From Branchiostoma floridae (Eukaryota; Chordata; Leptocardii; Amphioxiformes; Branchiostomatidae): DNA of 64,000 bases. The first letter of the stretch is position 1; each line of letters starts with the position of its first letter. The notes below the pieces were generated by a model. That model was not told the origin of the DNA and searched no databases. It saw only the letters and a list, made by a program, of their open reading frames with translations. Shown in pieces: positions 1 through 64,000 of the stretch. The position numbers and the translations under genes were made by a program. The DNA lies in contig NC_049979.1 in assembly GCF_000003815.2 (NCBI RefSeq), forward strand, positions 19,142,414 through 19,206,413, written 5' to 3'.

Positions 1-400
1 GCATGCAGAACGTGAGCACCCCAAACACATGCTACACTCACAGTCACGAGTGCCTCTGTTTGCAAAGATTGGTCTTGCCCTACTGTATCTTGGTTGTTGG
101 GTATCAGTTGACAACCTTAAGTTGGGAATCTCCACTGTCTCTATGGATGACATAATGAAGGCCAAGAATGTGATTGACTCACTGGACAAAGAGGAGACTC
201 TTTGTAAGTGTAATTCAGCCAAGTGTCGGTTGATGATTGCTAAAACCTTCCTGCAGTACAGGTTGGGTAGTTACCCTCTAGCCTATGACTTGGCCCGTGA
301 AGCCAAAGCTTTTGCCACTGAGCATTCTCTTGGAAGGTATGCTAAGTTTGCAGACAGCATTTGCATGTATTTACAGGACTGCAGGTCAAGGGACCAGTAG
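1..400 (+). CDS. 3' terminal exon of a TPR-like protein gene (5' part off the window)
   Basis: An open frame runs from base 2 to the TAG at 398-400 without a clear start, so this is the last exon of a gene that begins left of the window. The first methionine (base 29) is probably internal. The residues align well with the C-terminal third of the complete gene at 9347-10861: both have an A-x-I-G-x-x-x-x-x-L-x-CW-x-SV stretch, then an EAQ/KAK-type helix, a Cys-containing segment, and a final helical pair ending in a run like KFADSIxxxL. Alternating helices with small residues at A/G positions are typical of TPR-like folds. I cannot name a family. The two genes are paralogs in the same orientation, separated by the foldback element at 3001-9005. 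Seen: frame, stop and paralogy. Inferred: TPR-like fold. Confidence 0.72.
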   Translation, partial: HAEREHPKHMLHSQSRVPLFAKIGLALLYLGCWVSVDNLKLGISTVSMDDIMKAKNVIDSLDKEETLCKCNSAKCRLMIAKTFLQYRLGSYPLAYDLAREAKAFATEHSLGRYAKFADSICMYLQDCRSRDQ

Positions 401-1166
401 GTGGTACAGGACTATGTTTGAGATACACATACAGTTTGGATCTTTGATGACTTTTTGTTACAGAGCCACAGTAGTATGGAACCAGCTTGCAGACCGCCCA
501 GTCTTAAAGATCCTTTAAAAGATCCCTTAATTGAATTGACTGCAAAAACAAAATTAACAAGTGACCGTAGGTAACATACTCTGTGACCTAATTATGGTTT
601 ATGTTGGTTGTGATGTTTTCTGTGGTGTATGACTCGGTGTTAATATTGCATACAGAACACATCACATCAGTTAATACCAAAAACTTACTTAAAAGCTAAC
701 ATACCTATTACTGCCAAATTAAAAACACAGTCCTGTACGCATTAACAGAGAAATCAGCGTCTCAATCGAACGACACCAAATGAAAACAACAACACAGCTT
801 TACAATGGATACCTGAGATGCACACCATTTTAAAAAGTGGGTCAGCGACAGCTGTGGACATAACATAACCCCATATCTGCTTGGAGATAAGTAATTGCCA
901 AACCCCATCGTCTATAGGCCAGCTGTTCCACAATACCAAGGAAATAGGGGTGATTTCTCAAATTATTACATCGATAATGAAAACAGCTACCGCGAAAAAA
1001 AAGATCCCAAGGATCAAACACGTTCTAACCATAAAATGCATATGACTATCAACCGCGCAAAATGTTCAAACCAACCTCAATACTGGAAACGCAAAGCCAG
1101 AACGAGATGGCATATTCCGACGAGGACAACATCTGCTTGACGGTATCCAATTACCACATGGCTTAA
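401..1166. other. Non-coding DNA downstream of the TPR-like fragment
   Basis: Probable 3' UTR followed by AT-rich intergenic sequence. I see no coding exon, RNA gene or convincing AATAAA polyadenylation signal here. Short open frames near 895-1140 have no recognisable content. Confidence 0.5.
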
Positions 1167-1715
1167 AGGTCTACTACGCAGTTATTTGCGCTCAAATTTG
1201 AAATATTCTAGAACTAAGAAATCTCAGATTTACTACTACTTTTTGCCACTTTTTGACAATTTTGTGTCATTATTTCACGTTTGCAACGTAGAGAATTAGC
1301 CTACAAACATTTCATCCTACGCGCACTGTAACTTGTTGACCCCCCTAGTTAGGCACTGGTGAGAATTCAAACAAGAATCAATTATCAACGGTTCTTGGTC
1401 GGGAATCTCCGGTGAGTTCCGGGTGCGTGCGAAAGGTCACGGTGAACCACGTGACCAATCTCCGGGTAGGCTCGGGCAGACTCGGGACAACTCGGATTTC
1501 GTCGGTGAAGAAACAAAATGGCTGAAACCCAGCGCGGGCGTGCAGATTCCTAGGTTTTCAAACGCGCTCGCACGGGGAAAATATCGACTCCTGACATGCC
1601 TTGAATAGTGTTCCGTAACGTGGTAGGCTTGATTCAACTAACTATATAAAGAAATAGCCGGAAAATAGATTTTTTTGTTTTCAGTTTGAAGCGCAAATAA
1701 CTGCGTAGTAGACCT
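1167..1715. mobile_element. TTAA-flanked MITE with ~31-bp terminal inverted repeats
   Basis: The left end begins AGGTCTACTACGCAGTTATT and the right end is its reverse complement; the match continues through GCGCT for about 31 bp with no mismatch seen. TTAA sits immediately outside both ends (1163-1166 and 1716-1719). TTAA duplication fits piggyBac or Kolobok; the AGG terminus fits Kolobok better. The 549-bp interior has no transposase, so this is non-autonomous. Small open frames on both strands at 1423-1637 are overlapping and not coding. Confidence 0.85.
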
Positions 1716-3000
1716 TTAAGGCACAATCATAAGGAAGACCTGAACCACTATACCGGCAGTGTAGGGGTGAAAACTGAAATTATTACATCCATAACGTACA
1801 CATGTACTAGTATATGATAGTATAAAGTCTTTCTATTTTTAGATAATTGTACACAAATACTTTCAATTCAGCCTTTCAAGAATATATAATAATATATGAC
1901 TGTATATATATATATATATATACATCTCATCTATCATACATGTATGTTTGCTGTGAAGTATCTATTCCAGGTTAAAAAAAATGGACAGAAATTTGTTGCT
2001 ATTTGAGGTCTACTCCACTACATGTTTCTAATCTTAAAAATAAAGTAGGAAAAAGATTTAGACATACAAATACATGTACATGTACATCAGTTAGCTATAA
2101 TTATTATCTAGTATCTGGTTATCTATTACCATATAGCATGAACTGACCCTGCATCTAAATGCTGGGTGTTGTCATTTGGTTACCCAACATGTATGCAGGG
2201 AACTGAACTGAACAGAAGAACTTAATTGCATGACAATTGTACTGAACTCACCACAAGGTTTACAAATGTAAGTCTACTCTGTTACATGGTTATCAACAAA
2301 TGCATGAATTACTGGTTGTCATTCTTGAATAAAAATTCTTGCAAAGTTAGAAAAATATGTTCAGAATTTATTTTTGTGTTTTTTTCAGTTATGACCATGA
2401 TATTATGCCACCACTAATATGCATTTTCATTCTACAGTCTGAAGAAATAACTGTATGTTGTACTATCAGACATTTGGTTAACTATTTTATGGCAAATTTA
2501 TCCAGCTCCAACATTTAGTCTTGCCAAACTGCACACAGCTGCAGTGAGCTTCAATCATTACTATCATCAGGTTCTATGTTGTGTTTAATTATATGCTTTT
2601 CATTGCCTTAGGCAGTATTTGCACTTTGGGTCCTTAAACATCACAACTACCTGCTCAGGGGTCTCTGGGAGTTATAAATGATAAAGCAGACAAACTGTAA
2701 AATGTATTCGTGTTTGATAGATATCTAAGCCTCCCTATAAAAGAAAAATATTACAAAAATGAAAGTGAAACTACTATATTTTTCAGAGCTAAATGTACAT
2801 ATAAAAGAAAAATATTACAAAAATGAAAGTGAAACTACTATATTTTTCAGAGCTACATCACATAACCTCAACAGCAGTGCAAACTAACAATGATATTTCT
2901 ATTGACATAAATGCTTCATTTTATGTTTTGTTGACTTCAACTGTTTGGAATCTAATTTGAAGAAAAGGTACACGTCACCACCTGCTGCCCCCTGTACTGT
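1716..3000. other. Intergenic DNA with small repeats
   Basis: AT-rich spacer with no supported gene. It contains a (TA)n tract near 1901-1921 and a nearly exact tandem duplication at 2737-2860 (period 64 bp, first 54 bases identical). The right edge is the TACTGT flank of the foldback element. Confidence 0.6.
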
Positions 3001-3599
3001 GTTGGACGCCCGTTTGAGGCACTTGACATGGTCACGTAAAAAAAAGATTAAAAAATTGCGGTGGGCTCAATCAGGCTGTCAAAGGCGTCCTCGTAATCCC
3101 CACGAGTTGTTCTATCTGCCTTGTGAATCTCAAGCGATGGACTTTTACGAGAAAGTATATATTTGATGTCAAAGTTGACCGATTTTCGACAGCTTTTTCC
3201 TATGGTTTCGCCATTGTCTTCAAGCCGAAATACGCACCGTATGGGGGTTTCGGGGTGTCCGCTTAGTGGGCGAGGTTCAACTGTTTCCGGGTCACGCTAT
3301 ACCGTTGCGGCAGTCACTCGCGACCTCACTCGGTAGTGTACACAAGTACTTTTGATGGTGCTGTCAGCGTTTTTACGAAGTAATATTGAAATGTCTTTGA
3401 AGTATAAGACAGCACTATGATCTGTAAGGTGTTATTCCAATAGGTTGCGTCGTGGGTAAAGTGAACTGTAGGTAACGTTACCCGACGAGGGCTTTTCACG
3501 GCATCTGACTGTTAACTGTTGAAGATATTAGATACATTGCTCGCGCCTGGCTGAGGGATGAACTAAGATTAGAACAGTATATAGCTAATTAATAGCGAA

Positions 3600-5330
3600 A
3601 AACGTGTTCAGAAGAGAAACTGTGCCAATTTGAATGACACAAAAAATAGCGCCGTAAGAATTGTAACGTTGTATAGCTAACTTGTAGCGGAAAACGTGTT
3701 CAGAAGACAAACTGTGTCAATTTGAATGACACATCTAAAGGACCGTTGTGCGCTGCATTAAGTGTATATAGCTAACAAATAGCGAAAAACGTGTTCAGAA
3801 GAGAAACTGTGTCCATTTGAATGACAGACTTACAGAACAGTAAGAACTATAACGTTATGTAGCTACAATTGTAATAGCGCAAAACGTGTTCAGAAGACAA
3901 ACTGTGTCAATTTGAATGACACACTTGCAGATAGCGCAATAAGAACTGTACATAGCTAACTCCTAGCGGAAAAAGCGTTCAGGAGACAAACTGTGTCGAT
4001 TTGAATGACACACTTACAGGTAGCGCAATAAGAACTGTATATAGCAAACTAATAGCGTAAAAAGTGTTCAGGAGACAAACTGTGTCAATTTGAATGACAC
4101 ACTTGCTGATAGCGCAATAAGAAATGTACATAGCTAACTCATAGCGAAGTGTAACGTGTTCAGGAGACAAACTGTGTCAATTTGAATGACACACTTGCAG
4201 ATAGCGCAATAAGAACTGTATATAGCAAACTAATAGCGTAAAAAGTGTTCAGGACACAAGCTGTGTCAATTTGAATGACACACTTGCAGATAGCGCAATA
4301 AGAACTGTATATAGCAACCTAATAGCGGAAAAAGTGTTCAGAAGACAAACTGTGTCAATTTGAATGACACACTTGCAGATAGCGCAATAAGAACTGTACA
4401 TAGCTAACTCATAGCGAAGTGTAGTGTTCAGAAGAGAAACTGTGTCAATTTGAATGACACACTTGCAGATAGTGCAATAAGAAATGTACATAGCTAACTC
4501 ATAGCGAAGTGTAGTGTTCAGAAGAGAAACTGTGTCAATTTGAATGACACACTTGCAGATAGTGCAATAAGAACTGTATATAGCAAACTAATAGCGGAAA
4601 AAGTGTTCAGGAGACAAACTGTGTCAATTTGAATGACACACTCACAGGCAGCGCAATAAGAAATGTACATAGCTAACTCGTAGCGAAGTGTAGTGTTCAG
4701 AAGAGAAACTGTGTCAATTTTAATGACACACTTACAGAATAGCGCCAAAAAACTGTATATAGCTAACTTAAAGCATAAAGTGAGTTCAGAAGACTACCTG
4801 TGTCGATTTGAATGACACACCTATAGAATAGGCACGGTTAGAACATGTATATATATTTAACTAACAGCGCAACGTGTTCAAGAGACAAACTGTGTCAATT
4901 TGAATGACACATTATAGAACAGTACTGTAAGAACTTTATATAGCAAACTAATATCGAAAAACGTGTTCAGGAGACAAGCTGTGTCAATTTGAATGACACA
5001 CTTACAGAATAGCGCCGTTAAAACAGTATATAACTAACTTAAAGCGAAAAGTGTATTCAGTAGACTACCTGTGTCAATTTGAATGACAGATTTATAGAAA
5101 AGTGCTGTAAGAACTGTATATAGCGGAAAACGTGTTCAGGGGACAAACTGTGTCAATTTGCATGACATACTCACATTATAGCGCCGTAAAAACAGTAACG
5201 TTACATAGCTAACCAATTTAAAAAAAAACGTGTTAAGGATACAAAATGTGTCTGTGAATGACACATTCATAGAACAGCGAGGTAAATTTATTTTGACCAA
5301 AGCTTGCTCTAACAAAAACTTTTTCAATCA
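3600..5330 (+). repeat. Left satellite arm of the foldback element, ~90-bp units x ~19
   Basis: Each unit holds a dyad TGTGTCA-N7-TGACACA (spacer usually ATTTGAA), preceded by GTGTTCAGGAGACAAAC and followed by an AGCGC...AAGAACTGTATATAGC segment. Core positions recur near 3630, 3715, 3808, 3903, 3991, 4080, 4169, 4261, 4350, 4440, 4529, 4619, 4708, 4799, 4890, 4979, 5070, 5148 and 5247. Units at 3900-4740 are the most alike. Short open frames on the minus strand here are read through the repeat and are not genes. Confidence 0.93.
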
Positions 5331-5364
5331 GATGATCATACTATTTAATTATCGCTTTACTTTA

Positions 5365-8300
5365 CTTGTGTGTCATATGAATTGACACAGTTGCCCTCCT
5401 AACGAAGTTTTCTGTTGTAAAATGGTTATATGCAGTTCTTACAGCGCTTTTCTTTAGGTGTGTCATACAAATTGACACAGTTTTGTGTCCTGAACACATT
5501 AGCCGTTAAGATTTAGTCATACATTTGTATACTATACGTTCGGCGCTATTCTACAAATGTGTCGAAACAAATCGACACAGCTGTGCTTTTGACTACGTTT
5601 TCAGCAATAAAGTTGTTAGGTACAGCCCAAAGTACACTTTTTACCAGTGTGTCATATAAATTGACACAAATTCTTTACTGTCAAACTTTTTCCGTGATCA
5701 ATTTTACACACGTTAAACAGCGCTTTTCTCATTGTGGGTGATATAAATTGACACAGTTGTCCCCCGGAAAAACCTTTTCCATTTTTAAGACACGGTTCAA
5801 ACATCGCTTACAAAGGTGTCAGACAAATTCACACAATTTCCCTCCTGAAAAAGTCGTCCGCCATCAAGACAATTTTACACTGATTTCACATCGTGTTTCA
5901 TAGTGTGTCATATGAAATAACAGTTGTCCTCCTGACAAGGTTTTCTGTCATTTGATACAGTTATCGTCCTGACCGTGAGGGTTTTCCGTTTTGTGAAATT
6001 TTAATAAGTTTTAAAAAACTTGTTAATTGACACAGTTGTCGTCCCGACCAAGTCTTCCATCAGTTTAATACTGTTTAATCATCGCACTAGTGTGCCATAC
6101 TATCAGTGACAGTTGTCCACCAAAGTTTCCGTCATGAGGCAGTTTTATACTGTTTACCACTCGGTTATTAATTGCAAAGCCGTCCTCCTGACAAAGTTTT
6201 CTGTTATAAACTATTGTGTCAATTAATGTGACAAACTAACAAACTGAATAGATATACCTAAATCGTATAATCATTCGATTCAAAAAGTTTTCGGCAGAGC
6301 GAGTTTTCCGTCATAAGATAGTTATTATGCGTTTCAAAAGTGTGTCATACGATTGACACAGTTTTCAGCTCAGACAGCGCAGTACTAGATTTGACAGTTT
6401 ACTTGAACAAGTTAGTATTTCAGTTACTTTAAACCCTACCATGGTCCAAACTCCAGTAATCAGTTGTTAATTGATATGAAATAACCGCATCTAAAGTCAT
6501 ATATACGAAGAAACGCCATTTAGTTCGTAAGAAGGGACCTTAGAACTTGTCTGACACACTTGCAGAAAAGCGCTGCCTGAACCGCGCTATTATGTAAGTG
6601 TGTCATTCATATTGACACAGTTTGACTTCTGAACACGCATTAATATTCCGCTTTAAGTTAGCTATATACAGTTCTTACTACGCCATTATATAAGTGTGTC
6701 ATTCAAATTGACACAGTTTGTCTCCTGAACACGTATTTTGCTATTAGTTAGATATATTCAGTTCTTACGGCGCTATTATGTAAGTGTGTCATTCAAATTG
6801 ACACAGTTTGACTCCTGAACACCCTTTTTCGCTTTTTGTTAGCTATATACAGTTCATTCAGCTTTGTTCTGCAAGTGTGTCATTCAAATTGGCACAGTTT
6901 GACACCTGAATACGTTTTCCGCGATTTCTTAGCTATATACAGGTCTTACATTGCTGTTCTATAAAAAAAAGTGTGTCATTCAAAGTGACACATTTTGTGT
7001 CCTGAACACGTTTCTCGCTATTATTGAGCTATACACAGTTCTTACGGCGCTATTATGTCAGTGTGTCATTCAAATTGACATAGTTTGTCTCCTGAACACG
7101 TTTACGCTATTAGTTAGCTATATACAGTTCTTACGGCACTATTATGTAAATGTGTCATTCAAATTGACACAGTTTGACTCCTGAACACGTTTTCCGCTAT
7201 TAGTTAGCTGTATACAGTTCTTTTAGCTTTGTTCTATAAGTGTGTCATTCAAATTGACACAGTTTGACATTTGAACACGCATTCCGCTTTAAGTTACCTA
7301 TATACAGTTCTTACAGCGCTATTCTATAATGCATTGTGTCATTCAAATTGACGCAGTTTGTCTCCTGAACACGTTTTTCGCTATTGGTTAGCTATATACA
7401 ATTCTTACGGCAACATTATGTAAGTGTGTCATTCAAATTGACACAGTTGGACTCCTGAACACGTTTTTCGCTATTAGTTAGCTATATACATTTCAGCTTT
7501 GTTCTATAAGTGTGTCATTCAAAGTGACACAGTTGGACTCCTGAACACGCATTGCACTTTAAGTTACCTATATACAGTTTTTTTACAGCGCTGTTCTATG
7601 AATGCATCATTCAAATTGACACAGTTTGTCTCCTGAACACGTTTTTCGCTATTAGTTAGCTGTATACAGTTCATTCAGCTTTATTCTATAAGTGTGTCAT
7701 TCAAATTGACACAGTTTGTCTCCTGAATACGTTTTCGCTATTAGTTTGCTATATACAGTTCTTTGGGCGCTGTCTACAAGTGTGTCATTCAAATTGACAC
7801 AGATTGACACTTGAACACGCATTCCGCTTCAAGTTAACTATATACAGTTCTTACAGCGCTATTCTATAATGCATTGTGTCATTCAAATTGGCACAGTTTG
7901 TCTCCTGAACATGTTTTTCGCTCCTAGTTAGCTATATACAGTTCTTACGGCACTATCATGTAAGTGTGTCATTCAAATTGACACAGTTTGACTCCTGAAC
8001 ACGTTTTCCGCTATTAGTTAGCTATATACAGTTCTTTTAGCTTTGTTCTATAAGTGTGTCATTCAAATTGACACAGTTTGACACCTGAATACGTTTTCCG
8101 CGATTACTTAATAGCTATATACAGGTCTAACATCGTTGTTCTATAAATGTGTCATTCAAAGTGACACATTTTGTCTCCTGAACACGTTTCTCGCTATTTG
8201 TTAGTTACATACAGTTCTTACGGCGCTATGATGTAAGTGCGCCATTCAAATTGACATAGTTTGTCTCCTAAACACGTTTATCGCTATTAGTTAAGCTACA

Positions 8301-8460
8301 TACAGTTCTTACGGCGCTTATATTATGTAAGTGTGTCATTCAAATTGACACAGTTTGTCTCCCCAAGGAGGTCTCCCGAACACGTTTTCCGCTATTAGTT
8401 CCCTGTATACACTTCTTACAGCACTGTTCTATAAATGTGTTATTCAAATTAACACAGTTT
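5365..8460 (-). repeat. Right satellite arm of the foldback element, ~90-bp units x ~29
   Basis: The same unit as the left arm in reverse complement, reading TGTGTCATTCAAATTGACAC followed by AGTTTGTCTCCTGAACACG and TAGCTATATACAGTTCTTAC. Units at 6590-8460 are regular. Those at 5365-6400 are diverged, several with broken dyads. A piece near 6500-6545 (GGGACCTTA context) resembles the linker at 8478-8523, suggesting the arm was itself built from two blocks. Confidence 0.92.
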
Positions 8461-9005
8461 GTCTCCTGATGTCTACGAGAATGCCAGTTAATAGTTCGTT
8501 CGGATGGGACCTTACAACCGTTGCAGATTCGCAACGTGGGCCGAGACGATACGAACAAACACAAACTTAAAAAAACGTTCTGCAAGTTCAAACATACTTT
8601 CGCCAAGAGTCCCTTAACAAACCTAATTTAACAATATGCGTAAGCCTGACTTGAATCCTCCTCTACCGAACCAAGCGCAGACTGAGACCGTCAAGATACC
8701 TGGTGACCCGCGTTCAATGACCTCACTCGTACGACCCGGAAGTATATGATCGTAATCGGTTGCACGGAAACCCCCATGCAGTGCGAAATCGAGGCCGAAA
8801 ACAGGCATAAAGAGCCAGTTTGAAGGCTAACTTTGACTCTTCAAATCTCGTCCCGAAATAATATTTGAATCAAGACGAGTATTGTAGGCGATAGAACAAC
8901 TCGTGGGGATTACGTGGGCACCTTTGACAGCCTGATTTGGGCCACCGTGATTTTTTAATCTTTTTTTTACGCGACCATGTCAACTGCCTCAAACGGGCGT
9001 CCAAC

Positions 9006-9346
9006 ATACTGTATCATGCTACCATGTAAGAAAGTTCAAAGTTCATGGGATTGAACATTAACTGTATGGGTAAATACAGGACCACTAAGGTGACAAAACC
9101 ACAAAATTTGATGTGCTTTTAGTTTTTCCCACAATAATTGACATTTATACAATGTAATTCCTGCATAGAAAATGTATTTCTGTTGAGTTTTTCTTGCAAC
9201 ATGTAAAATGTAAAATTTTGCTCCACCTTGTACCCCCTAGAAAATAATGGATCCATTCTGTTTAGATTTGCTAAACAAAGACGTGAGGGACTTTCCAGGT
9301 AACCCGGACATTGGATTGAAGACAACAGTCTGCGTTGTGAAAAAAA
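9006..9346. other. Putative promoter and 5' region of the TPR-like gene
   Basis: Short AT-rich segment between the foldback element and the first coding exon. No clear TATA box or coding exon recognised; an upstream non-coding exon cannot be excluded. Confidence 0.35.
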
Positions 9347-10861
9347 ATGTTTCTTGAACTGCACATTTCTTGGTCTGATTTTCCAATCATCCTACTGCTG
9401 TTTATTTTCTTGTATGTTGTTGTGATTATACTGGTGGAAATAGCCCGCAGAGACCAGGTACATAAACATGAGGAATCAATGTACATATACGTGGTGTGTG
9501 TAAATTTGCGTATATGCACTGTGGCATTTGGCATAGGCAAAATGTAACTAATCTTTAGTCATGGAAAATGAGCATCTACGTGCTCTGTTACTATCCAAAA
9601 ATTCTAAATGGTCATAAAAGTATTGAAGTTGGCATGGTTAGATCAAGGAGGTTGAAAAACCTCCTTGGTTAGATGTTGTATTATATCATGCAAAATGTAT
9701 GTGACATGTTATGCATTGTTCAATTCCTTTCACTTTCAGGACAGTGAAAAGATATTGCAGAGTACCCCAAATGGAACCGTAAATGTTACAAATATTCAAG
9801 GAGATGGCAACATTAGTGTCAGTGCTGGTAGTTTTAGTAACATCAGCATTTCTACGTGTACATGTCCTCAAGTGGTGGAGAAACCACTTCCACGTACAGC
9901 AAGGCTGGACAACAATTGGCAGAAACTGTGCAGAAAGACATTAGACCTTCTGGGACAGCTGTCTGCAAATGGAGAGCTCAAGAAATGCAAGAGAAGCATT
10001 GATAGGCTGTTTCAGGCTATCCCAGATCCCGACTTCCGTGCTGCACTGTGGAACGCTGCTGCAATCAATTGCATCAACGGGGGGAAAATGGCAAGTGCAC
10101 ATGAAGCATTGCATCATGTAACAATGCTTCTTAACGAAACCAAGAACAGAACTGAGCATGAGCTACGTCGAGATTACTACAAGTCACTCATCTATCTGAG
10201 GGAGGAGAAATGCGACCAACTCTTTCAGGGTGTTGGTTTGACAACAGTGGCCTTACAGACGACAGAGCTGGTGCAGGTTGGATGCATAAGAGCCTGGTTA
10301 TGGATCAATCATGGCTGGTTCTACATCAAGATGGCCAATATGCAGCAGAATTGCTACAAGCAGACTGCGCTAATCAAAGATGCTGAAGAGTCCTTTGTGA
10401 GAGCTTCATGTATCGATGACTCCTGTCATGAAGAGGAAGAGTTCCCTGGTCAACTACAAGACAAGAGGACCAGGATCCGTCAGTGTGCCCTGATTGGTCG
10501 TGTCTACCTGCGGCTGAGATGTTGGCGCTCGGTATCGGTAGCAGAAAAGGATACCAAACAAGGAATCACAGATGGTATCCCTGAAGAAAACATCCAAGAG
10601 GCACAAAAGATCCTTGTTTCACTGAAGGACAGAGAGCCGTTGTGTGGTATATGTGAGGTTCTGTACCATCTGGCCAAGGCACATCTCTGTTACAGGTTCA
10701 AGCAATATCCAGAAGCCCTCAAGGAAGCTGAGGCAGCAAGAGACTTGGCAATACATGGACAATTTAAAAACTACATTGACATTGCAAAAAGCATTGTCAA
10801 GCTTTTTAGGCAGGCGGTAACTCGTACACGTACTTGTGGCTGGCATCTTCTACCAGCATAA
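9347..10861 (+). CDS. Membrane-anchored TPR-like protein, 2 exons, 410 aa
   Basis: Exon 1 is 9347-9457 (37 codons, donor GTACAT) and exon 2 is 9740-10861 (acceptor TTTCAG), joined in phase 0. Residues 12-31 are a strong hydrophobic segment followed by Arg residues, a single N-terminal membrane anchor. Residues 48-72 are rich in N, G, V, I and S (TVNVTNIQGDGNISVSAG), with N-glycosylation-type sequons at N48, N52 and N61. The rest (about 80-400) is helical with TPR-like spacing and many Cys residues; the final third matches the paralog at 1-400. I do not recognise a named orthologue. The GDGN segment recalls the G-x-x-N core of RHIM-type amyloid motifs, but the residues before it do not fit the classical order. 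AATAAA at 11471-11476 is a candidate polyadenylation signal. An upstream exon is possible. Confidence 0.8.
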
Positions 10862-12046
10862 AAATAATCATGGTGTTATAATCAGTGTGATTTCTTAACC
10901 AGTCCTGAAAGAAATAGGTATAATAGTTGCCAATGAGGTATTTGAAGTTGCTACGTGTACAAAAATCTAAACGTTGACTACAAGACGTCTATCATTTAAA
11001 CTAACTACCCTTGTAACAGTGACTGTTAAGTAACAAACAAACATGTAAACACCATCAAACTTATACCCATTCACCTTTAGTTTGAGCTTACTGATTATGT
11101 TGAAACTGTTGCCAATATTGACACATGCAGTATCATTACCAATTGTTGATTTTTTTGACACACATGTATCTTATTAATGGACTGCATTGATTGAACATGA
11201 CAATTTGTGCTGAACACACAATACCCAGGTGTAACAGGATCCATTGTACCTTATTGTGTCAAAGATGATTGTGACTGACTAAAACAAAGTACATGTATAT
11301 GTATTGTAGACTATGTATGACCAAGATGCAAACAAATATTAAAGTTAAATTTGGTCAGCAAGGCAAATTGTGTTTGTGAGATGAATTAGTCAGTAAAAAA
11401 ATCTACACTGCCAAATAACTATCTTTGTGCACAGTGCCAGTAATACATGTATGTGTGATTTTTTAAAAAATAAACTGCAATTTAAGTACAGTACAGTTTG
11501 TGTGACTTTCAACTTTCCTGGTGAATTATCAATAATAGAGGATATGGCTAAACATTAAAAGGCTTTAAGACAGTGATGCCGGTATTATTTACATTTTGTA
11601 CCAACTTAAAACTAAGGTATTTTCTTCTAGTAGCCATTTCCCAATACAAATCAAGGAATCAGGTATTAGATAACAATGTTTTAAGCTATACATTTATACC
11701 TTACAACAACTAGTCCTCTGGTAAGTAGTTGTGCAGGTGTAACCTTCTCCAGTGCTACATGTGTACCTAACCCTGTATTCAGTACATATGTGGTGTCAAC
11801 TAAAAGGCTACTTCAGCTAGGAGAAGCCTAACCACACTGTCTTAAAACTATACATGGTTTATATCAACGGCGAGCTCCGTTCGATCATGCTAGATAGGAA
11901 CATGTGGAGACAATGGTGTCACCTCTCCGAGGATGAACTGAACTGATACATGTATAATATGGCACGTCCCTTTCTGTAGTCCTGATGCCATGTCATCAAC
12001 TATAGAATTGTTTGTTTATATCTTAAAGAGAAAAGGGTTTACTCAC
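10862..12046. other. Intergenic DNA between the TPR-like gene and TTC7
   Basis: Probable 3' UTR of the TPR-like gene (candidate AATAAA at 11471) and the tail of the TTC7 locus. I searched the minus strand for the missing C-terminal TTC7 exons and saw none. Confidence 0.45.
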
Positions 12047-15000
12047 TCTTTCAATGTTGGCTCGAAGGTGTCCTTCCACAGCTGCAGCAGGTGTTTACAG
12101 GTGACTAGAGCCTCCTCCGCGTCGCCACCTGCCACGGTCAGCTTCACTTTGGTGAACAGCAGACTGATAGAGGAATTAAAAACATCAGCATTTCACATGT
12201 GATAAAAATTTACAAACCCAGTAGTGCAAGTCAGAGACATCTAACCCAACCCATTTCTTGCAAGGAATGTGAGTTTTAGATAGGGAACCTTAGGAAAAGC
12301 TATGTCTGTTTTTGATAACTTGATCACAATACACTACAATTCAATTGAAGATTGCTGGAACTACATGTTTGTACCAAATATCAGCATAGGAGCCCAAAAT
12401 ATAAGATTTAGATTGTTGAATATACATGTAGCACAGGGGTTACATATAAGTGAGAAAACCTCCTTGAATATACTAGTATATGACAAATGCCAAAAGATTA
12501 ATATTACTGCTGAGTAGAAATCTGAATGCCTACATATCTTAAGTGTTAATAATACATTGCATTACATGTGTGCCAAATTTGGACATTTTTTAATGATTTG
12601 CACAATTTGCAAATCAACAGTTACCAAATCAACAGATGCCACGCCGTATATGTGATAAGTCTATCACTAAAGCCAGCCTTGCTGACAACAGCGCCCCCTA
12701 CCTGCTGTTCTCGGGGTACTCTGACAGTGCTGCGTCCACCAGCTGCTGTGCCTCCGTGTGCTGTTTCCCTGCGGACAGCAGCAGTGCCAGCAGGTGCAGG
12801 GACGGCAGGTGGTCAGGTCGCAGCTGTAGCGCCTGCTGCACCCGCTGTAATGCTTCCACAATCTGATGGCAAAACAGATATTCACATAAAAACTTAAATG
12901 GAAATTTGCTCTGAAAAATATCTATAAAGAAAACAAGAAGAATGTGTACATGTATGTGTACAGTTCAATAATCACTATGGTTAGCATTATTTCTGAAAGT
13001 AAAAAATCCCTTAAATTATGAGTCTTCATAACAAGTAACATCTTTTCTCTGAAAATACAACATGACAGGGCCACCTCTACATGACATATACATGTATGTA
13101 TGTCATACAGCAGACAATACATCATCATACAGTCAACATATACTGTATGTCCAGATATGTACGGTGAATATGTGATGAAAATGGTTGAAAATCTACTGTA
13201 CTGTAAATCAAACCATAACAATATTACCTAAAAGATCCTCTCATCGCCTGCTACATCTATTATTTATTTCTCACTAATCCCCAGTAATCTTTAAGGAATT
13301 AAAGGTAACACCTGGGATTAAGAAGTAGAAAAGAAAAAAAAATTGTACTTTTTATTGCTATAGTAGACCTCTATCCCTTTGGGGACGACAAGATATAAGC
13401 ACCAAGCCAGCATATCAGAGATAATTGTGCAGCATTATAAACATAATCAAATTTGCATACACATTATACACATAATTGTCTATTGTCTACTTACAATTAC
13501 AAGTACTAAAACCTGGCATGAATCCTTCTAGATATACATGTACATCTACAAGACGGATAAAGCAGCCTTGTTTGCTAGCAATGAGGATCAAAATTAGTAC
13601 ATTTATGTCAACTTGACTTCAACATAATTATATAACAGCTTTAACATACATAACTGTTGTTCATGTGATAAATGATCATAACTTTATGGATGAATTGTCA
13701 CAGTGTGGTACATGTATTTTACACAGACATACACGCATGTAGGTGAGAAGCAGAGCAAAGAAAGTATACAAACATACATGTACATAGTGTACTGTAAATC
13801 TTTTAACTTTTGTAGTGGTTTCATTTTCATGGTGACCCCTCCACCACAAATCCATGACATTGTGAATGTCTCTCCCTCATATTACTACTGTATTACATAA
13901 GTGTTTCAACTTTAAAACTCCACAAAAACCTCCTTTTCTGTCCCAATGCAAAATAAAACCACTGCAAAATTAAATGAATCTACAGTACTTGAATACATAA
14001 GGCTCAGAGACAATCTAAGCAACAAACGAACAACAGAAGATGGCACATGACGGATCCCTTGGGAATGTGACGTAACAACACACAGGGGTTGGCACGTACA
14101 TGTACTACTGATGGTATAATGGAGTACCTGACACTGTCTGTCCCACAGTGGGCTCTGATCACAGAAAAAACACATGAAGGGTGAATGTCACCTTCAACAC
14201 AAGCACTACGATGTCGTGATATGGAATGACTTCAACATTTAAGTATGGTATTATAGAGGCTGAGCTACAAAACACTGTATACAGGACATGGCAAAGGGAC
14301 ATATCACAAATTTAAAGTGACAAAATGTGAAAAAACTGCTACATGTAAGTATGGAAACTTGATTGATTTGGAACAAAATAACAGTAGTCAGAAGAAAATT
14401 TGATGTATAAGAGCTGTGACTTCATCCATGTGGTAACATGCATGTACCACTTGAAATACCAAAAAACAACAAAACTTACAAAATACACATCTTTTTCCAT
14501 ACAATTCCCTTCAACCCTTTAAAAGATTTTGGGTCACTCAACAGTTGCCGCCCAAGTCGAAACAGTATATAACCTCCTGCAAATGTTCTTCCAAAAACAT
14601 AACTATTAATGGATTGACAAAATGAAGACACTTTGCAATAGTTCAGGGTGATCTAATTAGTGCATTTGTATGATAGGTGATGACATTTGATGATGGAAAA
14701 GGGTATGGATTACATTTGCATGCAGCACCAAGATGGTGACAGAACATGCACGAAATGATGGATTACAAATGAAAGCCTGTCAGGAATGGTACATGTTACC
14801 ACCTAGGACAAAATGCAGACTATGCAAACACTACTAACATGTATTGTAAGGCTTAATTGATTGGCTGTTACAGTGTTACAGCTACTGAAACTATCCATCA
14901 GCGATGCATAAAACGTCATCTCAGAGATGAAAATAGAGTTAATGAAATAAGTATTGAAGGTTATAAAAGACAGGCATCCCTTCTTTACCACGTTCCCTAC

Positions 15001-18000
15001 CTGTCTCTGTACTGCCAGCTGCAAACCAAGGTGAAACAGGGCCAGGTGGTCATCTGGGTCCAGGGTATGTGATCTGAGTCAAAAACAGGATGTTTCATTT
15101 GTTATATACATATACATGTATGGAACCATTATTGTCACAAATACAAATAGGGTAAATACCTAAAACTTAACATGATGCATCTACATTCATTTGATGTATC
15201 AAATACACCATTGCCAATATTTCATTGTGCATGCATGAGCTGACCTTGGATGGTATTACGTATTCAGTCTCACTAATCAACTAGGTGCTTATCTCTTTCT
15301 GTACAGAATGTCTACAATGGATGTTTTTCACTGTAGATGTAAAGTAAAAATTGCTGATTTGCTACCAGTATAATGATTTACAATAATTTTGAATGCATGT
15401 GAGGCTGCATTCAACTGTGAGAAAACCAACAGATTGCTAAGCATTCCTAAAGAATTTCATCATGTACAACGCACAGTCTCCAAGTCAAGATTGTATCAAC
15501 TAAATTTTCCAATCAAAATCAAAGTATTTTACTGCAGAATCTTCACCTGTTGAATGCATCCAGGGCTTTTTTCTGGAGTTCATGTCTGGCAGACATCAGT
15601 TTGGCTGCAACACACAACAAAACAACATAAAGTGTACAAGTTCATGTAATGTGTCAACAGAGAATAAAGAAATTGAAAGGCTGAGTCCCTAAGGTGTTGC
15701 CAAAAATGGCTATCACTATGGTCTTTGCAACTTTTGCTGGAACATGGCAAGAAACATCACTAGGGGAGGGCCCCAATGCCCTTTTGCGTAGAGCGTAATC
15801 GGCCGTTTTAATTTTACGTAGAGCGTAGACGGATCGCTTAATTCAACGTAGAGCGTAATTGACGCATTTTGCGTAGAGCGTAATTGACTCTTTTCATTCT
15901 ACGTAATACGTTGTAGCTCCCCGGAATTTACCGTAAAACGTAATGGATGAATTGTGCATATAGCGTAATCAAACCTGCCCTAACCATTGCCCTAAGTCCC
16001 GTCAAAATGCAGGAAATTGCGTTTCAGAGTGTCAAGATTTCAAAATTTCCGTGGACCTCCTTTGCGACGCCCCGCATAATCTGCGCTCTCGGCGACATGG
16101 TTAAAATATGTTGGGGCGTCGCCCTCAAAATTTTTAACTGTATTTTTAATAGAAATGGCATTAAAGATTCGTCGATGAAGGTTAGACATCCAGGTAATAA
16201 GATACGCCAAAACAGTTACTTCAGCAAAATCATATCCTTTTTTTGGCGGCATTAAGTATTGGCTAGGTAAATATGTTTGGGGGGGGGGGAGCAAGCTGAA
16301 ACTTTGTGTATTTTTGATGATGCAAATTTCATAAAATCGAGCTAGTCTAACGGCAAAATTTACCCCTGAAAATGCGAGAAACGGCGTTTCAGAGAGTCCC
16401 GATTTCAAAATTTTGCCAGACCTCCCTGTCCCGCGTCTACGGCACAGAACAACTATGTTGAGGGAGCGTCGCTCTCAAAAATCTTTTAAACAAATAGAAA
16501 TTTTACTATCGTGCTTAACTTCGTTAACAAGCAGAATGTGGTCCCCAAATGCAGGAAATGACGTTTTAGACGGTCAATATTTCAAAATTTTCTCCGGACC
16601 TCCCTAGCGATGACTTGCGCCTCAGGCGTTCACAACGACATGGTGAGAATTTGTGTGGGTCGCCCTCAAACATCTCTTTCTTGACAAACATGGCATAAAG
16701 TTTAGCAGTCTTCCAGCAAAATTTGTCCCTAGAAATACAGAAGATGGCGTTTCAGAGGGTCAAGATTTCGAAATTTCCCTAGACTAAAGTTGCGACAGCT
16801 CGCACCTTCGGTACTCGAAATCGTGAAAATATTTTGGGGGCATCCCCCTCGCTAAAACTATGTGTCTTTCTAACGGAATTGCCATCAAACTTAGCTTTAT
16901 CTGGCAGCAAAATTTGCCTGACAAAACGCGGGAAAAGGCGTTTTAGAGGGTCAAGATTTCAAATTTTCTCGGGGAGCATGCCCCCGGATCCCCCTAAGAT
17001 AGTCGTGCCTTCGGCGCTCAAGATGATAAAATTTCGGTCAGCAATATAATTTTTGCGCCCCGCGTTAGAAATTTGCTGCCGCCGCCTCTGCCACCGGTTA
17101 CCATGAATACTTTTAACTCAACTTTTGTACCATCTTTGACACAAACGCTCAGACGTTCGGTGATGAGTTTTGCATAACGTGTGGGGAAGCTTTTGAATTT
17201 AGCGTAGGGCGTAGAGAGGCTTCAAGAATTCAGCGTAATACGTAGCCGGCCATCAGAATTTAGCGTAGAGCGTTGTCGGGACCCCCCCATTGGGGCCCTC
17301 CTAGGGGTGAGAAGATATTAGTTTAGCAAGGTAAAAAAAAAGTGTAATATGGCTCCACTCCTGAGGTGTTGCCAAAATGTTTAATTGTTCCCATCATGAC
17401 AGTCACAATGAAAAAAGGGCTTTGAAAGTGGTAAATGCTTATGCTGAAATAAGCAATTTAAGACGACAGGCACAAAAAACATTTAAGGATAAGGTTCCAC
17501 CCCTGCTGAGTTAAAAGCATTTTCAAACTTCAAAGTACATAATATTTTTTCCGGGGTCACCAACCTTCAGTAGCCTGCATGCTGTATGCCACTCCTAACA
17601 TCAAAAAGGCTCGGGATGAGTGGAGAGTGTTCTCGGAATCCCTCTGTAGGTCTACACTGTTCTTGGAACCCCTCTGTTTGTCAAGACTGTTCCTGGAATC
17701 CCTCTCGATAACCTTCTTGGAATATATCACTGCATCTTCCAACTGGCAGAGAAGACAAATATCATGAGATTAAACATCTGTTACACTAAGCAAGGTTTGT
17801 TAACCAACGAAAAAACTCCAAAAGAAAATTTACAAACATTTTCTTTTTCTGGAGGTATGATGTAATGCTAGTTCACCTTTATCCGCGGAGTAACTTATAT
17901 CCGTTCCTGTCAGAAATTGGTACTTAGGGGTATAAAGTCGACGGACGATAGTTTTAAACTACAATAAGTCGAACGTATTATTACTTGAAACCATCGTCGG

Positions 18001-21000
18001 TCCAGTCGACATCACTTAATACCGTGTTGGTAAACACAACAAATATAGGTTACCCTGCGGATAAAGGTGAACTAGCGTTACTTGAGCAATGGAAAGTTTA
18101 GCAAACATGTAACTAAGGTAAGTAATATCATGTATAGTATCTACATGTAATATGTAACTGTGATTTAATAGCAAACACTACATGAAGTTTACTTATAGTT
18201 ATGAGGTCCTAACTTTCATAGTTTGTATCTTATAATCAATAATTGTCCATAGGACCAACTGCATATTCAGACCATTACATGCAACTTTGAGGTATACCAA
18301 TATGAATATTGACACCCTCTACGTCTCATTTGTTTGACTCTGCTACAGTGTACTCTTGTTATGTCTACAATGTGAAGTGGCAATGCAAGTCCTTGTTATG
18401 CCCATCCTTAAAATCTAAATTTTTCCAGTAAGACGGCATCTAATGACTGTCAAGTAATGCAGTCTAAAGTTATACAGACATGTATCCTACTAGCCATTAC
18501 TTATCATTTAAGACTAACTTTATCTTGCAGTGGCCTTCTAGCACTAGACATATGATTAAACATCTGTGCCAATTTTACCTGTACCATTTAACCCATAGGC
18601 TATTTCAAGCCAGTGAACATCTCGAAAGAGATTGATGATACCAAAACATGTGTACCTGCACGTACTTCCTGAACTATAGAGGGGTACAATGCTTACACAC
18701 AATACAGAAATACCATTCACTGTCACAAACTGTCACAACACAAAGCATTCCTTGTGCAAATATAGAAACATCTTTCCACTAAAAGGTTACCTGACATTTT
18801 AAAAGGAATGTACGTATTGTCCTCCTGTGTATAAATGCGTCACAATTGCATCACTATGTTGTCATGTTATGATAAAAATACAATAGCAATACATTTCACG
18901 AGTGTTAAATGATAGTTTAGGTAATAATCAGTACTCTTCTGACAGGAGAACACTAAAAGCTTATGTAGCCGACATGACAGCGTCTTTTAAATGTGCCAAT
19001 CAAGTTGACACAAAACACAGATGTTACTGTACTCTAACGGCCCCTTTGTCCATGAAAAACATATTCGGGCCTTACAAATTGGTCTAGGACATTCAAGGAT
19101 TTATTGTATCAAATTTTCTGAACCTGACAAATAAAAATGTGCACACAGCATGATGAAGAAAGCTAAAAAAGATAGAAACTTAAAAAGAAATTAATCTAAA
19201 AAGACTTAACATGCACATTTTTCAAATCCTAAATGATCTTTGCCATTATATAATTACCTATCCAGTAATCATATCTACACCCACTAAAACACACAGGACA
19301 CAGTCCAGAAACTCACTTCAGTAACATTATTTTGATTACCATGTATGGACAGATAGCAATATTATCATCATCATGATCATAGATAACAAGAAGTAAACCA
19401 TAAGAGTAATATGTACCCACCAATGACACATTATTATGGGCAATGAAAATGTAGCAGCATTCACACTGTGTCTCACATTACATACATACATTGGCAACTC
19501 ATTTAACGCAAAACACGGTCTTGAAGGGGTTGCAGATGTGTCTTTGTCTATAATTTAATCAACTGTGTAGTGACTGATTACCAACAGAATTCCTTTGGCA
19601 TAGAGTATGAATGATCCTGGTGCCTAAGTTCCACATCTATGGCAAGAATTTTTTTAAACAAAGGAGACACAACCAAATCAGACATGCAGGAAATAGCTAT
19701 TGTAATACTAATAATACTATGAGTTGGATTATGGATTTTGGTTGTTACAAAATGTAGATGGATGATTGTCAAACAACTTGGAAAGAAAAAACTGACAATA
19801 AGAAATAAAAGATATAGAAAAAAAACATCTGTTGAAAATTTATGATTTTTGGTCAACTTCATGTAGTACATACAACTAATATCTATCTAGAACTTTAAAT
19901 GTTAACTGAATTTGTCTGGCTGATATCCTTTATTTTCAGGACAAGAATTTCAAGGGAGCTAATCTTAAATAGTTGATCACTTCAAAAATGAAAGTAAAGA
20001 AATTAAGATAAAAATAGATATGCTTTAAAGCAAGGCCTAGGGAGATGTAATTGAAATGAAGACTAACCTGTCTTGATGTATGTTGAATATCAAAATAAGA
20101 ACAAGATATTGTTTTATTGCTAAAATCAACCAATAATTCTAAGCCCTTTTATGGATGTTCAAGACACATATTGTGTACCCACCTGATGAAGATGTTCTAT
20201 GCATAGTTTGGCCACAAACAAACACACTGTGGGGTTGTCTGGCTGGATGGTGTGGCATTCCTTTAGTACTCGAACTGCACGTGCATACTGCAACAAAATA
20301 GGGAGGACATACAATGTCACACTTTGCTATTTTGGACAATTTCATCAAACAGTTCAAATTGTGTGTATATACTGTATGCACCCGTGGCCTTTCTGGGTCA
20401 TATTTATTTTGTACATTTTCCAAATACAGCAATTTACAAACTACAACAAAACATTTAGCTAATTCACAGGGAGTCTTCATAAGACACCCTTCCTTGTTCC
20501 ATGCACCAAAACTCTTACCTAATATCAAACATATCTAAATGTCAATGACTTAATAAATTAATACAAATCAAATTACACTGTGATATAAATGTAGATGTTA
20601 ACATTAAGACTTTTAAGTTACCTTGCCAGCAGCCAGCAATGACAACCCAAACTGGTACCACAAGTGGAACTCATCAAACCCAAACTTCATGGTCCTCTCC
20701 AGGATCTGAAACCAAATGGTGCAGTAGTCAACATGAGTACAGTGATGCAGACTAGAAGAGCCCCCTGTTGAAAGACAAGCATACTGCAGTTTTTTTGCTA
20801 AAGAGTATTCATCATTTTGGTTACAGCATTGATAACTGTACACAAATTGATAAGTTTTTACATTAGTTGTCATAGCCGTGCATATATATGGTGGTGCCAA
20901 TCTCCAATTTGAAAACCTTTGGCCACACAACTTTGTGCAAGTCACTTATAGCAGGGGCGACACTACACCAAGGGTTTCTAAATGAGATGGTTGTTGTGTA

Positions 21001-24000
21001 CCGAGGTGGCAGAATTATGATAGTTGATGTTACCTCAGCTAGCAGCCCTGGTTGTGACCTCCTTATAAGCAGGATGGTGAGAAGATCGTACACAGCTGAG
21101 GCATTGGACACCGTCTGTACTCTGGACTCCTTGTGTTCTGGTGCTCTACTCAATACCACTTCTCTATTTGCCTGGGGAGAAAAAGCATCTCAAATGTTAA
21201 AAAAAGCTAGGGAAATAAACATGTAACATGTGAAATGTTCAATTTCAGTACCAAAAGTATGTCGATCTTTGTTTAGAAAATGTCATTGACTTCCAACACT
21301 TAGACTACTAGATCATACCATGGCATATTTCAGCACATTCATTCTGATTTTCAAAATGTCCAAATTACAATGAAGTGATAGTTTCATATTTTGCAGTATT
21401 CTTCTGAAGAGTGACAATTGTGTTGTATGACTTAACTCTGCTCTAACGCATCATCATACATGTAGTCCTTATGCAGGACAGAGCATGTGACAAACAAATG
21501 GAACCCTGATAAAAAAACATGATGTCTTGCCAAGCGAAGGTTATCCCCATTTGTGAAGAATGTGACTGCACACTGTGTGTTGTACTCACTATAGCTTCAC
21601 TCAATAGTAGCAGCAGTAAGGATTCTTCTGTGTCTTGTGTTGGGGTGAATACTCTGGAAGGGTAAAAAAAACAACACTTCATTGTCCATGTCAGACACTA
21701 ATGGTTGATGATTTTAAGCTACAAAATGTATCCTAATAGTACGTAAACAACGCTTTCAAAGGAGTGAAATATTGTCTGTGTTTCTCTCAGTATGTGTGTT
21801 TTGATCAGGCCTGTCTGCAGCTTAAATTTTTTTCTGTCACACTCATTGTTTGGGAGCCCATGTTGTTGACTTTCCTGGTTAAATATGTCATTTTCAGCTT
21901 ATGAAAGTATATTTTCAACAGTTTTCTGTCATTTTGGGGACGCGTGGGGTAAAACTATTTTCTGTCCCAACAAGCAAATGTCCATCCTGGGACCGAAAGA
22001 CAGGCCCTGGTGACAGCCCTGTTTTGATATACAGGAAGGGCTGAAGTCTGCTATCTCTGATCTTCTTATCTCCGTGCATCCGTCACTGCATACTTATTAT
22101 ACATGAGTACATCTAGTTGCTAGAAACACCTACCCTTCTGAGGGATATAGTTTAGGTCTGAGGGAGGGGGATGCCGTGCTGGATCCTGGTACTTTGACGT
22201 CGGCTACGGATGCTCTTTTCTGTACAGTCGTGGACGACGGCGGGGAAACCGGAGGACTGTACGTCTTCTCGCACACCGCTCGCAACAACACCTCCGACAA
22301 CTGTCTCGCTAAGGTCTGTAAGTTCACAAAAAATGATAAAAAATGTCATAATCCTTACAATAAAATACATCGTCATTATCAGCATTATAACATTGATACT
22401 ATCACCATGAAACGTCAAATATTAACTCATTGTTGTATAATGAACTACAATTTTGTAGCCATATACATGTAGACAAAATGTGTACTTCACATAATAGCAT
22501 ATCATACCATACATGTATCTACAATCGAAGCATAGTAACCAAGATTTAAGAAAGATATATACTTTTCTCTGAGCCATACTGCTGCTTTTAGTCTCTATCC
22601 AACCAAAGCTGCATGTTGTTGTGTACGCATAAATGCCTGTTGAATTTTAATGGCCACACCGACTGAAACACATGGATCTCAGTGAGCTCCCTTGCCTTAT
22701 TTGGCATTCTGTTTCTTGGAAAAACACCTGTGGCACTCCCGTACAAACTGCATAAGGACAGGATGCATTATGTACAAACTCACCACACAGACTGCAGTAG
22801 CCTTCAGGCACCGTTACAGTGATTTATATCTACACAAGTCATACATGTCTGCACTCAAGGAGCCGTGGGCAACCAGACTAAGTAATCCAGGACCATTTCC
22901 TCAGAAGTACAGCACTCCTGGTGAGTGAACACTATAGAACAGATATATGAGTTGTACTTTCTCAAGGTTAATGATCCAGACATTGATTAATGCAAAGTGT
23001 GGGAGTATCAATTTTCAAAACTATTTATCAACCATCAAGCCTTTGCTCTTCTGTTTTCTTGAAGAATGAAAGAAACTATGACGGTAAGGATATAAATGAT
23101 GAAAACAAGCTAATTTTCAGTGAGTAACACAATCTCTGCTGTCTGGGGCTGAAGATGTTTGGCGGGCTGCTATAAGATTTAATCAGGTTATCATATTGCT
23201 AGTATTAATCAATTTGAAAGCTTATCATGGCTGTAAATTTGAGGACAGAAAAAAGTTGATAATTTCATCTTAAGTCTGAAAACTAGTCTACTAGACATGT
23301 TAATTGTTTAGGTAGATTTGACATTCATTGTACCAGTACACAGCCCTAAATGTACCAGTCCTATATCATACATTTTTGTCCTTGCCCTTGGTAGAACAGA
23401 CGGGTTATAATTAGGCACCTGGAGCTGATTTATCTGATGTATGATTGGTCCTCTATGTAACATAAGATTGGATATCAGATGATCATTTTGTCTGGCTCAA
23501 AGCTACTAAAATCATTCAATACTAAATATATATATTTGGTCGTTGAAGCTCAAATGGAAATATTGGGAAAGACAATACTGTTATGTCCGGTAGCACTCTT
23601 TACATTTACCGGATAAATCCCAGTGCCTGCAATGAGACAGGCCCAGGCTATAATCTAATAAACAGTCCAGCTAGTGAGCTACTATACTTCTATCAAAGAT
23701 TAATATGAGGACACACATGTCAAGTACTATTGTTGTACTTGTCTAGCAGTTTATTTCTAGCAGTTTATTTTCAGCTTGTTACAGGTTCAGTGCCTGATAC
23801 AGTAATAGTGGTTAAAATGTAAAAGCCTCCCCTCCCTTTATTTGTCCATTTAGCCATTTGAGAAACAAGAAATCTTTTTAAAAAAGCTGTGCCTTGCCGC
23901 GTATTTTATGTTATTTTGGTAAGTTAGACTAGATTCTACGCTTAAAAATCCCGAGTTCCACATGTCGCCCCCCTCCCCCTCATTATCATAATTTATGTCA

Positions 24001-27000
24001 GATGAATTATTGGCACATTAAACAGGTTTTGTAAAACTTTTTGACCCACAATGAATATGCATTATTTTTTATTACAAACTAAGTTCCTTCTGATGCAATT
24101 TGTGATATATATTTATATGAACATGGTGAGTTAAAGCGTAGATTTATTACGCTGGACCACATACAGTAACATGCGTCTAGAAGACCGTTTTAATACTCAT
24201 CTGGAATGTACCATTGTCTAACTAAGCCATGAAACTCGGCAAGGAAAGAAGGGCCTTTGGAAGGGGCTTTGGAAGGGCAGGGTTAAAAGGTCCGTCCATT
24301 GATCCATGGAAAAAAGCTGGCGTAAAGCCTTGCCTGGCGGCAAGGCAAAAAACTAGAAATGTTCCAATTCAAAAGTTGTACTCATTCAAGTTTGGTGCAC
24401 TGCAGCAATAACTTGATCCAGCATTGTGGACATCTTTCATTTCAAAATGACTGGAGAAGAATTTCTAAACAAAACTTACATATTACAGTAGAGCTGAGTT
24501 ATCTGAAATACAGTTTTGGAAGACTAAGTGTATAAATTGATTATTACCAGACAATATTCAACTAATCCATTTAGGATTAGGATAATTGAGTATGCTAAAT
24601 GGGAAAATGCTGTTAGAATTGACTGTTTTCCTGTATCAAAATTGATAAATGAAACCTTTGTTGCTTGAAGGTACAAGGTAGTCTATCTTCTTCTTACAGT
24701 TGAGTCTTGAACTGTGCAGTGTTTCTATTGATACAATATACATGCACATGTGTCATATGAATACCAACCATTACATACATCATGTACATATGTGTAAGAA
24801 GTTCTAATGTGATCTCTACTTATTTGCTGGGTTCTCTAAGACTGCCACATTTCAAATAGATGGTAAATATAAGATCAACTAGTGTAGCGTTAATCTAATG
24901 GTACCCAGCAGAGTTGATATTATATGTAGGTACTGTACAGTAACTATTGAAATTGACCTACAATGTTCTTGTACTGTGACCAATAATCAAGATATGGACT
25001 CATTTTAAACTAAAAGTCTAGTCAGAGAACAAAATGAAAACCAAGTCCTGGCATCAGAGAAGTTGAACCTGACTACTGTAAGTTGTGACATATTTGCAGT
25101 GGTTTTGATGTTCACAGTTTTTGCTGTGACCTCTCGCTGCAGACTTATCAGACTGCAAAGCTACATTCTGCTTTGCATAATGATTGCATTTCTACTGTTG
25201 CTTCAACCACCAACTTAAAACATCACAAACATCTACAAGTACTTCATTCCCCTTCGACCTCAAAGTTAAGACTTCACAATCTTACATTAATAACTTAACA
25301 GTTATGGTGCACATTTATTGTTGGTATCTGTAGAATTTTGATGACATAGAAATTCGATACAGGCTGTTACAGAACCAAGCACCAACAAAGATCTAACTTA
25401 AAAGTCAGCTGGATTTGGCAGGAGACATGTATGACAAGCCCAAGAATGCCTACAGCTTGTGATTGTACAATAATTGTACAATGTATATGACTCTGATTCC
25501 AAAACTAATATGTACTAAGGTACAGACTTTCCCTCAGACTATGTTTTCATGTTTTTCGTCATGTTTTCCATCTTTATTCAAAACCAACCTTGTGGAAATA
25601 CAGTATTGTGTATTCTGATGAATATCGTTGATTATACAAAAAAATGTGTTTTTTTTTCTTCTATTAAAATCTGAGATCTACTAACCTGCCTGAGGTTCTG
25701 AGTACAGCGGGCCTCCACAGCTCTCAGCATTTCTCGATATCTGCCGATTCCTGTAGATAAATCCCTGCAACAGTCAAAACAAACATGCTTTCAAGTGGCT
25801 GCCTTTAAACCAGCATTTAATATACTGGACATTCTCATGCCATTGGCAATAGTCTTGCACAGGGTTGTAGCCAGCACCCATCCTTCCATCCTTTGACGGA
25901 ATTTTGCAGCTGGGGACGGAAAACATTTTTGACCATTCCGTCCTCTGTGAGCAAAACTTAACCCTCAAAATGCAGGAAATGCAGTGTTTCAGAGGGTCTA
26001 GATTTCACAATTTTCCTTGGGACCATGCCCCCGGACCCCCCTAGGAACGCTGCGCCAAAGTCATTCAAAATTGAGGGGACGGAAAATGATTTGGGAATGG
26101 CTACAACCCTGGTCTTGCATAATAGTACCTCTTTAAAGCATTACTGCCCCTGTAATGGGGAAAAGGTGATAACTGGTGTATTCCACATTGCTACGGGGAA
26201 CTGAATTGTTGAATCTCATCATGTACTCAGGGCTGGGATGTTAAGGTCTTTGCAGAGGCCTTAGTGTGCCATTAGCTAGTAATGCTGCAAGATGTGAGTG
26301 TAATATTGCGTACGGAAGGTACAAGAAAGGGGGAGTATCCTAAGTCTGAAAATTGTGGAATTTCTAACCCTCTAAAGAGGCACAATGTATCTCTTGATTT
26401 GATGTGATTTTATGTGATTTCTTCGGCTGTATCACTTGCATTTTGAGAGGCAATTTCAACTGAAAACTATGATGGGAATGTACGTTTTATCAAGCGCTTT
26501 CCTACGCAAACTGGGCAAACATGAATCTGGAGCCAATGTGGGTGTTCTGAAATGAATACCTTGGATGAATCCATCACAAGACAGAACATCCAAAGGTGCC
26601 AAAAACCCATTTGGTAGAAATACTGCTACAAGCGACATCAATTCAGCATAGTGGCCAGAGCATGACCAAACAGATTGAAGCTCCTTATGCTCCGGAAAAT
26701 ACGAATTACAATGTCAGGTTGTATGCTCTTGTGCCTTTTTGGAATATGATCGTGTCATTATCATAAGCTGTGACTTTTCTTATAATGTCCATAATTTCGT
26801 GGTAGGTAAAGGTGGTTTTGCAGCATAAGTTTGTGGTTGAACAGTTCTGTGATACTGAGTACAGTTGCAACACGTATTTACCGTGCCATTATTCTGTAGT
26901 GAAGAGATCAAAGCAAAAAGAAAACCACAGCGAACATCAAGAAATTTAAAGTATTCAGCAGTATTCATTGCTACCCACTGGGGGACTACATCCTACATTT

Positions 27001-30000
27001 CTACATCCTAAAAGAGTGGGACAGGAAAGCTTTTAGACAACAAGGTTATGACCACTCTAGACCAGATCATCTGGAACACCCACCCATTTTTCAAGTGCAG
27101 GACGGGCGTCCTGTAAATGGCAGTCTCCAGCACGTGTCCGAGGTCTGTGTTGTTGATGGTGACCCCGCCCACCGTGGGGGTGGCCTTCTGTCCCTTCTCA
27201 CACTCCTGCAGGTACAGCAGTGCCATGTCCCCTGAGTGTTCGTACAGACTGATGATCTCTTCCTCTCGCTCAGCCTGCTTCATTTTGCTAAACGTTTTTA
27301 GTGGAACCTTCTCCAAGCACATCGCTACAGAAAAGGAAGAAGATCAATCTATAATGTAGCTGTTTGGACCAAATAAAAACAATAAATACAATGCAATTGG
27401 TCTGCGAAGGATGGAAGGAGAGAGTAATGTTCATCTGTTCAATTGGATGATGATGATGAATTTGTCCGCAAATTTGACTGCAATATTGCATTGCAATTCA
27501 AGTTGTAACTTTCTAAATAGCTGTACGGCAGGTCTTCTTGCTTGTATGCTAATTGAACATCTACAATGTGTGAATGCGGATCACCTTTAAGTGCGTAAGC
27601 CTCAGCGATCAGTCTGAGTATCCTGTTGCTCTGTATGTTTGTGGAGAGTTCCTCCAGCCGACCCTTACAGAAGCAGCCCAGAGCTTCCTCGTAGTTCCCT
27701 GTGGCATAGTTCAGCTTTCCCTGCAGTAGTAAGATTTCCTCCGCCCACTTTTGCTGGGAAGGAGAACAACAAAAAATCGAAAGTTAACATTTGCAGGCAA
27801 ATGCAAGTTATCTAACTCCCATCCGTCCCAAAGGTAGCATTATGAGGCCTTTCCCTGCAGTAATGTAGTTCATCCCTAGTTTGTAGAACTGTTGCTTTAT
27901 GTACCGTCTCAAGAGACGACAAGAGCCGAAGAAGAAATCTACTTTGGAAATCACACTGGACATATTTTGTCAAAGGTTTAAAGGTTGTTTGGAGTTCAAT
28001 ATTCCATTTCCTCATAGCGCATCCATCACAATTGTTGTAGAGCAAACAGATTGGAGTATGACGGATGAATAATTGATCATTCCACATCTGCCAACTCTGT
28101 GTGATAATCAGTTCAATCACTACCAGGTCAGAGATTTCAAGGGAGGAAAATCATGTCCTAAAATAACACCACTCCTGGACACTAGGAGCGTCCCAATTTC
28201 CGTCTGAATGCACACAGACCAATCTTGCAAACACTGTTAGAAAATCAATACTGCATACTGGAGAGAAGCATGGGGAAGAGAGGAAATGGAAGACATGAGT
28301 AGAATACATCTGTTCCTTGAGACAGTTAGGTTAGGTATTTCATCTCACATAACAGTAGTGCAGGAAAGGTACATTATCTAAAAACCCACAGTTTGAGATG
28401 CAATCGTACCATAATAAGTTACAAGGCTACTGAGTGATTTGATGTACAAGTATTAGGATATATTTGGTTCAGTGCACAGATGTGGATATAGTTTCACTGT
28501 TATTGACATTGAATGTGCTAGTGGCCATTAATCACAAGGTGTTAGCTAATGTGTGACAATTAACATGCATGTAATCAACCTGCATGTGTACAAAAAAGTC
28601 AATGAAAAGAGACATATCTAAACTGATAACCCTCTATCTATTAGTATTACAGTTAAAGTTTTGCCCACTACTAGCACCTCCCTAACAGTAACACCTAGCA
28701 TTTCTGTATCTACTTGTTTGAAAACATAGCTCTTCAAGGATACACCAATTTGATTTGTTTGTTTTCAATCGAAAAAAACTTTGCTAGATTGCAAGGCAAA
28801 GGTATAAACAGACTCTGAAATGAAAGTCTGTAGTACAGACAGTTACTGATCCTGAGTAGTAGGGACAGGGAGTGAATGCACATGTAGTCAGAGTTAAGTT
28901 CTACAAACACTTCTCTACTTTTATATTGTAATCTTGTTGAACTTTTCATTTAAACTATCTGAAAACCAAGAAAATAATTGGCATGGCTTAAACAGTAGCA
29001 GAGATACTCTACCTTGTGTTCACCCTTGAGTGCATCGTTGAAGTGCCTCCTGGCCTCTGTTAAGGCTCGGCTGGCCTTGGCTATGTTCTCCTCCTTGGGA
29101 GGAACTTCTTGAAGGTGAAGTTCAAGCTTCGTTTCCCCGAGAACTAACTGGACCAGGGATTCTAAGGAACAGATTGCAATTTATAGGTGGTATATACATG
29201 AATTGTGTGTGTTTGATGAGGTGTAAAGGTGTCTGTAAATGGACACAAGGCTATACTGAAAAAAATCATTCATTGCACCTTTTAACGTTTTATGTTTTGT
29301 CAATACTAATGAAGGACATTTCCAGAGGGGCGGGATCCTAGGGATGTACCAGTCTAGGTTCTGGCCACTATGTCTGGTATTCAGAGAGACAGCAGCTTTA
29401 AGTTCAACAGTCATGCTGTCACATTTCCAAAATGTTGCCCTGCTGGGCAGTAATACATTTGTAGGCTTAAAACAAAACTTGCATGGGCCCTATGGGAATC
29501 CTTACAGCTCCTAGGCTACTCTTCAGTTCAGGTGATCCCCCAGTTGATTTTAATCCATACTTACGATGAAGGCTTCATCTACAGTGCGGTATGGAAGATA
29601 ATTTTTAATAATTCAACCAAAAGTAAATGTTCTACCTTACTAAAGCAAGTGTATCCGTTAACAGTTGTTGGTACAGGATGGTTAAACTCCAAAAGGTGAT
29701 CCCAACATCTACATTTGTAAATAAAATCATTATCTCAAAAGCTTTTCATACTCATCTCTGTATCCACTCTCCTTCATCTAAGAGAATTGAACATTTGTAT
29801 CAACCGTTTCTGACGCACAGATAGCTTAATGTTCTAATCCAAGCCTTGACTTGAGAGTAAATTGGGCACTTTGGGACACGAGATGCCACGGCCCAGCCAT
29901 TAGGCCTGAAGCAATAGACGAATTGGGATACTTAATGAAATCCCTCGACGATGGAAAAGTGTCAGCTAGAAGACCGTGAAATGCGTAACTGACACCTTAA

Positions 30001-31373
30001 TTTACATGTAGCATAAATCACTGAGGCAAAAAGGGTTTGCAGGTCTCTTTTACTTTCTATTATCACCATCTACAGTAATAACAGTAGATTTTCATAGAAT
30101 ATCAGAGACAGTTTCAATTGCTTGAAGCCTTCACTAAATGTGTCTATGTCAAGTAACATATACCAGATTAGTATAAACACAGGTATGTGAAGAAGTGTAT
30201 TTGTTAATCAATTTCAAGATTACACGTGTGCTCCAGAACAAAGCAAAGCCGATTTGTAAACAGGTCCTGGGTTTTTAACACTTTGTTAATGTATGACACA
30301 AAATGCCGCATTTCTACCCTGTGAAAATCACTAGGCAATGTGACAAGGAGGTATCAACGTATTGAAATGCAAGAGGAGAGTAGAACAGTTTTTACCCCAA
30401 GCTCGCTCCCGGGATTCGAACCCGCGACCTATCGTGCCATACCCAGGCAGCCAAGCTCCCCAAACCAAACACGCTACCGATGTCGCCACAAAAGCTCCGA
30501 GCCGTTTGGCAAGGATGGTAGGCAGTGCTTGAACCCCACTGTTACAGTATTACCAACTTATTATGTAATTAACCTAAGTCACAACCAAAACAATTTCAAT
30601 TCTAGATTCTTCTGAATCCTAGAAAAAGGTACCACAGATTTAGAGTAGCTCAACCAATAGGCACAAGGCTTTGTGAACAAATTGGATGTTACACTTCCAA
30701 AGGTCACATCAGTGAGTCGGCCTAGCCTCATCTATCATCGCCATGGTAACCTCATTCTCTCCATCAAAATGACCCTCACTTTCACTTTTTCAGATGGTAT
30801 ATGCTAATACAGATGGTAATACAGCGTTTATCTTGTATTTCTGGTAGTGTGATACCAGTGCATTTGTCATGATGTACGTGTTTGATCAAATTGATGTTTG
30901 GCTGGACGCCTAATTGTTAACTGGAGAGGAAACTGCATACTAGCAACTAATTGGCCTTTAAAGTCCTTCAAAGGAAAAAAAAAGTGATGCAAACAATTAT
31001 TTCTTTGTTTCACTAAGAAGGTCTACATGCTTGTATTTCTGAAGGAGCAATATAGTTAAGTCACAACAAGAACAACATCGGGTTTGCTTGACGAAACTTG
31101 ATAACTGACAATTTCATAAAGTGATGAGTAATCATAGTAAAACTTGCATCCCATCCTCTTCGTTTTGAAGAAACGCCCCCCACCCCCATATTACATTTAT
31201 CCTTCATCACAGCTTCTTAGCAAGCGTGTATGCGAATTCTGACAACACCAACCTAATCCAGAGTGTTTTCCCCTTTCCAGCTGCCTGACCAACTCCATGG
31301 CTTTGGTCCAGTTGCCTTCTGCGCGGCATTTTTCCACATCAAGTTCCAGACGACCGGGCTTGCGCGCCGCCAT
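12047..31373 (-). CDS. TTC7: Tetratricopeptide repeat protein 7 (TTC7), 15 exons, C-terminus not found
   Basis: Exons in transcript order: 31373-31253, 29161-29013, 27753-27585, 27324-27084, 25764-25686, 22315-22134, 21653-21590, 21171-21034, 20705-20622, 20287-20183, 17742-17565, 15604-15547, 15073-15001, 12862-12702, 12163-12047. All join in frame across GT/AG sites, giving 639 residues. The start MAARKPGRLELDVEKCRAEG matches the vertebrate TTC7 N-terminus. Later blocks such as PEHKESR, FHLWYQFGLSLLAAGK and LVTCKHLLQLW are diagnostic. TTC7 binds EFR3 and FAM126 to hold PI4KIIIalpha at the plasma membrane for PI4P synthesis. Family length is about 840, so roughly 200 C-terminal residues (last TPRs) are missing. 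The last exon ends at a good donor (GTGAGT); read-through meets a stop after one codon. Exon 11 carries a repeat insertion replacing a conserved linker. Confidence 0.93.
15765..17303. mobile_element. 1.5-kb non-autonomous element with GCGTAGAGCGTAA ends and internal modules
   Basis: Lies in the TTC7 intron between exons 12 and 11. The ends are inverted: GGAGGGCCCCAATG at left, CATTGGGGCCCTCC at right (14 bp), with possible TAGG flanks. Next to each end are clusters of a GCGTAGAGCGTAA-like subrepeat, inverted between the two ends. The interior (about 15980-17050) holds five diverged tandem modules of about 170-200 bp, each with a GGCGTTTCAGAGGGTCAAGA-like core. No transposase frame is present. 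Family not assigned. Confidence 0.75.
17865..18078. mobile_element. TA-flanked MITE with ~34-bp inverted repeats
   Basis: The ends are inverted copies with GCTAGTTCACCTTTATCCGC near each terminus; similarity extends about 34 bp. TA lies outside both ends (17863-17864 and 18079-18080). The 214-bp interior is non-coding. It sits in the TTC7 intron between exons 11 and 10. Confidence 0.8.
18100..20150. other. TTC7 intron between exons 11 and 10
   Basis: AT-rich intronic DNA. I found no additional exon, RNA gene or complete transposon here apart from the MITE at 17865-18078. Scattered open frames show no family features. Confidence 0.5.
21806..22021. mobile_element. hAT-like MITE, 216 bp
   Basis: Begins CAGGCCTGTC and ends GACAGCCCTG, an inverted pair with one mismatch. 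TTTTGAT lies on both sides (21799-21805 and 22022-22028), 7 bp exact, or 8 bp if the shared G is counted. CAG...CTG ends with a near-8-bp duplication fit hAT. Located in the TTC7 intron between exons 7 and 6; no coding capacity. Confidence 0.72.
22320..25680. other. Large TTC7 intron between exons 6 and 5
   Basis: About 3.4 kb of AT-rich DNA. No exon, RNA gene or well-bounded mobile element recognised. Confidence 0.45.
25860..26111. mobile_element. hAT-like MITE, 252 bp, with a perfect 8-bp target duplication
   Basis: Begins CAGGGTTGTAGCCA and ends TGGCTACAACCCTG, a perfect 14-bp inverted repeat. GTCTTGCA occurs immediately outside both ends (25852-25859 and 26112-26119). CAG...CTG termini plus an 8-bp duplication are the hAT signature. 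Its interior carries the same GTTTCAGAGGGTC module found repeatedly in the element at 15765-17303. It sits in the TTC7 intron between exons 5 and 4. Confidence 0.92.
30370..30545 (-). mobile_element. tRNA-derived SINE or tRNA-like remnant
   Basis: On the minus strand there is an RNA polymerase III B box within GCGGGTTCGAATCCCGGG and, about 65 bases upstream of it, an A-box-like GGTAGCGTG after TGTGGCGACATC. The spacing fits a tRNA-derived promoter, but the stems do not fold into a clear cloverleaf, so a SINE head is more likely than a working tRNA gene. It lies in TTC7 intron 1. Outer boundaries are approximate. Confidence 0.6.
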
Positions 31374-31482
31374 GTTTGTATTAATGTCCTGTCTCGTTCC
31401 CAGGGTAGTAGTCACAGAGTACGCTGGGTACAAGATCTGACCCGAGTCGCCCTGTGACCTTCCCTGGGAAACCCCTCTATCG
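31374..31482. promoter_or_regulatory. Divergent promoter shared by TTC7 and RPS27A
   Basis: Only about 110 bp separate the TTC7 start codon (31373, minus) from the likely RPS27A transcription start (about 31483, plus). The segment has no clear TATA box. The TTC7 start overlaps ATGGCGGC, a YY1-type motif. This predicts head-to-head transcription from one compact promoter. Confidence 0.65.
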
Positions 31483-31513
31483 CTCTCTTTCCCATCTTGG
31501 TCGCCATTTCAGT
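31483..31513 (+). promoter_or_regulatory. RPS27A: RPS27A first non-coding exon with 5' TOP-like tract
   Basis: A pyrimidine run CTCTCTTTCCC at 31483 resembles the 5' terminal oligopyrimidine tract of ribosomal protein mRNAs, which gives mTOR-dependent translation. A good donor (GTGAGT) follows at 31514, and the next exon starts at 31638 after GTTTCAG. The exact start base is inferred. Confidence 0.55.
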
Positions 31514-31646
31514 GTGAGTGTTCAGCATAACTGTCCCAGAAATATGTCCATTATTTGAGCAATTCTACTTTCGAAAGTAGGTTAGAATAGATGAATGGAT
31601 ACAAGAGAGTTTATTTTTTGTATGTGTGTCGTTTCAGGGCGTCAAC

Positions 31647-33611
<1,965 letters not shown>

Positions 33612-34510
33612 AGCAAATCACTGACATAAATACAGATGTGAATATCGGAACTTTGACTGTGTTGCGTCTTTGTATGAGTTTGAAAACGTAGGATATTATT
33701 AGACATATGTCAAGTTTGGTACAGCGGTAAATGTATTAAGGACACTGGGAATGATAGCTTGCCCCCAACATTAATAGTACATGTAGGAGGTTGACCAATG
33801 TCACTTCAAACCCTTTTGAAACAGTGATAAATCAAATTCCTTGGAGGAAGCTTGAGTTAGGTAGACATGGCTATGGTCCTCGCCTAACATGCCAGCAGCT
33901 TACATTAGGAAAAACCCTGGTATGAAAGCAAGGGCCTGCAGGTAATGCAGGCTGCAGTCTGTCCTTGGGAGCATTTGTGCTGGCCTACTGTGAGCCAGAG
34001 TCAGATACTCCCCTGCACATGCATGGTGACTGTTCCTTGTGTTACCAACCAACCAACCAAACACACACCATCAGGTGACACTATCAGTTGGTAACAGCAT
34101 ATAAGTCATAACAAAGGATGATGCCAGCTACCAGCAGATTCTCAAAACCAGAGAATGAGGAATGAAAATGATTTATTTTGTAAACCAGCAGCTGTCTGTA
34201 GCCAAAGTTTATTGATTTTCTCTTGACAAGGTGAATGTGGTGAGGGGCTTTCACCGCTATCCCAGGAGGGAGATGTGTAGATATTGACAAAACCATAGCT
34301 CTGTTTGGAAATGTCGGAAATCTGGAACCCAAATGATCTCTTTACATAAGGGGGAGTAAAAGATTAAAGCTGAAAAGGGGCAGGAATCAGGATACCTGAA
34401 ACCAATGTTGGTCCATCACTTAATATACACTTGGTTTGGAACCCCACAATATCCTGTCACAGGAGGTTGGGGAATACACCTTTCTCACGCAGTGGCCATG
34501 ATAGTTCGAA
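33612..34510. other. Intergenic DNA between RPS27A and the ankyrin gene
   Basis: RPS27A 3' UTR followed by spacer. A (CCAA)n-like tail near 34048-34064 ends a block (about 33840-34065) that could be a SINE-type insert, but I see no clear polymerase III promoter. Confidence 0.4.
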
Positions 34511-35185
34511 GACGAGGCAAACAGACAAAACTTATCTCTAAAATCAGCTGCCATTTAGATTTCCCCCAAACCACACAAGTCTTCACAATATAAGATCAAA
34601 TAATTAATAAAAATTAGCGTAGTGTAGACTGACCCCATAGTCCCTTAAGAGATGCAAAATAAAAACATAATAATGCAAATATTTGACGGACATGCAGCAA
34701 AATCTCTTATTGGTGGCTTTCCTAATTGATCGGCTATCATTGGTTGAACTGCTAATTATGATGGACAGTATTTTGTTTGCCTCACTGAACTCCTTTTAGA
34801 TCTATCATGGCCGCCGCGTGAGAAAGGTGTATACATTAAAGACGAGGTCAATGAGGCAAACAGACGAAACTTATGTCTAAAATCAGCTCCCATTTAGTTT
34901 TTCCCCAAACCACACAAATTTTTACAATATAAGATCAAATAATAAATATTATAACTAGTGTTATGCAGCAAAATATGTAGAAATTTAGACTCGAGTACTG
35001 ATCCCATAAGTCCCTTAAGAGATGCAAAATAAAAACATAATAATGCAAATATTTGACGGATATGCAGCCATTCTCTTATTGGTCAATTGTCTAATTTCCA
35101 TGCTATCATTGGTTGAACTATTAAGTATGATGGACAGTCTTTTGTTTTAGATCTATCATGGCCGCTGCGCGAGAAGGGTGTATAG
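34511..35185 (+). repeat. Tandem duplication of the ankyrin gene promoter and first exon
   Basis: Two adjacent copies, about 34511-34836 and 34841-35185, share long blocks including CCCTTAAGAGATGCAAAATA and ATTTGACGGA. Both end in ATCTATCATGGCCGC, the start-codon context of the ankyrin gene. In the downstream copy the frame stays open into a good donor. In the upstream copy a CGA codon reads TGA, so translation stops after four residues. Confidence 0.88.
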
Positions 35186-38100
35186 GCCACAAGACAAGCG
35201 TGTAAGTTCAATGACCGATGTCTGCCTTGACATGGATTCTGTTGACAAAGACCTTACATTTTTTGCAAATCAATTTAACATATGCTATTAAGGACAATGA
35301 AGAGTACAAGAGAAAGAATATGGCTTTAGTACTATCAATATATACTTTTGCAACACAAATACTAAAGCTACACAAAGGTATGTTAGAATTCAGAATCAAT
35401 TAGGAACAAGACAAGCAGTTACTAGTATGTGAGACAGACCTTGAGTTCCAGCTCCAGGGCAGTAATTATGTCGGCAAGACAGAAGAAAAGCGAGTAGTAA
35501 TGGTAATGCTTGTTTAACCTTCTCCCTGCTGCCCAACTCTATAGCCAGTACAAATCTGATGCCAAAAGGTTACCTCAGCAGGGAAAAAGTTAACAACTTG
35601 TTTGACCAGCCCATGTGTACGTGCAGGACGTGCAGTCTGTCACCAGTCTCAGTGTCTGCTTACAGGTACAGTTTTCCTTCTTTGTCACAGAAATGTTTCC
35701 GTAGTCTTCTAAAGTCTGATTTTCTTTTTGGTGGGATTTCATGTACATGTTAAACACTGGCTATTTGCTTTGTTATTTGCCTGGTTATTTCCAGGCTCAT
35801 GTAATTCTGTCTTAAAATGCTCAGAGGAGTGAGGATACAGCCAATGTTGGCATAATTGTAAGATGATAAAGTGTACAGGTAAGATCAACTCGAAGTTACC
35901 AGCTTTTATTTATTTTTTATTGCAATGCTAAAACATAAAATAAATCTACTAAATAAAATGCAAAATCGTAGCCCTCAAGGTACGTGCACTTCAAATATCC
36001 AAGTGTTCATGACACTGAAGCAGACCTTTTCCTCATGTAGCATTAGCAATCTTAGGGCATGTGGTGGAACTATTAGAGTTCATGTTAGACTGGAATGGTC
36101 TAATTATAGGAGTAATGCCCAAATTACATGAATTAGTCAATGTAAACACAGGAAAGTCTGTACTCAAAACATAACTGATTCACTGCAACTATGACATCTA
36201 ATGTTAACATTATTCTGGATAACACTACAATTTCATGCATGGTAAAAATTCTGTCTTTGTTCTTGCTATAAATTTTGAAGCAGGATCTACAGCGTAAACA
36301 ACTACAATATGGACTTGAAAAAGTTTGCAGGTATGATGCCAGAAACCTTGCCAGATCGATCAGAGCTTTCACTCCTCCCTGAACAGGTAATAACGTTACA
36401 TGTATATGATTGACATTTTCATGTTGCAACACCAATTTAAGGTTTAGTATTTTTTTTCGAAATATCAAAGTAGGATTACTAAATGGTTATTGTGATGTTG
36501 AAAAACGGCATTGACATGGACATTATAATCCCATAAGGAGATCAACCCTAGAGGTAGATACATGTGTATCTCAAAACAAGACCACTACACTTGTCCTGAA
36601 AGTGGTTACCATTAGACAACAAATTTTTATGCTAGAAAGTAAACTTGTGAACAAATGTAAGATCTCTCAGTTCAGTTCAGTCATCCATCAGGTGACACTA
36701 TAAAGTTCCTCCAGACTCTGTCGCTCATGACAGACAGGAGGTCTCTGTCTTGGAGGCCAACATCCTCCTCAATCACCCTCTTAAGGGTCAGGGATGGTCG
36801 GCCACGTCTTCCCTTCGATCTCTCCCACTGATAAAGGAGTGAAATATTGCAGCTACAGTAACAAAATGTGTATTCCACATTGCTTAGATATTGGGAGTGA
36901 CTCTGCTGCATGTGGCTGCCTTTAATGGCCAACAGAAAGCAGTAGAAGGACTGCTGAAAGGTAGCACCTCTGTGGACATCAGGGATCAGGTAATTAAGTA
37001 CAGCAGGATTTATACTATTAAAAAAGAATAAGAAAATTCTGCCAAATGTTTTGATTGATCAATTTTTATCAATTAAAATCTGTTTGTCATTCTATCACAT
37101 TTTAAGTGTTGAACTATGCCCAAAAGATAATCTGTGGCAGTATGCATGACTGTGCACCGGACCAAAGCTGAGTTGAAAACAAACGATTTAAGCCCAGGTT
37201 TTCAATATGTTTGGATCAAGGGTGAACTTGAAAACACCAAGATGATGATACAAATTGGAACAGTGCAAACATCTTGCAAAACATGTAAACTGATGAGGAA
37301 AACCGACATATGTGATGAAAATCATTATGTAAGAATAGTCACTTTTTATGAAAACCGCTTCCTGGGACACTTGACAGCACTGGCTAAGGATTTTTTATAA
37401 AAAGTAGCTGCTTTACAAAATGGTTCATCATTTTTCCGTAACTTTTGCAGTATTCTCATAACAGACTAACGTTATGTTTTACATAAAATCCAAACTATGT
37501 AAAAGCTTAAGTCATGTGAATCTCATACCAAAGGAATAATGACTAAAGATGCCCGTCCATATGTACAGGAGATGATGACACCTTTGCATTGGGCTGCCAT
37601 CGGGGGCCATCCGCAGATCTGTGAAGCCTTCATCAAGCATGGAGCAGAGGTCAATGCCAAGGACCAGGTACATCCATGTTTGCCTTTTCTGTATGATGAT
37701 GAGGCCAGTGATGAAAGTGACTGTGTGGGCCCTGTGATCACTAACCTGCCACACAAGACTACTAGTATGTGATTGTTGCAGTAATATGTCGTTTACACAT
37801 TTCAAGCTATTGCGATTGCTTTTGTCCCTTTAATGTCGCAGTTGTGTGGGAAGAACTGCACCATAAAGTCAAATTTGCCTTTGTAAGGTCATATGACGTA
37901 GGTATTGGTGGCTGTAGGTCACTCCAACTTTTGAACGTGGCAAAAATTAATGGGCCTGATGGCATAGGGAAGGGTTTAAAGGTTTCTACACCCCTGCTTT
38001 AGCTGCACCCCACTGCTAATCTTTGCCTGGCTAGCTTTTTCAAAAGCATTCATTTTCTGTGTTAGAACACAGTGTTAGCTCTGTACTATGGTAACAACCA

Positions 38101-38250
38101 ACACAGATGAACTTTGAGATTGATGCTGTTGTATATCAGATACATGTATGTTTCCATTCACAGCATGAGAAGACACCTCTGCAGTGGGCTGTGGAGCTGA
38201 ACCATTCAGAAGTCTGTGAGATTCTGCAGCAGAATGGCGCACAGGGATAA
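35158..38250 (+). CDS. Small ankyrin-repeat protein, 5 exons, 144 aa
   Basis: Exons 35158-35201, 36284-36386, 36888-36989, 37569-37667 and 38164-38250 join in frame with GT/AG sites and end in TAA. Residues 1-49 form a non-repeat N-terminus (MAAAREGCIGHKTSV...). Three ankyrin repeats follow, about one per exon: GVTLLHVAAFNGQQKAVEGL, then MTPLHWAAIGGHPQICEAFI ending NAKDQ, then KTPLQWAVELNHSEVCEIL. The T-P-L-H/Q-W-A core is classic. Ankyrin repeats bind other proteins; no catalytic domain is present, so the partner is unknown and I do not assign an orthologue. Introns fall at repeat boundaries in phase 0. Exon 2 contains a second methionine in frame. The start is chosen because the first exon and exon 2 phases match exactly and the ATGGCCGC context is preserved in the duplicate copy. 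Confidence 0.87.
36671..36830 (-). mobile_element. LINE C-terminal remnant
   Basis: The minus strand encodes a stretch of about 45 residues with RGRPSLTLKRVIEED, then DRDLLSVMSDR and VWRNFIVSP. This G-R-P-x-x-T...D-R-x-x-W-R pattern is common at the C-terminus of non-LTR retrotransposon polyproteins. It lies in intron 2 of the ankyrin gene, has no polymerase domain, and is a short dead fragment. Confidence 0.6.
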
Positions 38251-39072
38251 ACTCTATTTATCATCAGAACCACCAGGTCCTTATTGTAGGATGCAAAATC
38301 TTTCAGATCTACATGATGATAATCCTGCACAACTAAAAATGCTTTGCATGTTTGTTAGATTTTAGTTCAAGTTTCTCTTATTTCTTCACAGCTTGACATA
38401 CAGTATCACTGTTCAAGATGTACTTCAAATATTTTTACTGAAGACATGATACTGGTCATACTGTTTTTAATTGCTGGTTTAAGAGAGACAAAATGGTGGT
38501 AGTTCTTGCATCACCAGTTCTTGCATAACCAATTTTTAAAAAAGCTGTCAAAACCAAGATTTCCTTGTTCTTCTGCATTACTTGAAATGTATTATTGTTA
38601 TCATTCTTTATCAAGAATTTCCTGAAAACATGTCCTTTCTTCAAACATGATATGACGTGTGTGTCTTCATTCAATCCTAGTCTCAGACTTTAGCTTTAGC
38701 TACATTTGTATGTACATAAAAACGTTTTTGGTGCTAGTGGAAGGAAATAGTCTCTATTCTTCCTTAACAGCACATGCTGAAGACTTCATGATCATGACAT
38801 GCACAGCATAACCAAATAGATGTGCATACTTCATACCCAAAATCTCTGACAAGATATATCTCAAATAGTAAAAACAGACAAAAATTGTACAGCAATTTTT
38901 TTAGCATACTTTTACTTCATTGTCAAATTTCAAGTTACATACAGCCTAGCTATACATGTATTTGATATGATATTGAGTGATTCACAATAATCCTTTCCCT
39001 TACATTACAGATTACATTTTTTGCATAATATTAGTTTTCCTGATAGCAGATTTTTCAGTAACATCCCCTAGC
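38251..39072. other. Convergent intergenic region between the ankyrin gene and MTIF2
   Basis: Both neighbouring genes end here, from opposite strands, so it should hold both 3' UTRs. No other gene is visible. Confidence 0.5.
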
Positions 39073-42000
39073 CTAAAAGCCTGGGTTCCAGTCTACTGTC
39101 TGAGGAACCTCGTTGACTTCAAAGCTCTGTATGACGTCTCCATGCCTGATGTCCGGACACTTGTGTAGAGCTATCCCACACTCCATCTCCTGTCGTACTG
39201 TCCAAACATCATCCTTCAGGTGCTTCAGTGATGAGACGGATCCTTGGGGGGAAAGCAGCATGAACATTATGAATTTGTAGAATGCTAAAAAGTAGGGCCA
39301 AGTTCGGCAATAGGAAGCAAAACAGCAGCATTCAAGTTTTGTGAAACTTTCTTACACAAATATGTTACTATCCTAGTATTGGATTTGTCTATCTTTCTGT
39401 GCAATTTGAAATCCTACAGTCAGTCTCCATGTCTGTAATTTTTGCTGGTACCCCTTTTCTCTCTCAATAACCAAAAATCAGAGGATGTGTGGGTTGATGC
39501 ATCATAAATGCAATGTTTTCTGTTTCATTAACCCATGCTTAGGATGTTTTAACTGTTTAACCAATGAGGCTGAAGGCTTGTGACTGTTCCTGGCAGCCTT
39601 GACTAAGTTGACATGATTCGAATTGCAACAGGGGCAATACAATTTTTACTCTAGGCAACTAGCAGCTAACTAGCTAATATTATGACTACAGACATATGCA
39701 GTCAAAAACTGGACAAGTGTCGCAGCCTAAAAGACAGTGTACAGACCTCTGAATATGACCTCCCCATTCCTGACCAGCAGTGCGTCTCTCCTCTTGTCCA
39801 TCTCCCCCTGAGTCACCCTGCACCCTGCCACTGGAACCTTCTTCTTTCCTACCGTCACCTCAAACACCTGCAGTACGTTGGCTGAACCTGGGACACAAGA
39901 ACAATCACAAACACTGAGTGGTATTGGCTACAGATGTATAATAATTACACCTTGTTGAATATTTTATGGCAACTGGCTTGAATTGTAAATTCCTGATGAA
40001 ATTATTCTTTAGACTGCACATCTGGAAAAAAACACAGCATTGCTAATGATGGTTTTTTGTAGCGAGACCCCTTCAGTTGTGAACAACTGATTTCCAAGGG
40101 AGCCCTGCAAATCAACATAAACTTACCAATAATCATATAACATAAAACATTTCTTTTATCACAAGTAGCCCCCTTAATAGACAAGTTCACACTTCTGAGG
40201 ATCACAAAAATTGCTTTCATACATCAAATTGGTCTGTTTTTTCCATTGCAGGAAAAAACAGACTATGCAGCAGCTACAAGACTAAGTCTGTCTTTTCCCA
40301 CAATAGCCAAGCATGCAACAGGCTTCTTCATTCTTTCAGTTAAAGAAGTAAACTCCTGCAAGTTATTCAAGCTGGCTTACAGAAGTTTACTTCTTTAACT
40401 GAAAGAGTTAAAGAAAACTGTTATTATAAATCTGTACCTTTTATGTCCAGTTCCTCCTTCATGGGTAGTTTGGCAGACAGTTCATCCTTTAAGTCTTCAA
40501 ACAGTCTGTAGATGATCTTGTGCATCTTGATGGGAACATTTTTCTGTTCAGCAAGCTTAGCAACATCCTTAGGCACCTTGGTGTTGAAGCCATACACCAC
40601 ACCTGTGGGGTATCATGAAGAAGAAAACAGTAGATAAATCCTCTTTAAGGGTACACAAGATTAACTTCTGAATAACTGAATAAACTAGTTTGAGGGGAAA
40701 GTCTGTATCTTGGCACACACAGTTTCAAGTTGTGAAAATAGACTCAGGTTCTACACAGTACTGAACATGTTCTGCATTGGGAATGATGTAGTCACATACA
40801 TGACTCAGCTTGTATCTTTTCACTGTTCATGGGAGATACAAGCTTAGTCACGTTTAGGACTGCTAATGATTTACCATCCTAATGATTTACCATCCTGATG
40901 AAACTCTTCATGGTTACAGGATAGTTGTTTTGTACTAAAAGAACAGGCCAGTACCGGGTCAAGAAAATTTCTTAGATTCGTTAGAAAGTAGTTCCACAGA
41001 GTTTCTCACCATCAAAGGCAGCAGCCATCTCTACATCAGACTCTGTGATGGCTCCGACGTCGGAGTGGATGACCTTCAACTTGCAGTCTTCCTCACAGTC
41101 GTAGGAGGCTAGTGTGTCCATGATGGCCTCTATGGAGCCAAACACATCTCCTAGATAATGCAAGGTTGAGGGAAACAACTTTGGACATCAGTGAACACAA
41201 AAGTTGTGTAATTGTGTTTCAACTTTTAGAATTTTAACTATTTGAAACAACTTAGCTAACTTCAATGGACCCACATATGTGTGTAACATGTATGGATGCA
41301 AATGATAAGAAATGTTTCAAGAATCTGTCATGACTACACTATAATTATGAATCTGTATGTCACATTGTCAGTACTGAAAAATTATGAAAGTTTGCTTTGC
41401 TTCCAGTGAATCAAAATTGAGTATTGTCTGTACGTTACTCTTTTAATGTAACACTCTCAATGACATACATGATTATGATTATGGAGATTGTACAGCTGTT
41501 GTATCCTTCATAAACACAATAAAGCAGCCTTAACAACTACCTATCCTATCTGCAATACCTATGAGTATGATAAGACTTTACCTCTGATGACAATGTTAAG
41601 TTCAGGTTCAGTACTCTTGGCCTTCTCACTGCCAGGTGTGGGCTTGAACTCCTCGTACTTTGCCTTCTTCTGCTGCCATCTCCTCAAGTCCTTGGTGGCC
41701 TCCCGTACAGCCTGGTAGTGCTCCAGATGTTCCTTTGCCTTCCTGTCGATCTCCACCTGGTCTTCTGCTAGCTTCTGTTCCTTCTTCTGCTCCAGTCTCC
41801 AGCCAACAACCTCATGAGCTCGGGACTAAACAGACATAAATACAGTACACTACATCTTTTGTTCAATAAAGCATTATTTTACAGTCCTAGAAAAAGACAG
41901 TAGATAGAGAGACTAGCATGAGTAAAAACTGTTTGTACGTTCTCTTCTCGCATCGGCTTGAAGTTAAATGCCAAAGTCTCTCTCATCGTGTAAAGAATTT

Positions 42001-45000
42001 GCAAACATGGCAAATATGGTTGGATGGGATACTGTTTAACTCTTCTTGTAGTCGGAAGCTCCCAAAAGAAACAAAATGTTCACAAAACATCTATGCTGTA
42101 GAATGGACCATGAAAGTTAGATCAAAAATATGTAACACTGAATTACAAAACTTTTACAATTAGTTAATATTTTCTCTCCTTTATAAACACTTCAGCTATA
42201 ATCAGACTACAGTGCATTCAATCAAGATTCTACATAAAGCAACAGGGTTTCTAACATGAAAAGATGCCACCTAGGCCATACCTCTGTTTCCACCTCAAGT
42301 ATGAGGTCCCCTGCTGAAGGGAGGTCCTTCCACCCCATGACCTCCACAGGTGTGCTGGGCGGGGCTTCCCTCACCTGCTGACCTGTCTCACCAAACATGG
42401 CTCGCACCTGTCAAAGGTGGGAGGTGAAGATGTTCAGTACATCTAAAAAAAAATAACACCATGGGATGTCTGCTGGACTGTCTACCTGGATATTGCTTGG
42501 GTGAATATGGACGGTGGCTAAAATCACAACCCACCCACCCTTTGCCTATTCACAAATACAAGAGGGACCCTGCCATACAGTTTAAAGGCTGTTTATTTCC
42601 TTTTGGACAGGACGTGATTCCCTGCCAATGCCAGGTTATTTTGGAGCTTGAGTGCACCCCCCCCCCACAGGTGACACTTACAAAATATTATGATCACATA
42701 CATGTAATTGCACATGGAAATGTAACACCCCAAGAGGCTGACCCTACCTTAGCCCAGGCTGTACCAGCCACCAGATAGCAGCCCCTCCGCAAGGTTCCTC
42801 TCTGGATCACAACAGTCGCTACGGACCTGCAAATATCATTATCTTAGATCTAAGATGAAATATGGCTTGATTTTATATGGGGAAGATAATTCATATTGAG
42901 AGCTAACCATCAGAATTTCCTATGAATATATCACCAGACAAATGGATAGAGTCGATTCCGAGACACCATGAGGGTTTTTAGACAATAATTGTAATAAGTT
43001 GGAATTATTTTGAATAGAAGAATATCTAAGCCCAAACAGTTATAATTTTTTCAAAAAAATTGATATGGAATTTTGAATCTATTTGAATTCTTTTGAATTC
43101 TTTGGAAACATTTTGAAAGAGATCACACGAAAATCTCTTTATTTACAATAATTTTCAAACATCTGCAGGATTCTTTCACTTTTAAAAATATTTACAAAAA
43201 ATGGTAAACCTTGCCAAATGGTAGAATTAATTTATTGCCCCATAAAAGTTAGCCCCTTTTGTCTGCCTGGTATATTTTTAGATTTCACTGGTGGGCACTG
43301 GTGGGTCCTTTGTGGTAGGCCATTGACATGACACCCAACCATACTTTGCGAGGATGTGTGAATTGCTTTCTTCCTAGCCCACTGACCCAATATTACAAAA
43401 AATGGTAGAAAATGGTAAATAACGGCAAAATGCTGTTACCATTGTTTACAAATTCTTAGAAGTATTCTGTTCCACATCGTGAATATTTCAAAGGTTTTAC
43501 AGACCGAGTAAAATATTAAGAAAGTTCAAATAGCATTAGAAATACTTCAAAAGTATAAAATCTCCTGGACATATAATTGAAAACAATTGAAAACGTATGT
43601 AAATGATGACAATAGCAACCCTCGCGGTGACTTGGAATCGGCTCTACTTCTTGATTTTGTAATGTTATTTGTAACAATCAATGTTACAATTACAATTACA
43701 ATGATGCTAATTCTTCACAAACTTGCTCACTCAATCACTGGTTTTATATCCAGAAAATAAGACAAAAACTCCCATACAATCCATTCCCCCTGTATAGGTA
43801 CTTGAGAAACATTATATATGTTTTCCCTGATGGTTATTTTAAATGATTTTTCCAATAGTTAACATACTGTTTTTGCTGGTGTGTTTTTCTTCTTTCTTCT
43901 TCATCTTGTATCAGGAAACAAACTTAGTCATTTTTCTACTACTAGTTAACTTACCCTCTGCCCTTGTCAGTTCGAGATTCGATGACCGTAGCCTCTACAG
44001 GGCCTTTGTTGTCACCTTTGACCTCCATGACCTCTGCTTGGGTCACTATGGCCTCAGCCAGTTCCGTCAAGCCTTGCCCCTGGACATGCGATAAATCAAC
44101 AAGTATGGTGTAAACATGAAGTATGAAAATCAACTCTTGATGCAGGGCCTCCTTTGTTTCAAGTGGCAGACTTTTATAAATGTAGGGTACCTGCAGGAAT
44201 GAACAGAGTTATATGTAAAAAGCATATCTTAATGTTTCAGGAATGCTATGAAATGATAATCACGACATTGGTATAATGAAAAAACAAAAAACACTTTTCT
44301 ATCTTCTTTTGTTATGAGATGTATGGATAAAAGGTATAACGAGGGCTTACCTTAAGAGCAGAAATCTTGACCGATTGTATGTCACCACCAAACTCCTCCA
44401 GCTCCATCCCATGGCTCAGCAACTCTCTCATCACAACCTCCTGTTGAACAGTCAACAGCAACATCATCTTACAAATGTACACATGAATGATGCACACTGA
44501 CAATAGGTAGATCTGAACTAAGTGGCTAAAAATGCTTCATGCTCTGACACCCCCATTATGTAATCAGGGCTCGAAATTCATTTTTGGGAATAGGTGCACT
44601 GGTGCACCCAAACTAGAAAATTGGGTGCACCAAAATATTTTTGGGTGCACCACATAAAATAAAGTAGAATATCAGAATAACATAATTGCAAACCTACTAA
44701 ATTAGTAATTTGAACAGTCCGGGAGCTCTTCAGAAATCGGAAGTACTATAACAGTCATTTTATTGTCTTTCTAACACACAGATGTCAAGAATATGGTGTT
44801 TACTTAGTATACTGACATCTTAACATGCATATGCCTATCAAAATAGTGCACCCACAGAAAAAAAAATTGGGTGCACGGCTCCAATTTTGGGTGCATCTGG
44901 GTGCACAAAACCCCAGTATTTCAAGCCCTGATCTGCTTCTCTCTTGCGCATCTGTTTCTCTCTTGCACACCGGTTTCTCCCTTGCACACCTGTTTCTCAA

Positions 45001-48000
45001 TCGCACACCAGTTTCTGTCTAGCGCACCTGCTTCTCTTTTGCACATCTGTTTCTCTTTTGTGCACCTGTTTCTCTCTTGTACACCTGTTTCTCTCTTGCG
45101 CACCTGTTCCTCTTTCGTACACTTGTTTCTCTCTTGCGCATCTGTTTCTCTCTTGTGCACCTGTTCCTCTCTTGCACATCTGTTTCTCTCTTGTGCATCT
45201 GTTTCTCTCTTGCGCTTCTGTTTCTCTTTTGCGCATCTGTTGCTCTCTTGGGCACCTGTTTCTCTCTTCCGCATCTGTTTCTCTCTTGCACATCTGTTTC
45301 GCTCTTGCGCATCTGTTTCTCTCTTGCGCATCTGTTTCTATTATGCGCATCTGTTTCTCTCTTGCGCATTTGTTTTTCTCTTGTGCATCTATTTCTATTT
45401 TGCGCATCTGTTTCTCTCTTGCGCACCTGTTTTTCTTTTGCGCATCTGTTTCTCTCTTGCGCATCTGTTCCTCTCTTGCGCATCTGTTTCTCTTTTGCGC
45501 ATCTGTTTCTCTCTTGCGCACCTGTTCCTCTCTTGCGCATCTGTTTCTCTCTTGCGCATCTGTTTCTCTTTTGCGCATCTGTTTCTCTCTTGTGCATCTA
45601 TTTCTCTCTTGCGCACCTGTTTCTCTTTTGCGCACCTGTTTCTCTCTTGCGCACCTTTTTCTTTTGCGCACCTGTTTCTCTCTTGCGCATCTGTTTCTCT
45701 CTTGCGCATCTGTTTCTCTCTTGCGCACCTGACTCTTTCATGCACCTGTTTCTCTTTTGCGCACCTGTTTCTGTCTAGCACACCTCCTTCTCTTTCGCGC
45801 ACCTGTTTCTCTCTTGTGCACCTGCTTCTCCCTTGTGCACCTGCTTCTCTCTTGCGCACCAGTTTCTCTCTCGCGCACCTATTTCTCTGTCGTGCACCTG
45901 TTTCTGTCGCGCACCTGTTTCTGTCGAGCATCTGCAGGGCCGAAATTTATTTTTAGGAATAGGTGCACCCAAACTAGAAAATTTTACTTACACATAAAAT
46001 AAAGAATATCAGAATAACATAACTGCAAACCTACTTATTATAATTAGTAATTTGAACGGAGCTCTTCAGAAATCGGAAAATTGGACAGTCATTTTATTAT
46101 CTATCTAACACATGGATGTCAAGAATATGGTGTTTACTTAGTATACTGACATCTTAACATACATAAGCCTATCAAAATATTTGGGTGCACCCTGTGCACC
46201 CACAGAAAAAAAATTGGGTGCACAGCTCCTATTTTGGGTGCACCTTGGTGCACAAAACCCCAGTATTTCGAGCCCTGGTAATTGATAAGTACAAATTACA
46301 TCAATTTCAGAGTGGTGTTTATGTTGACAGTAACATGAAGGTGTGACGGGTCGTTCAGTGTAATATATCATAACCAGCTGCTGCCGAGCTACCAGCCGGC
46401 GAAGCTGGTGTGTTACTCCAAAGGGTGGTTATACCGGCTATATAAATACAGATGTAACACTTTTCAACAGTGTATGGTGGTGCAGAGCTCTTAGTCTCAT
46501 AATGATAATGACAACATGTTAACGGAGGTATAATATTTCTGTAACTTACAGGGTCAGCATTCTTCTTGTCACACTTGTTGATGGCTACAATGATAGGAAC
46601 TGTGGAAAAACATAAAAACAAAGTGGTTGTAATCCATCCGGTAGAAATCTTCCGGAGCGGACTAAAGAAATACGGCTGGACTCCAGTCTATATTGTACAT
46701 GTACAAGGGATGAAAGGCTACCTTAATGACACATTATCAGTGTAGGATTTAATTTTGAAGTACATAATATTCAAGATGTACACAACACAAACCCATTTTT
46801 ACCGTTGGCAGCCTTGGCATGTTTTATTGACTCCAGAGTTTGTTCCATCACTCCGTCGTCAGCAGCAACCACCAGTACCACGATGTCTGTCACAAGAGCG
46901 CCGCGTGCTCTGAGCGCTGAGAACGCAGCGTGGCCGGGGGTGTCCAGGAATGTGATTCTCTCGCCCGTGGGAAGCTCAACTGTAAGAATAAACAAAATAT
47001 CTGTGTCACCTTTCACAGGGGCTATGGACACTGCAGGGATACGGGCACAAATTCAACAGGGTATCTGCTTTCATGTTATGCCAAAGATTATCATGAAAGA
47101 TTTGTCCATTTACAGAAATCCAGTCAAATATCAGGACAGAAATTTGGACAGAAATCCGAACAGAAATCCGGTCTGAAATCTGGACAGAAATCCGGATAGA
47201 GTTTCGGTCAGAAATCTGGACAGACCGCCGCTATGACTTTAAACAACAATTTGCATAAGAGCCCAACATACTTATAGAGAAGTGAAAGTAAAAAAGTGAA
47301 CCAGTGTACTTGGCTATAGAAACAAGTCATAGCAAAGCTGCATTGCATTATCAGCTATCAGAAAGCATTACACTTCGTCTCAAGTGTTATGCTTTGAGTT
47401 TGAACAAAAAGAGAGCATACAGATAGAGGGAGAGAGATAGCCATCTAGACAGAAAAAGCAAGAGAGGGAGGGAGTTATTTTTACAATTCTCAGTGCCCCA
47501 CCTGAAAAGGCCCCTATATGTTGTGTGATGCCTCCAGCCTCTCCAGCTGCTATGTGAGACTTTCTCAGGCTGTCCAGTAGGGTGGTCTTGCCGTGGTCAA
47601 CGTGCCCCATGATGGTCACCACGGGGGGACGTCTGACCAGTGCTGAGGGGTCCGGTGGAGGTCTGCAGAGGGGCATTTGTAAAGAAAAGCCATAGGGGTC
47701 AATATGAAACAAGCAAACTAAGCTTCAGTACTTATCTTTTTGCAATTAAGACCACACTGATTTCTTTGTTCTCAGATACACTGCTTTACTCTTCCTGAAA
47801 AAAATGTGTACAATCCAGGTATTTGAATCAACGTGAAAATGCTGGACTTAACCGTTGAAAAAGTCTCCTAATCACAGTTTATTCACTTCTCAACACTTTT
47901 TAAGTTGAAAATTAATTGTTTGCAATGTTAAGAAGCCTGGTGTGTTGACTTTGTGACTTTTGGACCATTGGATTCACAGCCAATCAGCTCTCTCATCCAT

Positions 48001-50070
48001 ACTTATACTAAGGGAAATATTCAAATGCATCTTCTCCATTAATAGCTTCCACACAAATTGGCAAAAGAAGCAATCAACGGAGTGAACGGGAGTTAGAGTA
48101 GGCTGGACAACAGACTGATGCCATACTACCTTCTAACTGCATCTTTAACTTCTTTTTTCTTTTCCTCATGCTCCCTAATCGGTACTGCCACCATCCCGGA
48201 TATCTTCACAACCTCCCTGATGGTCACTGCATCAAGAACTTCAAAGAAAATGAAAAACCTTTGCATTAAAAGGGCACAAGAATGGGAATGTTGTAACTTT
48301 GCGTATGTTTCTATCACAGCTAACATGAGGAGTTTGCAGTAGTTCACGAGTAGTTCTTGGTCAAAATAACTATGAAGGTAATACTGGGAGAGCATGCGAG
48401 AATAGCAAGAACTTAAAAATACAGCAAAAATTCCAATATGCACAGTTACTGTTTTTGAACTCACTCCACAGTTACTCATCATCATCCTTTATTGATTTCA
48501 ACATAGCAGACATAATAGCAGCCTGAATAGCGTTGAAATTTACAACATAAAAACCGTATATATACAATAAGAAACAGTATACTAAAGTAGTAAACAACAT
48601 CTCCGACGTTGAGTAGCCATTGTTACTACCTACGTGTCTACAGTCTTGTTGTACAACTTGATGGCTGTGTGCAGGAAAGAGTTCTGAAGTCTTTTAGTTC
48701 TAGCTGGGGGGATGGAGAAAGTGTTTTTGTTTCTCAGTGATCGTCCCGTGGCAGTTGATCTGGAAGGTGGAACCATGTCGTGTAGGGGATGGTCAACATC
48801 CAACATTTGTGTGAAAAGTTTGACAGCTGCATCCTCGCGTCGCGACTGGAGGGTGGGTAGGTCGGGCACATCGTGCCTGCCCGCTCGGCTGATGATCCGT
48901 AGAGCCCGCTGTTGGACTCTCTGCATTGCGCGTTCCTGTTCCTTGCTACAGCCTACAAGGAGGACATTACCGTACTCGAGGACTGGGCGCACGAGGGACA
49001 CGTAGATAGTCACTAGGTCGGCGACACTGGTCCCTTACTGTTTTTGAACTCACTCCACAAATTCAAAGAACTTAAAACAGTATCTAAACTTTAACAGTAC
49101 CAATATCTAACTCTTCGGGATGCCAAATTTGGTTACAGCCCAGTTTAGCAACTGGCAGGTTAAGTGGAATATTTTGCTCACCTGTTTTTGACTCCAGGTC
49201 ATCTATGTCATCTCTGTCCAACAGACACTCGTAGATGTGATCTAATAAAGGTGGGACAAAAGATATTAGTACATGTGTATTTCATTGTTTGAAGTACTAG
49301 CATATCAAGAAACAAAAGCACATGTCCCTACTGTATCTTATATCAAAAAGATATACATAGTGCAAGGAGCTTTTACCTGATAAAAGCTCCTTGCATAGTG
49401 TTATTCCAGGTCAAAAGTTGAGAGGGACTTTGAAGCTCAAGGTGTATCAGGAATATATATGTCATACAATACATGATCGACTGGTCAGAAATGTTTCAAT
49501 CATTCCACCCCTCCTTGAATCTTAAAATGGAATAACCCAACATGATTGACAGGTAAAACTGACCTTCAGTTTTGCCCATGGCCTGTGCCAGCTCCCTGAC
49601 TGTCATGTGACTTCTGGTTGACACCTGCTGCTTACGCACCTTCTTATCAGCTGGGCGAGCAGACGCACGCTCAGTCCTAGCCTGCTGAAAAATGTTTCCA
49701 TATGATGGCTGCATTGTCTGCCAATGTATAGTAAGGGCCTTATTCTCTCCTCTGATAATCTTAGACAAGTAAAAACCACAACAACAACAATAAAGGCTTG
49801 CAAAAACAATACAAAGTTTCCCACCTTTTTAGCATATCCTCTGGAACAGTGTATTCTTGGAAAATGACTTCTGTAAGATCCTGAGCCAAGCAGTCTTAGT
49901 GATGAGCTACAACTACAAGGTGATTTTCTTAAGATGGCACCAGAGTTTTCTACTGTATCTCCTGGAAACCCTTGGAAACACGTAGATAATGTTCTTGTTG
50001 TGGCAGCTCGTCTTCTGAGACATAACGTTAGTCCTGTCCTCAGCACGAGGGTTGAACACAATGCTGACAT
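39073..50070 (-). CDS. MTIF2: Mitochondrial translation initiation factor IF-2
   Basis: Sixteen exons in transcript order: 50070-49825, 49684-49564, 49241-49182, 48226-48130, 47662-47502, 46979-46803, 46599-46550, 44440-44351, 44079-43955, 42826-42748, 42407-42282, 41825-41582, 41150-41010, 40602-40438, 39887-39747, 39242-39073. They join in frame to 730 residues; the human protein has 727. The first exon encodes an Arg/Ser/Thr-rich, acid-poor N-terminus typical of mitochondrial import. GTPase motifs are complete: GHVDHGKT (G1), GGITQHIGA (G2), DTPGH (G3), NKCD (G4) and SAL (G5). Domain II, a charged linker, the [11 protein letters not shown] domain and the C-terminal [20 protein letters not shown] region follow. 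The protein brings fMet-tRNA to the mitochondrial small subunit. A LINE copy lies between exons 4 and 3, and several MITEs lie in other introns. Confidence 0.98.
40332..40406. other. Perfect 23-bp hairpin in an MTIF2 intron
   Basis: Bases 40332-40354 are the exact reverse complement of 40384-40406, around a 29-base loop. Stem length and loop size are in the pre-miRNA range, though a fully perfect stem also fits a decayed palindromic MITE. It lies between exons 15 and 14. No flanking direct repeat was noticed. Confidence 0.75.
42947..43646. mobile_element. TA-ended 700-bp non-autonomous DNA element
   Basis: Left end TAGAGTCGATTCCGAG and right end CTTGGAATCGGCTCTA are inverted copies; similarity continues about 30 bp to AGGGTT / AACCCT. 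TA stands at both outer edges, so the duplication may be TA itself. The interior is AT-rich and has no transposase frame. It is in the MTIF2 intron between exons 10 and 9. Confidence 0.7.
44565..44931 (+). mobile_element. hAT-like MITE copy 1 with GGGTGCAC subrepeats
   Basis: Starts CAGGGCTCGAAAT and ends ATTTCAAGCCCTG, an inverted pair with one mismatch. Both flanks of the interior carry several GGGTGCACC copies. It is a close, same-orientation relative of the copy at 45936-46277. Located in the MTIF2 intron between exons 8 and 7. It has no coding capacity. Confidence 0.82.
44932..45935. repeat. 19-bp minisatellite, ~50 units
   Basis: About 1 kb of a 19-bp unit, TGTTTCTCTCTTGCGCATC, with frequent C/T and A/C variants (GCGCACC). 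Because 19 is not a multiple of three and the unit lacks stop triplets on either strand, long open frames (up to about 360 codons) appear in many frames on both strands. They are a by-product of the repeat, not genes. The strand is pyrimidine-rich. Confidence 0.95.
45936..46277 (+). mobile_element. hAT-like MITE copy 2 with GGGTGCAC subrepeats
   Basis: Starts CAGGGCCGAAATT and ends ATTTCGAGCCCTG, the same family and orientation as 44565-44931, with small deletions. The 5-bp GTAAT occurs just left of copy 1 (44560-44564) and just right of copy 2 (46278-46282), so the pair plus minisatellite may have one shared duplication. Confidence 0.8.
47133..47225. repeat. Short ~12-13-bp tandem repeat
   Basis: Diverged copies of GGACAGAAATCC run through the MTIF2 intron between exons 6 and 5. 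No coding content. Confidence 0.7.
48471..49034 (-). mobile_element. 5'-truncated LINE insertion with 25-bp target-site duplication
   Basis: An identical 25-bp sequence flanks the insert at 48446-48470 and 49035-49059. The 564-bp insert, read on the minus strand, encodes the C-terminal part of a non-LTR reverse transcriptase polyprotein, with [15 protein letters not shown] and [10 protein letters not shown], a block typical of CR1/jockey-group elements. It then runs to AATAAA and a short (GAT)n-like 3' tail. The reading frame is open for about 127 codons. It sits in the MTIF2 intron between exons 4 and 3, in the sense direction of the gene. Confidence 0.93.
49361..49395. other. Perfect 15-bp hairpin in an MTIF2 intron
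   Basis: TGCAAGGAGCTTTTA and its exact reverse complement are separated by 5 bases (CCTGA). It lies between exons 3 and 2. Too short for a pre-miRNA; may be a small palindromic relic. Confidence 0.75.
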
Positions 50071-50589
50071 ACTGGTTTCTTTCCTGTGGTCTTGTCAATT
50101 TTTCACTGCAGCAGAAAATGATTTGTAAGTTATTAAATGTCAAGTTTCCACATTTGTCAATGAATAGCCAGGTTTTGATTGATGACAACTTACCACACTG
50201 TTTGAATTTGTTATAGATAACAACAGTTACTTATTGTAAAAACAATTGGCAGTTCGATGAAAATCAGATGACATGACACAAGAGCTTGAATATTTGCATT
50301 CAACATCTCATGAACTTGCAGTTGGGAAAGTTTAGGTTATATTTGCCTGCAAAAGAAATTTGCCACAAAACACAGTACGCTGTGATGTTAAAATACTGAG
50401 TTTTGCAACACATATTGAGGAAAAGGTCGTTTCATACCTTTATTACCCAGGAAAACATTGAAGCCTCTGAAGTTCATCAAGAACTAGAGTTAAATATTAG
50501 CTGTTAAACAGCAAATATGAACAGGTTTGCGTGTGAGTAATTTATGCAGGATAAATTAACATAAATAGTGAAATTAACGTTAAAAACAC

Positions 50590-51070
50590 TACCGGTTAAA
50601 AATGGACTTTGCATGAGCCTGAGAAGTTCCTCATGCATTATCATCAAATTCGTATATTGAATCTTTAAAAGAAAAGAATGAACTTTTCTTGTGACATGTT
50701 GACAACTACTATGTAGTGAACCAGTTCAATAACCCTTCTGATCAAAAATTGTCTTTTGCATAATCACCACAGTCCAATATTAGCCACCCTGTGCGAGAAT
50801 GGACTATTTCATTGGCCAGCACCCACATGTGAAATGTACTTGTTTAGAAACACTTTCTCTAAAATAAAATAAAATGGACTTTGCCTAAGCACTCCAGTCC
50901 AAAATTGAATTTAGAAAAAAATGACTTTCGCAGAGTATTGTAGCGCTATCTTGTAAAGTAAAATGTAAAATGGACCCGCTCAATTACAGCTCCTCTCTTC
51001 AAAGAACGGACTTTGTATAATCATCCTGTCCAGAATTGCATTTAAATGAGGATCGACTCTTCTATAGGCA
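50590..51070. repeat. Diverged ~130-bp tandem repeat
   Basis: Related blocks around 50590, 50745, 50872 and 51003 share AATGGACTTTGCATAATC-like text followed by a CAGTCCA-like piece. Lies upstream of MTIF2. Boundaries are approximate. Confidence 0.5.
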
Positions 51071-51566
51071 CCTGCAGCAAAAACACTTCTGCTAAAAAAG
51101 ATAAACATATCAACGTATCTGTAAAATATAACGGGGGAGGGGGGTGTCTGTTTTTTTTTTCATAGTTGGAGCATGCTGGCTAGCCTCCACCTCCCTAAAG
51201 TAGCAAAACTCCCCAGGCAAAGTATTCTCCCTATAACAGCTGCAGCCAGCGTAGTCAGCCTGGTAGAGACTACATGTTAGCCTTTGAGCCGAGAAGTTGG
51301 AAGCCGTCTGGCACCCAGACTAAAATTTGTCTAGCTGTTGCAAGTTCTGCTGTCAACATCTCAAAATATAGCGTAAACCCATGTGACGTTGCCCGGGAGG
51401 TCAAATGGTGACATGCATGCGATGACCTCAAGCATCACAGGTGGAGGCATCTTTTATAACGTTCTCCACAAGATGCTATACGTTAACAATGGTGCATGTT
51501 TCTTTTCAAAAAATAGCTAGCCTTCAGTTAATTCCAAAGATATCTTTTCTCAGGTGTTTTTTTTTT

Positions 51567-51817
51567 TTGGCCGTCACCTCGTCAGGGAATTTCCCATGAC
51601 TAATGATCATGCAGGTGCATGTTCATACACGACACCACTGTCGCCGTAGACATAGAGAAGCGTGTTTTGTGTTGCTTTTCCAAAGGTTTGTGAACGTGTG
51701 ACAATGTCACAATATTTTACACTTGACGCTACGTCTACGGCGACAGTGGTGTCGTGTCTAAACATGCGCCTGCATGATAATAAGTTATGGAAAATTCCAT
51801 GACAAGCTGACGGCCAA
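51567..51817. mobile_element. Palindromic (foldback) MITE, 251 bp
   Basis: The ends TTGGCCGTCA and TGACGGCCAA are inverted. Inside, 51607-51651 and 51733-51777 form 45-base arms with only a few mismatches, around an 81-base loop. The transcript would fold into one long hairpin. No coding frame. Confidence 0.85.
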
Positions 51818-52229
51818 GTGTCAAGTGTCCTTTGAAAGTTAACTTTGAAACATTTTATTCCTGTAGGAAGCACTGTTTACAGTCATTTCCTTCCTGTAGG
51901 AGAGACTGTTTACAGTCATTTGCTCCCCTTGATATTTTTGCCTATCGAAAATCAACATACATGTATCTGCAACCAGCAATCGTTGTCTAAATCTGAATTT
52001 TCTCCAGGGAGTCCCCCTATGTCTTTCCATCAAAATCCGACATGTCGTGTTTTTTTATAGGTTACATAAAACTTATGAAATTATAAAATTATTGGCTGTA
52101 TGTGGAACATGATAATAGTTTAAATTTGTATTTCTTTTTATTCTTTTTCATGAATTTAAGTTTCCAATGTATGTCTAAAAAGCAATTACATATGCGCCAT
52201 ATCCTCCTTATACAATCCGCACCCTCCTT

Positions 52230-52840
52230 ACACAATATTTTCCTAATCTCCTGTCGGCTGTATGCAGACGACGTCGTCATTTTCTCAGAATCTAAAACAT
52301 GATGATAATGTGCACTGGACAAGCTTAACGTTTTTTTTAATGGAAGATTCAAGAATTCAAGACTAAAGAAAAGTAATGTGGTGGTTTTCAATAAATTAGG
52401 AAGGACTTTCAGAAACATCAAGTTTCCAAATGATGCATTTATACACTTTATTCAGGCCTGCCCTTGTCAGGCAGTTATTCTTTAGCTAAAAGCAACTGTC
52501 TTTAAAGACACAGAAAGCCGCCTTCGGTATCAAAACCTCATTCAGACTGCGTTATTCCCTAAAGCCATTCTTAACCTCGATAATGCACGTATCAAGTCTA
52601 TAATGTTATATGCTGTTGAGATCTGAGGCAAACATCACTCAAATAACAATTGCCATGTTGAAATATCAACATATAGAAACGCTTTGTAAAAGCATTGATC
52701 CTTAGTGCACACAGCCAATGTCTTCACGGCGAGACCGAAAGAAAATTTATTTCAAACTGTTGCCACAATTTGTCCAAGCTTTTGCCAATTAGTCGATCAC
52801 CAAAAGTCTACGTTTCACATTTTAAATCACAAACCCCACC
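52230..52840 (+). pseudogene. Decayed LINE reverse transcriptase fragment
   Basis: Frame pieces include RLYADDVVIFSES, carrying the reverse transcriptase YADD active-site motif. Next, in a shifted frame, come LDKLNVFFNG and KSNVVVFNKLGR, which match the thumb region of CR1/jockey-group LINEs, and later IKSIMLYAVEI. Stops and frameshifts interrupt it throughout. It is an old fragment in the MTIF2-PRORSD1 spacer and is immediately followed by the duplicated segment at 52841. Confidence 0.8.
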
Positions 52841-55128
52841 TATTTCGCAGAGCGCAGGACAGTGAAGAAGTGAAACCTAATGACGGTTGATGATTGACAG
52901 GACGCGTGTGAACCTGACATCTTGCTATATTGCCGGTTAATTGAAAACGTGACAAACCCTGATTTTTCCGATGACCCCGATAACCCGATGACCCCGGGGC
53001 AGAGAAAGCTGCCATAGCTTGATACAACGTTTGCTGGTTCCCACGTTGTTGTTTTTTTCAACATTTCCAAAGTGTGTTAAGAGAGATATTTACAAAAACG
53101 TAGTTGACGTGTACATCTATAAATTGATAGCACAGTATTATTAGTTATCTTTTGGACTCAAGAAATCAACGAGGAAAATATCAAGATTGACGTTGTCTGC
53201 GTTTACAGTTTTTATTTTACCATTCGTGACTGTGTAGATCTATCTTACTTTTTAGAAATTGGTTTCAAAGACGTCATTCATGTGGCATGAAATTGCGCAA
53301 TCGCATGCAATACAATGGGAAGCTTTTTTGCCTATGTGAAAAAAATGATTAAAAAATCAGGGCAAGCATCTTTATTTTTCGTAAATTTGCCATGTTTTAG
53401 CTCTATTGTGCAGCAACGCAACGGCTGAAAATTTGTTACTACGCTAGTCTTTGCTCCAACCACCTGGCATATCAATCAGTCAAGGCACAACAACAACAAC
53501 AGTCGGGGTTTCATGGAATTGTGCAAGTCTTTGTCAGTGCGACTATGTAATGGCTATGTCTACTAACGTTAGGGTGTTCTTTCTACGTGTGTTTTATACA
53601 TGACACTAGTATGTCGCTGTGGCTTTAATATAGCATGCCCGCAGTCCCCGCCACGACCAATGGAATGTTTGGAGAATATGTCCAAGCTTTCAAGTTTGGT
53701 GTGATTTTATTTTACATGTTGGCCGGTTTCCTAGCTCCCCCTTTTCCGCTATGGAATAACCCATGGTCGCTGACCAATAAGCTGCCTAGTATTCATATTG
53801 CGTAATGCAGATGAAACGTAAACCAAGCTGCTTATGAGAACAACAGTCATTTCGCTGCCAGACAGAGGGGAGACAACACATGTCTGAGACTGGTCTCTGA
53901 TGATTAATAGCAACTGCCCCCACGAAGTCAACGCATTCCCCTGCACTTCGGTAAGTAACTCAGGTTCCACCTCCGCATAGTCAAGAGGATCTTTGAATTA
54001 TTGACCGTGTTCTTTGGTTAGAGCCAGGTATAGTTAGATTGCGAATTTCATTTAATTGTTAGTTTTTGTATTTTTCAAATCTATGGGTAAATGCAATTGA
54101 CCTTTCCTTTTTGGCATTGATGTTGCAGGGGCTCGTCATAAAGATGTTTAAGAAGTAAAACTATAATACCTGCAGTTAAAAGGAAACATCTCATCATCAT
54201 GGACTTCATGGACTTATTCTATTTCTTATCACTTTTATTTCGCAGAACGCAGGACAGTGAAGAAGTGAAACCTAATGACGGTTGATGATTGACAGGACGC
54301 GTGTGAACCTGACATCTTGCTATATTGCCGGTTAATTGAAAACGTGACAAACCCTGATTTTTCCGATGACCCCGATAACCCGATGACCCCGGGGTAGAGA
54401 AAGCTGACATAGCTTGACACAACGATCTACTAACGTTAGGGTGTTCTTTCTACGTGTGTTTTACACATGATACTAGTATGTCGCTGTGGCTTTAATATAG
54501 CATGCCCGCAGTCCCCGCCACGACCAATGGAATGTTTGGAGAATATATGTCCAAGCTTTCAAGTTTGGTGTGATTTTTTTTTTACATGTTGGCCCGTTGT
54601 TTAATACTTTTCTCCTCTCTCCTAGCTCCCCCTTTTCCGCAATGGAATATAACCCATGGTCGCTGGCCAATGGGCTGCCTAGTATTCATATTGCGCAATG
54701 CAGATGAAACGTAAACCAAGCTGATTACGAGAACAACAGTCATTTCGCTGCCAGACAGAGGGGAGACAACACGTGTCTGAGACTGGTCTCTGATGATTAA
54801 TTACGACTGACCCCACGAAGTCAACTCACTCATCTGCACTTCGGTAAGTAACTCAGCTTTTACTTCTGCATAGTCAAGAGGATCTTAGAATAATGGAACG
54901 CGTTCTTTGGTCAGAGCCAGGTATAGTTAGATTATGAACTTGATTTAATTGCTAGTTTGGGATTTTTGAAATTCATACTGCAATTGACCTGTCCTTTTTG
55001 GCATTGTTGTTGCAGGGGCTCATCATAAAGATAAACAAGATCAAAAGAAGTACAACTATAATTCTTGCAGTGGAAAGGAAACATCTCATCACCATGGACG
55101 TCTTATTCTATTTCTTATCACTTTTATT
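52841..55128. repeat. Segmental tandem duplication A-x-B / A-B
   Basis: Block A occurs at 52841-53029 and 54236-54424 (189 bp each, nearly identical). Block B occurs at 53560-54235 and 54427-55128. In the second copy A and B are adjacent; in the first they are separated by 530 bp (53030-53559). So one copy gained or lost that 530 bp after duplication. Neither block encodes a recognisable protein. Confidence 0.88.
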
Positions 55129-56470
55129 ATTCTTATTCAAAAGCGAATCAACATTTTCAAATATTTTGTTGGGCTAAAGGGTTCAGGTACAGGTTAATAT
55201 GTGTGGGTCTCTGATCTTTGCACAGGTCGGGCAAATGAGATCCACACGAATTCAAGGGACGTCGGTGGCTTTCACTGAAAGACTAGCTGTATCACTGAAG
55301 GGAAGGACATCCGTGTGCAAATTGCTACAAGGGGATCGAGGCTGAGAGCCATATGCAAAACCCGAAACAACGTCGACCGAAGGAGCAAGGCCATGAGAGG
55401 GAAATGCCAGACCGGCAGCAGAGCCGCGGGCGGCCAACCGATTGCGCTGCTTTTGAGGGAAAAACTGAGTGCAGTTAGAGAATTCATGGACTGACGTACA
55501 CGTACTATCTGCGTTATTTGACTTATACGAATACGTGTTGTCTAGTCTATTAGGTCATATTTAGTAATGTAAAAAATAATTCAATTCACCTAGACAACGA
55601 TGGATATACGAATGGTGGACATCCTAACCAAACGTATATGAAAACTTTATTGACACGACAAAAGTACAGCGACTTTCGTGAGGATTATAACAACTATTTA
55701 CAGTACAGCTAAGCAGACGTATATGCATATTTACAGATATGAATAAGTCAACATGCTGTTTCTAGCATTCCATTTACATAATTCGAACATTGCCTTCAAA
55801 TGTCTTGAGTTACAAACGAACTTTTACCAATCTAACGTTTGCGGGAGTTTCTTAACGATAAAAATACACGTCCGTGCAGCCGTTTACTTTTGGGTTGTAG
55901 CAGCCGTTTACTTTTGGGCTGTAGCAGCCTTTCACTCCGTCACTTACAAGAAGATACAACGCAACGTTTGCTAGATGTAATTAGTCTGTAGTATTGTACT
56001 ATGATTGTTATTCTTAAACAGTTATTCGTTTGATGACGTGAACTACAACAGACCGAGATGTACTTAGTCTAGTAATATGAGCGATATTGAATGATGTGTG
56101 TAGCTGTCTGTCAGGTAAGGCAGGATACAAAGACGAGAGATTTCAACGGCAGTTCAGGAGAGCAGACATTTGTCTAGTACTGAGACAGAATGTGAATACA
56201 AGAGATTTCTAAGGTAAGAGAGTTCAGTTCAGGAGAGGCAATAGAGAACTTCAGTTAAGGCCAAAGAGAGATAGCATTATTATGAAGTCTATTATATTGT
56301 TAAAAGTCTTCTGTACCCAGCGTGCGGAAATTCTTGTCTCTTCATTGTCATTTCTTTATCCTTCATGTGCTGATCTTCGAATTTCAGTTGGCAACTAAAG
56401 GAACCTGTATATATTTGTTACATGTCTAAGCCTCTGTCGTTGGGGATCTCGTCGTAACTTTCTTAACTTT
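55129..56470. other. Intergenic DNA, no gene recognised
   Basis: A somewhat GC-richer stretch at 55230-55490 has short open frames on both strands but no family features. Near 55878-55935 a 24-bp unit (CAGCCGTTTACTTTTGGG...) repeats about 2.5 times. Confidence 0.45.
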
Positions 56471-56980
56471 ACAACACACTAACCCTTCATGCTTGTGGCT
56501 CTTGCCGTCCTGCCGTTTCCGACAAGAGTACAAGATCATATTTCCTAACCATCCCATCCAATCCCTTCATACAACACACTAACCCTTCATGCTTGTGTCT
56601 CTTGCCGTCCTGCCGCTTCCGACAAGAGTACAAGATCCTATTTCCTAACCATCTCATCCAATCCCTTCATACAACACACTAACCCTTCATGCTTGTGTCT
56701 CTTGCCGTCCTGCCGCTTCCGACAAGAGTACAAGATCATATTTCCTAACCATCCCATCCAATCCCTTCATACAACACACTAACCCTTCGTGCTTGTGGTC
56801 TTGCCGTCCTGCCGTTTCCGACAAGACCACAAGATCACGTTTCCTAACCATCCAATTCCTTCATACAACACACTAAGCCTTCATGCTTGTGGCTCTTGCC
56901 GTCCTGTCGTTTCCGATGAGACCACAAGATCACGTTTCCTAGTCATCTCATAACTTCATACAACACACCAATCCGTCATA
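56471..56980. repeat. 100-bp tandem repeat, ~5 units
   Basis: ACAACACACTAACCCTTCAT recurs at 56471, 56571 and 56671; close variants start at 56771, 56865 and 56960. The first units have a period of exactly 100 bp and the later ones about 95. It lies about 0.4 kb upstream of PRORSD1. Confidence 0.93.
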
Positions 56981-57020
56981 TTCCAAATGGCGCCAGCGCC
57001 ACCCTTCCCGTCATACACCG

Positions 57021-57397
57021 TAAAACAAAATGGCGGCGCCCATAAAAGCCAACGAAAACAGAACAGGTTTTGCTACCGCAAACCTGTAATAATTCTGTTG
57101 CCCACATGTCCTGAGCAAATGAGAGGTCAACTGAGGTGAAAGATTTTATAGGGCGTCTACTGCACAAAAAGTATTGCCTTCTAGGATTTGCACAATTGGT
57201 CACATAAGAGTTACAATTTTGTCAATCCAAAATCTTACAAAGCAATTTATATAGAGTTCTTATAAAGCGCAAAGTTTGTATTTCGTACAATGTTCAGTTA
57301 TTTTTGATGTAAGAAAAGATTTGGCTGACAGATATTTTAGGCATTATTTTGACTAGAGGAGACGATTTGAAAGGTTGAAAGGTCAAAGGTTTCCAAG
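57021..57397 (+). promoter_or_regulatory. Candidate PRORSD1 promoter region with YY1-type motif
   Basis: AAAATGGCGGC at 57027-57037 is a strong YY1-like motif upstream of the PRORSD1 start codon, which itself lies in AAGATGGCAGC. No TATA box at a convincing distance. Function is inferred from motif only. Confidence 0.4.
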
Positions 57398-60242
57398 ATG
57401 GCAGCGGGAGAGTTGGGAGGTAGAGCCGAGCTGGAGACCGAGCTGGAAAAACTCGGCATTCAAACGGAAACTATCGAACATCCGGAGGTAAGGACGATTT
57501 TTATATCATAGGGTGACAAAAGGAACGATTGTAGTGGTTGGGGTGACGAAATCATGGCGGGAAAGATTGATAAAAGGGTACGACAGCTGGGCGGTGCCGA
57601 ATTTCCATCCTGTTAGGGAGTGTGTCATCTGGAGCTGGTTATGTGTATGATTTGTTTACTCAGCTTGAAAATGTAGGTCAACCTGCATGCCTTAGCTTTT
57701 GTTAGCTCTGGGTGTCGTTGAACTTTCTGAAAATAGGTCGTCAGCGACAAATGTGGTACTAAAACGTATGTCTATGAAAAGGCTGAGCTGAAGATTTTTT
57801 TTACAATAAGTAACGGGAGGGGGCCATACTTCGACAGGGGTCCAAAGTTCGACAGGTTTTAAAAATCATTGTTGCGGAGAAATGCATAGAGGCCTGCACA
57901 TGAGAAGTACACTAGCTGTAGACTAAACCTTGTTGTAAATAACTACAAAGGCGGGGTATGTGTCGAAATTAGCAAGTCCCACAGATAACGATTGAAAAAC
58001 TTGCACAAGTTTGACGCCTTCCGTGCAAGTTGACGAGCGAACGTATCGAGACCATGGCCCGGGAAACTCTTGAATTATTCTTCGCAAAATACGACATGTG
58101 AAAAAATATCACCACACATAGAAATGATGTTTATTAGCCTTCCGAAAAATAATATCTGTGTTCTGTTCTGCCTTTAACTGGCTTGGATAAACGGAGCTAA
58201 AATGATGCCACAATGTTCAGCCAGTCGGGGCCCCGCCATTTTACTATCACGCACGCAGGCGGGCGAGCGATGCTCAACACGTTGAACTCAGTCAACCCGT
58301 CCGTAGAGCGACAAACATTCAAGAAAAATCGATCTCTACCGACTAAAAAATCCTGTAGCCGTTGCTGCTGCCAAAAGACAGGATGAAATGGCAATCAAGG
58401 AAGCCGAAAAGCGAAAATGCCGTCACAGTCCAACGTAACACTGCGCTGCCGTTTTGCGGCAAGTTGGTCTCACCGTGAGAGGTAAACGTTTTAACACACC
58501 GTATTTGAATAAGTCGCGTAATACAAAATATGACCCATATTTGGTACAAAAAAAATATAATGAAGACTTTTAGTGCTATTCTATTTGCATAAGTTGTTTA
58601 AAAATGCACGGCGATGGTCTGGTTGTTACTATGTCGGAGTTTGGACCCCTTTTTTGTGTTGGAACGTTCTGCTAGGACGCAAGCCGAAAACCTGCCGTAA
58701 GTTTCGTGCGCTGTCAAAGTACAGTGCGGAACGCTACTGTTAAATGAAATATATATCTGTACAGCTTCAATAACAGTTATATGGATGCATACAAGATCTT
58801 AACTTGTTTTTGATGAGTTCACTGTAAAATGTACATTGACAAAAGCCATGCGCATCCACTTAGAACGGGTGTCGAAGTATGGCCCCCTCCCGTTAATAAT
58901 CTAACGTTAGATTCTTTTGCACTAACGGGTTATGTTATGGATTTTTTTAACGGTATTGATACTGAGGAGGATGTTCCTGTCATAAGGGCTTCTTCATGCA
59001 CTATTGACAGGGATGGTTTGGAACCAATCAGAAACCAAGGAATGGCACCAATGATACTGATAGCTTACCACGATGATCCTGACGATGATCTTGTGAATAA
59101 CAACTTAATAACATCACATGATCTTGATCTTAACAATAACTTGTATCAACATTCCCAATTATAATCAACTGTTGAATGGATGTAACATTATATGGATTCC
59201 ATACTAATCACTGCATTTCTAGACTGTCAGACTTTTTCTATCAATAACACTTCTAGTGCACTATTGATCATGTTAACAGCCATTTGGAAATGCAGACATT
59301 TAAAAAAATGTCTTTATGTTGTTTACATTGTTTCAGGTATTAACAGTAGATGTGATGGTAAAGTATTACAAATGCATCACATGTATCAGGTGCACACACA
59401 TTAATTGTCCATTTCCCCCAGGTGTTCACAGTGGAGGAGATGATGAAGTATGTGTCACATGCACCAGGTGCTCACTCCAAGAACTTGTTCCTCAGAGACA
59501 AGAAGAAAAAGAACCTCTGGGTTTTGACTATTCTTCACAATAGACAGGTCAGTAATATAACTTATGTGGTGTAAAGTGTTACTCATCCTTATTTATGCAA
59601 TGTTGGCTCAGCTGTTCTGGGAAAGTAACACAACTGTATTTTTGGGACATTTTATGTCTCTTATGGCACTTTTCTGCACAGACAGTATAGTAGGTTTGAA
59701 CCTTTTAACTCATTTCTATATTTAGTTATTTATGTTTTTGTTCAATGGAAAAGACAGAACAGATAATTGTCTTTTTACAACTTTTTTCTTGCAAAACTAA
59801 ACTAGCATTTCTTTTTTTTACATGTATGAGAACTGAAAGAAATGCATATACATTGGGAGTAAAACAATACATTTAAAAGAGATAGATTACAGTATAAGAT
59901 GTCAATGTCATATTTTTGTGCTACATGCAGGTAAATCTAGGCTGGTTAGCCAAACAACTCGGTGCGGGATCTGGCGGCGTTCGCTTCGCTGATGAGTCCA
60001 TCATGCTGGAGAAACTGGGCGTCGGGCAAGGCTGCGTGACCCCTCTCGCGCTCTTCAATGACAAGAAGGGCGAGATCAAGTTCCTCCTGGATGCAGACAT
60101 CGCGGAGGGCAGTCACGAGAAGATTTTCTGCCACCCGATGACGAACGCTGCTTCCATGGGGATGTCTGTTCAGGACTTCCTCAAGTTTGTCAAGGCAACA
60201 GGACATGAACCTAAACTAATACAATTTGAACCACTAGTATGA
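57398..60242 (+). CDS. PRORSD1: Prolyl-tRNA synthetase-associated domain protein (YbaK/ProX family)
   Basis: Exons 57398-57487, 59422-59547 and 59931-60242 join in phase 0 to 175 residues, close to the known family length. The N-terminus MAAGELGGRAELETELEKLG leads into the conserved body: VFTVEEMMKYVSH, GAHSKNLFLRDKKKKNLWVL, then VNLGWLAKQLGAGSGGVRFA, a GQGCVTPLALFND block and FCHPMTNAASMGMSVQDFL. The K in SKNLFLRDKK and the GxxTPLAL motif match the INS/YbaK/ProX trans-editing fold, which hydrolyses mischarged aminoacyl-tRNA such as Ala-tRNAPro; activity of the animal protein is inferred. AATAAA at 60440-60445 is a good polyadenylation signal. Intron 1 contains a transposon. A decayed partial copy of exon 2 precedes the real exon 2. 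Confidence 0.97.
57813..58893. mobile_element. 1.1-kb non-autonomous element in PRORSD1 intron 1
   Basis: The left end ACGGGAGGGGGCCATACTTC and the right end are exact inverted copies for about 24 bp. TA stands on both sides (57811-57812 and 58894-58895). Subterminal GGGGTCCAAA at left and TTTGGACCCC at 58640 are also inverted. The interior lacks a transposase frame. Confidence 0.83.
59337..59403 (+). pseudogene. Decayed duplicate of PRORSD1 exon 2 start
   Basis: After TTTCAG, the bases at 59337-59400 align with the first part of exon 2 (59422-59485): VLTVDVMVKY versus VFTVEEMMKY, and CACATGTATCAGGTGC versus CACATGCACCAGGTGC. A stop codon (TAA) near 59401 and a frame shift make it non-coding. 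It lies directly upstream of the real exon. Confidence 0.65.
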
Positions 60243-60245
60243 TCA

Positions 60246-61078
60246 AGATGTTACCTGAATACTGTTGCAAAGCCATGTGCATACCATTTTAATTTGTTGG
60301 TCTTCAGATTCAAAGAATACTGAAATGGAACATCAACATGGAAACAGAGTCTGATAAAAACCAAGAAAATAGATTGGTTTGGTCTAATGGATTATTTCTA
60401 CTTACACCTGGTTTAACGTTTCTTTCTTTTAAAGTTGTAAATAAACTTAAAACTTAACTTGTCTTGGAGATGGGTGTGCTGCTAGCCAGGCAAATGTCTA
60501 CCTCTGTAGTATATGTTGTTTGAGAAAGGTGTAGTTTGGGTATTTTTGGTTGATAGTTTTCAAAAGTGGTTACATCTAACAGAATACTGCTGACCTTTTT
60601 TTGATATTGCACGAGTTAAGAACTATGGATGGCTAAATTGGTATGACTTTTGTGCCGAATAAAAATGGTAGGATTTGCTGTGCATCGCGTCTGTTGAAAA
60701 CATGGTGGGAAAGTTTGAAAAGCTGAGATGTGCAGGAGCCTGCAGCAATTCATTTGATAGCCCCTAGCTTAATTGAAAACATTCATATACCTAGGTGAAA
60801 CATGCATTAATTTTGGAGTGTGATAATTAATTGATAAGCTATATGATAGGTAGTGTTTTATAGGTGTGATTTAACTTTAAAGTGTGATAATTTATTGATA
60901 AGCTATATGATAGGTAGTATTTTAGAAGTCTGATCAAGAAGGTTCTATGTTGAATACAGGAATGTCACCTGTATGTGGCTGTTATACAGGATTAATATTA
61001 AGTAATCATGACTTTCTCAAAGGCTGGTTGTGTGTAGCTCCCAAAGCTGTTCCCGGCTGAAGTGAAATACAAAATCAG
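60246..61078. other. Non-coding DNA downstream of PRORSD1
   Basis: Mostly AT-rich. At 60820-60930 a block of about 45 bp (GTGTGATAATT...TGATAGGTAGT) is present twice in tandem with a 66-bp offset. No gene seen. Confidence 0.5.
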
Positions 61079-61225
61079 TACTCTCCAAGCAGAGGTTGGT
61101 TGAAAAAATCGTGACCTTTTCTTTTCATCCATTTTTTATCAACCGACTTTTCCACCAAAAAAAGTTGGTCGATAAAAAGCAAAGGAAAGTCACAATTTTT
61201 TCCAACAACCTCTGCTTGGAGAGTA
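61079..61225. mobile_element. 147-bp MITE with 9-bp target duplication
   Basis: The ends TACTCTCCAAGCAGAGGTTG and its inverted copy match for about 38 bp with few differences. CAAAATCAG lies exactly outside both ends (61070-61078 and 61226-61234). Small size and a near-complete palindrome mark a MITE. The 9-bp duplication would fit MULE-like or Merlin-like elements; not assigned. Confidence 0.92.
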
Positions 61226-61499
61226 CAAAATCAGCTCTTTAAGTATCATGTTATAACAGTAGCTAGTTGTTGTTCTTTATGCCATAGAAGTGCTTTACTA
61301 ACTGATTCATCTTAGAAGCAATCATGTTTAAATGTGAAAATACTAACTCCTTGCAAAGCATTTGATTTTTCATTCTGGGAATAAAGCAAAACTTAAAGTA
61401 CTCTCTTGTGTCCGTTTTGTTACAGTATATTTCATGTGAATGATATAGTCAATGTGTGCATGGTACATCCACACATGCTTGAGTCTCCCCAGAACACGA

Positions 61500-62010
61500 G
61501 TACATACACACAGGTCCTAGAGCTCAACACTGTCCACACATGTAACCACACCTGTCCCTGGTGTTGAACACCACACACAGGTAAACACAGCTGTCCGTGG
61601 CACTGAACACCACACACAGGTAACTGCAGCTGTCCCTGGTGCTGAACACCACACACAGGCAAAGAGACCTGTCCCTGGTGCTGAACACAATCCACACACA
61701 GGTAGCCACATCTGTCCCTAGTATTGGGCATCATTAGCAAACAGGTAAACACACCTGTCCTTGGTGCTGAACATCATCCACACTAGTACAAGTAACCACA
61801 GCTGCCCCTAGTGCTGAACACTATCCACACAGGTAAGCAAAGCTGTATCTGGTGCAGAACACGAAACACACACGTGAACACATCTGGCCCTGGTGCTGAA
61901 CACCATCCACACACAGATACATGTACAAAGACATGTTGTTGGTTCTGAACACTTTCCAAACACGACTTAACATACCTGTCCTTGGTGCTGAACACGCGCA
62001 CGCACCTGCC
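61500..62010. repeat. Minisatellite, 39-48-bp units, ~11 copies
   Basis: Units read roughly CTGTCCCTGGTGCTGAACAC followed by a variable CACACACAGGTAAACA segment. Length varies from 39 to 48 bp. Open frames on the minus strand in this stretch reflect the repeat and show no protein family. Confidence 0.85.
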
Positions 62011-62304
62011 CATCTCCCACGCACACATGCCTTGATGACGCTACTTTGACGTCCACAGGGTTTGACACTTGTCATCCTGTCGTGTCCCTTATTAGCCCCG
62101 TGTGGCGCACTCGTGTCCATGACAACGTTCCTAATAGGCTTGCGGATGTCTGTCACACACCCCTAGGCCCTTCACTTCACTTAGGATCAAATTGATCTAA
62201 TAGTTTATAATGACCCAGACAGGTTAAGCAGCGGATCTGAGAATAAACCTCTTCTTTATTCCGTGGTTGCTGAAAACGGACGTGTTGCTTTGTTGGTGGA
62301 AAAA

Positions 62305-63458
62305 ATGAACCGATTCATCATATGCCTGTTACCAAGTCTACTGTTCTGGTGGACACCAATAGGTATGTGTTTTGCACTTGTTTTTGTCTGTTTATTTCGT
62401 CTGGCTTCAATAGCCACTGTGCAAGCATAGAGATTTGTAATTAGCATGCTCTAAAGAATATGATACGATAAAAGAGAATTTCGTAAGGCCTTTTACAACT
62501 ATATGGATAAATACGAGTGAATACAATTATTTCATCATAGTAAGGACAAGACACATGAATATGGGTATCTAGAAAGTCGGGTTTAATCACCGTTTACACT
62601 TCAGTTTCTAACACCTAATGATTCTGTAATCTGTATGCCTATTTGTACACCGTATGGGTTATCTACTATCATAGTATCATTGAACCGATTTTTAGGATAA
62701 AGCATATTGAATTCGTTTGAGCAAGGAGACAGAAATATCATCGGAATAAGCGAGCCCCTCCATAAAAGGTTTCTCAAATTAGAAATGCATAAAATTATTA
62801 CTTACATGTACATATGATTAGCTGAAACATTGTCATGTTATCTTGTTCTCAGTGACTATTCTGCCTGTGTTGGAAGCCCGGCCAGTGACGGTCGGACCCA
62901 TACACCAGACACACGAGGAGTCCACTACTGCTGTGTCACCTGATGATTCATACTGGACAGAATCTGGTGAGAAATCCCCCACGGCGTGACCATATGTTAC
63001 TCGTTAGCTGCTACATAAACGATTAACGTCAAATGTGTTTCAATAATTACCACTAAAATGACTTAAGAAAATGGTTTCAGTATAAAGACGACCACTATAA
63101 AACAAAATAATGCTTCGGTCAATGGGGAAAATAATCTGAAGTACCACCAACTAGTCTTGTCTAAGAGTAACTATGACGACATGTTGATCGTGTATCCTAC
63201 AATTCAATTTGCTGTGGTTTTATTACACTCACTGAATCACTTTGAAGAGAATATGTGAAAATCACCTGTTATTTCTGTACAATCAATGAACGAGAAAACG
63301 ATTATATTTTGGAGATGATAATGATGTTTCCTGGTAAAGTATCATCAGCTCATAAAGCGAATGCACTTTAACATTGCTAGGATTGGATTCGACAACGGCC
63401 TTCTACAAAGTCCTCTTTGAGGAGAAACCCGACGGCGTCATTGACAACGTCACAATGG
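62305..63458 (+). CDS. 5' exons of a secreted or membrane protein gene
   Basis: Three exons, 62305-62362, 62853-62966 and 63381-63458, join through GT/AG sites, all with phase-1 introns. Exon 1 encodes MNRFIICLLPSLLFWWTPI, a clear signal peptide. Exon 2 continues with a Thr/Ser/acidic stretch (HEESTTAVSPDDSYWTESG). Exon 3 gives LDSTTAFYKVLFEEKPDG and an N-glycosylation sequon (NVT). The gene runs past exon 3 and its remaining exons are probably outside the window. Symmetric phase-1 exons are common in extracellular proteins that grow by exon shuffling. I do not recognise the family and assign no function. Confidence 0.68.
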
Positions 63459-64000
63459 GTAAGTGGCAAATTGAATATCTATCGAGTTTTGACAAAATGA
63501 TGAAAAATTCAACTCAACTCTAACGTAAAACAAGATTCATTTGATTTTCAGCAGTTTTTAGTCTTCCTCAGGATAACTGAGGACCTACAGCTGATTACAA
63601 AGTTCGTCGTTCAGTGGGTCAAAGGTGGTTGGAAGTCGGTACCGCCCCCCGTCTCTGTTCAACTGACATGAGCAACGGGTCAAATGTGGTTGGAAGTTGA
63701 TGCTGGTGTTATGCTTTTCTGTTCATAGAATGTTGATGCGCTCTGGTGTGTTTCTGATATGGTTTGCATTACGAACAGCTGAAGGATGAAAATCTAATGT
63801 ACAGCTACATCACAAGGGGTAGTCTAGGTACCACCCTCTGTAGTTACCACTGGCTCTACCTTTTTACTTGCTTATCGGAAACGGAAAGAAGAGAGCCAAC
63901 GGTAACTACGGAGGGTAGTTCCAAAGAAACATGCGAGCCGCTCTATTCTCTCATGAAGGGTCTCGTGACCACTTGATATCCCGGTTTTGTTCCCCCCAAG
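63459..64000. other. Intron of the partial secreted-protein gene
   Basis: No further exon could be joined with confidence. A short open frame at 63764-63976 has no signal or family features. Confidence 0.4.

Follow-up and report, generated by a model that had tools for sequence, protein, structure and literature searches.

Within the window, the whole 64,000-nucleotide stretch of Branchiostoma floridae DNA analysed here, about 6 kb consists largely of a ~90-bp unit repeated in two opposed arrays, which raises the question of what such a structure is and how it came to its present site. Our reading as a whole, at a probability of roughly 0.78, is a non-autonomous cut-and-paste foldback DNA transposon, moved in trans and inserted at a phased sequence motif.

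Positions 3000–9006 form a single foldback element, bounded by T3000 and A9006, bearing out the ~6-kb foldback proposed in the first-pass annotation. The ends read TGTTGG...CCAACA, and 122-bp inverted ends enclose the two arrays and a decayed centre. The A-type terminal inverted repeat (TIR; 3000–3121, plus strand, 122 bp) starts with TGTTGGACGCCC, and the B-type TIR (8886–9006, minus strand, 121 bp) has GGGCGTCCAACA as its final letters; the two are 91.7% identical. The annotation was right about their inversion and short on their length, given as ~115 bp, and each end lies one base beyond the GTTGG with which it began. A 5-bp target-site duplication, TACTG, flanks the element at 2995–2999 and 9007–9011; the TACTGT formerly read on both sides took in, as its final T on the left, the element's own first base. 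Inside the TIRs lie subterminal regions specific to the A end (3122–3571, plus strand) and to the B end (8471–8885, minus strand), as delimited by alignments among copies: A ends align with each other at 92–99% over 413–608 bp and B ends at 91–99% over about 600 bp (87–94% over 290–399 bp for the B end of copy L041), with only a 19-bp match between the A and B subterminal regions beyond the TIR. The forward array (3572–5283, plus strand) holds 19 units by profile, and the reverse array (6584–8470, minus strand) holds 21 dyads. The arrays are opposed, as first described, with the switch of orientation at ~5.3 kb instead of in the middle of the element. Between them, the 1.35-kb central block (5249–6599) consists of decayed units, mostly reverse, without a long open frame, and recurs in 8 of 10 other copies, where the aligned part matches at 95–99% and the block is in some cases incomplete; the match in L041 is weak (77%, 393 bp), and L039 has no match of 250 bp.

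A search of the 513-Mb lancelet genome for the termini gave 68 matches, 34 forward and 34 reverse, against none for the backward-sequence control; allowing 3 mismatches added three places, against five for the control. Fifty-eight of the 68 form 29 inverted pairs, 3.9–17.2 kb apart (paired by eye), and the copies are dispersed over 19 contigs. Among the 28 pairs having both flanks, an exact 4-bp duplication is present in 19 (0.84 with shuffled partners), an exact 5-bp duplication in 2 (0.07 with shuffled partners) and an exact 6-bp duplication in none, leaving 7 with no exact 4–5-bp duplication. The usual size in the family is 4 bp, and 5 bp in the window copy. For one copy, C139, all five paralogues that match up to the junction read straight through and represent empty sites, which confirms the element boundaries for that copy; its 4-bp target is single in the empty paralogues (ACAG in four, ACTG in one) and reads ATAG in the occupied one. 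An empty allele of the window's own copy was looked for and not found. The annotation's view of one mobile element rather than a satellite agrees with the 29 pairs, in which the same ends recur together, with the exact 4–5-bp duplications in 21 of 28 and with the C139 empty sites. The family comprises several dispersed copies with target duplications, and has long inverted tandem-repeat arms around a middle block and no transposase gene; structurally, it is a foldback family. Its paired ends, duplications, empty sites and copies, and the lack of a coding frame in 11 of them, identify a non-autonomous cut-and-paste foldback transposon.

The most conserved part of the array unit is a 21-bp dyad, and this also holds when the units are aligned by their flanks. 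If up to 7 mismatches are tolerated, 47 dyads are present in the window element (18 forward at 3621–5149, 21 reverse at 6599–8436 and 8 degenerate between), and 45 with up to 5, so that the earlier count of ~48 unit copies was about right. Lowering the limit to 3 mismatches leaves 42 in the element, 1 in the remaining window and 0 in total in five shuffles of the element. By eye, one variant altered on both sides, TGTGTCG...CGACACA, occurs at window positions 5558–5579 with an 8-bp spacer. A 28-mer containing the dyad matches exactly at 359 places in the genome; of the first 100 listed (contigs C1–C7), paired copies account for 74, and the other 26 are on the inner side of a single end, no more than about 6 kb from it (both by eye). 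The dyad's 7-bp spacer is conserved to the same degree as its arms, and across 450 units the changes were one-sided in 289 cases and two-sided in 0, at odds with a hairpin; this count left out 27 of the 477 units registered, each with at least 11 mismatches. On these two grounds the dyad seems to be conserved as sequence rather than as pairing, and on balance we favour the array dyads as putative docking sites for a transposase or a host protein. Unit number is far more variable between copies than the ends are, a pattern to be expected from unequal exchange or slippage within the arrays. Derivation of the unit from the subterminal regions was also considered, and comparison found no similarity.

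No frame of at least 130 codons belonging to the element was found in the window element or in 10 other copies, the exceptions in the scan being runs of N and one 147-codon frame in an apparent insert. The autonomous relative with the same ends that the annotation had envisaged was found neither in genome searches by ends nor among the end loci inspected. Dyads lie within the first ~1.6 kb at 26 of 30 end loci and are lacking at 4; L026 and L028, without dyads, are mostly N. L024 and L030 were rejected as autonomous candidates, containing a nested transposon and a nested LINE, respectively, with arrays resuming beyond. Seven of 8 further end loci have dyads, and the eighth, L068, led to a different repeat carrying a diverged B end.

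Because no transposase gene was found, the class and source of the enzyme can only be inferred. The ends and duplications point to probable mobilisation by an integrase-class DDE transposase, which, supplied in trans, would join the TGT...ACA ends with a 4–5-bp stagger. It is conceivable, if doubtful, that the family belongs to the gypsy-integrase-related Ginger elements as a non-autonomous member moved by a lancelet Ginger transposase. In the accessible part of their description, Ginger1 and Ginger2/Tdd have TGTNR termini, 4-bp duplications (5 bp in TDD-4 and TDD-5) and TIRs of about 40–270 bp, and both groups are reported from Branchiostoma floridae (PMC2836005). The 122-bp TIR and 4-bp duplications fit, as do the termini, TGTNR in 63 of 68 in a list itself selected by likeness to TGTTGGACGCC. 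The targets given for Ginger1 (CCGG/CCGT) and Ginger2 (RTATAY) (PMC2836005) do not: CCGG, CCGT or ACGG occurs in 0 of the 21 exact duplications, and TATA, expected from RTATAY, likewise in 0 of 21 (both by eye). None of the element's ends is linked to a transposase, and the accessible description mentions no foldback form (PMC2836005), whereas the present element is a foldback without coding sequence.

The flanks of the copies contain a further regularity. CCAT occupies outward positions 16–19 in 22 of 28 insertions, on one side only and never on both. Counted by flank, 22 of 56 have its first base at outward position 16, where 0.22 would be expected (P = 2.6e-38, which survives correction for some 24,000 position–tetramer–strand choices); at every other outward position it starts in at most one flank. 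The 63 flanks taken without selection have G in 32, C in 36, C in 37 and A in 36 at outward positions 15–18. The tetramer is part of a YY1-type motif, GCCGCCATnTTG, whose first base is the twelfth outward from the element edge. Of the 21 elements whose duplication is exact, 19 carry this motif in register; overall it lies on the A side in 8 elements and on the B side in 14 (P = 0.29); among 7 single ends scored, it is in register in 3 and not in 4. Six of the 28 elements are without CCAT in the exact register: at C12:4552248 it is one base out, C16:19073222 has the complete motif, 5 bases closer to the element, C2:27199411 carries a 10/11 motif far out of register at position 30, C8:3365509 has CCAC instead, and C6:24893249 and C8:23601481 have no convincing motif in their flanks. 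By flank scoring, the window copy has a weak form, GCTACCATGTAA (9018–9029, plus strand; 7 of 11 positions), with CCAT at outward positions 16–19 (window 9022–9025), and TACCATGT is retained in a paralogous stretch elsewhere on the same contig. At C139 the occupied copy reads AGCCAT and the empty paralogues AGCCGT (four) or AGCTGT (one), a single case in which later CpG mutation could have caused the CCAT/CCGT contrast. This constant placement, with 11 bp separating the element edge from GCCGCCATnTTG on one side, is almost certainly a real target determinant.

Lancelet YY1 binds a motif of this type, with the JASPAR form CGCCATNTT, according to the accessible text of the source (PMC7481187), and the CCAT phasing in 22 of 28 insertions suggests, in our reading, that YY1 or another protein of similar specificity guides insertion. 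In the simplest mechanism, to which we would give even odds, YY1 or a zinc-finger protein with YY1 specificity would occupy GCCGCCATnTTG and dock the transposition complex, with insertion 11 bp away. More tentatively, the element may represent a DNA transposon family that uses the host factor YY1 as its address at GCCGCCATnTTG; other proteins could also be the readers of the motif. That the transposase's own DNA-binding domain reads GCCGCCATnTTG, with the likeness to a YY1 site due to coincidence or mimicry, is a serious if rather unlikely alternative: the fixed spacing of about one helical turn fits a docked partner and an added domain alike, and the match to a long host site counts against this alternative. 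An improbable reading is that insertion favours promoters or open chromatin, in which YY1-type motifs occupy set places, and that the motif appears as a side effect, with nothing reading it during insertion. In its favour, YY1 motifs cluster near start sites in animals, and the window copy immediately precedes a stretch that is also conserved in a paralogous region, one that overlaps an open frame. Against it, 22 of 28 insertions keep the register to the single base and neighbouring positions show no smear, where an accessibility preference should scatter insertions.

A Mutator- or P-type foldback akin to Tetris or Galileo would have the same body plan of inverted arms with tandem repeats, and is very improbable. 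In its accessible description, Tetris of Drosophila virilis has arms of ~220-bp tandem repeats, lacks a coding frame and is apparently non-autonomous, its transposase not having been found, and most foldbacks are said there to belong to Mutator (PMC4079207). Its duplications are 8–10 bp (PMC4079207), a size not found here, where 21 of 28 are exactly 4 or 5 bp and 0 of 28 are 6 bp. Longer satellite arrays are also built from Tetris repeats, while the unit matches listed here, 100 in all, stay with the present element, and the phased target motif seen here does not appear in the accessible Tetris text (PMC4079207). Galileo of Drosophila, as far as its available description goes, similarly has foldback-like long TIRs with tandem repeats, which hold several transposase (THAP) binding sites; unlike the present element, it is a member of the P superfamily whose transposase is known. 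A local satellite inverted in place and not mobile, which unit arrays alone would resemble, can be set aside, contradicted as it is by the common ends, the duplications, the empty sites, the spread over 19 contigs and the position of all 100 unit matches listed, of 359, within or inward of element ends.

The targeting proposed for the lancelet foldback, by a YY1-type protein bound at a set distance, has parallels in other elements. Ty3 and Tf1 integrate by tethering, a fixed distance away from a DNA-bound factor of the host; these are retroelements, unlike the DNA element described here, whose presumed factor is YY1-like. We know of no foldback element with a defined host-factor target. The lancelet transposon ProtoRAG has also been linked to YY1, its TIR containing GCCATCTTG, bound by lancelet YY1; in the accessible text the site lies inside the element ends (PMC7481187), and here it lies in the target DNA. 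Among the titles and abstract openings listed in a literature search, none reports this element or any DNA transposon inserted in phase with YY1 sites. If the reading is correct, the family would offer a rare example from nature of a DNA transposon whose insertion is addressed by a transcription factor, and would combine integrase-like ends with one-base phasing to a host regulatory motif in a foldback family. New copies would be placed beside YY1-controlled regulatory DNA, and with 28 sites and a candidate host partner, how transposons choose regulatory DNA would become directly testable in a chordate.

The first-pass annotation had placed the foldback element at 3001–9005 of the window between TACTGT repeats. 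Its inverted ends hold, whereas the extent is 3000–9006 (6,007 bp) and the flanking repeat is the 5-bp duplication TACTG. The element's ends, 122 and 121 bp long, form an inverted repeat with 91.7% identity that starts with TGTTGG and finishes with CCAACA. Between them, forward and reverse arrays of a ~90-bp unit containing TGTGTCAATTTGAATGACACA flank a decayed centre. About 140 bp from the element's left end lies a perfect 64-bp tandem duplication (2736–2855, 1.9 copies).

The element's outermost 21 bases gave 68 matches with at most 2 mismatches in the lancelet genome (513,431,437 bases, 431 contigs), 34 per direction, and a backward control gave 0. By eye, 58 of the 68 termini form 29 inward-facing pairs, spaced 3.9–17.2 kb apart on 19 contigs, so the ends recur together as proposed for a mobile element. 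One of the 10 unpaired termini, C9:913436, is part of another repeat.

Eleven copies were compared, the window element and ten other whole or near-whole ones, six of which contain N runs. In each, an A end is paired with a B end; the two have the 122-bp terminal inverted repeat (TIR) in common and diverge beyond it. The ends are constant between copies; the centre is present in eight of the ten other copies, is weak in locus L041 and was not found in L039. Each unit carries a dyad (the 21-bp palindrome TGTGTCA-N7-TGACACA), with 24–76 dyads per copy, the 76 taking in L031 sequence past a gap, and 20 in one copy, over half of which is N. L031 is contig C341 (13.8 kb), which opens with base 1 of a foldback end and links two copies across an N run; it is probably a repeat contig made in assembly. 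N runs aside, the only open frame of at least 130 codons found in the 11 copies has 147 codons and looks to sit in an insert.

Nested within the copy on contig C12 is a transposon (L024 from ~1705 to its end and L042:1–6081) with DDE_Tnp_4, HTH_Tnp_4, THAP and YqaJ domains and a PHD match slightly below cut-off, which we take to be ISL2EU-like. The C16 copy holds a LINE with a reverse transcriptase (RVT_1; L030 from ~2020 to its end and L043:1–2733). A diverged B end (86% over 372 bp) occurs in a ~1.95-kb repeat, three copies of which are 99% alike (L072:454–2407, L073:457–2408 and L074:450–2412) and whose own termini resemble those of Helitrons by eye; a search with the diverged B end gave 192 first-look candidates, of which 40 were scored.

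Both flanks were available for 28 of the 29 pairs, the 29th beginning at a contig edge. Exact 4-bp duplications flank 19 of the 28, compared with 0.84 for shuffled partners, and exact 5-bp duplications flank two (the window's TACTG, and TGTCC), compared with 0.07; none of the 28 has an exact 6-bp duplication, and seven lack an exact repeat of 4, 5 or 6 bp. The right flank of the copy on contig C139 is similar to five other places, starting at flank base 3 or 4. All five paralogues examined are continuous across the junction, and each has the 4-bp target once (ACAG in four, ACTG in one; ATAG in the occupied copy). Because they are unbroken there, these empty sites confirm the boundaries of the C139 copy and, by likeness, those of the rest of the family. 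The assembly yielded no empty allele for the insertion site of the window element. The family evidently moves.

A 28-mer spanning the dyad has 359 exact genome matches. By eye, 74 of the 100 listed (contigs C1–C7) lie within paired copies and the other 26 lie inward of a single end, at most ~6 kb away. Since all of these are in or inward of element ends, the unit appears not to be a free satellite, among the matches listed. The earlier reading of a mobile element rather than a simple satellite is sustained by the shared paired ends, duplications and empty sites, together with these matches.

Mean identity between units is 82–87%, with neighbours barely closer than distant units and third neighbours closest. 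When 373 units were registered on the 3′ flank alone, with none discarded afterwards, the dyad arms were 88% conserved and the spacer 92%, compared with 72% over the 30 preceding bases and 80% over the nearest 15. No palindrome-keeping two-sided change occurs among the 450 of 477 units kept after registration on the 5′ flank (27 dropped). A hairpin is disfavoured by the conserved spacer and the absent two-sided changes; with arms and spacer both conserved, a putative 21-bp protein-binding site therefore fits better.

Flanks were read outward from the element edge in 63 cases, 56 from pairs and 7 from the 10 single ends. Positions 15–18 prefer G, C, C and A (32, 36, 37 and 36 of 63). CCAT begins at position 16 in 22 of the 56 paired flanks, against 0.22 expected from the remainder of the window, and at every other position in at most one. 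These flanks belong to 22 separate elements, never to both sides of one. Among the 22 elements scoring at least 6 at this register (6 of 28 left out), positions 12–24 prefer GCCGCCAT(G/T)TT(G/T)G. The YY1 site is GCCATCTTG, in JASPAR form CGCCATNTT, and lancelet YY1 binds the YY1 motif (PMC7481187). By this sequence match, the target preference is the YY1 motif, which is in register in 19 of the 21 elements having exact duplications. The motif flanks the A end in 8 elements and the B end in 14, a bias that is not significant; TIR scores tied for C17:9083747, whose subterminal region would shift it to the B side, and for C13:1931971, which end comparison assigns to B. Register misses comprise a motif off by one base (C12:4552248), a perfect motif 5 bases nearer, beside an altered terminus (C16:19073222), a 10-of-11 motif at position 30 (C2:27199411), CCAC instead of CCAT (C8:3365509) and two elements with no convincing motif (C6:24893249 and C8:23601481). 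At this register, three of the seven single ends match the motif at 10–11 of its 11 positions, the other four at 3–4.

The motif appears to be older than the insertion. The C139 paralogues have the stretch without the element, as AGCCGT in four and AGCTGT in one, versus AGCCAT in the occupied copy. This contrast, a single case, would fit a requirement for CCAT; a CpG mutation at C139 after insertion would look the same. In the case of the window element, a stretch 9 kb before it, at C1:19136202, aligns with the right flank from flank base 14 and retains TACCATGTATGAAAGTTCAAAGTTCA versus TACCATGTAAGAAAGTTCAAAGTTCA; both have stops in all three forward frames. Downstream of the element lies a 401-codon open frame (9656–10861) with a weak TPR-like score and no Pfam family above cut-off; a diverged copy of this region occurs ~15 kb upstream on the same contig.

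Elsewhere in the window, open frames matching TTC7_N (27439–27783), GTP_EFTU (47380–47724) and tRNA_edit (59898–60242) are probably exons. A 19-bp minisatellite of ~52 copies (44933–45922) is open in several frames for hundreds of codons, and a 100-bp unit is repeated 4.8 times with 92% match (56470–56941). The single Rfam match at the gathering threshold, mir-2060 (61831–61922, minus strand), a lancelet family, overlaps a 39-bp tandem array (61522–61913).

The family's body plan belongs to a known kind, array-filled foldback arms being already described for Tetris (PMC4079207) and Galileo. Ginger (PMC2836005) is alike in ends, repeat length and duplication length; the family is not filed there because 0 of 21 exact duplications match a Ginger target. 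Among the titles and abstract openings listed, a literature search found no description of TGTNR ends with a 4-bp duplication in a foldback element, nor of a phased YY1-type target, and these two features appear to be what is new here. Retroviral integrases are reported to bind YY1. From its ends and duplications, we infer a probable integrase-class transposase for the family. This putative enzyme, provided in trans, would engage the element ends with the arrays assisting, make its cuts at TGT/ACA and integrate the element with a 4–5-bp stagger beside a protein sitting on GCCGCCATnTTG.
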